A stretch of DNA of 47,384 nt, from NCBI GenBank assembly GCA_029224465.1, contig JAQXUQ010000011.1, positions 1 through 47,384 on the forward strand. The letters run 5' to 3'. The notes below the pieces were generated by a model. That model was given only the letters and a program-made list of their open reading frames with translations. It was not told the DNA's origin and ran no database searches. Position numbers and translations under genes: made by a program. Of the stretch, positions 1-47,384 are shown piece after piece. The stretch comes from Bacillota bacterium. GTDB taxonomy: Bacteria > Bacillota > Clostridia > Lachnospirales > Lachnospiraceae. Positions within the stretch are counted from its first letter, which is position 1. Each line of letters begins with the position of its first letter.

Positions 1-384
1 GTTCTCCTTTGCAGGCATCCTGATTCCTTCGATGCGGATATTCACATCGGTGACGTTGAGGCCTGTCATATTCTCAATTGCCTGCTTGATCCTCGCCTGC
101 ACCTTGCTGCTGGTTGCAGGAATGTTGTAGCCGTAGTCCATGATGACGGCGGCATCGATCCGCACGTTTCCATCCTGCACCTCGGCCTTGACGCCGCGCG
201 CAGCCGGCATGCGCACGCCGGCCTTGCTGAGGAAATTGGAGGTGGAGCCGGCGCTCATGCCTGCAACACCCTCCACTTCCTTCGCGGCGTACTCCGCGAT
301 CATCTCTACGACATCGTCTGCGATGCGGACAGTGCCGATCTCCTTCTTTGTCTCTTTATTGTCCTTCTTTTCGTTTTCAGCCAT
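1..384 (-). CDS. Asp23/Gls24 family envelope stress protein (partial)
   Basis: Reading leftward from ATG at 384 gives MAENEKKDNKETKKEIGTV and then an Asp23/Gls24 domain (motifs IADDVVEMIAEYAAKEVEGV and VKAEVQDGNVRIDAAVIMDY). The frame runs off the left edge, so the C-terminus is missing. An AGGAGG ribosome binding site (393-398) lies 8 bases upstream and a good promoter precedes it. Family members are small proteins tied to envelope homeostasis in Gram-positive bacteria; the biochemical role is not well defined. It is transcribed separately from the prfC cluster upstream. Family call is confident, precise role is not. Confidence 0.88.
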   Translation of the reverse strand, partial: MAENEKKDNKETKKEIGTVRIADDVVEMIAEYAAKEVEGVAGMSAGSTSNFLSKAGVRMPAARGVKAEVQDGNVRIDAAVIMDYGYNIPATSSKVQARIKQAIENMTGLNVTDVNIRIEGIRMPAKEN

Positions 385-476
385 GAGTGAAACCTCCTGA
401 CACTGATTTCCGGTTATTGCTGCCGCGCATAAGCGCCCTCACTCCGGACTTTACGGAATGCGTCACAGTTAGATTT

Positions 477-505
477 ATTATACATAAAAAATTTGTAATT
501 GTTTA
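477..505 (-). promoter_or_regulatory. Promoter of the Asp23 gene
   Basis: On the minus strand a perfect -10 TATAAT (477-482) is separated by 17 bases from TAAACA (500-505), which matches four of six -35 positions. The predicted start leaves a leader of about 85 bases. The 200 bases between prfC and the Asp23 gene otherwise show no gene. Confidence 0.7.
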
Positions 506-587
506 GCGCCCCTGAACGCCCACATCGAAGAATTGCGACGTATTCTGGAGCAATTCGAGATGGGAGTGCTGAACAGTTACCAAAAAA

Positions 588-2204
588 CTATGTCAGATCC
601 GCCTGGAACTCGTCGTTGCGCGAGAAGTTCGCCAGCTGCAGTCCCTTGTTCCTCTCGAGCACCATCTGCGGCGACCACTCGTTGACAAAAAGAAGCAGCG
701 GATTGTCCTTCATGTCCTTGACAAGCTTCATGTCCGTTGTACCGACAATCTTCTTTACGTCGACCTCTTCCGGATTCTCAATCCAGCGGATATGCTCGTA
801 GGGCAGAACTTCGAGCCGGATATCTACATTATACTCGCTTTTCAGCCGGAATTTCAGAACATCAAACTGAAGAACACCGACGACGCCCGCGATAATCTCC
901 TCCATGCCCGTGTTATATTCCTGGAACACCTGAATCGCACCTTCCTGTGCGATCTGCCGGATTCCCTTGACAAACTGGTCGCGTTTCATCGTGTCCATCT
1001 GGCGGACTCTTGCAAAGTGCTCCGGCGCGAACGTCGGAATGCCGGCAAAGCGGTAATTCCGGTCCTTGTCGCAGAGCGTATCTCCGATCGAATAGATGCC
1101 CGGATCAAATACACCCATGATATCGCCGGCGTACGCTTCCTCGAGCACCTTTCTGGAGCTTGCCATCAGCTGCTGCGGCTGGGAAAGTCTTGCAGTGCGG
1201 CCGGACTGCACATGTTTGACTTCCATGCCGGCTTCGTAGCGTCCGGAGCAGATCCGCATAAACGCGATTCTGTCTCTGTGCGCTTTATTCATATTCGCCT
1301 GAATCTTAAAGACAAACGCCGAAAAACCGCCGTTTACCGGGTCCACCGGAACGCCTTCGGAAAGTCTTGGCGTCGGCGGCAGCGCCATCTGCAGGAATGC
1401 CTTCAGGAAAATCTCAACGCCGAAATTCTGCAGCGCCGAGCCGAAAAAGACCGGTGTAAGCTGCCCCGCGCGCACCTTTTCAAGGTCAAATGCCGTGCTC
1501 GCGCCGTCGATCAGCTCGATTTCCTCCGTCAATTTGTCGTACGCGTCTTCTCCGATCACATGCACAAGCGCGTCCTTGTCCTGAATCGACGTATCCGTCT
1601 CCGTGCCTTCCTTGGTTCCCTTCTGGGTATCCGAATACTGGATGACTTCGCGGCTTTTCCTGTCATATATTCCCTTGAAGTCTTTTCCGGATCCGATCGG
1701 CCAGTTGACAGGGCAGGTCGCGATCCCAAGTGTGCTCTCGATATCGTCGAGCAGCTCGAACGTATCCATCGCGTCCCGGTCCATCTTGTTGATAAACGTA
1801 AAAATCGGGATATGACTCATCGCGCAGACCTTGAAAAGCTTTTTTGTCTGCGCCTCGACGCCCTTGGACCCGTCGATGACCATGACCGCGGAGTCCGCCG
1901 CCATCAATGTGCGGTACGTGTCTTCCGAGAAATCCTGATGTCCCGGCGTGTCCAGAATGTTGATGCAGCAGCCGTCATATTCAAACTGCAAAACAGAACT
2001 GGTAACGGAAATACCTCTCTGCTTCTCGATTTCCATCCAGTCCGAAACGGCATGTTTTGCCGTGGCTTTCCCCTTTACCGATCCGGCCGTATTGATCGCA
2101 CCGCCGTAGAGAAGGAACTTTTCGGTCAGTGTTGTTTTGCCGGCATCCGGGTGGGAAATAATGGCGAACGTCCGCCGCCTTGCGATTTCTTCTTGAAGTG
2201 TCAT
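588..2204 (-). CDS. prfC: Peptide chain release factor 3
   Basis: A 538-residue translational GTPase. It recycles release factors 1 and 2 from the ribosome after peptide release. The N-terminal G domain shows SHPDAGKTTLTEKF (P-loop, about residues 18-31), DTPGHQDF (G3) and NKMD (G4). The EF-Tu-like second domain and the RF3-specific C-terminal domain follow, and the length is normal for RF3 rather than EF-G. The start ATG overlaps the stop of the pseG-like gene by four bases (ATGA), so the two are translationally coupled. It is the last gene of a three-gene cluster with two nonulosonic-acid genes, an unexpected partnership. It ends in TAG. Confidence 0.97.
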   Translation of the reverse strand: MTLQEEIARRRTFAIISHPDAGKTTLTEKFLLYGGAINTAGSVKGKATAKHAVSDWMEIEKQRGISVTSSVLQFEYDGCCINILDTPGHQDFSEDTYRTLMAADSAVMVIDGSKGVEAQTKKLFKVCAMSHIPIFTFINKMDRDAMDTFELLDDIESTLGIATCPVNWPIGSGKDFKGIYDRKSREVIQYSDTQKGTKEGTETDTSIQDKDALVHVIGEDAYDKLTEEIELIDGASTAFDLEKVRAGQLTPVFFGSALQNFGVEIFLKAFLQMALPPTPRLSEGVPVDPVNGGFSAFVFKIQANMNKAHRDRIAFMRICSGRYEAGMEVKHVQSGRTARLSQPQQLMASSRKVLEEAYAGDIMGVFDPGIYSIGDTLCDKDRNYRFAGIPTFAPEHFARVRQMDTMKRDQFVKGIRQIAQEGAIQVFQEYNTGMEEIIAGVVGVLQFDVLKFRLKSEYNVDIRLEVLPYEHIRWIENPEEVDVKKIVGTTDMKLVKDMKDNPLLLFVNEWSPQMVLERNKGLQLANFSRNDEFQADLT

Positions 2205-3262
2205 GCGTTATGCCTTTCGCTGTCTATCTCAAACTCGCGGATCAGAACATCGGCGAGCCTGTCTGCTCCGCGTCCGTCCACGACCTCTTTCATGCGTGCG
2301 GCTACTTCCGACCGGAGTTCCGCGTCCTTGTAGCCTTGCAGTTTCTTCGTAATTCTGTCAATCACCCCGTCCATGTCCTCCCGGACATCGCCCGCGTACG
2401 GAATGATACCTCTCGCCTCAAACGCCTTCGCGGCGCGCATCTGATTGTCGGCGAGCGTGAGCATGACCGCGGGAAGCCCGCCCGTGCAGAGCTCATACAC
2501 TGTCGTCCCGCCGGCAGTAACGGCCATATCACATTCGCTGATCAGATCCGCAAGTGTATTCTGCGGATCAATCAGGTGAATTCCCGGCGTATTGCCGAAC
2601 CGTGATAAAAGCTCTTCCCTGTTGTGATTGTACCGGCCGATAATCAGAAGGAAATCCATGTCCCGGTTCATATGAAGCGCGGTAACCTTTTCGATCAGAT
2701 GCCCAAGAATGTTTCTTTCATCGGTCGCGCCGGTCGTAACCAGTACCCGCAGGCCTTCATGGGGAACAGGTTTGATGCTCCGGTATTCCTCGCACAGCGG
2801 CATGTAGGACAGCCCGAGCGCGAATCGCGTGGAAAGGCCGGCTTCACGGTAACGTTTTTCATAGTCCAGCTCCTCTGCGTAAATATTGTAGTTGATCAGA
2901 AGGTCGCAGGGGTAAATGAACTTATTTATATCGTCCAGGTATGCGACATGCGCGACTTCCCGGATTTTCTGAAGGTAGGTTTCCGTCACATAATAAGAGT
3001 CGATCAGCAGCCGGTCCGCGCAGCGCTCCCGCATGATCTGCAGAAGCTTATCCGATTCCACATCGAGAAGATCATAGTCGGAATTCAGGCACACATATCC
3101 GAACCCCGCTTCCGCGACCATCGCGGCGCTCTTCTTGTCCGCAACAAAGAAGGTCAGTTCGACGCCGCGCCTTCTCATTGCCTTCGCGATGGACAGACAG
3201 CGCATCATGTGTCCGATGCCGATATTGTCGTTTGCGTCAACTCTGATATAAAACTTCGTCAT
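2201..3262 (-). CDS. pseG: PseG-like UDP-sugar hydrolase (nonulosonic acid pathway)
   Basis: A 353-residue GT-B-fold protein. PseG removes UDP from UDP-2,4-diacetamido-2,4,6-trideoxy-L-altrose in pseudaminic acid synthesis. The N-terminal RVDANDNIGIGHMMRCLSIA contains the glycine-rich loop with the GHxxRCL pattern typical of PseG (catalytic-type His near residue 18). The C-terminal AVTAGGTTVYELCTGGLPAV matches the nucleotide-binding region of the MurG-like fold. It overlaps pseF upstream and prfC downstream by four bases each. No pseB, pseC, pseH or pseI is visible here, so the rest of the pathway must lie elsewhere. The exact stereochemistry of the sugar (pseudaminic or a related acid) is inferred. 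Confidence 0.82.
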   Translation of the reverse strand: MTKFYIRVDANDNIGIGHMMRCLSIAKAMRRRGVELTFFVADKKSAAMVAEAGFGYVCLNSDYDLLDVESDKLLQIMRERCADRLLIDSYYVTETYLQKIREVAHVAYLDDINKFIYPCDLLINYNIYAEELDYEKRYREAGLSTRFALGLSYMPLCEEYRSIKPVPHEGLRVLVTTGATDERNILGHLIEKVTALHMNRDMDFLLIIGRYNHNREELLSRFGNTPGIHLIDPQNTLADLISECDMAVTAGGTTVYELCTGGLPAVMLTLADNQMRAAKAFEARGIIPYAGDVREDMDGVIDRITKKLQGYKDAELRSEVAARMKEVVDGRGADRLADVLIREFEIDSERHNA

Positions 3263-3975
3263 TCCAAACTCTCTTCTTTCTTGTGTCTGTTTCCGTATAA
3301 AATTCTGTATTTCATCTGCGCCAGTTCGAAGTCCTCCGGATTATCGATATCCTGCACCTTTGTTTCCGGCAGGATCAGAGGAATGCAGGCTGCCGGCACA
3401 ACGGTCCTCTCTGCAAGGAAAGCTTTTGTTCTTATAAGATAGAACTGTCCCGCGTCATGATAGAACGGCTCCAGATCCTGGGAGCGCGCGTTCCTGTACT
3501 CCGGCCACCGGTAAGAGAGACTGCCGTCCCGTACGACAAAACAGCGCTGCGGCGGAAACGAAAACCGCACCACCGGTACCAGCGCGTCCGCAGATGATGA
3601 AGACAGCTTCGCGCAGGCTTCGCGAAGCGTTTCTCCTGTAACAAACGGCGCCGTCGGATACAGGCAGCAGGTCAGGTCAAAGGTTCTCCCCTCCTGCTCG
3701 TACCGGCCGAGGACCTCCAGAAGAACATCCGCCGTTGTCGCGTGATCATCCGAGGTTTCACCGCTTCTAAGAAACGGCACCTTCGCGCCGAATGAGCGCG
3801 CGATATCCGCGATTTCCTCTGCATCCGTCGACACCATCACTTCGTCAAAACAGCCGCTTTCAATTGCCGCGGCAATCGAATAGGCAATGATCGGCTTCCC
3901 CAAGAAATCTCTGATGTTTTTCCGGGGAATCCGTTTACTGCCGCCTCTTGCTGTAATAATCGCTATCGCTGACAT
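3259..3975 (-). CDS. pseF: PseF/NeuA-type CMP-nonulosonic acid cytidylyltransferase
   Basis: A 238-residue member of the acylneuraminate cytidylyltransferase family, which activates a nine-carbon acid sugar with CTP. The signature IITARGGSKRIPRKNIRDFL (residues 6-25) is the CTP-binding loop, and VMVSTDAEEIADIA follows. The C-terminal PLILPETKVQDIDNPEDF is closer to PseF than to NeuA. It is first in the pseF-pseG-prfC cluster, with a GGGAG ribosome binding site before ATG at 3975. The product presumably feeds glycosylation of flagellin or surface glycans, but no acceptor gene is visible in the window. Confidence 0.85.
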   Translation of the reverse strand: MSAIAIITARGGSKRIPRKNIRDFLGKPIIAYSIAAAIESGCFDEVMVSTDAEEIADIARSFGAKVPFLRSGETSDDHATTADVLLEVLGRYEQEGRTFDLTCCLYPTAPFVTGETLREACAKLSSSSADALVPVVRFSFPPQRCFVVRDGSLSYRWPEYRNARSQDLEPFYHDAGQFYLIRTKAFLAERTVVPAACIPLILPETKVQDIDNPEDFELAQMKYRILYGNRHKKEESLE

Positions 3976-4044
3976 GAATAAGCTTCTCCCTGATGAAAAG
4001 AAAATCCTGTATGAACTCCGGCGCCGTCGGATTTCATGCAGGAC

Positions 4045-4082
4045 AAAACGCGCGGCGCGCGCTCCGCAGCAATGCGGGGCGC
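4045..4082 (-). terminator. GC-rich hairpin after pnp, possible terminator
   Basis: Downstream of pnp on the minus strand a 10-bp stem with one mismatch (4059-4068 with 4073-4082) and a four-base loop is followed, ten bases later, by a short TTTT run (4045-4048). The T run is short and displaced, so this is a weak terminator or an mRNA-stabilising hairpin between pnp and pseF. Confidence 0.35.
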
Positions 4083-4107
4083 AGCGTTCGCGCAGACTAT
4101 GACGATA

Positions 4108-6234
4108 TTACTGAGCGCTCTTGGGAGCGTCCTTGATCGAGAAGGAAATTCTTCCCATTCTGTCCTTGCCGAGGCATACGACTCTTACACGGTCGCCAAG
4201 AGAAAGGACATCTTCCACCCTGTCGATTCTTCTGTTCGCGATCTTGGAAATATGCACAAGGCCTTCCTTCCCGGGAGCGAACTCGAGGAACGCGCCGAAC
4301 TCCTTCATCGAAACGACGGTTCCTTCCAGAACCTGTCCTTCCTCGAAGTCCGTAGTAATGATGTTGATGTACTTCTTCGCGAGTGCCATGCCGTCCGCGT
4401 CCGTGCCGCAGATTGAAACCTTGCCGCTCTCGTCGATGTCGATCTGGCAGCCGGTTCTCTTGATGATCTCGTTGATCGTCTTTCCGCGCTGTCCGACAAC
4501 GTCGCCGATCTTCTCGGGATCGATTGTAATCATATCGATCTTCGGAGCATACTTGCCGACCGTCTTTCTGGGAGCCGCGATCGCGTTCGTCATAACGCCG
4601 TTCATAATGAACTCACGCGCCTCTTTCGCGCGGGAAATCGCGCCCTCGACAATCTGTCTTGTAAGACCGTGGATCTTGATATCCATCTGAATCGCGGTAA
4701 TGCCGTCGTGCGTACCGGTTACCTTGAAGTCCATGTCGCCGAAGAAGTCTTCGAGGCCCTGAATGTCGGTCAGGAGCACGAAATCGTCATCCGTTTCGCC
4801 TGTGACAAGTCCGCAGGAAATGCCGGCTACCATCTTCTTGATCGGAACACCGGCATCCATGAGGGACATGCAGGAAGCGCAGGTGGAAGCCATCGACGTG
4901 GAACCGTTGGATTCCATGGTCTCCGATACGCAGCGGATGGAATAAGGGAACTCTTCGACCGAAGGAAGAACCGGCATCAGCGCTCTTTCCGCAAGTGCGC
5001 CATGGCCGATTTCACGGCGTCCCGGTCCTCTGGAAACCTTCGTCTCGCCTACAGAATAAGCAGGGAAGTTGTACTGATGCACATATCTCTTCTCCGTGAT
5101 ATTCGGATCGAGTCCTTCGATTCTCTGTGCTTCGGAGAGAGGTGCCAGTGTGCAGACATCGACAATCTGTGTCTGGCCTCTTGTAAACATAGCAGAACCG
5201 TGCACTCTGGGAATCAGGCCGACTTCCGCGTGAAGCGGGCGGATCTGTGTGATCTCACGGCCGTCAGGACGCTTGTGATCCTTGAGGATCATCTTGCGGA
5301 CGGTCTTCTTCTCATACTGGTAAACCGCGTCGGAGAGCTGCGCAAGATATGCTTCATTATCCGCGAAAGCTTCCTGCAGTCTTTCCGTGATTGCGGCTAC
5401 ATTCGCCTCACGGATCTGTTTATCATCCGTGAAAACAGCATTCTCCATCTCTTCCTGCGGAACAATCTTCTTCATATCCTCGAACATCTGTTCTGGAACA
5501 GCGACCGAAACATAGTCCTGCTTCTTCTTGCCGCAGTCAGCCGCGATTGCGTTATAGAACGCGATCAGCTCACGGTTAACAGCGTCCGCCTGATAGATAT
5601 AATCGATCATGTCCGCTTCCGGAATCTCGTTCGCGCCGGCTTCAATCATGATGACCTTTTCCGCCGTGGAAGCGACCGTAAGACGCAGATCACCGAAATC
5701 CCAGTCTTTCTGGGAAGGATTGATAATGACCTTTCCGTCTACGAGGCCGACCTGTGTTGCCGTGCAAGGGCCTGCGAACGGGATGTCCGAAATCGTTGTC
5801 GCGAGAGGAGCACCCATCATGGCAACCAGCTCGGGGCGGCACTGCGGGTCCACGCTCATAACCATGCATTCGAGCGTCACGTCATTTCTCATATCCTTCG
5901 GGAAAAGAGGGCGCATCGGCCGGTCAATGACACGACTTGTCAGAACGGCATTCTCCGAAGCCTTTCCCTCTCTCTTGTTGAAGCCGCCGGGCATCTTGCC
6001 GACCGCATAATACTTCTCGGAATATTCCACCGAAAGCGGGAAGAAATCCACACCGTCTCTGGGCGCGGCAGACTCTGTCGCTGTGCACAGAACCGTTGTA
6101 TCTCCGTAATGCATGAAAGCGCATCCGTTTGCCTGCTTGCCGACTCTTCCGATATCTACAGAAAGGGTACGTCCCGCAAGCTCCATGGAATAGGTGGTGT
6201 AACCATCTTTCCGTTCAATTTTGTATTCTGCCAT
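4108..6234 (-). CDS. pnp: Polyribonucleotide nucleotidyltransferase
   Basis: PNPase is the phosphorolytic 3'-5' exoribonuclease of mRNA decay. At 708 residues it is full length. Two RNase PH domains (roughly 1-225 and 310-545) flank a helical linker. The catalytic second core shows FTRGQTQIVDVCTLAP and GPGRREIGHGALAERAL. A KH domain (MITIDPEKIGDVVGQRGKTI) and an S1 domain (GTVVSMKEFGAFLEFAPGKEG) end the protein. It lies downstream of rpsO, the order found in many bacteria, with a hairpin-rich 180-base spacer that could mediate processing or autoregulation. Confidence 0.98.
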   Translation of the reverse strand: MAEYKIERKDGYTTYSMELAGRTLSVDIGRVGKQANGCAFMHYGDTTVLCTATESAAPRDGVDFFPLSVEYSEKYYAVGKMPGGFNKREGKASENAVLTSRVIDRPMRPLFPKDMRNDVTLECMVMSVDPQCRPELVAMMGAPLATTISDIPFAGPCTATQVGLVDGKVIINPSQKDWDFGDLRLTVASTAEKVIMIEAGANEIPEADMIDYIYQADAVNRELIAFYNAIAADCGKKKQDYVSVAVPEQMFEDMKKIVPQEEMENAVFTDDKQIREANVAAITERLQEAFADNEAYLAQLSDAVYQYEKKTVRKMILKDHKRPDGREITQIRPLHAEVGLIPRVHGSAMFTRGQTQIVDVCTLAPLSEAQRIEGLDPNITEKRYVHQYNFPAYSVGETKVSRGPGRREIGHGALAERALMPVLPSVEEFPYSIRCVSETMESNGSTSMASTCASCMSLMDAGVPIKKMVAGISCGLVTGETDDDFVLLTDIQGLEDFFGDMDFKVTGTHDGITAIQMDIKIHGLTRQIVEGAISRAKEAREFIMNGVMTNAIAAPRKTVGKYAPKIDMITIDPEKIGDVVGQRGKTINEIIKRTGCQIDIDESGKVSICGTDADGMALAKKYINIITTDFEEGQVLEGTVVSMKEFGAFLEFAPGKEGLVHISKIANRRIDRVEDVLSLGDRVRVVCLGKDRMGRISFSIKDAPKSAQ

Positions 6235-6250
6235 TTCTCGTCTCCTTCTT

Positions 6251-6267
6251 CGGCTGCGAGGCAGCCG
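6251..6267 (-). promoter_or_regulatory. Stem-loop in the pnp leader
   Basis: A perfect 7-bp stem (cggctgc/gcagccg) with a three-base loop lies just upstream of the pnp start, and further inverted repeats (ggcca...tggcc near 6272-6289) follow. In other bacteria pnp leader hairpins are processed by RNase III for autoregulation; applying that here is inference. Confidence 0.4.
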
Positions 6268-6349
6268 ATGCGGCCATCATCCTATGGCCATCACTCCGTC
6301 ATTTTCTTCCGCAGCAGCATTCCTGCGGCAGTGTCCTTCCAAGACACAG

Positions 6350-6399
6350 ATAAAGCGACAAACAAACCGGCTTTGCAGCCGGTCTGAACGCCGCTTTAT
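6350..6399 (-). terminator. Nested hairpin between rpsO and pnp
   Basis: Downstream of rpsO an inner stem ACCGGC/GCCGGT (6366-6371 with 6378-6383) is followed on the minus strand by TTGTTTGT. It sits inside an outer 8-bp stem (6350-6357 with 6392-6399, ataaagcg/cgctttat). This resembles a partial terminator or processing site that lowers pnp expression relative to rpsO. Confidence 0.5.
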
Positions 6400-6412
6400 A
6401 GTCACAACATTA

Positions 6413-6679
6413 TTACTTTCTGATGCCGAGCTTTTCGATCAGTGCACGATATCTCTCAATATCCTTGCTCTTTAAGTAGTCCAGAAGGCCTCTTCTCTGA
6501 CCAACCATCTTCAGAAGGCCTCTGTTGGAATGGAAGTCCTTCGGATTCTTCTTCATGTGCTCGGTGAGCTCCGTGATTCTCTCTGTCAGAATTGCGATCT
6601 GAACTTCCGGTGAACCTGTATCACCGGCTGTTCTTCCGTAAGCCTTGATCAGTTCTTCCTTTTTCTCCTTGCTAATCAT
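6413..6679 (-). CDS. rpsO: 30S ribosomal protein S15
   Basis: An 88-residue protein with the S15 signature ([20 protein letters not shown] near residues 15-34, and [20 protein letters not shown]). It binds the central domain of 16S rRNA during 30S assembly. The length is standard. A strong GGAGA ribosome binding site lies upstream. It has its own promoter about 90 bases upstream and is separated from pnp by a hairpin-rich spacer. S15 represses its own translation in several bacteria; the leader (6680-6760) could hold such a site but no known structure was identified. Confidence 0.98.
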
Positions 6680-6765
6680 ATCTGTTCTCCTTTCCGCTAT
6701 CCGCCGCGGCTAAGATCAGGACGGAAACCCGTGACCCTGGCTGCGGTACAAAACGCAACATTGAG

Positions 6766-6794
6766 AGCATAGCATACTTCATTTTCAAAGTAAA
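6766..6794 (-). promoter_or_regulatory. Promoter of rpsO
   Basis: On the minus strand TTTACT (6789-6794) and TATGCT (6766-6771) are spaced by 17 bases, each matching four of six consensus positions. It lies in the 180-base gap between aroK and rpsO. The rest of the gap holds an AT-rich tract and an inverted repeat (CCGG...CCGG) near 6824-6846. Confidence 0.55.
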
Positions 6795-6858
6795 GCCTGC
6801 CAGTCCCAATTTAGATTTTTTTAATCCGGAGGTAAATTGCCGGACATTTTTTATGCTT

Positions 6859-7371
6859 TCAATGCCCGTGCAGCTTTGTCAGGATCTGAACGACCAGATC
6901 CTCAAGCGCGTGTCCCCGTTCATTGACTGTAATCCCGGCATATTTTTCATACAAAGGGAGTCTTTTATAGTACAGCGATTCGATTGTCTCTCCCTCTTCC
7001 AGCACCACGCCGCGCTTTTTCGGGTCATGGAGTCTGTCGAGCGCCATATCAAGATCCATCTGCAGATAGACGATCGTGCCGATTTCCTGAAGATGCCGCA
7101 TAGCCTCTTCTTCCATAACGACACTGCCGCCGGGCGCGATGACCGTGCGCTCTGCCGTAATATTCTGATGAATCCTGCTCTCAAGGTCAAGAAATGCCTG
7201 CGTCCCGATTTCTTCCATCAGCTCATCCAGCTTTTTCCCGGTCGTTTTCTGGATCAGAAGATCTCCGTCAATAAAGTCATAGCCGAGCGCCTTCGCGAGA
7301 ATAATGCCGACGGTGCTCTTGCCGGATGCCGGCATGCCGATCATCACGATGTTGGTTTTTGTCTGGCTCAT
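6859..7371 (-). CDS. aroK: Shikimate kinase
   Basis: A P-loop kinase of about 170 residues that phosphorylates shikimate in chorismate synthesis. Visible motifs are GMPASGKST (Walker A), DFIDGD (shikimate-binding Asp region), a basic residue in LDLESR, RGVVL in the lid and KRLPLYEKYA. The usual GGG loop reads PGGSVV, a substitution I associate with a Lachnospiraceae subgroup annotated as shikimate kinase. The ATG at 7371 is preferred over an in-frame GTG six bases upstream because GGAGG lies five bases before it. It follows ribF at close spacing and is the last gene of the rimP operon. A different small-molecule kinase cannot be excluded. Confidence 0.82.
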   Translation of the reverse strand: MSQTKTNIVMIGMPASGKSTVGIILAKALGYDFIDGDLLIQKTTGKKLDELMEEIGTQAFLDLESRIHQNITAERTVIAPGGSVVMEEEAMRHLQEIGTIVYLQMDLDMALDRLHDPKKRGVVLEEGETIESLYYKRLPLYEKYAGITVNERGHALEDLVVQILTKLHGH

Positions 7372-7382
7372 TGTCACCTCCG

Positions 7383-8324
7383 TCAGGACAGCGCCGGCGT
7401 ATCGAGGCCGTGATAGGCTCTGCCCGCCTGCACATCTTTCATCATCTGTTCCTTCAGCTCTGCGATGCCCGCGAAGCGGATTTCCGGCCGCCGGTAGGTC
7501 AGCAGGGAGACGGCAATTTCCTGTCCGTAGAGATCGCCGGAGAAATTATACAGATAGGTCTCCACATTCACGGTATGATCCTGTTTGACTGTCGGCTTTT
7601 CGCCGATATTCGTCATTCCGCAGTACATTTTGCCGCCGATACACGCCTTCGAATAATAGACGCCATGCGGCGGCAGGAGCTTTGTCTTTTCGGGGATCTG
7701 GTTCACTGTCGGTATATCAATGGTCCTGCCGAGCGCCTTTCCGTGCCGGACTGTGCCCAGTACCGTATACGGCGCGCCGAGGCATTCCGCCACTTCCTCC
7801 ATCTGCCCCTTCGCTACCAGACTGCGGATCAACGTGGAGCTGATCACCTTGCCGTTCTCCTGCACTTTCTGTATCATCTTTGTCTGATAACCGTAGCGCG
7901 GCGCAAGGTACGTCAGCAATTCGAAATTGCCCTTTCCCTTATCCCCGAACGAAAGATCCGGACCTGCGGCAAGGAACCGCATCCGGAGTCTGTCCACCAG
8001 AATCTCCCTTACAAAAGTTTCGGGCGGCATGGCGGCCGTCTCGATATTAAAAGGAAACTCGACAAGAAGATCAACGCCGAGGCGCTCGAACAGGAGATGT
8101 TTTTCCCGCTGCGTCGAAAGCTCCCTGTTCTCTCCGAAGCCGAAAAACACTTCCGGTGAAGGATCAAATGTCAGCACGCAGACCTGCAGTCCCTCTTCCT
8201 TTTTCTGCCGCAGCAGTTCATCCAGAATCATCCGGTGCCCTTTATGCACACCGTCGAATTTGCCGATCGCGACCGCGCTATCCTTCTGTGTATGAAATTG
8301 TGTGGTTCCCGAAATTATCTTCAT
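7383..8324 (-). CDS. ribF: Bifunctional riboflavin kinase/FAD synthetase
   Basis: A 313-residue enzyme converting riboflavin to FMN and FAD. The N-terminal adenylyltransferase domain shows GKFDGVHKGH (residues about 22-31), DLSFGDKGKG and ISSTLIR. The C-terminal kinase domain shows GRTIDIPTVN, NIGEKPTV and ETYLYNFSGDLYG. The length is normal. It overlaps truB by four bases (ATGA) and sits in the conserved truB-ribF arrangement of Firmicutes. No FMN riboswitch is present, consistent with operon-internal expression. Confidence 0.97.
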   Translation of the reverse strand: MKIISGTTQFHTQKDSAVAIGKFDGVHKGHRMILDELLRQKKEEGLQVCVLTFDPSPEVFFGFGENRELSTQREKHLLFERLGVDLLVEFPFNIETAAMPPETFVREILVDRLRMRFLAAGPDLSFGDKGKGNFELLTYLAPRYGYQTKMIQKVQENGKVISSTLIRSLVAKGQMEEVAECLGAPYTVLGTVRHGKALGRTIDIPTVNQIPEKTKLLPPHGVYYSKACIGGKMYCGMTNIGEKPTVKQDHTVNVETYLYNFSGDLYGQEIAVSLLTYRRPEIRFAGIAELKEQMMKDVQAGRAYHGLDTPALS

Positions 8325-9283
8325 GCTCTGTCGTTTTTATGCGAATCTGTCTCGTGAAACATTTTAACCGGAAGGATCCGCTTTCTTTGTTCATTGTAAC
8401 GGTACAGTGCGTAGAAAACGCCCGTATTGTCATAGACACGGATATAGTCTGCATGTGGCAGACCTTCTTCTGACAAGTTGTCACAGGAGAGCGGATTCCC
8501 GTTGCGAAGATACCCTAAGGCGTATTCCCGCACATGGACGGCCGGCGCGTCCGCAAAGAACGAATCGACCGGCAGGATCCGCTGTTCCAGAGCCGGTCTG
8601 TTTTCCCGCATCATCTCTTCCGCTTCGGAAAGCGTCAGCGCGTTTTCCAGCCTGAAAATCCCGACACGGGTTCTGAGCAGATGCTCCATAGCCGCTCCTG
8701 TCCCCAGCGCGGTTCCGATATCGTCGCAGAGCGTGCGGATATAGGTCCCCTTGGTGCAACATACGCGAAATGTTACATATGGAAGGGCGACGCCCAGGAT
8801 TTCCAGTTCTTTAATCGTAACGCGTCTTGGCTTTCTCTCGACAGTGATTCCCTCCCGGGCAAGCTCGTAAAGCCGTTTCCCTCCGCTCCAGACCGCGGAA
8901 TACATCGGCGGAATCTGATCGATTTCACCCTCGAACTGCCGGAAGGTGCCTTCTATTTTTTCTGAAGTCACAAGGCTTTTTACTTCCTCTTCGGGAATTT
9001 CCCGCAGCACAGTTCCCGTCATATCCTGCGTATCCGTAGTGACGCCGAGCCGCATCTTCGCGATGTATTCCTTGTCTCTGTCCGCGATGAGGTCCGCGAG
9101 CTTTGTTGCCTTCCCCAGGCAAACAGGAAGCACTCCTTCCGCCTGCGGATCGAGCGTTCCTGTATGTCCGATTTTGCGCATATGCAATATGCCGCGCAGT
9201 CTGGCTACCACGTCGCTGGATGTATAACCCTGCTCTTTTCGGATGACCAGCATGCCGGTAAAATCATTTTCCGTTCTCTGCAT
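8321..9283 (-). CDS. truB: tRNA pseudouridine(55) synthase
   Basis: A 320-residue pseudouridine synthase that makes pseudouridine 55 in the T loop of tRNAs. The catalytic motif GHTGTLDPQAEGVLPVCLG (about residues 39-57) contains the nucleophilic Asp, and KGTYIRTLCDDIG is the second family motif. The start at 9283 lies inside the 3' end of nrnA (20-base overlap) with GGAG upstream; an internal ATG at 9253 is possible but lacks a clear ribosome binding site. Confidence 0.97.
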   Translation of the reverse strand: MQRTENDFTGMLVIRKEQGYTSSDVVARLRGILHMRKIGHTGTLDPQAEGVLPVCLGKATKLADLIADRDKEYIAKMRLGVTTDTQDMTGTVLREIPEEEVKSLVTSEKIEGTFRQFEGEIDQIPPMYSAVWSGGKRLYELAREGITVERKPRRVTIKELEILGVALPYVTFRVCCTKGTYIRTLCDDIGTALGTGAAMEHLLRTRVGIFRLENALTLSEAEEMMRENRPALEQRILPVDSFFADAPAVHVREYALGYLRNGNPLSCDNLSEEGLPHADYIRVYDNTGVFYALYRYNEQRKRILPVKMFHETDSHKNDRA

Positions 9284-10250
9284 CCAGCTGCTCCGCGATT
9301 TTCACCTTTACCTGCTCCATAATTTCCTGCCAGCGCATGCCGTTAAATGTGCATCCGGCGGCCCTTTCGTGTCCGCCGCCGCCAAAACACTGCGCGAGCC
9401 GCGAAACATCCACTTCACCCGTTGATCGGAAACTTGCCTTAAATGTAAGTGGCGTCATCTCATGCAGAAAGACCGCGCAGCAGACGCCGTGCGTCCGCAC
9501 AAGCTGCGAGGCAATGCCGTCCACATCCGCGCTGCCCGCATTGTAAAGCTGCATCGTCTTCCGGTCCAGCACACTGTAAATGCACCTGCCGTAATGAAAG
9601 CGTACGCTCTCCAGAAGCGCCCTGCCGAGAACCATCTGCTGCACATAAGTCTTCTCATTGAAGACTTCCCGCACGATTCTGGAAAAGTCAAATCCGAAAT
9701 CGAGAAGCCTCCCCGCGATTTCCATGGTTCTCCTCGAAGTGTTCGAATACTGGAAGATCCCGGTATCCGTCACCATGCCGATATAGAGATTCCTTGCGAT
9801 TTCCCCATCTAAGAGCGCCTCGCCTTCCGCGGAAGCGGTGATCATATTGTAGACCAGTTCGCAGGTGCTTGAAGCCCCGGGAACGATGTAATTAATCCGG
9901 GCGCTGCCCGGATTGGATTTATGATGATCTACGTTAATCGTCTTTTTCGCGCGCGCAAATATGGGGAGCGCGTCGCCAAGCCGCTCCTTTTCGCAGTCAA
10001 GGCACACGAACGCGTCATAGCTTTGAACATCCGTCCGGTAGTCTTTAATCACCGTGTCTGCGCCTGCGGCGTTTCGCTGCAGTTCTTCCGGAATATTTTC
10101 CAGAAAAACATCCACCCGCGCGTTATGCATGGCTTTTCGTAAAAACAATGCCAGCGCAAGGCAGGAGCCGACGCAGTCACCGTCGGGACGGACATGTCCG
10201 CTGACGGCAATACTGCCGCACTCTTTTAATTCATCCAGTATTCTGATCAT
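9264..10250 (-). CDS. nrnA: Bifunctional oligoribonuclease/PAP phosphatase (NrnA)
   Basis: A 328-residue DHH-DHHA1 phosphoesterase. NrnA degrades nanoRNAs and dephosphorylates 3'-phosphoadenosine 5'-phosphate. Motif HVRPDGDCVGS (residues about 19-29) and NVDHHKSN provide metal ligands, and the C-terminal DHHA1 motif GGGGHERAAGCTF is intact. It overlaps rbfA upstream by four bases and truB downstream by twenty. The rbfA-nrnA-truB order is conserved in Firmicutes. Confidence 0.95.
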   Translation of the reverse strand: MIRILDELKECGSIAVSGHVRPDGDCVGSCLALALFLRKAMHNARVDVFLENIPEELQRNAAGADTVIKDYRTDVQSYDAFVCLDCEKERLGDALPIFARAKKTINVDHHKSNPGSARINYIVPGASSTCELVYNMITASAEGEALLDGEIARNLYIGMVTDTGIFQYSNTSRRTMEIAGRLLDFGFDFSRIVREVFNEKTYVQQMVLGRALLESVRFHYGRCIYSVLDRKTMQLYNAGSADVDGIASQLVRTHGVCCAVFLHEMTPLTFKASFRSTGEVDVSRLAQCFGGGGHERAAGCTFNGMRWQEIMEQVKVKIAEQLDAENGK

Positions 10251-10684
10251 TCTTCTTCCTGATCCGCGTTTACATACGCGCTGTTGTCGTCAATATCAAT
10301 GCCGCGCGCCTCTCTGTCCTTCTCCGACTTTTCGTCGGCTTCCATGACTTCGCTGATCTTTTTCGACATGGAGACGCCGTACGCGATCGAATCATCCATA
10401 ATAAAGCGAAGCTGCGGCGTATTGCGAAGATTCACTCTGTGCGCCAGTTCGCTGCGGATAAAACCGGAAGCACTTTCCAGTCCCTGCATCGTTTTCTTCG
10501 CGTCCTCTTCACTTCCGAGTACGGAAACGAAAACCTTGCAGTTCTTCAGATCAGGCGCCACCTCAACCTGCAGAACGCTGGTCATCGGAGAAACTCTCGG
10601 ATCCTTGATATCCCGAATGATCTGCGCGAGCTCGCGCATCACCTCATCGTTGATCCTGCGGTTTTTAACGCTGTTTTTTCTCAT
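10247..10684 (-). CDS. rbfA: Ribosome-binding factor A
   Basis: A 145-residue protein, slightly longer than typical because of a charged C-terminal tail. RbfA helps mature the 5' end of 16S rRNA. The KH-like core shows NDEVMRELAQIIRDIKDPRV and ASGFIRSELAHRVNLRNTPQ, with DDSIAYG following. It lies directly downstream of infB, separated by a strong hairpin, and is coupled to nrnA. Confidence 0.95.
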   Translation of the reverse strand: MRKNSVKNRRINDEVMRELAQIIRDIKDPRVSPMTSVLQVEVAPDLKNCKVFVSVLGSEEDAKKTMQGLESASGFIRSELAHRVNLRNTPQLRFIMDDSIAYGVSMSKKISEVMEADEKSEKDREARGIDIDDNSAYVNADQEEE

Positions 10685-10708
10685 AATAAAATTTCCACCT
10701 GATATTTC

Positions 10709-10750
10709 TGACGGGGTCCCTCCGGATCAGAATCCGGAAAGGCCCCGTCA
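10709..10750 (-). other. Strong hairpin between infB and rbfA
   Basis: An imperfect palindrome with outer TGACGGGG/CCCCGTCA and inner CCGGAT/ATCCGG arms fills the 84-base infB-rbfA gap. No T run follows on either strand, so it is more likely an mRNA processing or stability element than a terminator. Confidence 0.55.
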
Positions 10751-10768
10751 CGCGCGGAGGAAACAGTT

Positions 10769-13700
10769 TTACTGCTTTGCTGTTTTAGCCGCCTTATTTG
10801 CTTCCGCCGCTTTTCTTCTTTCAACTTCTTCTCTGGGCACTTCCACCATCTTGTAAGCCTCGATGGTGTCATCAACATTCATGCTGTCCCAGTCCTTGAA
10901 AACAAGGCCGCAGTCATATCCCGCCTTGACTTCCTTCACATCGTCCTTGAAACGCTTGAGCGATTCGAGTTCGCCGTCGAAGATCTGCTCTCCGTCCCTG
11001 GTAATCCGAACGCTGCAGCCCTTTTCGATCACGCCGTCCAGAACCATGCAGCCCGCGATGTTGCCGATTTTGCCGGACTTGAAGAGCTGGCGCACCTGCG
11101 CGTGGCCGATGACCTTCTCCTCGTAAACCGGAGCCAGCATTCCCTTCAGGGCAGCATCCACATCGTCGATCGCCTGATAGATGACCTTATAAAGGTGGAT
11201 GCTTACGCCGCCGTGATCCGCGATCGACTTGGCGGTCGCGTCCGGATGAACGTTGAAGCCGATGATCGCCGCGTTAGATGCTTCCGCAAGCGTAACATCC
11301 GATTCGGAGATATTGCCGACCGCGCTGTGAATGATCTTGACCATGACTTCATCGTTGGAAAGCTTCTGCAGGCTGGTGCACAGCGCTTCCACGGAACCCT
11401 GCACGTCTGCCTTGACGATGAGTTCAAGCTCTTTCATCTTGCCTTCGCGCATCTGGTCGAACAGATCCTCCACCTTCATGGACATTCTGTTCTCCTCAAC
11501 CAGTTCCTCCTTGTGCTGTGCCTTATAAGTCTCGGCATAGCTCTTTGCCTCGTCATTGCTGCTGTGCGCGACAATAACTTCGCCTGCGGACGGAACATCG
11601 GAAAGTCCCATGACCATAACCGGAATCGAAGGACCGGCCTCTTTGACATTGTCTCCCTTGTCGTTGATCATCGCGCGGACCTTGCCGAACGCGGGACCCG
11701 CGGAAACAAAATCGCCGACATGCAGCGTGCCCTTCTGTACAAGCACATTCGCAACCGGACCGCGTCCTCTGTCGAGTCTGGCTTCCAGAACCAGACCTCT
11801 CGCGAGACGGTTCGGGTTCGCCTTGAGCTCCATGACATCCGCCTGCAGAAGGATTGTATCAAGAAGGTCATCAATGCCCTGACCTGTTTTGGCGGAAACA
11901 TTGACGAATTCCGTCTGTCCGCCCCAGTCGGAAGCGGTCAGGCCGTACTGCGTAAGCTGTGTCTTGACTCTGTCAGGATCTGCGTCGGGTTTATCGATCT
12001 TGTTGACAGCAACGATGATTTCAACGCCCGCCGCCTTTGCGTGGTTGATCGCTTCGATGGTCTGCGGCATGACACCGTCGTCCGCCGCGACAACCAGAAC
12101 CGCAATATCGGTCGACTGCGCGCCGCGAAGACGCATCGCCGTGAATGCTTCATGGCCGGGCGTATCGAGGAAGGTAATATCTCTGCCGTCCTTGGTCTTT
12201 ACGGTATAAGCGCCGATTGCCTGTGTAATGCCGCCGGCCTCCTTGGCTGTTACATGCGATTTGCGGATATAGTCGAGAATAGAGGTCTTGCCGTGATCGA
12301 CATGTCCCATGACGCAGATAACCGGAGGTCTGCTGACCATGTCTTCTTCCTTGTCATCCTCTTCTTTGAGCAGTTCCTCGATGACGTCGACCTTCTCCTC
12401 CTTTTCGCAGAGGATGTCGTAGTCCGCGGCAATATTCTCCGCCTCCTCATAGGAGACTTCGCTGTTGACCGTCATTGCCTTTCCGGCAAGGAACAGCTTC
12501 TTGATCAGCTCCGCCGCCTTCATGTGCATCGCGTCGGCAAGTTCGCCGATCGTTAGTTTCTCGGGAATGGTAATGACCTTGATCTGCTCCTGTACCGGCT
12601 CTTCCTTCTTCTCGACAGCCGGTCTTACGAAGCGGCCGGAACGGCCCTTTTTCTCTTTCTGTTCCTCTTCGGTATAGGCAAAATCCTTCCGGTTGCGTTT
12701 GTCCTTTGCCTGATTCTGTCTTCTCTTGTTGTCAGCTCCGAAAGCCGGTGCTGCGGATGCGCCGCCAAACGAGCGTCCACCCTGCTGGCCGTTTCCGCCG
12801 AAGGACCGTCCGCCCTGCTGGCCGTTTCCGCCAAACGTACGTCCGCCCTGCTGGCCGTTTCCACCAAACGTACGTCCGCCGCGCTGGCCGTTTCCGCCAA
12901 ACGAGCGTCCGCCGCGCTGGCCGTCGCCGCGCTGCGCGGCACGGGCTGCAGCCTCTCTCTTTCTGGCAGCCTGCATCTCATCAAAAATATTTCTTCTCTT
13001 CGGAGGCTCTTTCTTCTCCGGTTCCGCAGAGACAGGAACGGTCTTTACCGTCTCCGACTGCGTCTTCCCGGAAACAGGGGGCTTTTCCGTATGCGCCGCA
13101 GCCTGCACAGAAGCCGGTGCCGGCTTTTCGGCTGCCGCAGGTGCTTCCTGCGAAGGCGCCGCAGCTGCCTGCGATGCCGCGGAAACCGTCTGTGTCATTT
13201 CCTGCTCTGCTGCAGGCGCTGCCTGCGGATTTACCGAAACGGTTTTTTCCTGCAGCAGGCTTGCCGGCTGTTCCTTTACTTCCTGTGCAGGAGTCTCCAT
13301 CTTCCGTACATCAGCAGCATCCGCCACACCGGCCGGGCGCGCAGCTGCCGTTAAATCTGACGGCGCGGTCTTCGGCTTGATCGGATGATATGTTCCGGCC
13401 GGACGGGCTTCGTTTCTGTGTCCGCCCGCCTGCGGTTTTCTGCTGCCTGTCTGAGAGCTTCTCGCTGCGGAAGCGCTGCTCTGTCCGGCAGGGCGCTTTG
13501 CCGAAGCGCCGCTGTTGTTCACAACGATGATCTTCTTGCGGATCACCTTCTTGACAACCTTTTTCACAGTCACACCGGAAGGCGTCTTCTCGGAAGCCTG
13601 CGCGGATGCAGAGGTTTTCGCGTTTCCGGCGCCGAATCTGTCCATCACAAGGGCTGCCGCCGCCTCGTCGACACTGCTGCCGGCTGTCTTCGCGTCAATG

Positions 13701-13783
13701 CCCTTTTCATTCAGAAAAGCAATGATGTCTTTTCTGTCCGCTCCGCAGGCGGCTTCCAGTTCACTAATCTTCGTTTTCGCCAT
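10769..13783 (-). CDS. infB: Translation initiation factor IF-2
   Basis: A 1004-residue IF-2, which delivers initiator tRNA to the 30S subunit. An IF2_N domain starts the protein. A long low-complexity Ala/Pro/Glu linker follows, with a tandem 11-residue GGR(S/T)FGGNGQ repeat about residues 285-340 and a second IF2_N domain ([20 protein letters not shown]). The GTPase core ([14 protein letters not shown] about residue 495, [19 protein letters not shown]) and IF-2 domains II-IV complete it. It overlaps ylxQ by 20 bases in the conserved nusA-infB operon. The repeat-rich linker is the unusual part. Confidence 0.98.
12764..12928 (-). repeat. Five tandem 33-bp repeats inside infB
   Basis: Five consecutive 33-base units (12764-12796, 12797-12829, 12830-12862, 12863-12895, 12896-12928) differ by only a few bases. 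They encode the 11-residue unit G-Q-(Q/R)-G-G-R-(S/T)-F-G-G-N. Such in-frame repeats are prone to copy-number change without loss of frame. Confidence 0.9.
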
Positions 13784-14099
13784 TCTTACCTCTTTCTTCG
13801 CTCTGATCTATCAGCTTTCCGATACTCTCCGAAAGGCCGCTGTCCGTCAATGCGCAGCACGTACGCAGCTCTTTGCCGAGCGCGTGTCCAAGTCCCTCCG
13901 CGCTGCCGTAAACCAGCAGCGGAATCTGCCGCGACGCGCACTTGTCACGGATCTGTTTAACTGTATTGCTGCCGGCGTCCTTTGCAAGCAGCACCAGTTT
14001 CGCCCTTCCCGCAAGGATCTCCTGCTCCGTCAGAAAGGCTCCGCTTTTCACATTGCCAGCCTTAGCGGCAATTCCCAGCATCGAGTAAACTCTGTCCAT
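13764..14099 (-). CDS. ylxQ: YlxQ, L7Ae/L30e-family RNA-binding protein
   Basis: A 111-residue protein of the ribosomal L7Ae/L30e/S12e/Gadd45 fold. The family pattern is visible in YSMLGIAAKAGNVKSGAFL and KLVLLAKDAGSNTVKQIRDK. Members bind kink-turn-like RNA; the physiological target of YlxQ is unsettled. It sits between rnpM and infB as in Bacillus and overlaps infB by 20 bases. Confidence 0.9.
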   Translation of the reverse strand: MDRVYSMLGIAAKAGNVKSGAFLTEQEILAGRAKLVLLAKDAGSNTVKQIRDKCASRQIPLLVYGSAEGLGHALGKELRTCCALTDSGLSESIGKLIDQSEERGKNGENED

Positions 14100-14110
14100 C
14101 TATTCACCTG

Positions 14111-14374
14111 TTATTTCATAGAAACCGCCTCGCGCAGCTGATCATAAATCTCCGCCGGGATCTCGCAGCCAAGCGCGCGGGAGAGCGCTTTCTTCTTCTC
14201 TGCCTTGTCAACGCAGGCAGGATCTTTGCATAGATACGCGCCGCGCCCGTTTAACCTGCCGCCGGGGTCTGCAAGTACTTTCCCTTCAGGCGTTCTGATG
14301 ACGCGGATCATATCCTTTTTCTCTTTGCTTATTCCGCAGCCGATACAGCTGCGCATTGGGATTTTCTTCGGCAT
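14111..14374 (-). CDS. rnpM: YlxR family protein (RNase P modulator RnpM)
   Basis: An 87-residue DUF448 protein. The signature RSCIGCGISKEKKDMIRVIR and GRLNGRGAYLCKDPAC is complete. The YlxR family has been linked to RNase P binding and renamed RnpM. It lies between nusA and ylxQ, the standard position, with only a few bases of spacing. Confidence 0.93.
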   Translation of the reverse strand: MPKKIPMRSCIGCGISKEKKDMIRVIRTPEGKVLADPGGRLNGRGAYLCKDPACVDKAEKKKALSRALGCEIPAEIYDQLREAVSMK

Positions 14375-14378
14375 GGCT

Positions 14379-15761
14379 TTACTCTTGTTCAGAATCCTCC
14401 GGCGCCTGTCCTTCGCTGCCCTCTTCCTCCTGCTCTGCAGGCGTCTCTTCGTCCGCTGCGGCGCCTATCGGATTGCCGTTCTCGTCTACGGGGTTTCCGT
14501 TCTCATCTACATATTCAATGATCTCGGAGGGGTCAATCGGATTGCCGTCCGCATCCACAGGATTACCGTTTTCGTCCACGTATTCGATGACTTCTTCGTC
14601 TCCGCCAAGATAGTCCTCATACCGGAAGCCGGGTGCGTCCTTCGCCTGTGTTTCACTCTTGATATCAATCTTGTATCCGGTGAGTCTTGCAGCAAGCCGC
14701 GCGTTCTGTCCTTCCCTGCCGATTGCGAGAGAGAGCTGATAATCCGGCACGACGACCTTTGCACTCTTTTCTTCGGGGTCCGCGAAAACAGAAACAACCT
14801 TGGCCGGTGACAGCGCGTTCTGAATCAGATTGCCGGGGTTCTCATCCCAGGTAATGATATCGATCTTCTCGCCGCCGAGTTCCTCGACAATCGTATTAAT
14901 ACGGCTGCCGTTAAGACCAACGCAGGCACCGACGGGATCGACACCGGGATTCGTGCTTGCGACAGCGATCTTTGTTCTGCTGCCGGCTTCTCTGGCAATC
15001 GCCATGATCCTGACAATACCGTCCCGGATTTCCGCGACCTCTTCCTCAAACAGGTACTTGACAAGTTCGGGGTGTTTTCTCGAAAGGATAATTCTTGTAG
15101 CGCCTTTCTGCGTCTTCTTGACATCTTCCACATATACATGGATGTGCTGTCCGGGACGCAGGTTCTCCCCGGGGATCTGATCCTTTTCGTTCAGAATGCC
15201 CTCGATGATGACACCCTCCGGCGTCTCCGGTGTCATACGGCGGATATCCGGCATTATTGTAACAGAATAGCTCGTGCCGATCTGTCTTTCGACAGTTCCC
15301 ATGACAACGCTGCGCGCGTAGCTCTGTACATATTCATACATCTGGTCGCGCTCTTCCTCGCGGATGCTCTGCAGCGTAACGTTCTTGGCAATCTGGGCCG
15401 CAATACGGCCGAACTGGCGGCTGTCAAGCTGGACGCGTACGGTCTCGCCGGGCACCGGATTTTCCATGTGCGCCGCAACTGCGTCTGCAACTGTGATCTG
15501 GTGCTGCGGATCTTCGACCTCCTCCGCCGAAGAAACCACTTTCTTCTCCGCTACGATTTCATAGGTAAACGCGTCTCTGTCTACATGGACGAAGATGTTG
15601 TCTGTTTTGCCGAAATTGTTCTTGCACGCTGTAATGAGCGCGTTCTCAAGATTCGAGAAAAGCTTGTCGACACTGATATGCTTCTCCGCGGAAAGCGCGA
15701 GAATCGCCTCCTTGAGCATATTCTCGTCACTCTTTGTTTCCTTTGCCTTGCCTCTAGCCAT
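14379..15761 (-). CDS. nusA: Transcription termination/antitermination protein NusA
   Basis: A 460-residue NusA. It binds RNA polymerase and nascent RNA and modulates pausing, termination and antitermination. The N-terminal domain is followed by S1 (about 130-200) and two KH domains ([51 protein letters not shown]). After the KH core an unusual acidic extension of about 75 residues contains two copies of [11 protein letters not shown]. Proteobacterial NusA has acidic repeat domains at this end, but this sequence is different and low complexity. Confidence 0.97.
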
Positions 15762-15784
15762 GTTCTCTCCTTTACCGTATCCCT

Positions 15785-16255
15785 TTACAGCTCTATCTGC
15801 AGCCTGATTTTCGCGATGTCTTTCCTTGGAAGAATCAGCTTATTCCCGGTTTCATCCGCAATCGTTACCGTATCCTCCGTGAAAGCCCGCAGAATTCCGT
15901 CAAAATTCTTGTTCTTTCCGTCATAAGGCTTGTATGTGGTGCCCTCAACCTTCTCGCCGATGCTCTGCGCGAAGTGCCGGTCCTTTGTCAGCGTTCTGCC
16001 AAGGCCCGGGCTTGACACCTCGAGTGTGTACGCGTCCTGTATGAAATCGTGTTCATCGAGCGCGTCGGACATTGCCCTTGAAACATTCTCGCAGTCGCCG
16101 ATGTTCACGCCCCCGTCCTTGTCGATATAAAGGCGCAGATAATAATCCGGACCTTCCTTACAATAATCGACATCGTAAACCCTTACGCCGAAGCGTTCCG
16201 CAATCGGTGTGAGCAGCGCTTCCGCCTGTTCCTCAATTTTCGACTGTCTGGCCAT
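15785..16255 (-). CDS. rimP: Ribosome maturation factor RimP
   Basis: A protein of 156 residues from ATG at 16255 (MARQSKIEEQAEALL), which has GGAGG seven bases upstream. An upstream in-frame start at 16327 lies within the attenuator hairpin and is rejected. RimP assists late 30S assembly. Motifs YDVDYCKEGPDYYLRLYIDK and ALDEHDFIQDAYTLEVSSPG are typical. It is first in the rimP-nusA-rnpM-ylxQ-infB-rbfA-nrnA-truB-ribF-aroK operon. Confidence 0.95.
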   Translation of the reverse strand: MARQSKIEEQAEALLTPIAERFGVRVYDVDYCKEGPDYYLRLYIDKDGGVNIGDCENVSRAMSDALDEHDFIQDAYTLEVSSPGLGRTLTKDRHFAQSIGEKVEGTTYKPYDGKNKNFDGILRAFTEDTVTIADETGNKLILPRKDIAKIRLQIEL

Positions 16256-16284
16256 AAAGCCTCCAAAACTGTGCTGTACCTTCG

Positions 16285-16320
16285 TCACAACAAAAGAGTG
16301 GATTCCTGCGAACCCACTCT
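16285..16320 (-). terminator. Attenuator-like terminator in the rimP leader
   Basis: On the minus strand a perfect AGAGTGG/CCACTCT stem (16314-16320 with 16295-16301) with a 12-base loop is followed by TTTTGTTGTG. It lies between the promoter and the rimP start, so it probably attenuates the whole operon. NusA, encoded in the operon, would be a natural modulator (inference). Confidence 0.65.
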
Positions 16321-16353
16321 CTATCATCCTGACTATTCAATTAACCAATACAC

Positions 16354-16382
16354 ACAATAGCACAAAAATGGCAGAATTGCAA
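16354..16382 (-). promoter_or_regulatory. Promoter of the rimP-nusA-infB operon
   Basis: On the minus strand TTGCAA (16377-16382), 17 bases, then TATTGT (16354-16359) preceded by TGC, an extended -10. The predicted start is about 90 bases upstream of rimP, with the attenuator hairpin between. Confidence 0.65.
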
Positions 16383-16415
16383 GACAATCTTCTGATTTTC
16401 AGATATTTCTCATGA

Positions 16416-16799
16416 TCAGACTTCATCCTGCAGGCTCCTGCCGCACTTGCAGCAGTAATCAGCGTCAAGCGGATTCTGCGCGCCGCATTCGGGGCACCGC
16501 TTTACGCCTTTGACAGCCGACGCCTGATCTTCGAGATCCTTGATCTCCAGCTGTGTCTTCTTGATCTTGTCGATCAGCTCCTGATATTCATTATCCGGTA
16601 CTGCGCGCAGCTTCGTAAAAACAGCCTCGCCAAGCTCCGCGTACTGCTGGTTCAGAATTCTCTTTTTATCAGCTGCCTTTGCGCCAAGCCGCGTCGTGTC
16701 CGCAAACTGCTTCGTCTGCGTGGCAGCCGTGCGCCCGAACTGTATCATATTGTCTCCGAAATCATTCAGAGATTTCTGCATGTCATCCAGAATACCCAT
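16416..16799 (-). CDS. Zinc-ribbon protein with N-terminal helical region
   Basis: About 127 residues from ATG at 16799 (MGILDDMQKSLNDFGDNMIQ), chosen because GGAGG lies eight bases upstream; a TTG 21 bases further up reads MKPEDRK but has no better site. The N-terminal two thirds are predicted helical or coiled coil. The C-terminal end has CPECGAQNPLDADYCCKCG, a CxxC...CxxC zinc ribbon. Short zinc-ribbon proteins of this design are common in Lachnospiraceae and have no assigned function. It is the last chromosomal gene before the tRNA and is divergent from it. Confidence 0.8.
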   Translation of the reverse strand: MGILDDMQKSLNDFGDNMIQFGRTAATQTKQFADTTRLGAKAADKKRILNQQYAELGEAVFTKLRAVPDNEYQELIDKIKKTQLEIKDLEDQASAVKGVKRCPECGAQNPLDADYCCKCGRSLQDEV

Positions 16800-16891
16800 C
16801 TTCCTGTCCTCCGGTTTCAAGGCGATGCCTCTTTTTTATAAGTATATTACACCCGCCTTCGGATGAGTATTAAAAAAATTTAAAAAAGTGC

Positions 16892-16920
16892 TTGCATTCT
16901 CATTTTCAATATAGTAATAT
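16892..16920 (+). promoter_or_regulatory. Promoter of tRNA-Glu
   Basis: TTGCAT (16892-16897), 17 bases, TAATAT (16915-16920), about 33 bases before the mature tRNA 5' end. The match is weak, but position and AT content fit. Confidence 0.45.
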
Positions 16921-16953
16921 CAACATGCGCTGAAGAAACAGCGGTTTATAAAT

Positions 16954-17025
16954 GGCTCGTTGGTCAAGAGGCTAAGACGCTGCCCTCTCACGGCAGAATC
17001 ATGGGTTCGATTCCCGTACGAGCTA
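16954..17025 (+). tRNA. tRNA-Glu (anticodon CUC)
   Basis: A 72-base cloverleaf. The acceptor stem GGCTCGT/ACGAGCT pairs with one terminal G-U. The anticodon stem CTGCC/GGCAG holds the loop CTCTCAC with anticodon CTC. The T arm ATGGG TTCGATT CCCGT is standard and the discriminator is A. No CCA is encoded. It is the only plus-strand housekeeping gene here. Phage genes begin about 90 bases past its 3' end, so it is the likely attB, with the tRNA 3' end restored by the phage. Confidence 0.95.
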
Positions 17026-17093
17026 CTGTACAGTGCATATCCGAACCTATTGATTTACAAGAATTATTGTTTCGGAATTGTTATCAAGACAGG

Positions 17094-17123
17094 GAGCAGG
17101 TGAAAAACCTGCTCTTTTATTTT
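17094..17123 (+). terminator. Terminator downstream of tRNA-Glu
   Basis: A perfect 8-bp stem GAGCAGGT/ACCTGCTC (17094-17101 with 17107-17114) with loop GAAAA and the tail TTTTATTTT. It reads as a terminator for the plus-strand tRNA transcript. The endolysin stop codon lies in the tail, and in the minus direction no T run follows. Confidence 0.8.
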
Positions 17124-17746
17124 AACAGCCGATTTACTTCCGACTGGATATTCAGATAATTATATCCTGCCGCAATCAGGCGCTTCTTACGCTCGGCTCC
17201 GTTTCCCCATTTACCTGCAATTACTTCTTTGGCAATCTCGGTATAAGAACCACCGGATTGGCTGTATTTCGGAACACCGTACCCTCGAATAAATCTTCCG
17301 TTCACCTTAATGTGTCTGCGTTTCACGGAATCGGAATAATTTCCTTCAATCACGGTAATTGTAGTACCGGATACCTTTTCGACAATTCCAACATGGTCTG
17401 CGACTCCAACGTCATTACCTACACCGGAATCCTGCCAGTCATAGAAAATAACGTCTCCCGGAGACGGTACATACGCATCGTTTTCTACCCACGAGCCGAT
17501 CTTCTTGAACAAATTGATCATCTGTTCACAACCGCACTCTGTCGGAATGATTGCTGTATATCCACAGACAATAGACACTGCCGATACAAACGTGGCACAC
17601 CAAGAGTCAGTATATTTTACAATATAATTTCTCGCAAGCGGTCTGTGCTGATTATAAATGTCAATAATCGCTCGATGAGAACCGTCTGCTTCTTTTCTTC
17701 CAAGCCACTTCTGAGCCTGTTTTACAACTACATCTCTCGAATACAT
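17117..17746 (-). CDS. Phage endolysin: CHAP amidase/endopeptidase with Cpl-7 wall-binding domain
   Basis: A 209-residue lysin that cleaves host peptidoglycan at lysis. The CHAP domain (about 1-150) has the nucleophile in SWCATFVSAV (Cys near residue 49), the His in ADHVGIVEK and the acidic partner in VIEGNYSDSVKRR. The C-terminal IAKEVIAGKWGNGAERKKRL (about 168-187) followed by AAGYNYLNIQSEVNRLL is a single CW_7/Cpl-7 wall-binding repeat. There is no signal peptide, so it depends on the holin upstream. Confidence 0.92.
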   Translation of the reverse strand: MYSRDVVVKQAQKWLGRKEADGSHRAIIDIYNQHRPLARNYIVKYTDSWCATFVSAVSIVCGYTAIIPTECGCEQMINLFKKIGSWVENDAYVPSPGDVIFYDWQDSGVGNDVGVADHVGIVEKVSGTTITVIEGNYSDSVKRRHIKVNGRFIRGYGVPKYSQSGGSYTEIAKEVIAGKWGNGAERKKRLIAAGYNYLNIQSEVNRLLK

Positions 17747-17786
17747 TCTCTCAACCCCCTTCCCTCATTATTAGATAGATGAAAGA

Positions 17787-18044
17787 TCACCTCTCTTTCG
17801 GCTTACTATAGGTCATTGCCTGTGTGCTGTCTGATAATCCTGCTGTAGTAGGGTCAGTAACTACACCCAAGATGGACAATACCGCAAATGCCGCATTGAT
17901 TATTGCAGTCAATTCCTGTCCGAGTACACCGAAATCCCACTTATATCCAAACGGTACAAGCACCGTCTGAATCAGTAAAAGCACAGCAGGAATCAGCGCA
18001 AGCCAAAAATTCTTATTCTTAATTCTCACTTTCCAGTTAATCAT
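17787..18044 (-). CDS. Phage holin, phi-LC3 type
   Basis: An 85-residue membrane protein. MINWKVRIKNKNFWLALIPA is the phi-LC3 holin signature. Two transmembrane segments (about 13-33 and 46-64) are visible, with a charged C-terminus (YSKPKER). It permits endolysin release. The start overlaps the stop of the upstream membrane protein by four bases and the endolysin follows, forming a lysis cassette. Confidence 0.9.
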   Translation of the reverse strand: MINWKVRIKNKNFWLALIPAVLLLIQTVLVPFGYKWDFGVLGQELTAIINAAFAVLSILGVVTDPTTAGLSDSTQAMTYSKPKER

Positions 18045-18391
18045 TTAATCAATCCTTTCGTTTCGGTAAGATATTCGTACATGTCATTGCGTCTGCGTTG
18101 TAACTCGTCCTTGTTATCACCACTGATTAGCGCATCCATGATTGCCAGTAAACTGTTTTGCATTACTGTGCTGCCCTTGTCTACTCGATCAAAGTGCTCG
18201 TTTCCGGCATTTAATCTTGCATCAACGGTTTTCTGCCACGCCTCTAGTGCATCAAGTCTGTTGTTCTGTGTTTTATTGGGTTTAGCGGCACTTTTTCCAA
18301 GATTGACGCTAAGTAGAATAACCGAATAGACGAGGGTAATACATTGCAAGACGATTACCACATCACGGATTATTTCAATCATTTGATTCAA
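18041..18391 (-). CDS. Small membrane protein of the lysis module
   Basis: A 116-residue protein with one N-terminal transmembrane helix (VVIVLQCITLVYSVILLSV, about 11-29) and a hydrophilic, predicted helical tail. The start is TTG at 18391 with AGAGG nine bases upstream; an ATG three codons in lacks good spacing. It is translationally coupled to the holin. It could be a holin partner or antiholin, but I do not recognise the family with certainty. An inversion-type site (18419-18444) lies just upstream. Confidence 0.65.
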   Translation of the reverse strand: MNQMIEIIRDVVIVLQCITLVYSVILLSVNLGKSAAKPNKTQNNRLDALEAWQKTVDARLNAGNEHFDRVDKGSTVMQNSLLAIMDALISGDNKDELQRRRNDMYEYLTETKGLIK

Positions 18392-18418
18392 AAACTATAC
18401 CTCTCTTCATATTTAATT

Positions 18419-18444
18419 ATTCGCTAAACAACGGTTTAGCGAAT
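18419..18444 (+). repeat. Recombination-type 26-bp dyad site A (silent cassette end)
   Basis: A perfect palindrome apart from its four central bases: arms ATTCGCTAAAC and GTTTAGCGAAT around AACG. Half-site positions TAAAC...GGTTT align in register with the Hin/Gin/Cin crossover sites as I recall them. It matches site B at 20 of 26 bases, with an 11-base identical core, in inverted orientation. Confidence 0.6.
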
Positions 18445-18688
18445 GGTCGCAACGATTCACCGATACATATTCGATATGTAAGGTCTTGGCAAGCAGGATC
18501 AAGCGCCGGTGAAATCGATATCAGAATTATTGTTACCAAAAACGGCAGACAAGTTTATGATACGGGCAATTTTAGACCTTATAATACGGCTTCCAAGGAA
18601 TTTGACTGCTAATTATACCGTTAAAGTGAAATATGCTACTCCGCCGAGGCTCCATGACGGCGTGGGATATCTCACATTGACAGTGTAA
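18419..18688 (+). pseudogene. Silent, inverted alternative C-terminus of the tail-fibre gene (frameshifted)
   Basis: The plus strand carries a start-less coding stretch opposite to all neighbours. From site A it reads SLNNGLANGRNDSPIHIRYV and continues IRIIVTKNGRQVYDTGNF to TAA at 18610. One base out of frame the sequence continues TANYTVKVKYATPPRLHDGV to TAA at 18686, so a one-base insertion in the TTT at 18601-18603 probably broke it. Its first residues align with NNGFANGYNN of the fibre gene, in the same codon register across the core. The two stops face each other nine bases apart. This fits a silent C-terminal cassette. Confidence 0.65.
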
Positions 18689-18697
18689 TGAGTTTGC

Positions 18698-19303
18698 TTA
18701 ATATGAAACAATGCCAATCGAACACTGATTATCATTTACGTTATTTGCCCTAACCGTAAATGTTCCCTGATTAATTCCACTCACCTTGTATATTTTCATT
18801 GCGTATAAAGGTGTTCCAAAATTACGTTTTCCATCATATAGCTTTACATATGCCCCCGATGAAATGGTTATGTCCGATGGCGAACTAACAGAACTCCAAA
18901 AATATACAAAAACGAGTGCTCGTCCGCTTGTAATTTGAGTGCTAATAGACGTTATCCCCATGTTACCCGCAGATATTTGAGGGTTTACATTGTTATAACC
19001 GTTCGCAAAACCGTTGTTATACGCATCGTTCCACATTTGAGACTTCTTAGCGTCATCGACAGCTATACGAATTTCCGGCGCCCAACTCTGACCGTCTGAA
19101 CGATAACAACCTTCGGGAATTCCGTTTACAGCATAGTATCCGTTTCCGCTTCCCATGCTTTTCGTGTACTGATACTGTCCTCTGTCTGGCATCGTACCCG
19201 CGATATTCACACCTTTATCAGAAGAGAACGTCTTCCCCGCCAAGACGTTCTCTGCTGTTGCACTCCCGACCGCACCTCTGCGGCCGCACATTACGCTACC
19301 CAT
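18698..19303 (-). CDS. Phage tail fibre-like protein with switchable C-terminus
   Basis: A 201-residue protein. The N-terminal half (ATAENVLAGKTFSSDKGVNI and GTMPDRGQY, then NGYYAVNGIPEGCYRSDGQS) is the kind of repeat found in tail-fibre proteins of Lachnospiraceae prophages. The C-terminal half after residue about 96 (NNGFANGYNN) is beta-rich and probably receptor binding. Site B at 19001-19026 lies exactly at that junction, so inversion would replace the last 100 or so residues. ATG at 19303 has GAGGAG upstream. The role is inferred from position after the baseplate genes and from composition. Confidence 0.75.
   Translation of the reverse strand: MGSVMCGRRGAVGSATAENVLAGKTFSSDKGVNIAGTMPDRGQYQYTKSMGSGNGYYAVNGIPEGCYRSDGQSWAPEIRIAVDDAKKSQMWNDAYNNGFANGYNNVNPQISAGNMGITSISTQITSGRALVFVYFWSSVSSPSDITISSGAYVKLYDGKRNFGTPLYAMKIYKVSGINQGTFTVRANNVNDNQCSIGIVSY
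19001..19026 (-). repeat. Recombination-type 26-bp dyad site B (inside fibre gene)
   Basis: Read on the minus strand: ATGCGTATAAC, AACG, GTTTTGCGAAC. It shares the core AACAACGGTTT and GCGAA with site A, and both have the same central AC dinucleotide when read in the coding sense. In the fibre gene it encodes AYNNGFAN. Confidence 0.55.
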
Positions 19304-19305
19304 AC

Positions 19306-19443
19306 TTATTTCTCCTCTTCATCAATCAGGTCTTCAAGATCGAGGTCAATGAGCATCTGCTTTACCTGCGGCTTGATTCTTGCAGGTACAGAAGAATACG
19401 TTCTCTTTCCCTTTACAATGAGTGCTACATAAATAACTGCCAT
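19306..19443 (-). CDS. CD1375-like small phage protein (copy 1)
   Basis: A 45-residue protein MAVIYVALIVKGKRTYSSVP followed by an acidic tail. It resembles CD1375-family proteins found at the distal tail end of clostridial prophages (XxIYxxLIxxGxxTxxxVP). ATG at 19443 is chosen because GAGGG precedes it and because it starts the family match; the frame also opens at 19494, overlapping the previous gene. Function unknown. Confidence 0.6.
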   Translation of the reverse strand: MAVIYVALIVKGKRTYSSVPARIKPQVKQMLIDLDLEDLIDEEEK

Positions 19444-19490
19444 ATCTTCCCTCTCTTTCTTTATGATAAAAAGTTTAATGAGTGACCAAA

Positions 19491-19601
19491 TCATTTATTT
19501 CCCTCAAGAAGTTTCTTTACTTCTTCTCGCCGTGCTTCGGGAACACTTTCCAGTGTTCTAACGCCCTTCCTTATAAGTGCCGCATAAATCTTTGCCATCA
19601 T
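19491..19601 (-). CDS. CD1375-like small phage protein (copy 2)
   Basis: A 36-residue protein (MMAKIYAALIRKGVRTLESV, then PEARREEVKKLLEGNK). It is a shorter paralogue of its neighbour, sharing IY.ALI.KG.RT...VP. The ATG overlaps the stop of the upstream gene (ATGA) and its own TGA overlaps the ATG at 19494. Function unknown. Confidence 0.6.
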   Translation of the reverse strand: MMAKIYAALIRKGVRTLESVPEARREEVKKLLEGNK

Positions 19602-20011
19602 TTCGTCCCTTCCGTAGGAATTACCATTTCATAAACTTCCGCTATCGCTTCCTGTATCGGTGTTAGAGATTCATCAATCTTGCTCTGCATCGTAGTAGGA
19701 ATCGCTTCGGCTTCTGTTTTCAGCTGACTGACCGATACTTGCATCGCACTGAGAACTTCATCTGTTTTCTCTTCTTTCGTCTGTCCGGTGTAGTGATAAA
19801 TTCTGCTAATCACTTCATCGTATGCAGGTTTTTCCGGTTCATCTGTAACGGTCATGGTCAATTTAAAATCTTTTGTAATCTGCTTTTCCACCACGTGAGT
19901 TTTGGCCGGAATCGTGTCGTGATGTTTGATTTCTTTATCTTCAAGCCACCCATGTACAAGATCGATCTTATCTTCGGAGATTACTTTTCCACTTTCATCG
20001 TAATATGTCAT
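19598..20011 (-). CDS. Phage tail-region protein, unknown
   Basis: A 137-residue protein. MTYYDESGKVISEDKIDLVH starts it, a beta-rich region follows, and the C-terminal third is helical (EVLSAMQVSVSQLKTEAEAI). It lies between the baseplate-type proteins and the CD1375-like genes, a place often taken by small tail-fibre accessory proteins. I do not recognise a family. Confidence 0.65.
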   Translation of the reverse strand: MTYYDESGKVISEDKIDLVHGWLEDKEIKHHDTIPAKTHVVEKQITKDFKLTMTVTDEPEKPAYDEVISRIYHYTGQTKEEKTDEVLSAMQVSVSQLKTEAEAIPTTMQSKIDESLTPIQEAIAEVYEMVIPTEGTK

Positions 20012-20023
20012 CTCGCTCTCCTG

Positions 20024-20506
20024 TTAATTCATGATGTTTCTCTGTGTCAGTAACAGTGTCAAATCCACCGAGGGCTTGTTATCGTAGCAATATAAGGTTA
20101 TCTTTCCTGCCGATGTGACACCGCCGCAGATATAGGACATCTGAACCATTTTCGTTCTATCTGCATCTGCATCACCACTAAGCTTGATTTCCGGTGAACC
20201 GAAATCATCATTTGCTGTCACACTAGATACGGAAATTTCCTGCGTATAAGGCGCGCTCGATGACCATTCCGATGCAGGTACAGATATCTGAATTGTTCGT
20301 GTACTCTTTACCGTACCCATGAGCGTATTGATTGCGCCGTTCATCTTATTGGCATCTTTAGCGCCAAAGAAAGATTTTTCCTTATTGGAATATTGTGTTA
20401 CGTCTTGGAATGAAATGGTTCCATCGTCGTTCGTGACTTCCGTATATTTCTTCAATCCCGACCATACAGCATCGGTATAATCTGTCGGCAAGCTTTCCCA
20501 CGCCAT
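20024..20506 (-). CDS. Phage tail-region protein, unknown
   Basis: A 160-residue protein starting MAWESLPTDYTDAVWSGLKK, a recurrent start in prophage tail regions of gut Firmicutes. A C-terminal beta-rich domain carries VSVTANDDFGSPEIK-like strands; the repeated short Ser/Thr/Asp patches suggest a virion surface domain. It shares one base with the stop of the gene upstream (TAATG). Probably a baseplate or fibre-attachment component. Confidence 0.6.
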   Translation of the reverse strand: MAWESLPTDYTDAVWSGLKKYTEVTNDDGTISFQDVTQYSNKEKSFFGAKDANKMNGAINTLMGTVKSTRTIQISVPASEWSSSAPYTQEISVSSVTANDDFGSPEIKLSGDADADRTKMVQMSYICGGVTSAGKITLYCYDNKPSVDLTLLLTQRNIMN

Positions 20507-20940
20507 TACAACTGTCCCCCCTTATCGCCAAAGTTCCAAGTAAACATCCGTCTTCCGTCGTGCTGATTCATCAGACGGTTATAAATGTCAAGTTCCGCAC
20601 TCTCAATACGATTCAACTCATTGAAATCAATAAATGCGCCGTTATCATTGAAGCGTTGCAACTCTCCGTAATTCTGTACTACGGTATTTCTGTTTACCGT
20701 CTCGAGGTTCCGTTCGATCGTATTGATCTCATCTGCATACGGATAATCTGCATAAGTCTTGTCATCTGAGACTTTTTCTAAGGAGAAGTCTTCATACATA
20801 CGAACAGCAAAATCCCGCAGATAAATTAGATTGTTTTTAATCCGGTTAAAATCAACTGCGTTAAATCTGTCACCGATATAATTTCCGCTTAGATTAACAC
20901 CGCCGTGCCAATCAGTTTTCGGTGTCTGCCATTCTGCCAT
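20506..20940 (-). CDS. Phage tail-region protein, unknown
   Basis: A 144-residue protein starting MAEWQTPKTDWHGGVNLSGN. It is rich in Tyr, Asn and Asp with helical segments, and has no transmembrane region. It sits directly after the large baseplate protein and is translationally coupled to the next gene. The start motif with W.TPK.DW is common in small proteins next to phage baseplate genes. Function is inferred from position only. Confidence 0.6.
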   Translation of the reverse strand: MAEWQTPKTDWHGGVNLSGNYIGDRFNAVDFNRIKNNLIYLRDFAVRMYEDFSLEKVSDDKTYADYPYADEINTIERNLETVNRNTVVQNYGELQRFNDNGAFIDFNELNRIESAELDIYNRLMNQHDGRRMFTWNFGDKGGQL

Positions 20941-20943
20941 GTA

Positions 20944-23193
20944 CTATCCTTCCTGCCGTCTCGCCGTGATCTTTCCGCCAAACGCGCCGTCAAACGTAAG
21001 AGTGTTCCGGTACACATTTACCTTCATATTGTTGTGGAACTCATTATCTTGATAAATAATGTCATTCACATCCAGTTCGGGATATCCCCTGTAATCGTAT
21101 TCATACTCGATACCCGATTTGTAGTAGTCACCTATCCACGTGGCGAGGTCTGTTGCGACACTCATATCGCTAATCAAAGGATTTTCCCACTTGATTGTTT
21201 TACCTCGCACATTCAGTGAATTTACGGCATATTTTTCAACAATCGCATATCGGTGTCCGGTAATCTCCATTCGATAGGAACCTGCGACACTATATTTCAC
21301 AGTAACGTAATACGCTCCGCTCTCGGTGATAGATATTCCTTCTACCTTGGTTCCTTCTCCACCTTCAACAATCGTTGAAAGTGATGCCGTATACCCATAG
21401 GACGCTTCGCCTAGATAATAAGTAACGACATCTCCGGTCTTGACCGTAACATTCTCTGATATCAGACTTTCTTCCTTGTCGCTGTTTTGATAGCTATAGC
21501 AAGGTACGATAACTTCTTTGACCTGTTCCTGCTTGATCGCTTTCGGAGAGGAAAGCATATCGGTTCGGGTCATTTTAAAATCCGATATGTCACCGAACGT
21601 GAAATTGTTTAAAACAATTCTGCTATATGGTTCCTTAGTTCCGGTGAATTCGATCTTCATCGTGTCAAAATCATCGAAATCGTGGATGACGATTAACCGT
21701 TGCGTAATTTCAAAATCATCCGTTACGTTATAATCTGCAACCAACTCACCGTTATTGTAAGTGTGGATTACGATACCGGACGGTAAAGCATTACCAAAGA
21801 CCATGGACACACCGTAGTACATAGACTGCGCTTCCTGTACAATCGTAACAACCGGATTACTTGTAAATTTTCCGCTTGCGTCTGACTGCTGCTTGGAAAC
21901 AAATCCGGTGTGAACCGTTCCCTTCAACGATCTCGGAATAAAATACATCCTGCCATCTGCCGTAACATAATTCGTAGCAAAGGACGCATATTCATCCTTA
22001 ACCGTTGTGTCGGTGATAGATTTTACATTAGAGTACGTGGATTCATCTGTTGACGATACAGACGTAATCTTAGGTTTGAAATTAGATTTGATTTGAATTT
22101 TCCCTGTGCGAGTCTGAGATAAGACGCATCTGCAAGCGTTTGCTATAATCTGTAACGCTTCCTTGTGCTTTACTCTAGGCAAGGGATTCTTCGTATAGAG
22201 ATTTTTTAAACGTGGGTCTAAATAATAAACGTCTTCTCCTGCGTCTTGCAGTACCTTTACGGCTAAATCAAAATAGCTGATGCCGTTCGGGTAATACTGA
22301 CCTTTATAGTATTCAGAACCCATGTTTCGGAAAACATCTTGACAGCGAATCGTCGCTGAATAATCATCTGATTCCCACTCGGAACAGAGCAGATGGTTTC
22401 CTCTTATCCATTCTACATCATCTTGGTCTGAAATTCTATAGCCATAGAAAATATCCATTTCCTGTCCGGTTTCCAAGAAATTGATTGCCGAATCGGGATT
22501 ATCCACATTGAAATACTGATCGTAGTTTTGAAGCTTTACCGAAAAATCAATCTGCGGTACGTCCGCTCCAATCGGTGAAACATAACTTTCAAGCGAACTG
22601 TCGATGATATCATTGTTTTTATAAATCAGACCATAACCAAATCGAATCGAGTAAATCCGAAGTCTGGCATGCTCATGCTTCATCTTGTAAAAGACAAATT
22701 TTACGATCGTTGTATCATTCAGTACCTTCTCGGTCGAAAACTCGGATTTATCGTTTCCACGAAATTCAATCGTCTGTCCGGTACTTCCGATCATATCGAA
22801 ATCCACCGGATAATTTTCACCGAAATTGATTGTGATTCCCTTAAAATCAATAGCGACCGTATGCAGATTGATTGTTAATTCGTACTGCTTGGCTGAAACC
22901 AAGTCTAATCCAACGAGTCCTGTATTATAGTATGAGCCGTTATGCTGTCTCGGGAGAAAGAACATTGAACCGTCCACCTTGGAAAAATCCTCTTCCAGTG
23001 TGGCATATACTGTATCGTCTTTCTGATCTCCAAATACATTCGACACATTGGAATAATACGAGAACTCGCCGCTGTCGATCTTGGCTTTTGCCTGTGCCTC
23101 TTGGTTAATCAATCCGAAGGAAATCATGATGTATCCACGGTCTCTATTCAGTTCACGTATTTTTTCTCTGTATGTTTGTGAGACCTTCTGCAT
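20944..23193 (-). CDS. Large phage tail/baseplate protein with duplicated beta module
   Basis: A 749-residue protein after the tape measure and a 123-residue protein. Two stretches resemble each other: DGSMFFLPR (74-82) with FKGITINFGENYPVDFD, and DGRMYFIPR (about 415) with YYGVSMVFGNALPSG. This suggests a duplicated carbohydrate-binding-type beta sandwich. Between them lies a tail-hub-like region (VSPIGADVPQIDFSVKLQNY). Position and size fit the tail-associated or baseplate protein that contacts the host surface. It ends in TAG. Confidence 0.75.
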   Translation of the reverse strand: MQKVSQTYREKIRELNRDRGYIMISFGLINQEAQAKAKIDSGEFSYYSNVSNVFGDQKDDTVYATLEEDFSKVDGSMFFLPRQHNGSYYNTGLVGLDLVSAKQYELTINLHTVAIDFKGITINFGENYPVDFDMIGSTGQTIEFRGNDKSEFSTEKVLNDTTIVKFVFYKMKHEHARLRIYSIRFGYGLIYKNNDIIDSSLESYVSPIGADVPQIDFSVKLQNYDQYFNVDNPDSAINFLETGQEMDIFYGYRISDQDDVEWIRGNHLLCSEWESDDYSATIRCQDVFRNMGSEYYKGQYYPNGISYFDLAVKVLQDAGEDVYYLDPRLKNLYTKNPLPRVKHKEALQIIANACRCVLSQTRTGKIQIKSNFKPKITSVSSTDESTYSNVKSITDTTVKDEYASFATNYVTADGRMYFIPRSLKGTVHTGFVSKQQSDASGKFTSNPVVTIVQEAQSMYYGVSMVFGNALPSGIVIHTYNNGELVADYNVTDDFEITQRLIVIHDFDDFDTMKIEFTGTKEPYSRIVLNNFTFGDISDFKMTRTDMLSSPKAIKQEQVKEVIVPCYSYQNSDKEESLISENVTVKTGDVVTYYLGEASYGYTASLSTIVEGGEGTKVEGISITESGAYYVTVKYSVAGSYRMEITGHRYAIVEKYAVNSLNVRGKTIKWENPLISDMSVATDLATWIGDYYKSGIEYEYDYRGYPELDVNDIIYQDNEFHNNMKVNVYRNTLTFDGAFGGKITARRQEG

Positions 23194-23197
23194 ATCA

Positions 23198-23569
23198 TCA
23201 TTCTCCGGTATCGATTAAATTAAATTTACAATGAATATAGTGTGTAGGATGACCGTTCTTATCAACCCAATACGGCTGTGCGTTTCTGTCTCCCGGATAC
23301 ATCTTGATTGTCTTGCGCCCATTGGAAACAGGGTCTTCAAAAGTGACATATACGAAAAAGTGATTCAGCGATTGAAGAATCCTGCTCCAAGTTTCAGCGG
23401 GCAGATAAGGCCATTCAAGACCGTCTATTTTATACTGATCTCGTCCGACCCTCTGCCCGACAACCACGCCATTGGCGTTTCGACCGGAATCTACTACGGT
23501 TGATACAGTGACACTCACACCACGTTTCGGATACGGCAGTTCATAGCCGTTAATCGCAATATACGCCAT
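23198..23569 (-). CDS. Small tail protein next to the tape measure
   Basis: A 123-residue protein starting MAYIAINGYELPYPKRGVSV. It is beta-rich, with VYVTFEDPVSNGRKTIKMYP and a closing CKFNLIDTGE. It follows the tape measure gene by two bases, where the distal tail or an equivalent small hub protein is expected. No residue motif allows a firmer assignment. Confidence 0.6.
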   Translation of the reverse strand: MAYIAINGYELPYPKRGVSVTVSTVVDSGRNANGVVVGQRVGRDQYKIDGLEWPYLPAETWSRILQSLNHFFVYVTFEDPVSNGRKTIKMYPGDRNAQPYWVDKNGHPTHYIHCKFNLIDTGE

Positions 23570-23571
23570 GT

Positions 23572-26500
23572 TTATTTCTCCGTAACAAATCTATAACCGT
23601 TCGCATTTCTTTGTGTTACAACTGCGTCTGAAACAGTACGATTGCCAATTTGAACAACGGTCTGTTCTTTTTTGTTCGCCTGTCTCCGAATGTCTTCTGA
23701 CATCTGACGCATCATTGGCTCCATGTACTCTTCGTAGAACTCTGCCATACCTTCCTTATATCCGTTAACTGCGATTTCCGCCTGTTTCGTAACAGATACA
23801 TTATCAACGCCCATGAACGAGGTGCTGTCCGCAAATTTCACGGAAGAAGTGTCAACGACAAAATCCGCACGAACAACCGGCTGATATCCGTTTATCTTCT
23901 GAAGCCAAGAATCCATGGTCTTGAAAGATTGCGGAATCATGTTATCGAGACCGATGTTAAAACCTTCTACAACATAAGAGCCTATCTGTTTGAAGGTCTT
24001 AGAAGGTGAATGTTCATCCAAGGCTTTCATCGCTTCTTCGATAATGCTTCGGCTGAACTCACGTATCTTGCTCTGTGCCTTTGACCATAAGCCGCCGTCC
24101 GAAGAACCGTCTATAAACCCTCGAATTACATTCTTTCCGATCTCAACAAAATGGTCATAAAGACTTCTTCCATCCGGTCTGTTAAACCAATCAATAACAT
24201 TTCTGCCCCAACTGTTCATTACAGACTGTGTGGATATATAGTTCGCAAGAACTCCGTTTCGGAAACCGTCTACTATGTCTTTTCCGTACTTCTCAAACGT
24301 GACACGATTGACCGCTCCAAATCCGTTATCTACGAACCACTTCTTCACATTGGTGGCCCACTGGACTATCACACCGTTCTGACTCATGCTGCTGGAAGTG
24401 ATTGCACTGTTGAATCCAGTAACAACCGTCTTGGCATAGTTTCCGAATGTTGTCTTTTCGATCGAGCCGAATTTCGTACCCGAAAACCACGTTTTAATGC
24501 TGTTTGCCCATGTCACAAACACGGCCTGTGTAGCGGTCATCGCGGTTGCGATTCCGTTATTGAATCCGGTGACAATGTTCATACCAAACTGAATGAAAAC
24601 CTGCGGATTCAGCATTGTCGTGAACGCTGTCTGCACGCTCGTTGCAAACTGACTGATCATTGCGTTCGCAGATTCCATTCCGGCAAGAAGTCCGCTATTC
24701 AGACCTTCCACATTTCGAGAACCGAGCTGTGTAAACTTGGAAACAATACCAGTTCCCTCAAACCACGACACCATGTTCACAGCAAGTCCGGTTATAGCGT
24801 TCTGTATCTTTGCTGACCCTTCATTAATGCCGTTGATAAGACCTTCTATAGAATACTCACCAACCGACTTGAACTCGGTCGAAGGGGAATGAATACCAAG
24901 AGCATCTCTGAATCCCTGTACAAATCCTCCGCAGAAATCAGAAACGCCTTTTTTCAGACCGTTCCATGCATCTCTGATGCCGTTCATCAGACCACTAACA
25001 ATGTCTGTTCCAAGTTCATAGAGCTTCTTCGGCAACTGTTTAAAGATACCTACAATCTCGGTAACAATTTTCTGTACCTCGACACGTGCGGTTGCTATCA
25101 TTTCGGACGCCCATGCAATAATCTTCGGTACAGCATCAATGATCGCCGTATAAATCTTGCCCGGAAGCTCGGAAAACCAGTTGAACACGTTGGTGCTGAT
25201 TTCCGTAACTTTCGTTCCGAATGTGGAAAGCATGTTCGCTCCCCATGTGATTACGAAATCAATCGCACCGATGATTGCCGACCAAATCTTGCCGGGAAGC
25301 TGTGCGAACCACGCACGAACATTTTCGATAATGATCGGAATATTGGTTTGCAGAGTAGTTCCGACATTTACTACCCAATTTACAATCGTTCCAAGTGCAT
25401 TGCCGAGAGCATACCCGATTTTTCCGGGTAACTGTGCGAACCAATCGCTGATCGCTTGAACGACCTGTGAAATTTTACCCGGAACGCCCTCAAAGAAAGC
25501 AATCATGCCATTCCAAGTATTCACAAAGAAATCAGATACTTTATTCCAAACACCGTGGAACCATTCTGGTATATTCTCAAAGAACGGTACTACCGTCCCT
25601 TCAAACCAAGCAGGAACCGTTGATGTAAAGAAATCGGTAATCTTATCCCAATTCTGAATAATCAGAATGATGCCGTCTGTAATCAGTCCAACTGCCAGTC
25701 CGACCAGTGTTCCAATTCCCGGAGCGATTGCAGTTCCTGCCGCCGCAAGAATTGTTGCAACACCGGTACCTGCGAGTGTGGAGCCAATCGGTATAACTGC
25801 CGCACTAATCAAGCTGAGACCGTTCTTGACGGCATCAATGATGCCGCCGATATACATCGGGATACCTGCGATAATTGCCCCTGCCGCCGCAGATAAAATT
25901 GCCGCCGCTAAAGCAGGACTCTCTAAGCCAAGATTGATCGTTGCGTTCAAGAGCAAATCCTGTAACGCTGTAGAAATCGACGTTCCGATTGTAGTTCCTA
26001 GTTCTGTCCGACCGAACCCTTTGAGTGCAATAGCAAGACCGCCTAAGAATTGAACCGCATTGACCACCAAAGCAATCTTGTCTACGGCATCCCAATTTCC
26101 GGTCTTGATCGCTTTCATAACCTCATCCAACTGACGAAGAATTCCAAGCAGGCCAGTGAAAGTTAGACCTGTACCAACCAAGAGAAGGTTTTGTTTCAAG
26201 AATCCGATGCCTGTGATAATATCGGCTACGCCCTCAAGAGCAGTCAGTACAACATTAGAATTAAATCCATTAATCTTCCAACTTGCGATCGCCGCTACGA
26301 TCTCTCCGACACCCTGTACGACTTTGAGCGCACCGCCGATTTTCCAAGAACCCATCATGATCAGTGCGTCACCGACCATGCCGATAAATGACGAAATCAC
26401 CCCCATCACGTTATAGAGGTTGAAGCCGTTTTCCATAATATCGGATATATATCGCTTCATCTTGACGATATCGCCGAGGAAAGCGAGTAGTCCGGCCAGA

Positions 26501-28269
26501 CCTCCTACCGCCCCCATACCTTTGAGATTTTTCAGGAAATTCAAAAAGTCTAATATGCCTTTTGCAATTTTCCACGCCGCAAATGCCGCCGCAATAGCAA
26601 TCGCATAAGCAAGTATATCTTTGAGCAGTTTTTTCATTCTCTCAAAAATATCATTAACATTGGTATCTATGAGACCTTTGAGGAAATCGTATTGAGGAAG
26701 GCCGATACCGAGGTCTCCGCCACCAATTCCACCGGAACCTATGCCCGAACCGGAACCGGAGCCTGTATCTGTCTGCGGAGATATGACATTCAGCTCGTCG
26801 ATACCGAGCAAATTGTTCTTCAGTTCCTTTGCTTTCTTTGCGGCTTTTCCCAATCCGCTTGCCGCATTATTAGCGTTATTAGAAAGCTTTCCGACAGACG
26901 CCGCACCTGCATTGATTCCCGAATAATCGACAGCAGGTAACTTATAATGGAAAAAGCTTGCGATTGTTTCTGCAACCAAACGAACAATCTTAGCAAATGC
27001 AATCAAATACGGAAGAACCGCATTTAACATGGGGATAAACACATTACCCAAAGCACGAGCCGCTAAGTTCACCTGCGCCTGAAAAATTCTAAGCTGATTG
27101 GCCGGAGAATTTAATGTACGCGCCATATCCCCCTGTGCCACTGTCACCTGTGTAAGAATTTCATAATAACGGAGCTGTGCTTTCTCGGCTTGGTTCATTG
27201 CAGATACTTTCTTTTGAATACCAAGAGCAAGCGCATCTTCCTGCAACCTAGCAACAGACAGGTCATATCCCAAACGTCTTAATGGTTCCAACTCACCGGA
27301 AATACCTGACGTAAGCTTCGTCATGGCATCTTCAACATCTATGTTATAGAAAGATGCAATATCATAACCGAGCTGTGTCAGATTCTTAGACATCAGATAT
27401 GCCTTGTCGCTCGCAACGCCGAATCCCTCAATAATGGTATTAAATACACCTTGATTTCGCAGAAAATCGCCGGGGTCAAGACCTAGTAACTCGCTGACCT
27501 GTTCCGCATATTTCTGTGCTTCTCCTGCATACTCTCCGAGTGATGCCGTAAAAAGGTTGACATCTTCGATATATTTATTCGATTTATCAACCCAATCCGT
27601 TATGACATTTCCCGCTTTCTGCATCGAAAACACAAACATTTTCGCTTTAGCATACAGATCGATAAACGAGCCGGATGTTCTATTGTTTGCTGTATTTATA
27701 TCGCTTGTCGTTCTAGCCGCTCGATTTAATGCAGGCGTTAAACTACGCATTGCACTCGAAACCGCTGTAACATTCGAGGCAAGCGGAGTTATTGACTCGT
27801 TCAGTCTCTTGAATTTATCCGATAGCGTATCAGTGTCAAGTGTTTTAACAGCCTCGTTTAATTTCGTAAGCGAGTTTGCGAGTGTAGTAAAGGAAAGTTT
27901 TGGTATCGTACTAAGCGATTGCAGAGCCTCGCCTAGCTTACCTATCTGATCATATTTTGCGCCAGTAAGCGCCGAATTTATGTTTTGAAGCTGATGAGCA
28001 ATCGAGGATGAAAGCTTAATCTGTCCCACAGATTTTAATTTCGTAAGACTATCTGCAAGACGATTGAGCGACTCACTTGCATTACCCATCCCTGCCGTAG
28101 CAGTACTGATTTTTTCAATATTCTTGGCAAGTGACGGAGTGAGACCCACGCCACCCGCACATGCCGCTTTCAGCTTTGACAAAGACGCAGAAAGAGCGTC
28201 AATGCCATTGACCGCCGCACTAGAATTCGATTCTATCCGTAATTCTAATGAATCAACAGGTACAGACAT
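23572..28269 (-). CDS. Phage tail tape measure protein
   Basis: A 1565-residue protein, the longest in the window. The N-terminal region is helical (KLKAACAGG, ASESLNRLADSLTKLKS). A central hydrophobic region with several predicted membrane segments follows (about 640-900), then the aromatic repeats typical of tape measure proteins (WFEGTVVPFFENIPEWFHGV, WFAQLPGKI twice, WFSELPGKI). It determines tail length and helps DNA ejection. If about 1.5 A per residue applies, the tail would be in the 200-nm range, a siphovirus-like length. The start shares a base with the chaperone stop (TAATG). Confidence 0.95.
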   Translation of the reverse strand: MSVPVDSLELRIESNSSAAVNGIDALSASLSKLKAACAGGVGLTPSLAKNIEKISTATAGMGNASESLNRLADSLTKLKSVGQIKLSSSIAHQLQNINSALTGAKYDQIGKLGEALQSLSTIPKLSFTTLANSLTKLNEAVKTLDTDTLSDKFKRLNESITPLASNVTAVSSAMRSLTPALNRAARTTSDINTANNRTSGSFIDLYAKAKMFVFSMQKAGNVITDWVDKSNKYIEDVNLFTASLGEYAGEAQKYAEQVSELLGLDPGDFLRNQGVFNTIIEGFGVASDKAYLMSKNLTQLGYDIASFYNIDVEDAMTKLTSGISGELEPLRRLGYDLSVARLQEDALALGIQKKVSAMNQAEKAQLRYYEILTQVTVAQGDMARTLNSPANQLRIFQAQVNLAARALGNVFIPMLNAVLPYLIAFAKIVRLVAETIASFFHYKLPAVDYSGINAGAASVGKLSNNANNAASGLGKAAKKAKELKNNLLGIDELNVISPQTDTGSGSGSGIGSGGIGGGDLGIGLPQYDFLKGLIDTNVNDIFERMKKLLKDILAYAIAIAAAFAAWKIAKGILDFLNFLKNLKGMGAVGGLAGLLAFLGDIVKMKRYISDIMENGFNLYNVMGVISSFIGMVGDALIMMGSWKIGGALKVVQGVGEIVAAIASWKINGFNSNVVLTALEGVADIITGIGFLKQNLLLVGTGLTFTGLLGILRQLDEVMKAIKTGNWDAVDKIALVVNAVQFLGGLAIALKGFGRTELGTTIGTSISTALQDLLLNATINLGLESPALAAAILSAAAGAIIAGIPMYIGGIIDAVKNGLSLISAAVIPIGSTLAGTGVATILAAAGTAIAPGIGTLVGLAVGLITDGIILIIQNWDKITDFFTSTVPAWFEGTVVPFFENIPEWFHGVWNKVSDFFVNTWNGMIAFFEGVPGKISQVVQAISDWFAQLPGKIGYALGNALGTIVNWVVNVGTTLQTNIPIIIENVRAWFAQLPGKIWSAIIGAIDFVITWGANMLSTFGTKVTEISTNVFNWFSELPGKIYTAIIDAVPKIIAWASEMIATARVEVQKIVTEIVGIFKQLPKKLYELGTDIVSGLMNGIRDAWNGLKKGVSDFCGGFVQGFRDALGIHSPSTEFKSVGEYSIEGLINGINEGSAKIQNAITGLAVNMVSWFEGTGIVSKFTQLGSRNVEGLNSGLLAGMESANAMISQFATSVQTAFTTMLNPQVFIQFGMNIVTGFNNGIATAMTATQAVFVTWANSIKTWFSGTKFGSIEKTTFGNYAKTVVTGFNSAITSSSMSQNGVIVQWATNVKKWFVDNGFGAVNRVTFEKYGKDIVDGFRNGVLANYISTQSVMNSWGRNVIDWFNRPDGRSLYDHFVEIGKNVIRGFIDGSSDGGLWSKAQSKIREFSRSIIEEAMKALDEHSPSKTFKQIGSYVVEGFNIGLDNMIPQSFKTMDSWLQKINGYQPVVRADFVVDTSSVKFADSTSFMGVDNVSVTKQAEIAVNGYKEGMAEFYEEYMEPMMRQMSEDIRRQANKKEQTVVQIGNRTVSDAVVTQRNANGYRFVTEK

Positions 28270-28691
28270 TAACGCTCACCTCTTTTCGCCTTAAAATTCT
28301 CGTTAAACTTTGCCGCAAAGTTTGCCATATAATTCTTACCATTTTCGGCAGTTCTTTTTTCTTTTGTTTCCGCCGTTTCTTCCTGCTTATCTCCTATAGG
28401 ATACGGTTCTGTAAGATACGGCTCTGCCTTGGTTCCTTTTTTGGCAAAGGCGTTTAAGATAGGTGAAACCCTCGTTAAAGCATCATAGAAATATTTCCCT
28501 TGAACCCATGCTTCATAATTTTTTCGTTCAAACCTTTTCTTGTCAGCTTCACGATAATATTTCACAAGAACGCAATCGCCATCCCAATATTGCTCAACCG
28601 TCATTCCGATCGACAAATAGTATGGACACTGCTGTTCAAATACATCTGCATAAGATGAATGGGACTCGGGACTTAGAAGTCCGTTGTCCAA
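28269..28691 (-). CDS. Tail assembly chaperone, frameshift-encoded C-terminal part
   Basis: A 140-codon frame beginning at TTG 28691 inside the end of the previous gene. It lacks a ribosome binding site. A canonical GGGAAAC slippery heptamer just upstream would bring ribosomes into this frame by a minus-1 shift, giving a fusion of about 244 residues. The tail part (KTGTxAEPYLTEPYPIG-like stretch and basic end FNENFKAKRGER) has no enzyme motif. It lies between tail tube and tape measure, the position of gpG/gpGT in lambda and of analogues in Gram-positive phages. Confidence 0.75.
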   Translation of the reverse strand: MDNGLLSPESHSSYADVFEQQCPYYLSIGMTVEQYWDGDCVLVKYYREADKKRFERKNYEAWVQGKYFYDALTRVSPILNAFAKKGTKAEPYLTEPYPIGDKQEETAETKEKRTAENGKNYMANFAAKFNENFKAKRGER

Positions 28692-29002
28692 TCCACGTTT
28701 CCCGAGCCGTCTTTCGGCTCTTCTACAAGAGTCATAATCGGGTCATTGTACATTTCAGCAAGCTTGCCAATCAGCTCTTCCTTATTCGTCATGTGAGAAT
28801 AAATGTCATCGATAACATCTCTTCTCTCAAACCGGTGATGAGCAAGGAACGCTCCGGCGAACAGTTCCGGCAGCGTAGTCATGGGCTTGTTCTGAATGTC
28901 TGATGCAACAAAGCCGTTCCGCTCCATCTGCTGAATGGATTTTCTTGTGAACTCCAATGTGTAGTCCTTATCTTTGTAAGTGAAAATCAGTGTCTTAGCC
29001 AT
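28673..29002 (-). CDS. Tail assembly chaperone, DUF5055-like
   Basis: A 109-residue protein (MAKTLIFTYKDKDYTLEFTR, then FAGAFLAHHRFERRDVIDDI). It resembles DUF5055-type proteins encoded between tail tube and tape measure genes. In the frame-zero product it ends VDWTTDF. With minus-1 frameshifting at 28697-28703, residues 1-102 are fused to the next frame. It would bind and protect the tape measure during tail assembly. The exact family is recalled, not searched. Confidence 0.75.
   Translation of the reverse strand: MAKTLIFTYKDKDYTLEFTRKSIQQMERNGFVASDIQNKPMTTLPELFAGAFLAHHRFERRDVIDDIYSHMTNKEELIGKLAEMYNDPIMTLVEEPKDGSGNVDWTTDF
28697..28703 (-). promoter_or_regulatory. Minus-1 ribosomal frameshift site GGGAAAC
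   Basis: On the minus strand the heptamer G GGA AAC is in the correct codon register (TCG GGA AAC GTG) for an X XXY YYZ slip. After slipping the ribosome reads CGT GGA TTG GAC AAC, which is the frame of the downstream chaperone part. Lambda uses GGGAAAG at the same place in its tail operon. Confidence 0.75.
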
Positions 29003-29078
29003 ATCTATTTGTCCCCCATATTTTTAATATTCCGCCTGTTACGGATGATCGTTTGGTTGGATTCCACAATTTAAATTA

Positions 29079-29507
29079 TTACTTGCTACTGTCCGTAATC
29101 GGAGTAGACGGCATGATCGTGATTGTCATTTCAACAACCTCATTTACGCTTGCGCCGTTTACGTGTACAGAAAGTGCGCCATCGAACGCAAACTTGCCGT
29201 TCGAGCCATCCGGTGTAGCCACGCCGTCGCTGACAGTGCCGCCAAACCATACCGCATACTTCTGTGTCTTGCCCTCAAGAGCTTTCAGCTTTGTATAATC
29301 TTCTTTGGTATAGTTAGCCTTGAACTCGAGTGCATCAACAGACTGGATGCCCGGAATACTTGTCTTCATTGCATCCGACAGCGTTGTTGTATCCAGTGTT
29401 TCCGGAGAACCACCGAGATCAGGGAAATCCTTGATATCAATGACTTTCGTATATGCCGTGCCGTCCGTGCTTGTCATCAGAAACGACTTATAAGAACTAA
29501 TTGCCAT
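29079..29507 (-). CDS. Major tail tube protein
   Basis: A 142-residue protein typical of Gram-positive siphovirus tail tube subunits. Signature-like stretches are GTAYTKVIDIKDFPDLGGSP, ETLDTTTLSD and VNEVVEMTITIMPSTPI. It polymerises around the tape measure. It is immediately upstream of the chaperone pair and preceded by a strong ribosome binding site (GGAGG). Confidence 0.9.
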   Translation of the reverse strand: MAISSYKSFLMTSTDGTAYTKVIDIKDFPDLGGSPETLDTTTLSDAMKTSIPGIQSVDALEFKANYTKEDYTKLKALEGKTQKYAVWFGGTVSDGVATPDGSNGKFAFDGALSVHVNGASVNEVVEMTITIMPSTPITDSSK

Positions 29508-29512
29508 AAACT

Positions 29513-29944
29513 TTACCTCCTGTAAATTACCTTATCTTTAGAAACCGTTGCCCCATATCTACCGACCATACGATAGATTGTTGCATCATTGATGTTTGGT
29601 ATCTGCTGTAACAAGATTCTCTCAAAACCCATGTCAAGCATTACTTGGTCGATGATTTCTGCGATTGCTTTACATTCTGCTTTCTTTCCCGGAACAGCTT
29701 TACCCTTGATGATGCCGCCCACCTTATTCGAGTAAATTTCAATCGTATACATCACAGAGGCATGATTCTCGTTACTGCCGGAATCGGTTGTCTTGCGGTA
29801 TGACGTATTGTCAGACTCGATCACATAAACACAAGGATAGGACGGCGGAGTAAGCAAAATAGCATCGGCTGTATAGCATTTTGGATACTTGGCAAGAACA
29901 GCTGTTCGTATGGAATTGTATATTTCAGATTCAATATCAATCAT
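29513..29944 (-). CDS. Tail terminator-like protein
   Basis: A 143-residue protein (MIDIESEIYNSIRTAVLAKY, TPPSYPCVYVIESDN). The mixed alpha/beta pattern with a central S-Y-P-C-V-Y strand resembles phage minor tail/terminator proteins upstream of the tube gene. The start overlaps the previous stop by four bases (ATGA). The role is assigned from order: connector, adaptor, gp10-like, terminator, tube. Confidence 0.7.
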   Translation of the reverse strand: MIDIESEIYNSIRTAVLAKYPKCYTADAILLTPPSYPCVYVIESDNTSYRKTTDSGSNENHASVMYTIEIYSNKVGGIIKGKAVPGKKAECKAIAEIIDQVMLDMGFERILLQQIPNINDATIYRMVGRYGATVSKDKVIYRR

Positions 29945-30468
29945 GCGAACACCTCATGTGCTATAACCTCAATACTGTCCGCTATCTCCTTGGCGGCGGT
30001 ATATAACGGCATTTCGGCCGGAGTACCATGTGTCAGAATCAATCGTCCGTCCTCTGTCTTATAACCCCACACTTTTCTCTTGCCGTATCCCATGCCATAA
30101 CTTCCGATTGTATAACCGAGTGCGGCTCCATCAGGATGAGGAGAGCTTCCGGCAGAACCGTTGTGATACACACCTGCGCCAAACTCAACCCAAACCGCAT
30201 CCGCTCCGCTCGCTATTACTGCGGTTATTCCATCAGAACCTGCTTCGACAGTAACGGAGACTTGCGCTTTTATCGGGGTTCCGCTTGTAGGAAGCAGGTC
30301 ATCCACAATCGCAACATCAAAGCCCTGCGCCGCTCGTTTCTGTATTTCATCCGCCACACGAGCACGGAATGTTTCGACCTTCTGATTGAACGTCCTTTTG
30401 TATTCCTGTAACTCCTGTAACGCTCTGTTAATTCCACTTTCGGTTAAATCAACAGAAATTGTCTTCAT
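29941..30468 (-). CDS. HK97 gp10-like tail completion protein
   Basis: A 175-residue protein. The helical start (GINRALQELQEYKRTFNQKV) and the central WVEFGAGVYHNG are characteristic of the HK97-gp10 family, with a C-terminal PLYTAAKEI helix. Family members act at the head-tail interface. It overlaps both neighbours by four bases. Confidence 0.85.
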   Translation of the reverse strand: MKTISVDLTESGINRALQELQEYKRTFNQKVETFRARVADEIQKRAAQGFDVAIVDDLLPTSGTPIKAQVSVTVEAGSDGITAVIASGADAVWVEFGAGVYHNGSAGSSPHPDGAALGYTIGSYGMGYGKRKVWGYKTEDGRLILTHGTPAEMPLYTAAKEIADSIEVIAHEVFA

Positions 30469-30866
30469 GATACTGTCACCTTTTTGATCGCCACCTGCAT
30501 GTTATTCAAGCTCGTGGCAACCTTTTTAACGATGTAGTTGTATGGCGTGATTATGTTTCCTTCATCGTCAGTTTCAAGCTCTCCGCTTTCATCAAGCTTT
30601 GGCGTTACACCTATCCACAACACCGAATATTCATCAATCGGAACACCGTTGTCCAAGATCAATGTCTGATCATATGAATCGTCATTGCCGAACGCCTGTA
30701 CGGATGTTTCGCCCTTGGCCGGTGAGATATTCGCTTCCGTTTTGCGGGGCGGCTTAAAAACATTGTACGGAGTACCAACCACTGTTCCGTATTCGTCCGT
30801 ATCCTGTTGCTTATGATCGAACAATGCGTACCACAATGTCTGTTTATTGATATCCATACAAACCAT
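30465..30866 (-). CDS. Head-tail joining/adaptor protein
   Basis: A 133-residue beta-rich protein (MDINKQTLWYALF from the fourth residue, KGETSVQAFGNDDSYDQTLI, VDEYSVLWIGV-like strand). It lies between the connector and the gp10-like protein, where head-closure proteins are found. ATG at 30866 shares its A with the preceding TAA; an ATG nine bases downstream is possible. Confidence 0.7.
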   Translation of the reverse strand: MVCMDINKQTLWYALFDHKQQDTDEYGTVVGTPYNVFKPPRKTEANISPAKGETSVQAFGNDDSYDQTLILDNGVPIDEYSVLWIGVTPKLDESGELETDDEGNIITPYNYIVKKVATSLNNMQVAIKKVTVS

Positions 30867-31192
30867 TACAGCACCCCCACATGCGGAACAATGTCACTAA
30901 GCATGGAAGCCGGTACATCTGCATTTTCATATCTTCGGGATATGCCGTTTTCGGTATGCGCTGTCTGACCTTCTGCTCCAAGCTTATGAATCATGTAGGC
31001 CGCAATCTGCAACTGATTGTGTTCATACCGGACAGGAACCGAGGTAACAGTGTCATCGTAGGGATATGCCCGATTGATGACCTTCTGTCCTGCCATTTTA
31101 AGATAAGCAGATAGAATTTCATCCGAATATGAACCTTTAATCAGCAGTTTAAGCGCCGCAAGCTTTTCCAAATCCGTCATTCTATCTGCCAC
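30866..31192 (-). CDS. Head-tail connector protein
   Basis: A 108-residue all-helical protein: LAALKLLIKGSYSDEILSAY, ALKMAGQKVINRAYPYD, then AYMIHKLGAEGQTAHTENGI. This pattern (helical packaging protein with ...GQ..HSENGISR-like end) matches Gram-positive phage gp6-type connectors. It follows the capsid gene by ten bases. Confidence 0.8.
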   Translation of the reverse strand: MADRMTDLEKLAALKLLIKGSYSDEILSAYLKMAGQKVINRAYPYDDTVTSVPVRYEHNQLQIAAYMIHKLGAEGQTAHTENGISRRYENADVPASMLSDIVPHVGVL

Positions 31193-31202
31193 CTTTCAAT
31201 AA

Positions 31203-32030
31203 TTATGCAGTCTTAATCTTGAAACACTTGCTTTCATCAGTCAGAGCTGCAAGATAATACTTTCTTGCAAAGATCGTATTCAGACGAATGTTCTCATCAT
31301 CGGAGGAGCGAGCGCTCTGTACAACCTCAACACCCTTCTTGTTAAACAGTGTTACAGCTTCTTTTGTACCGCCGGCAATCGTACCTTCTACCGCATTTTT
31401 CTTCGTGAAGAGGTTTACACCTGCAACAGTCCCGACATAACCAGTACGAACGAAAGCTTCAACGTATTTCAGCTCGTCTTTCAGTGCCTTACGAACCTTC
31501 GCCACATCCTTCGGATGAACGAACGCAAACGCGCGAGGTGCTACCGTTTCGGGGTCATTGTCAGTACCCTCAATATTCAGAAGCGATACTGCATCAGCAA
31601 AGCAATCAAATCCGAATGTAACACCCGGACCAAGTGTGATGGTCTGACCTTCGGGAGCCTTGTTAAACTCCGCAAACACATCATTATTTACGGTATTAAA
31701 CAGGTCGATACCCATCTTCTGCATGCCAACAGGTACGAGCATCGGGTCAGCCATTTCCTGTTCGTCATAATATTCAAACTTGTTCTGTGCGAGCTGAATT
31801 GTGTAGTCCTTCTGTGCGTAAGAAACTTCAATCGTCTTGGTATTACCCTTACCCATTTCAAGCTTCTCTGTACCGTCTGTAGCGGTATAACGGTTGATTT
31901 TACGAATCATTCCCGGAACGCCGACAAGATCGTTATCCACCTTACAGAAATTCTGTAAATTCAGCCGAGACTTATACATGTCTTCTACTTCGTTCGACAG
32001 ATAAAAATTGTCATAAATCTTATGTGCCAT
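31203..32030 (-). CDS. Major capsid protein
   Basis: A 275-residue protein. An N-arm precedes a spine helix, and HK97-fold features are visible: GMIRKINRYTATDGTEKLEM, IQLAQNKFEYYDEQEMADPM, and a closing FARKYYLAALTDESKCFKI. The size is at the small end for this family, and a separate scaffold gene precedes it. Start and preceding stop share one base. Confidence 0.88.
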   Translation of the reverse strand: MAHKIYDNFYLSNEVEDMYKSRLNLQNFCKVDNDLVGVPGMIRKINRYTATDGTEKLEMGKGNTKTIEVSYAQKDYTIQLAQNKFEYYDEQEMADPMLVPVGMQKMGIDLFNTVNNDVFAEFNKAPEGQTITLGPGVTFGFDCFADAVSLLNIEGTDNDPETVAPRAFAFVHPKDVAKVRKALKDELKYVEAFVRTGYVGTVAGVNLFTKKNAVEGTIAGGTKEAVTLFNKKGVEVVQSARSSDDENIRLNTIFARKYYLAALTDESKCFKIKTA

Positions 32031-32620
32031 TAGCTATTATCTCCTTCACCGTTTTCAGCCTGATACAGCTCCTTGTATTCGTCTGCATGTTCCTGCGAGA
32101 ACTTGTAGCGTTCCAATGGAGACATCTGTTTCAGCTTATCCATTGTTACTGTTGTTCCGCCCTGCCCGCCATCCGGTTTAGGGCTTCCCTTTAAAGCGTT
32201 TGCACGAATCTGCTTTTCAAAAGCATCGAGGTGCTTCTTCTCATTTGCAAAAACCTTTTCCGTATCTCCGTCTGCAACGGCGTTTGCGGTTTCTTCTGCA
32301 AGCTTTTCGTCATAGCCAAGAGACAGGTACTTTGCTTTGGTCTTGGAAATCGTGGACTCACGCCGGAGCGATTCCAGTTCCCTTTCCATTGCTTCCTGCT
32401 TTTCCTGTGCTTCAATCCTTGCCTTTTCATCGTCCGAAAGCTTGTCTTTCAGCTCTTTCTTCTTTTCCGCAAGCTCTTTTGCGGTCTTATCGAAAACGTC
32501 CTTCTTCACGTAACCGGCATAATCCGGTTCCGGTACGTCATACGATTCCAGTGCCTTGAGCTTGTCCTCTGCGCTCATTTCCGCATAGCCTTCGATCTTC
32601 GATACGTCAATTTTTGCCAT
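32030..32620 (-). CDS. Phage scaffolding protein (GP20-like)
   Basis: A 196-residue, highly charged protein with a long coiled coil (DKTAKELAEKKKELKDKLSD to about residue 90) and a C-terminal helical capsid-binding end (LKQMSPLERYKFSQEHADEY). It directs procapsid assembly. It lies between portal and capsid, the usual position of gp20-type scaffolds. Confidence 0.88.
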   Translation of the reverse strand: MAKIDVSKIEGYAEMSAEDKLKALESYDVPEPDYAGYVKKDVFDKTAKELAEKKKELKDKLSDDEKARIEAQEKQEAMERELESLRRESTISKTKAKYLSLGYDEKLAEETANAVADGDTEKVFANEKKHLDAFEKQIRANALKGSPKPDGGQGGTTVTMDKLKQMSPLERYKFSQEHADEYKELYQAENGEGDNS

Positions 32621-32637
32621 CGTGTTCTCTCCTTGCC

Positions 32638-32714
32638 TTTTATACTCTTCTGTGAGTGTCTTTGTGGTTTAAGGCTTCTCTGCCTTTATGCGCGTTTTAT
32701 ACTCTTCTCTGAGT
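32638..32714 (-). repeat. Two 20-bp direct repeats before the scaffold gene
   Basis: TTTTATACTCTTCTGTGAGT (32638-32657) and the same with one change (32695-32714), 57 bases apart, fill the portal-scaffold gap. On the minus strand each ends in GAGTATAAAA, which contains a -10-like TATAAA. They could be late promoters or operators. Confidence 0.55.
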
Positions 32715-32734
32715 TTTATTTTCCAAGAGTGAAA

Positions 32735-34138
32735 TCACTCTATAGAATCATCTTTTTTCTCATCAGGATTAGGAATGGACTTAGCTGTCAGCTTCTCCTG
32801 TTCGTAATAATCCATTGACATTGTGTATGCCGCTTCGGGGTCTATAAACAGCCCGGAACTCTCGAAAGCAAGACGAGGATGAATCTTATCCTGCTGTAAC
32901 ATGGAAATAAGAACCTGCGATTTGCTTTGAATCGCTTCATAATTGCGTCTTGTAAATTTCAGATCAATGTCCGAGAGCTTTAAATCAATATCGGACAAAT
33001 CTCTGCAAATCTTGAGTACGAGCCGTAACATCTTCTTTTCGGCACGTTTGAACATGTGCTCGGAATCCTTGGCTCTCGCTTCCGCATCTGACCAACCGTC
33101 ACGCATGATAACTGCCGCTCCTGTATCCGAGGTGGAAGAACCGCCGTTCCGGTTTGGCATACCGCAAATCACGATGACAGTATCGTAAATGTCCTTCTTG
33201 AGTGTCTGCGTCTGATCTTGATTCAGCTCGGTCTTCACGACATCAACATCAGCGTTCTGGCCATCGATCGACTTCACCTTGATTGCTCCTAGGTCTTTCA
33301 GCTCTTCAAACTGCTCTCTGTCGATCTCACAGTTAATAAACTTTAAAAACGCCTGTATTGTCTGTTCCACTCCATCCAGTCTGTTACTCTCAATCTTATT
33401 GATTGCATCCAACAGCGGAAGGACGATCTCGAACGAGCCAAGCCTTGCATTATTGGCCGGATACTCGAAAATCGGTATCATTCCATAGGCATGCGGCATA
33501 CTCTCAACAATCTGACCGTTTACAATCTTGAAATACAGCTTGTCGGTGTAAACGTTGTAATGTGTCATACCGTTCGTGTCCTTCCAATAGGACACACCCA
33601 TGAGCGGTTGATGTTTATAATCCGAGGAATAAACGATGAATGTATCACGAGGGTCTAGCGTGTATATCTCAAACGGAGCTTCGTCCGGTTCCGCACCTGC
33701 ATCCGAATCAGGAAGAACCATGCGATATGCAGTGCCGCAAATCATGTCCCATTCCACAAGCTCCTCGTCCTGCGAGGATTTATCTTCCGAGAACATGAAC
33801 TCATTTAGCAGATTGATTTTGTCTGTAATGGTTTCATCGCTTGAACGGTTTACATACTGTATCGGCTCTCCGCAGAGATACCCTGTCTTAAACGAGACAA
33901 TCTCATTGGCATGATTGACCACGATTTTGTTGTTGATCTCCGGTCGAATCGTCTTTATCCGATTGATAATCGGCTGATTGCCTCGATAATATTTGTACAG
34001 GTAATCTATTTCAGACCTGTTTTTGCTATGGTCAGTTTCGGCTTTCAGAAGTACGTCCAGTACGTTGCTCGCGTTGACTTCTGCAACGTCTGAATAGATC
34101 ACTTTTCGACCGAACATAAATCTTGTGTTCTCTCCCAA
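32735..34138 (-). CDS. Portal protein (SPP1 gp6-like)
   Basis: A 467-residue portal. Recognisable parts are YLYKYYRGNQPIINRIKTIR, VNHANEIVSFKTGYLCGEPI, PRDTFIVYSSDYKHQPLMGV and the stem/wing region with NRNGGSSTSDTGAAVIMRDG. It forms the dodecameric DNA gateway. The start is TTG at 34138, supported by GAGAGG seven bases upstream; ATG seven codons in is the alternative. A terminator hairpin lies immediately upstream, so it may depend on readthrough or on its own promoter. Confidence 0.93.
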   Translation of the reverse strand: MGENTRFMFGRKVIYSDVAEVNASNVLDVLLKAETDHSKNRSEIDYLYKYYRGNQPIINRIKTIRPEINNKIVVNHANEIVSFKTGYLCGEPIQYVNRSSDETITDKINLLNEFMFSEDKSSQDEELVEWDMICGTAYRMVLPDSDAGAEPDEAPFEIYTLDPRDTFIVYSSDYKHQPLMGVSYWKDTNGMTHYNVYTDKLYFKIVNGQIVESMPHAYGMIPIFEYPANNARLGSFEIVLPLLDAINKIESNRLDGVEQTIQAFLKFINCEIDREQFEELKDLGAIKVKSIDGQNADVDVVKTELNQDQTQTLKKDIYDTVIVICGMPNRNGGSSTSDTGAAVIMRDGWSDAEARAKDSEHMFKRAEKKMLRLVLKICRDLSDIDLKLSDIDLKFTRRNYEAIQSKSQVLISMLQQDKIHPRLAFESSGLFIDPEAAYTMSMDYYEQEKLTAKSIPNPDEKKDDSIE

Positions 34139-34152
34139 AGCCTCTCCCTCTT

Positions 34153-34197
34153 CACAAAAAATAAAGCGTATCCCTGTGCTTTCGCCAAGAATACGCT
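34153..34197 (-). terminator. Terminator between large terminase and portal
   Basis: On the minus strand AGCGTAT (34191-34197), a 19-base loop, ATACGCT (34165-34171), then TTATTTTTTGTG. It ends transcription after the large terminase unless antiterminated. The AT-rich segment 34200-34254 shows no gene. Confidence 0.7.
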
Positions 34198-34254
34198 AAG
34201 AATCCTATGTTATTAATATTTTAAAACAGATAGAAATATATGTCAATATTTACG

Positions 34255-35886
34255 TCACCAAGGACGCTGAAAAATTTCGATTACATTAGCAGAAAGTGAC
34301 TGTGCATATTCGGCGAGCTGTGCCATAGCATCGGGTACGTCATCATGTTTATTCTTACCTGCCATCGTATACGAGCAGAGCATGTCCATAAACCGTCCGT
34401 AATCGGAATTGCGCCGATAGGTTGAAGAATCCTTGAATAAGCAATGTTCTTTCACCCACGCACTGTTGACAATAATCTTGGTTTCCTTGTTCGCTGTCGT
34501 ATACTTTGTCGTGATATGCGTGATTCCGCCCTGTTCCTTTACTTTTTCCTGTACCTTCTCGGCAACTCTTCGCCCTGCGGAGTTACTTTCAAACCTTGCC
34601 GACTGCACCTTATCCCGGACAAGACATTCCACGAGCCTTGCATCTACAACGTCAGGAAGTCCGTTATCGCACACACAGTCATCCAAGTAATAATCTTGTC
34701 CGTACACATATGCCACCGGCAGAACACAATAATCCTTACCTCTGTCCTTGGTATCGCAGACCGCTATAATTGCGTCCGGTGCTTCACTCGGAAGCTCAAA
34801 ATACCTGCGCAGTTCGTCTTCTGTGTACACAACACCTTCCCGCTCAATCGGCTCGTTCATGTACAGCGCTCTCCATGAGGCATCGTCCATGATATCCCTC
34901 TGTTCTCGGTAAAACTTGGTCGAAAAACCTACGCCATACTGATAATCGAAATTCGATTCATCATTCTCGTCCAGTGCCGGTATAACAATGAATTCTGCCC
35001 TGTCAGAATTCCCATATTCCTGCTCTAAATGCCCGATAACATCGTGAATAGACCATCGTGTTGCAATGTGCAGTTCCTTGCAATGGTCACCGATTTTTCG
35101 TTGTCTTAAGTCTGTCGTGTACGTTCCCCAAAGCTTGTCTAATCTTTCTTTCGAGAGCGCTTCCTCTAAGCCCGATACAAGGTCATCGCAGTATAACAGC
35201 CTTGCCGCACGATACAGACCTGCATTTCCTGTACCCACAGACGTAAATTCCAATGTTTCAAATCTCTGTCTCTTGTCAATGTCTATCCTGTAATCCTTGG
35301 CGTTTGTTCCTGTTACCTGCAACTGCGGAAATACATCGTGCCACAGATAATCTCCGTTCGGGTCAAAGATTCTAAGACACTCATCGTAAGCGCCTTTTAC
35401 AAATGCATTGCTGTGGGAACCGGTAAGCATCGGCTCATTCGGGTACTTTCCTGCAAGCCAAGTAAGGTAAAAGATTGCAAGTGTCGTTTTTCCACTTCCC
35501 GGTGGCATGGAAATTGCAAGCAGGTCAATCTTGTCATCTGCAAGCCTTTGCAGAGCCGCGACAACCTTGCTTAACACATTCCTTCTCGGCGGATAGAATT
35601 TCTTGTCCGGTTCCCTGTCCCATTCCACGTACAGCAGGTAACTTTCAAAATCATCTACCGCTGCTTTTAAGAGAACCTTCTTGTGCAGTTCAAACAGCTC
35701 TGTAAGCAGTTCCGTGTCTTCTGTCGTTCTGATCTTCTTTTCAATCGCTTCTGACAGACGTTTTAAATACTTTACTTTCAGCGCATGGTCTGTCTCAAAT
35801 TCATCCCTGCACAGATCATATAAATCTTGATAAGCTTGGATATCATCTCCAAGACTCTCGTAAATTACCTGTAAAATCTCCCGCAT
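34255..35886 (-). CDS. Phage terminase large subunit
   Basis: A 543-residue packaging motor from ATG 35886 (MREILQVIYESLGDDIQAYQ), with GAGGGAGAG upstream; an upstream in-frame start at 35970 would read through the resolvase terminator and is rejected. The ATPase domain has Walker A MPPGSGKTT (about residue 127) and Walker B ARLLYCDD. The nuclease domain has AVCDTKDRGKD and HDDVPDAMAQLAEY as metal ligands. It is full length. It is separated from its small subunit by about 5.7 kb of island and recombinase. Confidence 0.95.
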   Translation of the reverse strand: MREILQVIYESLGDDIQAYQDLYDLCRDEFETDHALKVKYLKRLSEAIEKKIRTTEDTELLTELFELHKKVLLKAAVDDFESYLLYVEWDREPDKKFYPPRRNVLSKVVAALQRLADDKIDLLAISMPPGSGKTTLAIFYLTWLAGKYPNEPMLTGSHSNAFVKGAYDECLRIFDPNGDYLWHDVFPQLQVTGTNAKDYRIDIDKRQRFETLEFTSVGTGNAGLYRAARLLYCDDLVSGLEEALSKERLDKLWGTYTTDLRQRKIGDHCKELHIATRWSIHDVIGHLEQEYGNSDRAEFIVIPALDENDESNFDYQYGVGFSTKFYREQRDIMDDASWRALYMNEPIEREGVVYTEDELRRYFELPSEAPDAIIAVCDTKDRGKDYCVLPVAYVYGQDYYLDDCVCDNGLPDVVDARLVECLVRDKVQSARFESNSAGRRVAEKVQEKVKEQGGITHITTKYTTANKETKIIVNSAWVKEHCLFKDSSTYRRNSDYGRFMDMLCSYTMAGKNKHDDVPDAMAQLAEYAQSLSANVIEIFQRPW

Positions 35887-35900
35887 ATTTCTCTCCCTCA

Positions 35901-35938
35901 AAATAAAAAAAAGAGCGCCGCCGTAACCGGCAACGCTC
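35901..35938 (-). terminator. Strong terminator after the serine recombinase
   Basis: An 11-bp stem (35928-35938 with 35913-35923) pairing fully if two G-U pairs are allowed, loop of four, then TTTTTTTTATTTT on the minus strand. It begins eight bases after the recombinase stop and ends just before the large terminase ribosome binding site. Confidence 0.88.
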
Positions 35939-35945
35939 CAACACG

Positions 35946-36515
35946 TTATTTCCTCGTGTAATTGTACCAAGATGTTCTTGAAATCCCAAGCCTCTTACAG
36001 CACTGCTCAATCGTCAGTTCTCCGCCTTTTTGTTTTTCCCGGAATTTTTCAAGAACCTCGTAATCTATGGAAAGCCTAGGTCTTCCCTCATGATAATCTT
36101 TCTTCTGTCTCGCAATCTCTTTTCCTTCCTGCGTCCTCTGTACAATCATATCACGTTCAAACTCGGCAAACGCAAACATAACATTCATGATGAGCTTCCC
36201 TGTCGGCGTATTGTCCATCATACCCATATTGAGTACGTGAACACGGACGCCTCTCGCAATCATCTCCTGTACAAATGAACTTCCTTGGTTTGCGCTCCTT
36301 GCGATTCTGTCCAGTTTGGTCACAACCAGTGTATCACCGGAACGCATAAGCGATTTCAGCTTGTCAAACTGTGGTCTGTCCAGTTTGGTTCCGGTAAAGG
36401 AATCTACAAAAATCTTCTCTGCCCCTGCTGCTTTTAATTTCTCTTTCTGGTCAGACAAAGAGTTGCCGTCTCTTGCCTGTCCTTTCGTTGACACTCTCGC
36501 GTATCCATAGATCAT
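35946..36515 (-). CDS. Serine recombinase (resolvase/invertase family)
   Basis: A 189-residue small serine recombinase. The catalytic Ser is in YARVST (residue 9), arginines in [10 protein letters not shown], and [20 protein letters not shown] is the long dimerisation helix. EGRPRLS leads to a C-terminal helix-turn-helix ([20 protein letters not shown]). The GRPR linker and length resemble Hin/Gin/Pin invertases and Tn3-type resolvases; these cannot be separated by eye. It lacks the long C-terminal domain of serine integrases. It has a 108-bp palindromic element just upstream and its own terminator. It is the best candidate to act on the fibre-gene sites at 18419 and 19001. Confidence 0.9.
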
Positions 36516-36526
36516 ATTTGCCCCCT

Positions 36527-36634
36527 CTGAACAAAAGATACAGTTTTTCTAGTTTTTTACCGTAACTTTCTCTATAGAGAGGCTATATAGAAAAAGTTAT
36601 GTAAAATATCTTAAAAACTGTACCTTTTGTTCAG
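36527..36634 (-). repeat. 108-bp palindromic element, copy 1 (upstream of recombinase)
   Basis: Bounded by inverted 22-base ends beginning CTGAACAAAAG and ending CTTTTGTTCAG. Nested arms (TTTTAC/GTAAAA, ACTTT.TCTATA/TATAGA.AAAGT) make nearly the whole unit a hairpin. Copy 2 at 42276-42383 has the same length. Its core (GCCTC, ACGGTAAA) is in opposite orientation, while the outside flanks are in the same orientation. The stop codon of the upstream gene lies in the element. Confidence 0.8.
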
Positions 36635-37263
36635 TATTCTGCCATGTTGACGGAGATATAACGATAGGTCATGGAGTCTGTTTTCAGCCATCCTTCTGTA
36701 TATCTCCCATTTGATAACACAGCTCGGACATATACCCTGTCCGTTCTTACAAATTCTGTCCGAGTATTCGACTGTGTTCTACCCGACATACCACCGATGA
36801 TCGCACCACCCACGCCAAAGGCAACGCCGCCTAAAAGTGCTCCTCCGATGGAAGGTGTACGATGAGAACTTGTGATATAGCGCATCTCGTGGCCGTCTGT
36901 CAGTACTTTCGCCTGTGCAACATATAATGTACTGCCTGTGGAAATACCAAAGTCCTCTTTCGGATACCGCTCCATCAGTGCATGATAGAACTTGTCCGCT
37001 ATCTTGTCATAAGATACTCGTTTTGCTCGGAATTTGTCTCCGTAATCGTTGCTCGATGTATTAATCACCAGTTGTACATTACAAGCGGAAGGATTGGTCT
37101 TTTGAACATAAAATTCTTCCATCTGCAAGAAACCGCTTTTCCAGTAAAAATGTCCAAGGTCTCTTCTGACCACCCTTGTTTTGCCAACGCTGTTTGCTGT
37201 GTCGAGTAACATCTGAAAGGCTTCTTCAAAGGGATGGTCAATGTGGAATGAGTATAGAATCAT
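36631..37263 (-). CDS. Unknown protein with glycine-zipper segment
   Basis: A 210-residue protein. The N-terminal half is soluble-looking (FYWKSGFLQMEEFYVQKTNP). A glycine-rich hydrophobic segment GGALLGGVAFGVGGAIIGG (about 140-158) resembles a glycine zipper that could insert into or lie on a membrane. There is no signal peptide. It is coupled (ATGA) to the XRE regulator gene upstream and its stop falls inside the 108-bp element. Function unknown. Confidence 0.7.
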   Translation of the reverse strand: MILYSFHIDHPFEEAFQMLLDTANSVGKTRVVRRDLGHFYWKSGFLQMEEFYVQKTNPSACNVQLVINTSSNDYGDKFRAKRVSYDKIADKFYHALMERYPKEDFGISTGSTLYVAQAKVLTDGHEMRYITSSHRTPSIGGALLGGVAFGVGGAIIGGMSGRTQSNTRTEFVRTDRVYVRAVLSNGRYTEGWLKTDSMTYRYISVNMAEY

Positions 37264-37529
37264 TTTAACAGCTCCTTCTGTTCTTCCGGTGTGATTATAC
37301 CTTCGTCCTTACCGTTGATTACCCAAACGCCTTTATCCGACAGTTTACTGCGTATGACCAGTTCACAGCCCATAGCATCGAGTATTTTGAGTAGGATGGA
37401 TACTCGGATATCCGACCTGAGACGTTCTGACACTCCGCTTGCATGTTTGTATCCGAGCTGTTTGGATAAGGTCTCGTTTGAGAACCCTCGTGTATGCATG
37501 ATTTCTTTGATTGCGGTTGATGTTTTCAA
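37260..37529 (-). CDS. XRE-family helix-turn-helix regulator
   Basis: About 89 residues from TTG 37529 (KTSTAIKEIMHTRGFSNETL), supported by AGGAG eight bases upstream; the longer frame to 37604 covers the promoter and is rejected. The HTH spans GFSNETLSKQLGYKHASGVS. Its promoter has TTGACA-17-TATCCT with ACACGAT-type operators on it, the same operators as in front of the 39.6-kb gene cluster. It is therefore probably an autoregulated repressor controlling that operon (inference). Confidence 0.82.
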   Translation of the reverse strand: MKTSTAIKEIMHTRGFSNETLSKQLGYKHASGVSERLRSDIRVSILLKILDAMGCELVIRSKLSDKGVWVINGKDEGIITPEEQKELLK

Positions 37530-37572
37530 GTTGATCTCCTTTGTAGTTGATGGATGTTTGTTTTGTAAGATA

Positions 37573-37614
37573 AGGATAGCAGATACACGATTGAATGTCA
37601 ACACGATAACGTGT
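37573..37614 (-). promoter_or_regulatory. Promoter and operators of the XRE regulator
   Basis: On the minus strand TTGACA (37596-37601), 17 bases, TATCCT (37573-37578). Two dyad operators lie on it: ACACGATAACGTGT (37601-37614) and ACACGATTGAATGT (37585-37598). The remaining gap 37615-37743 has no convincing gene. Confidence 0.7.
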
Positions 37615-37743
37615 CTTTTTCTGTTTTTCGGATACTCGAGGCATTACCTGCCCCGCTTTAGCGGGATGCCCTTTATCCCCCGCCGGGGTACTACTTTTCA
37701 AAACGTGTGCCGCGCGGCTGAACATGCGCTGCTCTGAAAACTA

Positions 37744-37775
37744 CAAAAAAAGCTCTGTTTATCAAAAACAGAGCT
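37744..37775 (-). terminator. Terminator of the AT-rich gene cluster
   Basis: A perfect 10-bp stem AGCTCTGTTT/AAACAGAGCT (37751-37760 with 37766-37775) followed on the minus strand by seven Ts. It ends the leftward transcript that starts near 39.7 kb or further upstream. Confidence 0.85.
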
Positions 37776-37803
37776 TTGATCAAATTAAATTATAATGATC
37801 AAA

Positions 37804-37869
37804 TTATTTGATTAAATTAAAACATACAATAATCGGCAAAAGAACGATTGCACCCAACAACCACAACAT
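37804..37869 (-). CDS. Possible 21-residue membrane peptide
   Basis: ATG at 37869 with AGAGG upstream opens a short frame, MLWLLGAIVLLPIIVCFNLI then Lys. It is almost entirely hydrophobic, enough for one transmembrane helix. It is the last frame before the terminator. Composition and ribosome binding site support translation, but at this length chance cannot be excluded. Confidence 0.4.
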   Translation of the reverse strand: MLWLLGAIVLLPIIVCFNLIK

Positions 37870-37888
37870 ATCATTTTCCTCTTTTCAA

Positions 37889-38158
37889 TTATACAAATGT
37901 AAATCTTTTTGATTCTATTTTACGAACATATTTATTATACATATCGGGATAGCAAGCTTTAAAGCTTTTACTGTCAAATCTTTCAGAACATACGGACTTG
38001 TATGTTGCTTTATGTTCTGTACCGATAACAGTATCAGTATTATTATTTTTCATATATTCTTTTATTTCATCTTTCAAACTGTCAATTAGCGCTTGCGTTT
38101 CATCTGCTATTCTTTCATATCCCGCAAGCATTGCAAATAAATTATTAATATCGTTCAT
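37889..38158 (-). CDS. Small mobile-element protein, unknown
   Basis: An 89-residue protein: a helical start (NLFAMLAGYERIADETQALI) and an end CSERFDSKSFKACYPDMYNK plus SKRFTFV. The RFDSK.FK...P..Y..Y pattern recurs in small proteins of Firmicutes phages and plasmids as I recall. No function can be given. Confidence 0.65.
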   Translation of the reverse strand: MNDINNLFAMLAGYERIADETQALIDSLKDEIKEYMKNNNTDTVIGTEHKATYKSVCSERFDSKSFKACYPDMYNKYVRKIESKRFTFV

Positions 38159-38170
38159 ATTATGCCGCCT

Positions 38171-38500
38171 TTATTCATTATAATATTTTTCTTGTTTAAT
38201 TGTGGTTTTCAAATTTGAAACAATGCTATCATATGCACATTCTGTCATTTCATTTACATATTCTCTGAAATGACTGTTTTCAATTTCTGTATTTCCAGTA
38301 TGCCATATACAAATGTGATTATCATTCAGCCAACTATTGCCGCCGATATTAGTAAATGCATAAAATTCTTTCGTGTCCGGATAGAAATACAAATCCACCC
38401 GAAAATCATACTTTGCGTTATTCCATATAAACGCATGCAGCTCCTGTTTTACATGCTCTTCTTGATTTATAAAATACTCTAATAATTCAATATCGTTCAT
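38171..38500 (-). CDS. Small unknown protein of the island
   Basis: A 109-residue AT-rich gene. The protein is rich in Asn, Tyr and His (YFYPDTKEFYAFTNIGGNSW, ICIWHTGNTEIENSHF). A compact alpha/beta protein is likely. It lies one base after the stop of the upstream gene. No family is recognised. Confidence 0.65.
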   Translation of the reverse strand: MNDIELLEYFINQEEHVKQELHAFIWNNAKYDFRVDLYFYPDTKEFYAFTNIGGNSWLNDNHICIWHTGNTEIENSHFREYVNEMTECAYDSIVSNLKTTIKQEKYYNE

Positions 38501-38501
38501 G

Positions 38502-38735
38502 TTATTTATCTTCTTTCATTTCAAAACGCGCGCCGAAACTAAAAAACGTTTTGTTTTTCGGTATTTCTATAATGTCCATGTATTGCTCATAAAGGCAATC
38601 GTGCCGCCGTTTTAGTTCCGTTGCGGTATATAATTCGTTGGCTATGTATTGCCCGACTATACGCAAGCCGCCGGCTCTATGAAACGCGAACGCTGTTTTG
38701 CCGCCGCACTCTGATTTAACTTTATAATATTTCAT
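38502..38735 (-). CDS. Small unknown protein of the island
   Basis: A 77-residue protein (MKYYKVKSECGGKTAFAFHR). The start overlaps the previous stop by four bases (ATGA), so it is co-translated with it. It has a basic N-terminal half and no transmembrane segment or enzyme motif. Related short proteins seem common in plasmids of gut Clostridia, from memory only. Confidence 0.65.
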   Translation of the reverse strand: MKYYKVKSECGGKTAFAFHRAGGLRIVGQYIANELYTATELKRRHDCLYEQYMDIIEIPKNKTFFSFGARFEMKEDK

Positions 38736-39187
38736 GCTTGCACTTCCTTTTCTGTAATCATGTAATAGTGCCGTTTTTCAAATTCAACGTAATAACGCTT
38801 TTTCCAACGTTCCAACTCTTTCATACATTCAAGCGTATTTCCATAGAATACATAAGGATTAGAACTATCTGAAAATGATAAATGTATATAATTATCACCC
38901 GTTTCGATAAAGAACGATGTATATTTTCCTGTTTCCGTGTTCGTGCAATTATAATATTCAAACGAATTTAACAGATTGTAAAAATCGTTTTCCGCCCCTG
39001 TTTCATCCGCTATATACTCGCCGCGCAACTCCCTGTCTGTAATTATTTCCGGATACCACGGCGCGCCAGGGCGTAAATTAGACGGACAAAACGCGATTAT
39101 GAAGCCGTCTATAAATGCCCTTTTTGCGGCTGCCTTGCTAACACGTGTAAACGCGTGTCCGTTATCTGTAAATTCGTATTTATTCAT
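38732..39187 (-). CDS. Unknown protein of the island (mobile-element type)
   Basis: About 151 residues from ATG 39187 (MNKYEFTDNGHAFTRVSKAA), preferred over the frame opening at 39211 because GAGAGGATC lies upstream. ATG overlaps the end of the previous gene by eight bases. Segments such as AFIDGFIIAFCPSNLRPGAP and FYNLLNSFEYYNCTNTETGK resemble proteins I associate with conjugative or plasmid-like elements. No function is known. Confidence 0.65.
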   Translation of the reverse strand: MNKYEFTDNGHAFTRVSKAAAKRAFIDGFIIAFCPSNLRPGAPWYPEIITDRELRGEYIADETGAENDFYNLLNSFEYYNCTNTETGKYTSFFIETGDNYIHLSFSDSSNPYVFYGNTLECMKELERWKKRYYVEFEKRHYYMITEKEVQA

Positions 39188-39659
39188 TGTTATGATCCTC
39201 TCTTTTCTCAAGTGCGATATCTGTTAGAACATAATCCCAACTTGTCCCCCAATGAGTAACGCCCCAAACATACATATCTAATTCATCATTGTAATAAACA
39301 ATTTCGTTGGTTTCTCTTTTCAAAATATCCGCACCATTATCTGAAATAATGTAATACTGAAATATTTCCGGCTCGTTATTCTGTTCTTCTTGTAACTCGT
39401 TAACTTTGCTCTGTTCTTCCTGTTCTTCCTGTTCTGTTTCCAACTCGTTTATTTTGTCTTGCAACTCGTCAATTTCTTCTGAATTATCAATAAAACCGTT
39501 TACCTGTTCCCAATAGCCTATATCCGACGTTTTGTTGATAATGTCATTGTTACAAACCGCATCGAAACTTTTTGCAAGCGTTGCATAATCAACATATCCA
39601 TTTTCAATGCCATAATCCGAAACCTTGTTACCATAAAAGTATTCATAATATTTGCTCAT
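39180..39659 (-). CDS. Coiled-coil protein of the island
   Basis: A 159-residue acidic protein. A central Glu/Gln-rich coiled coil (EELQDKINELETEQEEQEE-like, about 60-95) separates two small domains. The first has a WEQVNGFID patch, the second IIYYNDELDMYVWGVTHWGT-type aromatic residues. It is first in the cluster read from the 39.7-kb promoter. Function unknown. Confidence 0.68.
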   Translation of the reverse strand: MSKYYEYFYGNKVSDYGIENGYVDYATLAKSFDAVCNNDIINKTSDIGYWEQVNGFIDNSEEIDELQDKINELETEQEEQEEQSKVNELQEEQNNEPEIFQYYIISDNGADILKRETNEIVYYNDELDMYVWGVTHWGTSWDYVLTDIALEKREDHNNE

Positions 39660-39711
39660 GCTATTTATCTCCTTTTCATGTTTTAATACATGTTTTCGTG
39701 TTCATATTCTC

Positions 39712-39752
39712 ATTATACACGATTTAGTGTATATATCAACACTATTTCGTGT
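39712..39752 (-). promoter_or_regulatory. Promoter with two ACACGA-type operators
   Basis: On the minus strand TTGATA (39734-39739), 16 bases, TATAAT (39712-39717). Operators ACACGATTTAGTGT (39717-39730) and ACACTATTTCGTGT (39739-39752) are 22 bp apart, and a half-site ATTTCGTGT lies at 39764-39772. They match the operators on the XRE promoter, so the XRE protein is the likely repressor. The gap 39660-39797 has no gene. Confidence 0.72.
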
Positions 39753-39797
39753 ATTTTATTTTTATTTCGTGTCGATTGTTTTGTAGTACAAAAACTT

Positions 39798-40115
39798 TTA
39801 AGTATTTGAACTGTCAGCATACATTTTTTGTAATTGCTCATACTGTTCTTCTAACTCTTGCGCTTGCTTTTCTGAAGCGTCTACGAATTCATACCATTCT
39901 TTGAAAACATTTTGAGCCGTACCTGTTTCAAAATGTATTTCGTAGCAACTTGAATTGCTATTCAAATACTTTTCGTATACCGCGGCAAAGCCGTGTTTTG
40001 TCATGACTACGAAATTGTCTAGTAGTACGCCATCTACAAAATCACCCGTATACTCTGCATCGTTTTGATATAGCCATTTTTCTAATTTTGTACTTCCTAA
40101 TATAATTTTTTTCAT
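39798..40115 (-). CDS. Small unknown protein of the island
   Basis: About 105 residues from ATG 40115 (MKKIILGSTKLEKWLYQNDA), with AAGGAG eight bases before it; an in-frame GTG at 40124 is less well placed. The middle has VVMTKHGFAAVYEKYLNSNS and the end is a helical Gln/Glu-rich tail. No family is recognised. Confidence 0.65.
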   Translation of the reverse strand: MKKIILGSTKLEKWLYQNDAEYTGDFVDGVLLDNFVVMTKHGFAAVYEKYLNSNSSCYEIHFETGTAQNVFKEWYEFVDASEKQAQELEEQYEQLQKMYADSSNT

Positions 40116-40144
40116 GTTTTGCACTCCTTTTCTCTGTATAGCTG

Positions 40145-40324
40145 TTACGCTCTTACTGTGATCATAAGCTTTCCGCTTAATGTCGTTTCAATGGTTAGCA
40201 CTTTGCAATCGTTGTATAATTCAATCTCATTTCTATCTGCTTCTGTATATACAAATCCACATGCCGTCACTATAAGACAAACGTCTGTATTTACAATTAC
40301 GTTTAACACTTCTGCCAGTTTCAT
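40145..40324 (-). CDS. Small unknown protein of the island (59 residues)
   Basis: A short gene: MKLAEVLNVIVNTDVCLIVT then CGFVYTEADRNEIELYNDCK. AAGGAG ten bases upstream of ATG 40324 supports it. Small beta-rich proteins with an MKL..VL start are frequent in Firmicutes mobile elements. It is the first gene leftward of the ACTAGT operator array and is probably controlled by it. Confidence 0.7.
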   Translation of the reverse strand: MKLAEVLNVIVNTDVCLIVTACGFVYTEADRNEIELYNDCKVLTIETTLSGKLMITVRA

Positions 40325-40380
40325 ACTTTTTCATCTCCTTTTTTTGTGTGATACTGTTTTCCTTTAACTATCTACTATAT

Positions 40381-40455
40381 TAACTAGTTAATATTGACTA
40401 GTCAATGTACCGATTGCACAATATTGACTAGCATATATAGTGCATATTGACTAGT
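40381..40455 (-). promoter_or_regulatory. ACTAGT operator/iteron array upstream of the 59-residue gene
   Basis: ATATTGACTAG occurs three times (40391-40401, 40421-40431, 40444-40454). Palindromes TAACTAGTTA (40381-40390) and TTGACTAGTCAA (40394-40405) share the ACTAGT centre. On the minus strand TTGACT-17-TAATAT gives a possible promoter, so an autorepressor could bind here. The array could also be replication iterons. Confidence 0.6.
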
Positions 40456-40615
40456 TAATAGCGTTTCTTCCTATTATATGTAAATTCAGCGATTGCGCTA
40501 TGCTTAAATCGTGATCACATTATACTTTAATACACTATAGTATTAATGCGCTAATTCTTTATTGTGATAAATTTATGATTGTTATTTTTGTAACTATTGA
40601 CCGATTTCTGTGAGA

Positions 40616-40624
40616 TTGTCCACA
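40616..40624 (+). other. DnaA-box-like sequence
   Basis: TTGTCCACA differs at one position from the DnaA box TTATCCACA. It follows a 70-base AT-rich stretch (40540-40610), an arrangement seen at plasmid origins. One near-match alone is weak evidence. Confidence 0.3.
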
Positions 40625-40653
40625 CCCTGTTCCGTGTCCCGAGGAACGCCCTG

Positions 40654-40686
40654 GAAAGTCGCTAGAAAGTCGCTAGAAAGTCGCTA
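40654..40686 (+). repeat. Three tandem 11-bp repeats GAAAGTCGCTA
   Basis: Three perfect tandem copies (40654-40664, 40665-40675, 40676-40686). Further AGTCGCT copies lie at 40717-40723 and 40737-40743 and near 41447. They may be iterons or binding sites. Confidence 0.8.
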
Positions 40687-40777
40687 GGAGAAATGTTGTT
40701 AAAAATAACACACGAATAGTCGCTTGCGTTTTAGAAAGTCGCTCATTTTCCGAAAGTCGAGTGTCAAGTAATGATGT

Positions 40778-40877
40778 ACGCTAGCGTGCATTTGATGTAC
40801 GCAAGCGTGTAGTACGCTAGCGTGTATTTGATGTACGCAAGCGTGTATTTTGTCATTGACCGCTTACACGCAAGCGT
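40778..40877 (+). repeat. Five palindromic ACGC(A/T)AGCGT motifs upstream of the RHH gene
   Basis: Copies start at 40778, 40799, 40814, 40835 and 40868. They alternate ACGCTAGCGT and ACGCAAGCGT, spaced 21, 15, 21 and 33 bases. A partial inverted copy lies at 40719-40728. They sit immediately before the ribbon-helix-helix gene, so autoregulation or a partition centromere is plausible. Confidence 0.75.
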
Positions 40878-40918
40878 GTTATTCTTTGATCACATGATAG
40901 TCGGAAAGGAGAACCGTC

Positions 40919-41152
40919 GTGGAATCGAAATTGAGTGAATCCCGAAAGAGAGCGAACACGAAGTGGAATCGAAAACAGAGTATAATTTCCGTTCGGGTAA
41001 AGCCGGAAATTCGTCATGCTCTTGATGAACACTTAGCAAAAACGCATGAAAGTCTTGCCGGATTTATTGCCAAATCAATCACTGAACAGATCAAGAGAGA
41101 AGATGGTTTCTCCCAGTCTGAAATAGACCTTGACCAGTTGTTAGGAGAGTGA
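40919..41152 (+). CDS. Ribbon-helix-helix (Arc/CopG-like) DNA-binding protein
   Basis: A 77-residue protein on the plus strand, opposite to its surroundings. GTG at 40919 has AAAGGAG upstream. The fold is visible as a beta strand (SIISVRVKPEIRHALDEHLA) and two helices (ESLAGFIAKSITEQIKRE). It lies downstream of five palindromic motifs it may bind. RHH proteins of this type act as plasmid copy-number, partition or antitoxin regulators. Confidence 0.8.
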   Translation: MESKLSESRKRANTKWNRKQSIISVRVKPEIRHALDEHLAKTHESLAGFIAKSITEQIKREDGFSQSEIDLDQLLGE

Positions 41153-41155
41153 GAA

Positions 41156-41332
41156 ATGATTACAGAAGCGCAGAAAAAAGCCACAAAACGCTATAACGAC
41201 AAGTCCGCTCAGATTGCTATACGAGTACCACCGGAGAAGAAGAAGGCTTGGGAAGATTACGCAGAAAGCCATAAAATGAGCCTTCGTGCGTTGATTATTG
41301 CCGTTATGGACGAGCACACAAGCGTACAGTGA
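41156..41332 (+). CDS. Second ribbon-helix-helix protein
   Basis: A 58-residue protein: MITEAQKKATKRYNDKSAQI, then a strand AIRVPPEKKKAWEDYA and helix MSLRALIIAVMDEH. ATG at 41156 follows GGAGAG at close range and lies three bases after the first RHH gene, so the two form an operon. Such Arc-type proteins are frequent in Firmicutes mobile elements. Confidence 0.78.
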   Translation: MITEAQKKATKRYNDKSAQIAIRVPPEKKKAWEDYAESHKMSLRALIIAVMDEHTSVQ

Positions 41333-41345
41333 AAGTCGCAATACG

Positions 41346-41433
41346 AGGCGATTTTGAGTCATTTTGAGATAGATTTCTTAGCTGTTTCGGCAGCAGGACG
41401 CAGAGTCTCAAAATTTATGGCTCAAAATCGCCT
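41346..41433 (+). other. Long inverted repeat after the RHH genes
   Basis: AGGCGATTTTGAG and TTTTGAGA (41346-41369) pair with TCTCAAAA and CTCAAAATCGCCT (41406-41433), leaving a 36-base loop. It may be a structured 3' end of the RHH transcript or a DNA cruciform. The rest of 41434-41550 shows no gene. Confidence 0.6.
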
Positions 41434-41552
41434 TTAAAATCAATTTATAGTCGCTAGGCTATTGTTGTGCGTCGAAAGTATAAAAATTGAATACTGAATA
41501 GGAATTTTGCCAAATTAAGGTATTCTAGCATAGTTTTCTATCCGTAAAGAGA

Positions 41553-41591
41553 AAGACTCCCTCACATTTCTGTGAAGGAGTCTTGTTTTTT
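41553..41591. terminator. Terminator between TerS and the RHH operon
   Basis: AAGACTCC/GGAGTCTT (41553-41560 with 41577-41584) with inner TCACA/TGTGA pairing. TTTTTT follows on the plus strand and a pyrimidine-rich stretch (TCTCTTT) on the minus strand. It could serve both the RHH transcript and the small terminase. Confidence 0.75.
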
Positions 41592-42255
41592 ACTTTTCCG
41601 GTAGGGATTTGCCGTTATCGAGCGGAATTTCGTATCTGCTCTTGATTTCTTCGGGATTTACCTCGCTTGTATCGCCTGTTTTCGGCGTAACTACGTACTC
41701 GCTTTGGTCTCTGTAGCCGTAGTTGTTCTTGGCAAGGAATATGCCGGTGACCGGATTCAGTTTGCCGGAGTTCATGTACAACTCCCACGAATTTTCCATG
41801 ATTTTATAAGCTTTTTTAATGAGACTAGTGACCGATCTGGGCAACGAACTCTTATAACCATCGCTTCCAAGCTGTTTATCGTTCACAATAGCAAGTAAAG
41901 TTGTTCTACTCATCGCATTGAGTGCCATCGCCAGTCCCGCTACTGTCGGTTTCATATCAGCCTCGGCAAAAATCATAAAATACTCTTCCAGTCTCTTGGC
42001 AACCTCTTCAGGATTGTCCATGTCAATAGCAGGTAAATTAAACAGCTTCACCGACACACCGGTAATCTTGTTATTATCTCCGGGACTTAAATTATAGCCA
42101 TTCATTCCAATCACCGGAGAGTTCTTACCGTTGTGCGCCTTGTTCGGATATTTCCTTCTCGCCTTCTTGGTATGGTCAACGTGAGAATACCGTTTATCAA
42201 TCGGTTTTCCAGTCCTCGGGGAGATTCTTACTTCTTCATCATCATTTCGTGTCAA
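41590..42255 (-). CDS. Phage terminase small subunit
   Basis: A 221-residue protein from TTG 42255 with AGGAG eight bases upstream. The N-terminus is basic (RKYPNKAHNGKNSP). The centre has VAKRLEEYFMIFAEADMKPT and a HTH-like AGLAMALNAMSRTTLLAIV. NNYGYRDQSEYVVTPK at the end is typical of small terminase/packaging proteins. It recognises phage DNA and recruits the large subunit. A terminator follows at once and the large subunit lies 5.7 kb away. Confidence 0.87.
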   Translation of the reverse strand: MTRNDDEEVRISPRTGKPIDKRYSHVDHTKKARRKYPNKAHNGKNSPVIGMNGYNLSPGDNNKITGVSVKLFNLPAIDMDNPEEVAKRLEEYFMIFAEADMKPTVAGLAMALNAMSRTTLLAIVNDKQLGSDGYKSSLPRSVTSLIKKAYKIMENSWELYMNSGKLNPVTGIFLAKNNYGYRDQSEYVVTPKTGDTSEVNPEEIKSRYEIPLDNGKSLPEK

Positions 42256-42275
42256 AATACGCTCCTTTCCGTACC

Positions 42276-42383
42276 CTGAACAAAAGATACAGTTTTTACA
42301 CTTTTTGTGTATAACTTTTTATATATAGCCTCTACTAAGAAAAGTTTACGGTAAATATATGTAAAACTGTATCTTTTGTTCAG
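42276..42383 (-). repeat. 108-bp palindromic element, copy 2 (upstream of TerS)
   Basis: Same length and same terminal inverted repeats (CTGAACAAAAGATACAG...CTTTTGTTCAG) as copy 1. Its core aligns to the reverse complement of copy 1. It lies between the HTH gene stop and the TerS ribosome binding site. Confidence 0.8.
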
Positions 42384-42387
42384 TATT

Positions 42388-42597
42388 TTACAATTCTATC
42401 TTCTCTTCTCCATCGGTTAAAATCAGAGTATAGCCCTCGTTCTCGATCAATTTAAAGAACGTGGACAGCTTCATGTCATTCCGTTTTTCCATCTTATACA
42501 AACCACGTTCCGACACTCCGGCAGACTCGGCAAGTTCCGCTCTTGTTGATAAATTGTTATTTTTAATAACATTTAGGATTTCTTTAACGGTCATCAT
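42388..42597 (-). CDS. Small XRE-like helix-turn-helix protein
   Basis: A 69-residue protein. An HTH is visible in LSTRAELAESAGVSERGLYK and a short C-terminal strand region ends it (GYTLILTDGEEKIEL). The start overlaps the end of the PAPS-reductase-like frame by 14 bases. It could regulate the packaging genes downstream through the adjacent 108-bp element (inference). Confidence 0.78.
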   Translation of the reverse strand: MMTVKEILNVIKNNNLSTRAELAESAGVSERGLYKMEKRNDMKLSTFFKLIENEGYTLILTDGEEKIEL

Positions 42598-43639
42598 CTC
42601 TTATGTGATACTCCTCTTCAAGCAGGTCATCCAAGCAATAACTGTGCTTTCCAATTTGTATCAGCTTCCCTTTCTTGGCGGCTTTCTGAAACCTTCGGTA
42701 ACGCTTTGTGTACTCATAAGACTTGCCAAAGACATTCATTATCGCTTTATACATCATCGGCTCCTGTTCTCGAATGATTTCTATCTCTTCTTCTACATTG
42801 CGCCCATAAGGACAGCCAACACACCCTGTGCGGGAAAAACCCCAAAGCTCGTAACAATCGGAATGGCGGATGCCAAAAAGCTCGTCATATTCTTTTTCAT
42901 CCTCTGCCGTATACCAAAAGAGCGGCCTGTACTATCCGTTGTCAGAGTCGAAACAGGATTTGTATGCCGAGGAGCGGATACCACCTTCCGCTTTTCGTAT
43001 ACCTGTGATCATCAGGTCAGCCTGAATAGAGTGAGCGACTTTCTTCTTGGCGTAGGTACAGCACTTTGATGAAATTGGAAAGTCTGGCGGATTTACAAGC
43101 ATGAATTCTTTAAGGTACTTGTTGTAAGAGATATTAAACTGAGAGTATCCGCAAGAATTCGCATCCCGAGCATTAGTCCACCACTTTAATGCACAAAGAC
43201 ATTTGGAATAACGACCATTCAGTGTGTCTAAATCCTCGTCTTCAAACTGAAATCCATGATTTTGTAACCGTTCGAGCATACTCGAGACGTACTTGGAGAG
43301 AAACGGCACACCGTATTCCTTGCAGGAAAGCGATATCGGCTTAATTGCTTTTATCCGCTCGATGGTTATGTCGTATTTCTGTTCTAAGTATGTCAGATGG
43401 TCTTTTGTTGCCTTATATTCCAGTCCGGTATCAAACCAAATATACCGTGCTTTCTTTTCCTTATCCAAGTGAGAGACAATATCTACACAAAGGTCGGAGT
43501 CCTTGCCGCCGCTTACAGAAACGCAAACATTGTCATACTTAGATAATACAGACTCAGCTTTGGTATAACTGTCGAATACAGCAAGGTTAGCGGTCGCTTT
43601 TTCACGGCACTTATTATATTCGTCAATGTCTATGATCAT
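42584..43639 (-). pseudogene. PAPS reductase-family protein interrupted by in-frame TAG
   Basis: A PP-loop ATPase of the phosphoadenosine phosphosulfate reductase/DndC-like family common in phages. The first part has SVSGGKDS (PP-loop) and FDTGLEYKATKDHL. At 42932-42934 a TAG interrupts FDSDNG*YRPLFWY. Downstream the same frame stays open for 115 codons with family motifs RPLFWY, GCVGCPYGRN and YEYTKRYRRF, ending in TAA at 42584. So the gene is about 351 residues with a nonsense codon or a read-through site. ATG 43639 overlaps the helicase stop (ATGA); an upstream ATG at 43657 is also possible. The substrate is unknown. Confidence 0.8.
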
Positions 43640-45099
43640 AACGACACATCCTTCCATCCCAAACCGCTGTAAATCTCGGTCTTGTCGGAATACTTCTCAT
43701 ACCAGTCCTGATGCAGTTCCATATCGTTTTTGAACCGCATCCCTGTGATCACCCTGTGATTCTCCGCCTTGCACCACTGCTTGTACTTCTTATACAGGTC
43801 TTTTCTCGATACCGTACAATCGGCGTCCCTCTTGCAGGTCGCTCTAAGGAATTGCAGGGTCAAATCATTTTCTTCTGCATACTGCGAGATAACCTTCCTC
43901 ATAGAGTCGGACATTTCAAGACCAACGCTCAAATACTTCCGGTATCCGAGGATGAGCCACATAAACACACCCTTCATGGCTTCGGGAGTTGTCAGCTCAT
44001 CCTTTAAATGCGTGTCCTGCTCCTGCGGCGTGAAATGCCGATTAAACTCTACGATCTTGATACGGTCGGAAGCAAACAGAGATTTATCACGGACGGCAGG
44101 TAAGTCATTGCAGGAAAGCCACATGGTAAACTGCGGTTTGAAGGTAATCGCTGATTGATACAGCGCACGAGCGGAGATTTCCTCGCCACCGGTTAGCTGT
44201 TTGATCTTTTCCTCATCTAGTCTGCCATACTCGTCTGACTCTGCCATGGTTACAAAACGCTTTCCCTTGAGTCCAACTAGTGTGGGCGATGCCGAGTCCT
44301 CGTCTTTCTGCCGGTCTCCCCGGCAGATCATCCCGACAGGTGCGACCTTGGCATAATCTCCCATCATGGTCTCTACCGTGTTTAGGAGCGTGGATTTGCC
44401 GTTTCTCGTTGTCTTGCCATGCAGAATAAACATACATTCCTCGTGGCTTGTGCCGAGCATGGAATATCCGAGTGCTCTCTGTAAAAAGTCTGCTTTCGCC
44501 TTGTCTCCCTCGGTTACTTCATCAATAAACGCTTCCCAACGCTTACAGCGGACATTCCGGTCTACGGTAAATTCAAAGTTGGTCTGCATTGTGATAAAGT
44601 CATCCGGCGAAGCTTCTCGAAAAGAGAAATCAGAAAGATCATAAGTGCCGTTCTTGCAGTTGATGAGATACGGATTAGCATCAAACTTGACAGCGGAAAT
44701 ACGGAGAACGCCTGCGGCATCCTTTAAAACTCTGTCCCGCAACCTGCGGTCTCCGAGCTTATTTACAAAGCCTGTGTATGCCTTGCGCTTGTCATCGTCC
44801 TCGATTTCTCCGCAATAGATGACCATAAGACGTACACATTCTTTGATCTTTTCAGAAACTAGGATTGCTCCTTCGTCTTTACGCCATGCACCTTCTGAGT
44901 AGGTGTACCACGATTTTTGCTCGGGGCAATACTGCGCTTCATTGCTGTAAAGCTTTCCGAAAAGGTCTGCAACACCCATTTCCGACCACTCGTAGTTGTA
45001 CTCCGGTTTGCACTGCTTGAGCTTGTACATCTTATCGGAAAGCTCTTTTGCAAGAATCATCCGTCCGTTGTGCAGGACAAATAATTCATTCTCGCTCAT
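43636..45099 (-). CDS. Phage D5/P4-type SF3 helicase (primase-helicase)
   Basis: A 487-residue protein. A D5_N region (ANPYLINCKNGTYDLSDFSF) precedes the SF3 ATPase with Walker A HGKTTRNGKST (about residue 228), AESDEYGRLDEEKIKQLTGG, and sensor-like TMWLSCNDLPAV. The C-terminal winged-helix region (CTVSRKDLYKKYKQWCKAEN) is also typical. It would unwind DNA at the phage origin. The prim-pol domain, fused in many relatives, is encoded separately upstream, with a PemK-like gene in between. Confidence 0.93.
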   Translation of the reverse strand: MSENELFVLHNGRMILAKELSDKMYKLKQCKPEYNYEWSEMGVADLFGKLYSNEAQYCPEQKSWYTYSEGAWRKDEGAILVSEKIKECVRLMVIYCGEIEDDDKRKAYTGFVNKLGDRRLRDRVLKDAAGVLRISAVKFDANPYLINCKNGTYDLSDFSFREASPDDFITMQTNFEFTVDRNVRCKRWEAFIDEVTEGDKAKADFLQRALGYSMLGTSHEECMFILHGKTTRNGKSTLLNTVETMMGDYAKVAPVGMICRGDRQKDEDSASPTLVGLKGKRFVTMAESDEYGRLDEEKIKQLTGGEEISARALYQSAITFKPQFTMWLSCNDLPAVRDKSLFASDRIKIVEFNRHFTPQEQDTHLKDELTTPEAMKGVFMWLILGYRKYLSVGLEMSDSMRKVISQYAEENDLTLQFLRATCKRDADCTVSRKDLYKKYKQWCKAENHRVITGMRFKNDMELHQDWYEKYSDKTEIYSGLGWKDVSL

Positions 45100-45394
45100 C
45101 CTCTCCCCCTAAAGCTTTAAAAATGCCTTTGTCGATTTCTTTCAGAACGCTGTCATTGATCATGCAGATAGGCTTGCCCAAACGCTTGCGGTCGCAGAAA
45201 GAGACTAAATCGCAGTGAACGTACTCTCCGTCTCCGATACATACTGAATTAAAGCCGTCTCTCGTTCCGATCATCAGAATAGAGATGATCTTGTTTGTTT
45301 CTCTGTTCTTGGAAGAAACGACTAGACAGTTTTTGTTTGTCGTGCCGTCCTTTTCAAGAAACTGATAAATATAACCTCGATGTGCCTTGTTCAA
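45086..45394 (-). CDS. PemK/MazF-like protein without a visible antitoxin
   Basis: A 102-residue protein from TTG 45394 with GGGGGAG nine bases upstream. RGYIYQF, NCLVVSSKNRETNKI and the end LGKPICMINDSVLKEIDKGI fit the PemK/MazF fold (canonical end: LG..IG.LS...M.EID.AL). The usual G.RP and P(L/I)T catalytic loops read NKNC and MIGT, so endoribonuclease activity is doubtful. Its start overlaps nothing upstream but its end overlaps the helicase start by 14 bases. No antitoxin gene precedes it. Confidence 0.7.
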   Translation of the reverse strand: MNKAHRGYIYQFLEKDGTTNKNCLVVSSKNRETNKIISILMIGTRDGFNSVCIGDGEYVHCDLVSFCDRKRLGKPICMINDSVLKEIDKGIFKALGGEDERE

Positions 45395-45426
45395 TGGAAA
45401 ACTCCCCCTTTATAGTTTTATTTTCT

Positions 45427-45455
45427 ATGTTATCAAACTAAGTTTTCTTAGTCAA
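45427..45455 (-). promoter_or_regulatory. Promoter with palindromic operator for the PemK-like gene
   Basis: On the minus strand TTGACT (45450-45455), 17 bases, TAACAT (45427-45432). Between the boxes lies a perfect dyad ACTAAG-AAAA-CTTAGT (45437-45452). A repressor bound here would shut off the PemK-like and helicase genes independently of the prim-pol gene. Confidence 0.65.
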
Positions 45456-46246
45456 TATTTGTATCGGGTTACGCTGTTACAGATTGTGCGGATTTCATAC
45501 TGATCGAGCATTGGAGTACACGCCGTTTTATTGGCGTAAAGCAGTTCGTTGAATATCTGCTCTTTGCTGTATCCGAGGGAATGTAGCTTTCCTGCAAGCG
45601 ATGTAAGGCAGAGGTTTCTTGAACCTTTTGTGATTTTTGGATATGTGGGTCTTAGACGAATCCTTCCGTCTTTTATAGGAGTTGACCATATCGGTCTATA
45701 AATAACCTCGCTGTCGGAAATGCGCTCGTTCTCTTTGATGCTCGGTTTGAAGTACGTTTCGTATACATAATCAACAGCTGATTGATTCTCACGGATAGTA
45801 TCGTGACCTTCCAGTATGTCCCCTGTGAGAATGAAATACCGTGCTGACTTATAAATCTCCACGCCCGATAGATTGTTCTTGCCGGTAATCGGGAGATTCC
45901 CACGGAGCAGGATATGAAAACCTCTCCTGCTCCGTGACTTCTCTGTGTAACTCTCGCAATGCCCGATGATATCCGCTGCAAGCGGAGTGATTAAACCAAG
46001 CTCATCGTATCCGGTATCAATATCGATTCCGACTATGCCGTTATCCGCAAACACAAATCCGCAGTAATCGTAGATGCCACTCTCATAAGCTTGGAATGAC
46101 TCTGTGAAGGAACTCCACGTAGTGCAATCGGAAGCGGAAGCCGCCCGGCACTCGTAAGAACGCATTGGAACCTTGGAATCCTTGTCGGCATTTACCCACT
46201 GCTTTAGCTGTTTCAGTTCATCCGGTATATTGCTGTAATCAATCAC
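45452..46246 (-). CDS. Phage prim-pol (bifunctional DNA primase/polymerase) with PriCT domain
   Basis: A 264-residue protein. The prim-pol N-terminal domain shows the metal-binding DxD in GIDIDTG (about residues 71-77) and the catalytic His in GFHILLRG. The C-terminal PriCT_1-type domain reads NLCLTSLAGKLHSLGYSKEQ and CTPMLDQYEIRTICNSV. It synthesises primers for phage replication and probably works with the separate D5 helicase. It overlaps the HhH gene by eight bases. Confidence 0.88.
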   Translation of the reverse strand: MIDYSNIPDELKQLKQWVNADKDSKVPMRSYECRAASASDCTTWSSFTESFQAYESGIYDYCGFVFADNGIVGIDIDTGYDELGLITPLAADIIGHCESYTEKSRSRRGFHILLRGNLPITGKNNLSGVEIYKSARYFILTGDILEGHDTIRENQSAVDYVYETYFKPSIKENERISDSEVIYRPIWSTPIKDGRIRLRPTYPKITKGSRNLCLTSLAGKLHSLGYSKEQIFNELLYANKTACTPMLDQYEIRTICNSVTRYKY

Positions 46247-46487
46247 AATAGAACCTCTCTACGATCTTGTTTGCGGTTTTGTCCCCGATTCCGTCTACGG
46301 TACGTAGCAGATCGTATAATTGCGCTTCGTCCAGTACGAGCGGATTTTCGCCGTACTCGTCTGTTTTATCCTTGTATCCGTCCTGCCACGCCGCCTTATA
46401 TAGAGCAAGCGTCCAACGATTGAACTCGTTGAATGACATGCCTAGGACATGTTTGTAGGTTTTGAAATCAACGGCCTTCTTGATCAT
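46239..46487 (-). CDS. Small helix-hairpin-helix protein
   Basis: An 82-residue protein from ATG 46487, with GGGAG eight bases upstream (an in-frame GTG at 46490 is also possible). The C-terminal RTVDGIGDKTANKIVERF is a helix-hairpin-helix DNA-binding motif. It is coupled to the prim-pol gene and may help it bind template (inference). Confidence 0.7.
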   Translation of the reverse strand: MIKKAVDFKTYKHVLGMSFNEFNRWTLALYKAAWQDGYKDKTDEYGENPLVLDEAQLYDLLRTVDGIGDKTANKIVERFYCD

Positions 46488-47153
46488 CACTTATCTCCCG
46501 TACATATGGCAGACCTTTTAGAATTTCAACGAATTCATTCCACTCATCTAGCTTATGATTAGAGCGTTGTTTGATGATCGTGAACACGTTCTCATAATTC
46601 ATGGTAACTGTTCTGCGCTGATTGTAAGAAGAAGGGAGAAATTGAATCATGAATCTCCATTCCTGTTTTTTATTGTGTTCCGTAATATTGTCCATTGGCT
46701 GTTTATAGCTGTTATAGATATCTCGGCATTGATTAAGCTGTTCAAGAATGTCGGTCTGCCATTCTATAGGAACGCTATCCCATGAAAAATCAGCGGCAGT
46801 AAATTCCTTTGCGGCGATTTTATGCATTGTAGAGCAGGAATTAGCTACCGTGCCGACTTTGTAAGTGTCAAATTCTTTCCACCAGTACAGCGGAGCTGTA
46901 ATATCCATGCTCACGAATATCTGTCTAAGATACTTCCTGTGTTCCGTCCCTGCTTTGAATAACCTGTGCATCAGATCAGCGTCAGCGTCACCAACACACA
47001 CAACCCACAAGAATTATTTTTACAAATTCCGGGACAATTCCTATTTGCATAACATTTGATACTGTCACTCTTATCCCAACTGTTCATCGGATTTCTCATC
47101 CCTCGGATGGCATGTTCAAATCCCCATACTTCTATATTTTCTACAGTAATCAT
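46468..47153 (-). pseudogene. Frameshifted ThyX-like phage protein
   Basis: Two overlapping frames form one gene. ATG 47153 gives EVWGFEHAIRGMRNPMNSWD, with a Cys-rich loop, to a TGA near 46971. One frame over, from about 47005, it continues VCVGDADADLMHRLFKAGTE, then APLYWWKEFDTYKVG, NSCSTMHKI and SSYNQRRTVTMNY. The frame-two start codon (TTG) has no ribosome binding site and a stop lies just upstream. Homologues I recall, with ThyX-like character, are a single protein with this order. An indel lies between about 46975 and 47008. Confidence 0.65.
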
Positions 47154-47384
47154 CTTTTATTCCTCTTTTGAACGTCACATACTTCCCATGCGCTATGTCT
47201 GCACTCAGAGCACTTGTTGTACGGTGCTTCGAGCCATGTATCAAACAAAGCACACTTCGGTTTGTTCTTATCGGGTGGCCGTTTCTTCCCGTGGGTTTGC
47301 GTCAAAAATTTGTGGTATTTGCAGACGGTTCTTCCTTCCATAAACGTGCCGTCTGAATACAGGCATGAATTGGGATGATTTGAA
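47150..47384 (-). CDS. Cysteine-rich zinc-binding phage protein (partial)
   Basis: The frame is open to the right edge, so the start is outside the window. The visible part reads SNHPNSCLYSDGTFMEGRTV, then CKYHKF, KPKCALFDTWLEAPYNKCSE and CRHSAWEVC. Several Cys and His pairs suggest a zinc ribbon. An internal ATG at 47341 is unlikely to be the true start because the family-like Cys pattern extends upstream. Its stop overlaps the next ATG (ATGA). Confidence 0.65.
   Translation of the reverse strand, partial: SNHPNSCLYSDGTFMEGRTVCKYHKFLTQTHGKKRPPDKNKPKCALFDTWLEAPYNKCSECRHSAWEVCDVQKRNKR

Follow-up and report, generated by a model that had tools for sequence, protein, structure and literature searches.

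A candidate tail-fibre tip switch between inverted dif-like sites in a prophage, and its possible operation by the host Xer recombinase

The window analyzed here, a stretch of 47,384 bases, is the whole of contig G000:C11 and has a prophage inside it. A tRNA-Glu gene (16954-17026) adjoins the apparent left edge of the prophage (att unmapped), and the contig stops at 47384, before the right end is reached. From left to right, the minus-strand genes are an endolysin, a holin, a 116-aa protein, the fibre gene, tail-module genes, the portal, the terminase and a small serine recombinase (Table 1). Within the tail module, a gene at 20024-20506 matches over its first 68 residues in 14 of 16 related contigs and has no match there for the remainder (the 15th contig is cut by its end, the 16th ends before the gene), a pattern resembling that of a module-exchange receptor-binding protein.

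Table 1. Features of the candidate switch locus and of the surrounding prophage in the window.
Feature	Position	Strand	Basis or remark
Endolysin (CHAP + CW_7)	17117..17746	-	Domain matches
Holin, lysis module adjoining cassette	17787..18044	-	PF04531, 2.1e-29
Candidate inversion site 1 (dif-like), start of silent plus-strand cassette	18419..18444	+	Perfect 11+4+11 dyad; central hexamer CAACGG
Silent cassette; frame leaving site 1 closes with TAA at 18611-18613	18432..18613	+	Reading-frame analysis; no homologue found
Tail-to-tail junction, 41 bp	18594..18634	.	Common to L100 2269-2309, 93% identity
Second plus-strand frame, ending LHDGVGYLTLTV-stop	18602..18688	+	End of frame-broken or composite cassette
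Tail-fibre / receptor-binding gene, present expressed form, 201 aa	18698..19303	-	66% identity over about 89 aa to the terminal domain of the L100 protein
Expressed variable C-terminal cassette, 100 aa	18698..19000	-	No homologue in phage collection
Candidate inversion site 2 (dif-like), within fibre gene (DAYNNGFANG)	19001..19026	-	Central hexamer CAACGG; left arm degenerate
Constant part of fibre gene	19001..19303	-	Likeness to L100 stops at the site
Terminase large subunit	34255..35970	-	TIGR01630, 56.3 bits against a cut-off of 41.65
Small serine recombinase (189 aa), immediately upstream of terminase large subunit	35946..36515	-	Pfam Resolvase, 1.1e-37

The two 26-bp sites lie in inverted orientation and match at 20 of 26 positions, sharing an 11-base run and an identical central AC, as the first-pass annotation of this DNA had described; shifting the register by up to 10 bases either way leaves at most nine matches. 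Its further observation that both sites are read in the same codon register also holds, since both encode NNG[F/L]AN and site 2 is in frame within the fibre gene. The arms match those of dif in the lineage of the host, with one arm of site 2 degenerate, and the central hexamer is identical in the two partners. On a site-pair score (identity plus mean dyad) that was chosen after the pair had been seen, the window reaches 29.0 against a maximum of 27.5 in 100 dinucleotide shuffles of 17001-47384. Real DNA can exceed this value, as one of the 17 related phage loci scanned contains a pair at 29.5 (L024).

The coding stretches that begin at the two sites converge, and the TAA at 18686-18688 lies nine bases from the fibre stop, as had been reported from the sequence alone; the plus-strand stretch is, however, not one open frame, as the frame leaving site 1 stops at 18611-18613 and the TAA at 18686-18688 closes a different one. 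This leaves the silent cassette with a broken or composite frame, and the earlier expectation that inversion would swap about 100 C-terminal residues does not hold, the first stop after inversion falling about 58 residues past the joining point. Searches with the N-terminal part of the fibre, its C-terminal part and the plus-strand piece returned only the window or nothing in two viral collections (viral_contigs and phages), in 61 genomes of relatives, 62 of the genus and 397 of the family; a search of genome_contigs gave one Psychrobacter match (45% over 47 residues). The alternative orientation of the window cassette, which the first-pass annotation had suggested looking for, was found in none of the relatives. 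Structure prediction for the fibre was poor (mean pLDDT 36.3).

A scan of IMG/VR for the core common to both sites (AACAACGGTTTNGCGAA) recovered 14 contigs. The best inverted partner is weaker in 13 of them, at 14 to 19 of 26 (19 in L101). The remaining contig, L100 (6,132 bases), represents an independent phage that repeats the window arrangement with other cassettes. Its minus-strand gene (2288-3484, 398 aa) ends in the domain related to the window fibre, and the similarity between the two phages stops at the site. Inverted sites are located at 2018-2043 and 2447-2472, with a one-base difference in the central hexamer (CAACGG vs CAATGG), and a convergent plus-strand cassette (2014-2253) begins at the first. 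The cassettes of the two phages show no similarity beyond the junction and a C-terminal motif, in which the second plus-strand frame of the window resembles the closing residues of the cassette that L100 expresses (VHDGIYFTLTV; E = 0.002 when five sequences were compared). The plus-strand cassette of L100 matched L100 alone, and its switch region had no match in phage DNA. A longer contig, L106 (28,964 bases), is 89.6% identical to L100 across 3,677 bases and stops three bases past its own site, where the cassettes should diverge; the break in this one contig fits the behaviour of an assembler at coexisting alternative cassettes, and suggests that such cassettes coexist. G560, which has a remoter relative of the constant domain, shows no inverted 26-mer pair in the 3.2 kb examined.

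The N-terminal half of the L100 protein is similar to proteins of Lactococcus phages (r1t, phiLC3, 50101 and others) and to unnamed Butyrivibrio phage proteins. The Lactococcus homologues are named baseplate, receptor-binding, structural or head protein, the name head appearing in other copies of the same records, and PHROGs places the L100 protein among head or virion structural proteins. The upstream neighbour of the gene is Sipho_Gp37, a tail protein, and from homology and position we take the L100 product to be a receptor-binding protein. Three annotated phage relatives of this protein contain no dif-like site scoring at least 15. An invertible fibre-tip cassette of a tail receptor-binding protein is, on comparative sequence evidence, a well-supported reading of the window locus.

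The sites themselves belong to a class that is widespread in the family of the host. When no more than one mismatch is allowed, a dyad of the form TTCGCNAAACNNNNGTTTNGCGAA is found in 68 of the 397 genomes of the family, and the reversed pattern in one of the 397 (G466). Most of these genomes have a single copy; G413, G578 and G595 have two, and the second sites in G595 and G413, which lie inside genes read as pheS from their translations, were taken as chance. A half-match in G729, with neither a good partner nor phage context, was also set aside. Among the 30 dyad loci listed, which include the window itself, an XerC/D-like (XerS-like) tyrosine recombinase is present in 19 and starts at most 160 bp from the site in 14; eight more dyad stretches, picked for second or exact sites, have Xer in six cases and lie inside a gene read as pheS in the other two. 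In three chromosomes picked for a site deep within a long contig, GC skew in 20-kb blocks is positive in nine of nine blocks before the dyad and negative in nine of nine after it, with two slightly negative blocks before the dyad at the 5-kb scale; the dyad is found at 51% of the contig in two of these chromosomes and at 79% in the third. Collectively, the genome count, the neighbouring Xer genes and the switch in skew indicate that this dyad class is the dif of the family. The dyad folds well and was also considered as a mere RNA hairpin or terminator, yet two inner arm positions are often unpaired, and this reading was rejected. The blocks TTCG, AAAC, GTTT and CGAA are invariant in all 16 dif-class sites, and invariant blocks with unpaired inner arms may suit a protein site better than a hairpin, although the argument is weak because the four blocks were largely fixed by the search pattern.

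With a dif weight matrix built from 16 Xer-adjacent sites, none of them from the window, site 1 is the best-scoring position of the window (35.4) and site 2 the second (21.2), followed by a next value of 9.4, while background maxima were 13.5 over 346,418 positions and 18.2 over 705,905 positions. The score of site 1 is inflated, as the training sites were obtained with a pattern derived from site 1 of the window and site 1 of L100, and the 68-to-1 control with the reversed pattern is the fairer test. Pattern hits from large collections that we regard as chance score between 22.7 and 27.3 (L099, L157, L155), above both site 2 and the host site described below (24.3), so the assignment of these two sites rests on their position as well as on their score.

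A profile search of the G000 contigs gave three matches to the tyrosine recombinase family PF00589, all off the prophage contig C11, where none was found. One of them, at G000:C6:360186-361271, is a 362-aa Xer that aligned with two others at 59 and 63% identity and whose best NCBIfam model is XerS, below the cut-off (193.6 vs 267 bits). A host dif-like site, ATTCGCAAAAGGCAGCTTTTACGAAT, is located 2.0 kb upstream of this gene (C6:358166-358191), and thus on a contig other than that of the prophage. Its arms are similar to those of the fibre sites, but its central hexamer is GGCAGC rather than CAACGG. The skew changes weakly at this position (0.042 to -0.024), and the site (L161:15506) folds into a long hairpin with a T run behind it; it could be a terminator, or double as one.

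We favour, with moderate confidence, a two-state switch of the receptor-binding protein in which the cassette would be inverted by the XerS-like Xer of the host at the dif-like sites. The fibre gene at present reads via site 2 into one C-terminal cassette, with the second cassette silent behind site 1 in the opposite direction. Because the sites are inverted, share the hexamer CAACGG and have the same register, a crossover would flip the 582 bp from one centre to the other, with an in-frame join as the result. The constant part ending in DAYNNG would then be joined to the other cassette, exchanging a tip of about 100 residues for one of about 58 to the first stop; as the silent cassette is frame-broken or composite, inversion may leave the protein with a shorter tip. 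Since the sites are of the dif class of the host family, the enzyme is most likely the host XerS-like tyrosine recombinase acting in trans. Tyrosine recombination requires matching central regions, and the differing hexamers suggest that the phage sites would recombine between themselves and not with the host dif. Host recognition would change with the tip if the gene encodes a receptor-binding protein, as its family suggests.

Several observations count against this reading: no inverted copy of the window cassette was found in relatives, the L100 hexamers differ, one arm of site 2 is degenerate and the silent frame is broken. Moreover, streptococcal XerS/difSL recombination requires FtsK, according to the available part of one account (PMC5357621), and such a need would restrict Xer activity away from the terminus. 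The broken or composite plus-strand frame, the degenerate arm and the central mismatch of L100 would also be expected of a fossil, in which sites and cassettes are remnants past recombining and the silent cassette has decayed from an alternative tip. We consider this quite improbable, given that a perfect dyad has been kept at site 1, that the central hexamers of both window sites are identical and that the break in L106 suggests live heterogeneity in a relative.

A different enzyme might operate the same switch. The first-pass annotation had proposed a Mu/P1-like system of the Hin/Gin/Cin type; the cassette architecture it described is borne out by L100 and L106, but the type of enzyme is not, because no invertase gene adjoins the cassette and the single Resolvase-family match of the contig lies beside TerL, at a distance of 17 kb. 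This small serine recombinase could nevertheless flip the cassette in trans, Gin/Cin fashion. It is full-length, its matches are to invertases in both PHROGs (PHROG 125, DNA invertase, 3.1e-57) and the PDB (best match DNA-invertase 4m6f), and the fibre sites are 26 bp long with an identical central AC and an AAAC....GTTT core that we take to resemble hix/gix sites. We nonetheless regard its involvement as unlikely, in view of its distance from the cassette and its place beside the terminase, of outer site arms that match the dif class of the host, and of L100 and L106, both fragments, in which no small serine recombinase was seen.

The distribution of the recombinase gene points the same way. 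Among 16 tail-module relatives and G086, Resolvase-domain matches occur in 6 of these 17 viral records, with small Resolvase frames of 191 to 270 aa in three of the tail-module relatives. In these three (G781, G783 and G790) and in G086, the pieces examined contain no dif-like site (best score 12.3), and the scanned loci of the three have no pair as good as that of the window. G086, whose recombinase is 62% identical, has strong inverted pairs of other sequence elsewhere, not seen at a fibre gene: one (L024) matches at 23 of 26 just upstream of the recombinase gene and the other (L050) at 26 of 26 at the end of a gene read as a tyrosine integrase. Recombinase carriers that lack dif-like sites indicate that gene and sites are unlinked in the few cases available, the records of which may be incomplete. 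Relatives of the serine recombinase were found at 13 places in 12 of 392 genomes, and the stretches around seven of the 13 places contain no pair near that of the window outside AT-rich repeats. Several inverted repeats also occupy L024 2500-5100, just upstream of the serine recombinase of G086. The window prophage has a 108-bp near-palindromic element in two copies (36527-36634 and 42276-42383), without other genome matches at E 0.001. One of the copies comes immediately before the gene of the serine recombinase, and the element could be an operator, a recombination site of its own or a small mobile element.

Dif-like sites also occur singly on phage contigs. Strong single sites (score 32-35) are present at L111:10201-10226, L114:10052-10077, L110:10540-10565, L113:4199-4224 and L096:4016-4041 (the same site in L102), no more than about 0.8 kb from a terminase gene in L110, L111 and L096, and with the longer palindrome arms of the host type kept in L111 and L114. 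Phages with a single site may use the host Xer for integration or dimer resolution. The existence of such contigs, some with the site beside a terminase gene, allows the reading that site 1 of the window is likewise an IMEX-like Xer attachment or dimer-resolution site and that the likeness of site 2 is a coding accident. This is highly improbable, as the window and L100 both have another site that is inverted and in frame at the boundary of the cassette, and as the apparent prophage edge adjoins tRNA-Glu (att unmapped) with the host dif-like site on another contig.

The G segment of Mu and the C segment of P1 switch fibres by Gin and Cin inversion. Fibre switching by inversion in these phages has long been known (PMC6109161, PMC5903667, in the parts available). 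The window resembles Mu and P1 in its two alternative convergent C-terminal fibre cassettes, inverted sites and shared codon register, and differs from them in lacking an adjacent serine invertase, in the host dif class of its sites and in the siphovirus type of its receptor-binding protein. In the Rin shufflon of bifidobacterial prophages, as the accessible portion of its description has it, inverted cassettes swap a receptor-binding C-terminus of 95-100 residues (PMC6109161). Both systems thus have inverted cassettes for the C-terminus of a phage receptor-binding protein, but Rin is described there as having its own adjoining tyrosine invertase and 11-bp asymmetric sites, while the window has dif-like dyads and no PF00589 match on its contig. 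A second bifidophage inversion locus has an 8-bp site and no adjacent recombinase, and an invertase in trans has been proposed for it (PMC6109161, same portion); as in the window, no recombinase stands beside the cassette, and the available text makes no link to Xer/dif.

The use of host Xer by phages also has precedent, in that the IMEX phages CTXphi, VGJphi and TLCphi integrate at dif via the host XerCD (PMC5357621, from the sections available). Like them, the window phage bears dif-like sites for a host Xer recombinase; IMEX phages, as presented in those sections, integrate at dif, whereas the window has two inverted sites with another central hexamer, flanking part of a tail gene inside a prophage. 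The same sections describe XerS/difSL and XerH/difH as single-recombinase systems with one Xer gene and a neighbouring dif (PMC5357621). The host Xer is comparable to XerS/difSL in having one gene with a neighbouring dif-like site and XerS as its best, sub-threshold, model, but the window site is a symmetric dyad with about six central bases, where difSL is given 11 (PMC5357621, in part). In the literature searched, from which most subscription journals were outside coverage, we found no report of a tail switch on host-type dif sites or of a fibre switch operated by host Xer. The parts are thus known singly (fibre inversion, a tyrosine invertase at a receptor-binding locus, integration by host Xer), and their combination is new within the literature searched.

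If the proposed switch is real, a recombinase of host chromosome maintenance runs the host-recognition switch of a phage, and, with the host enzyme doing the flipping, the phage itself needs no enzyme, just a pair of 26-bp sites. A tail gene with two inverted dif-like dyads would then be a signature by which to recognize switches without an annotated invertase, and a testable question would be whether cell division and fibre switching are coupled. More broadly, phages of this family may have captured the single-Xer/dif chemistry of their hosts for tip switching, with a private hexamer that avoids the chromosomal dif and perhaps a tie to division through FtsK, a proposal on which our confidence is evenly divided. 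Related phages may diversify their tips by another route, as suggested by Butyrivibrio phage Arawn (L146:7934-9079), whose annotation places a putative reverse transcriptase downstream of a relative of the L100 protein.
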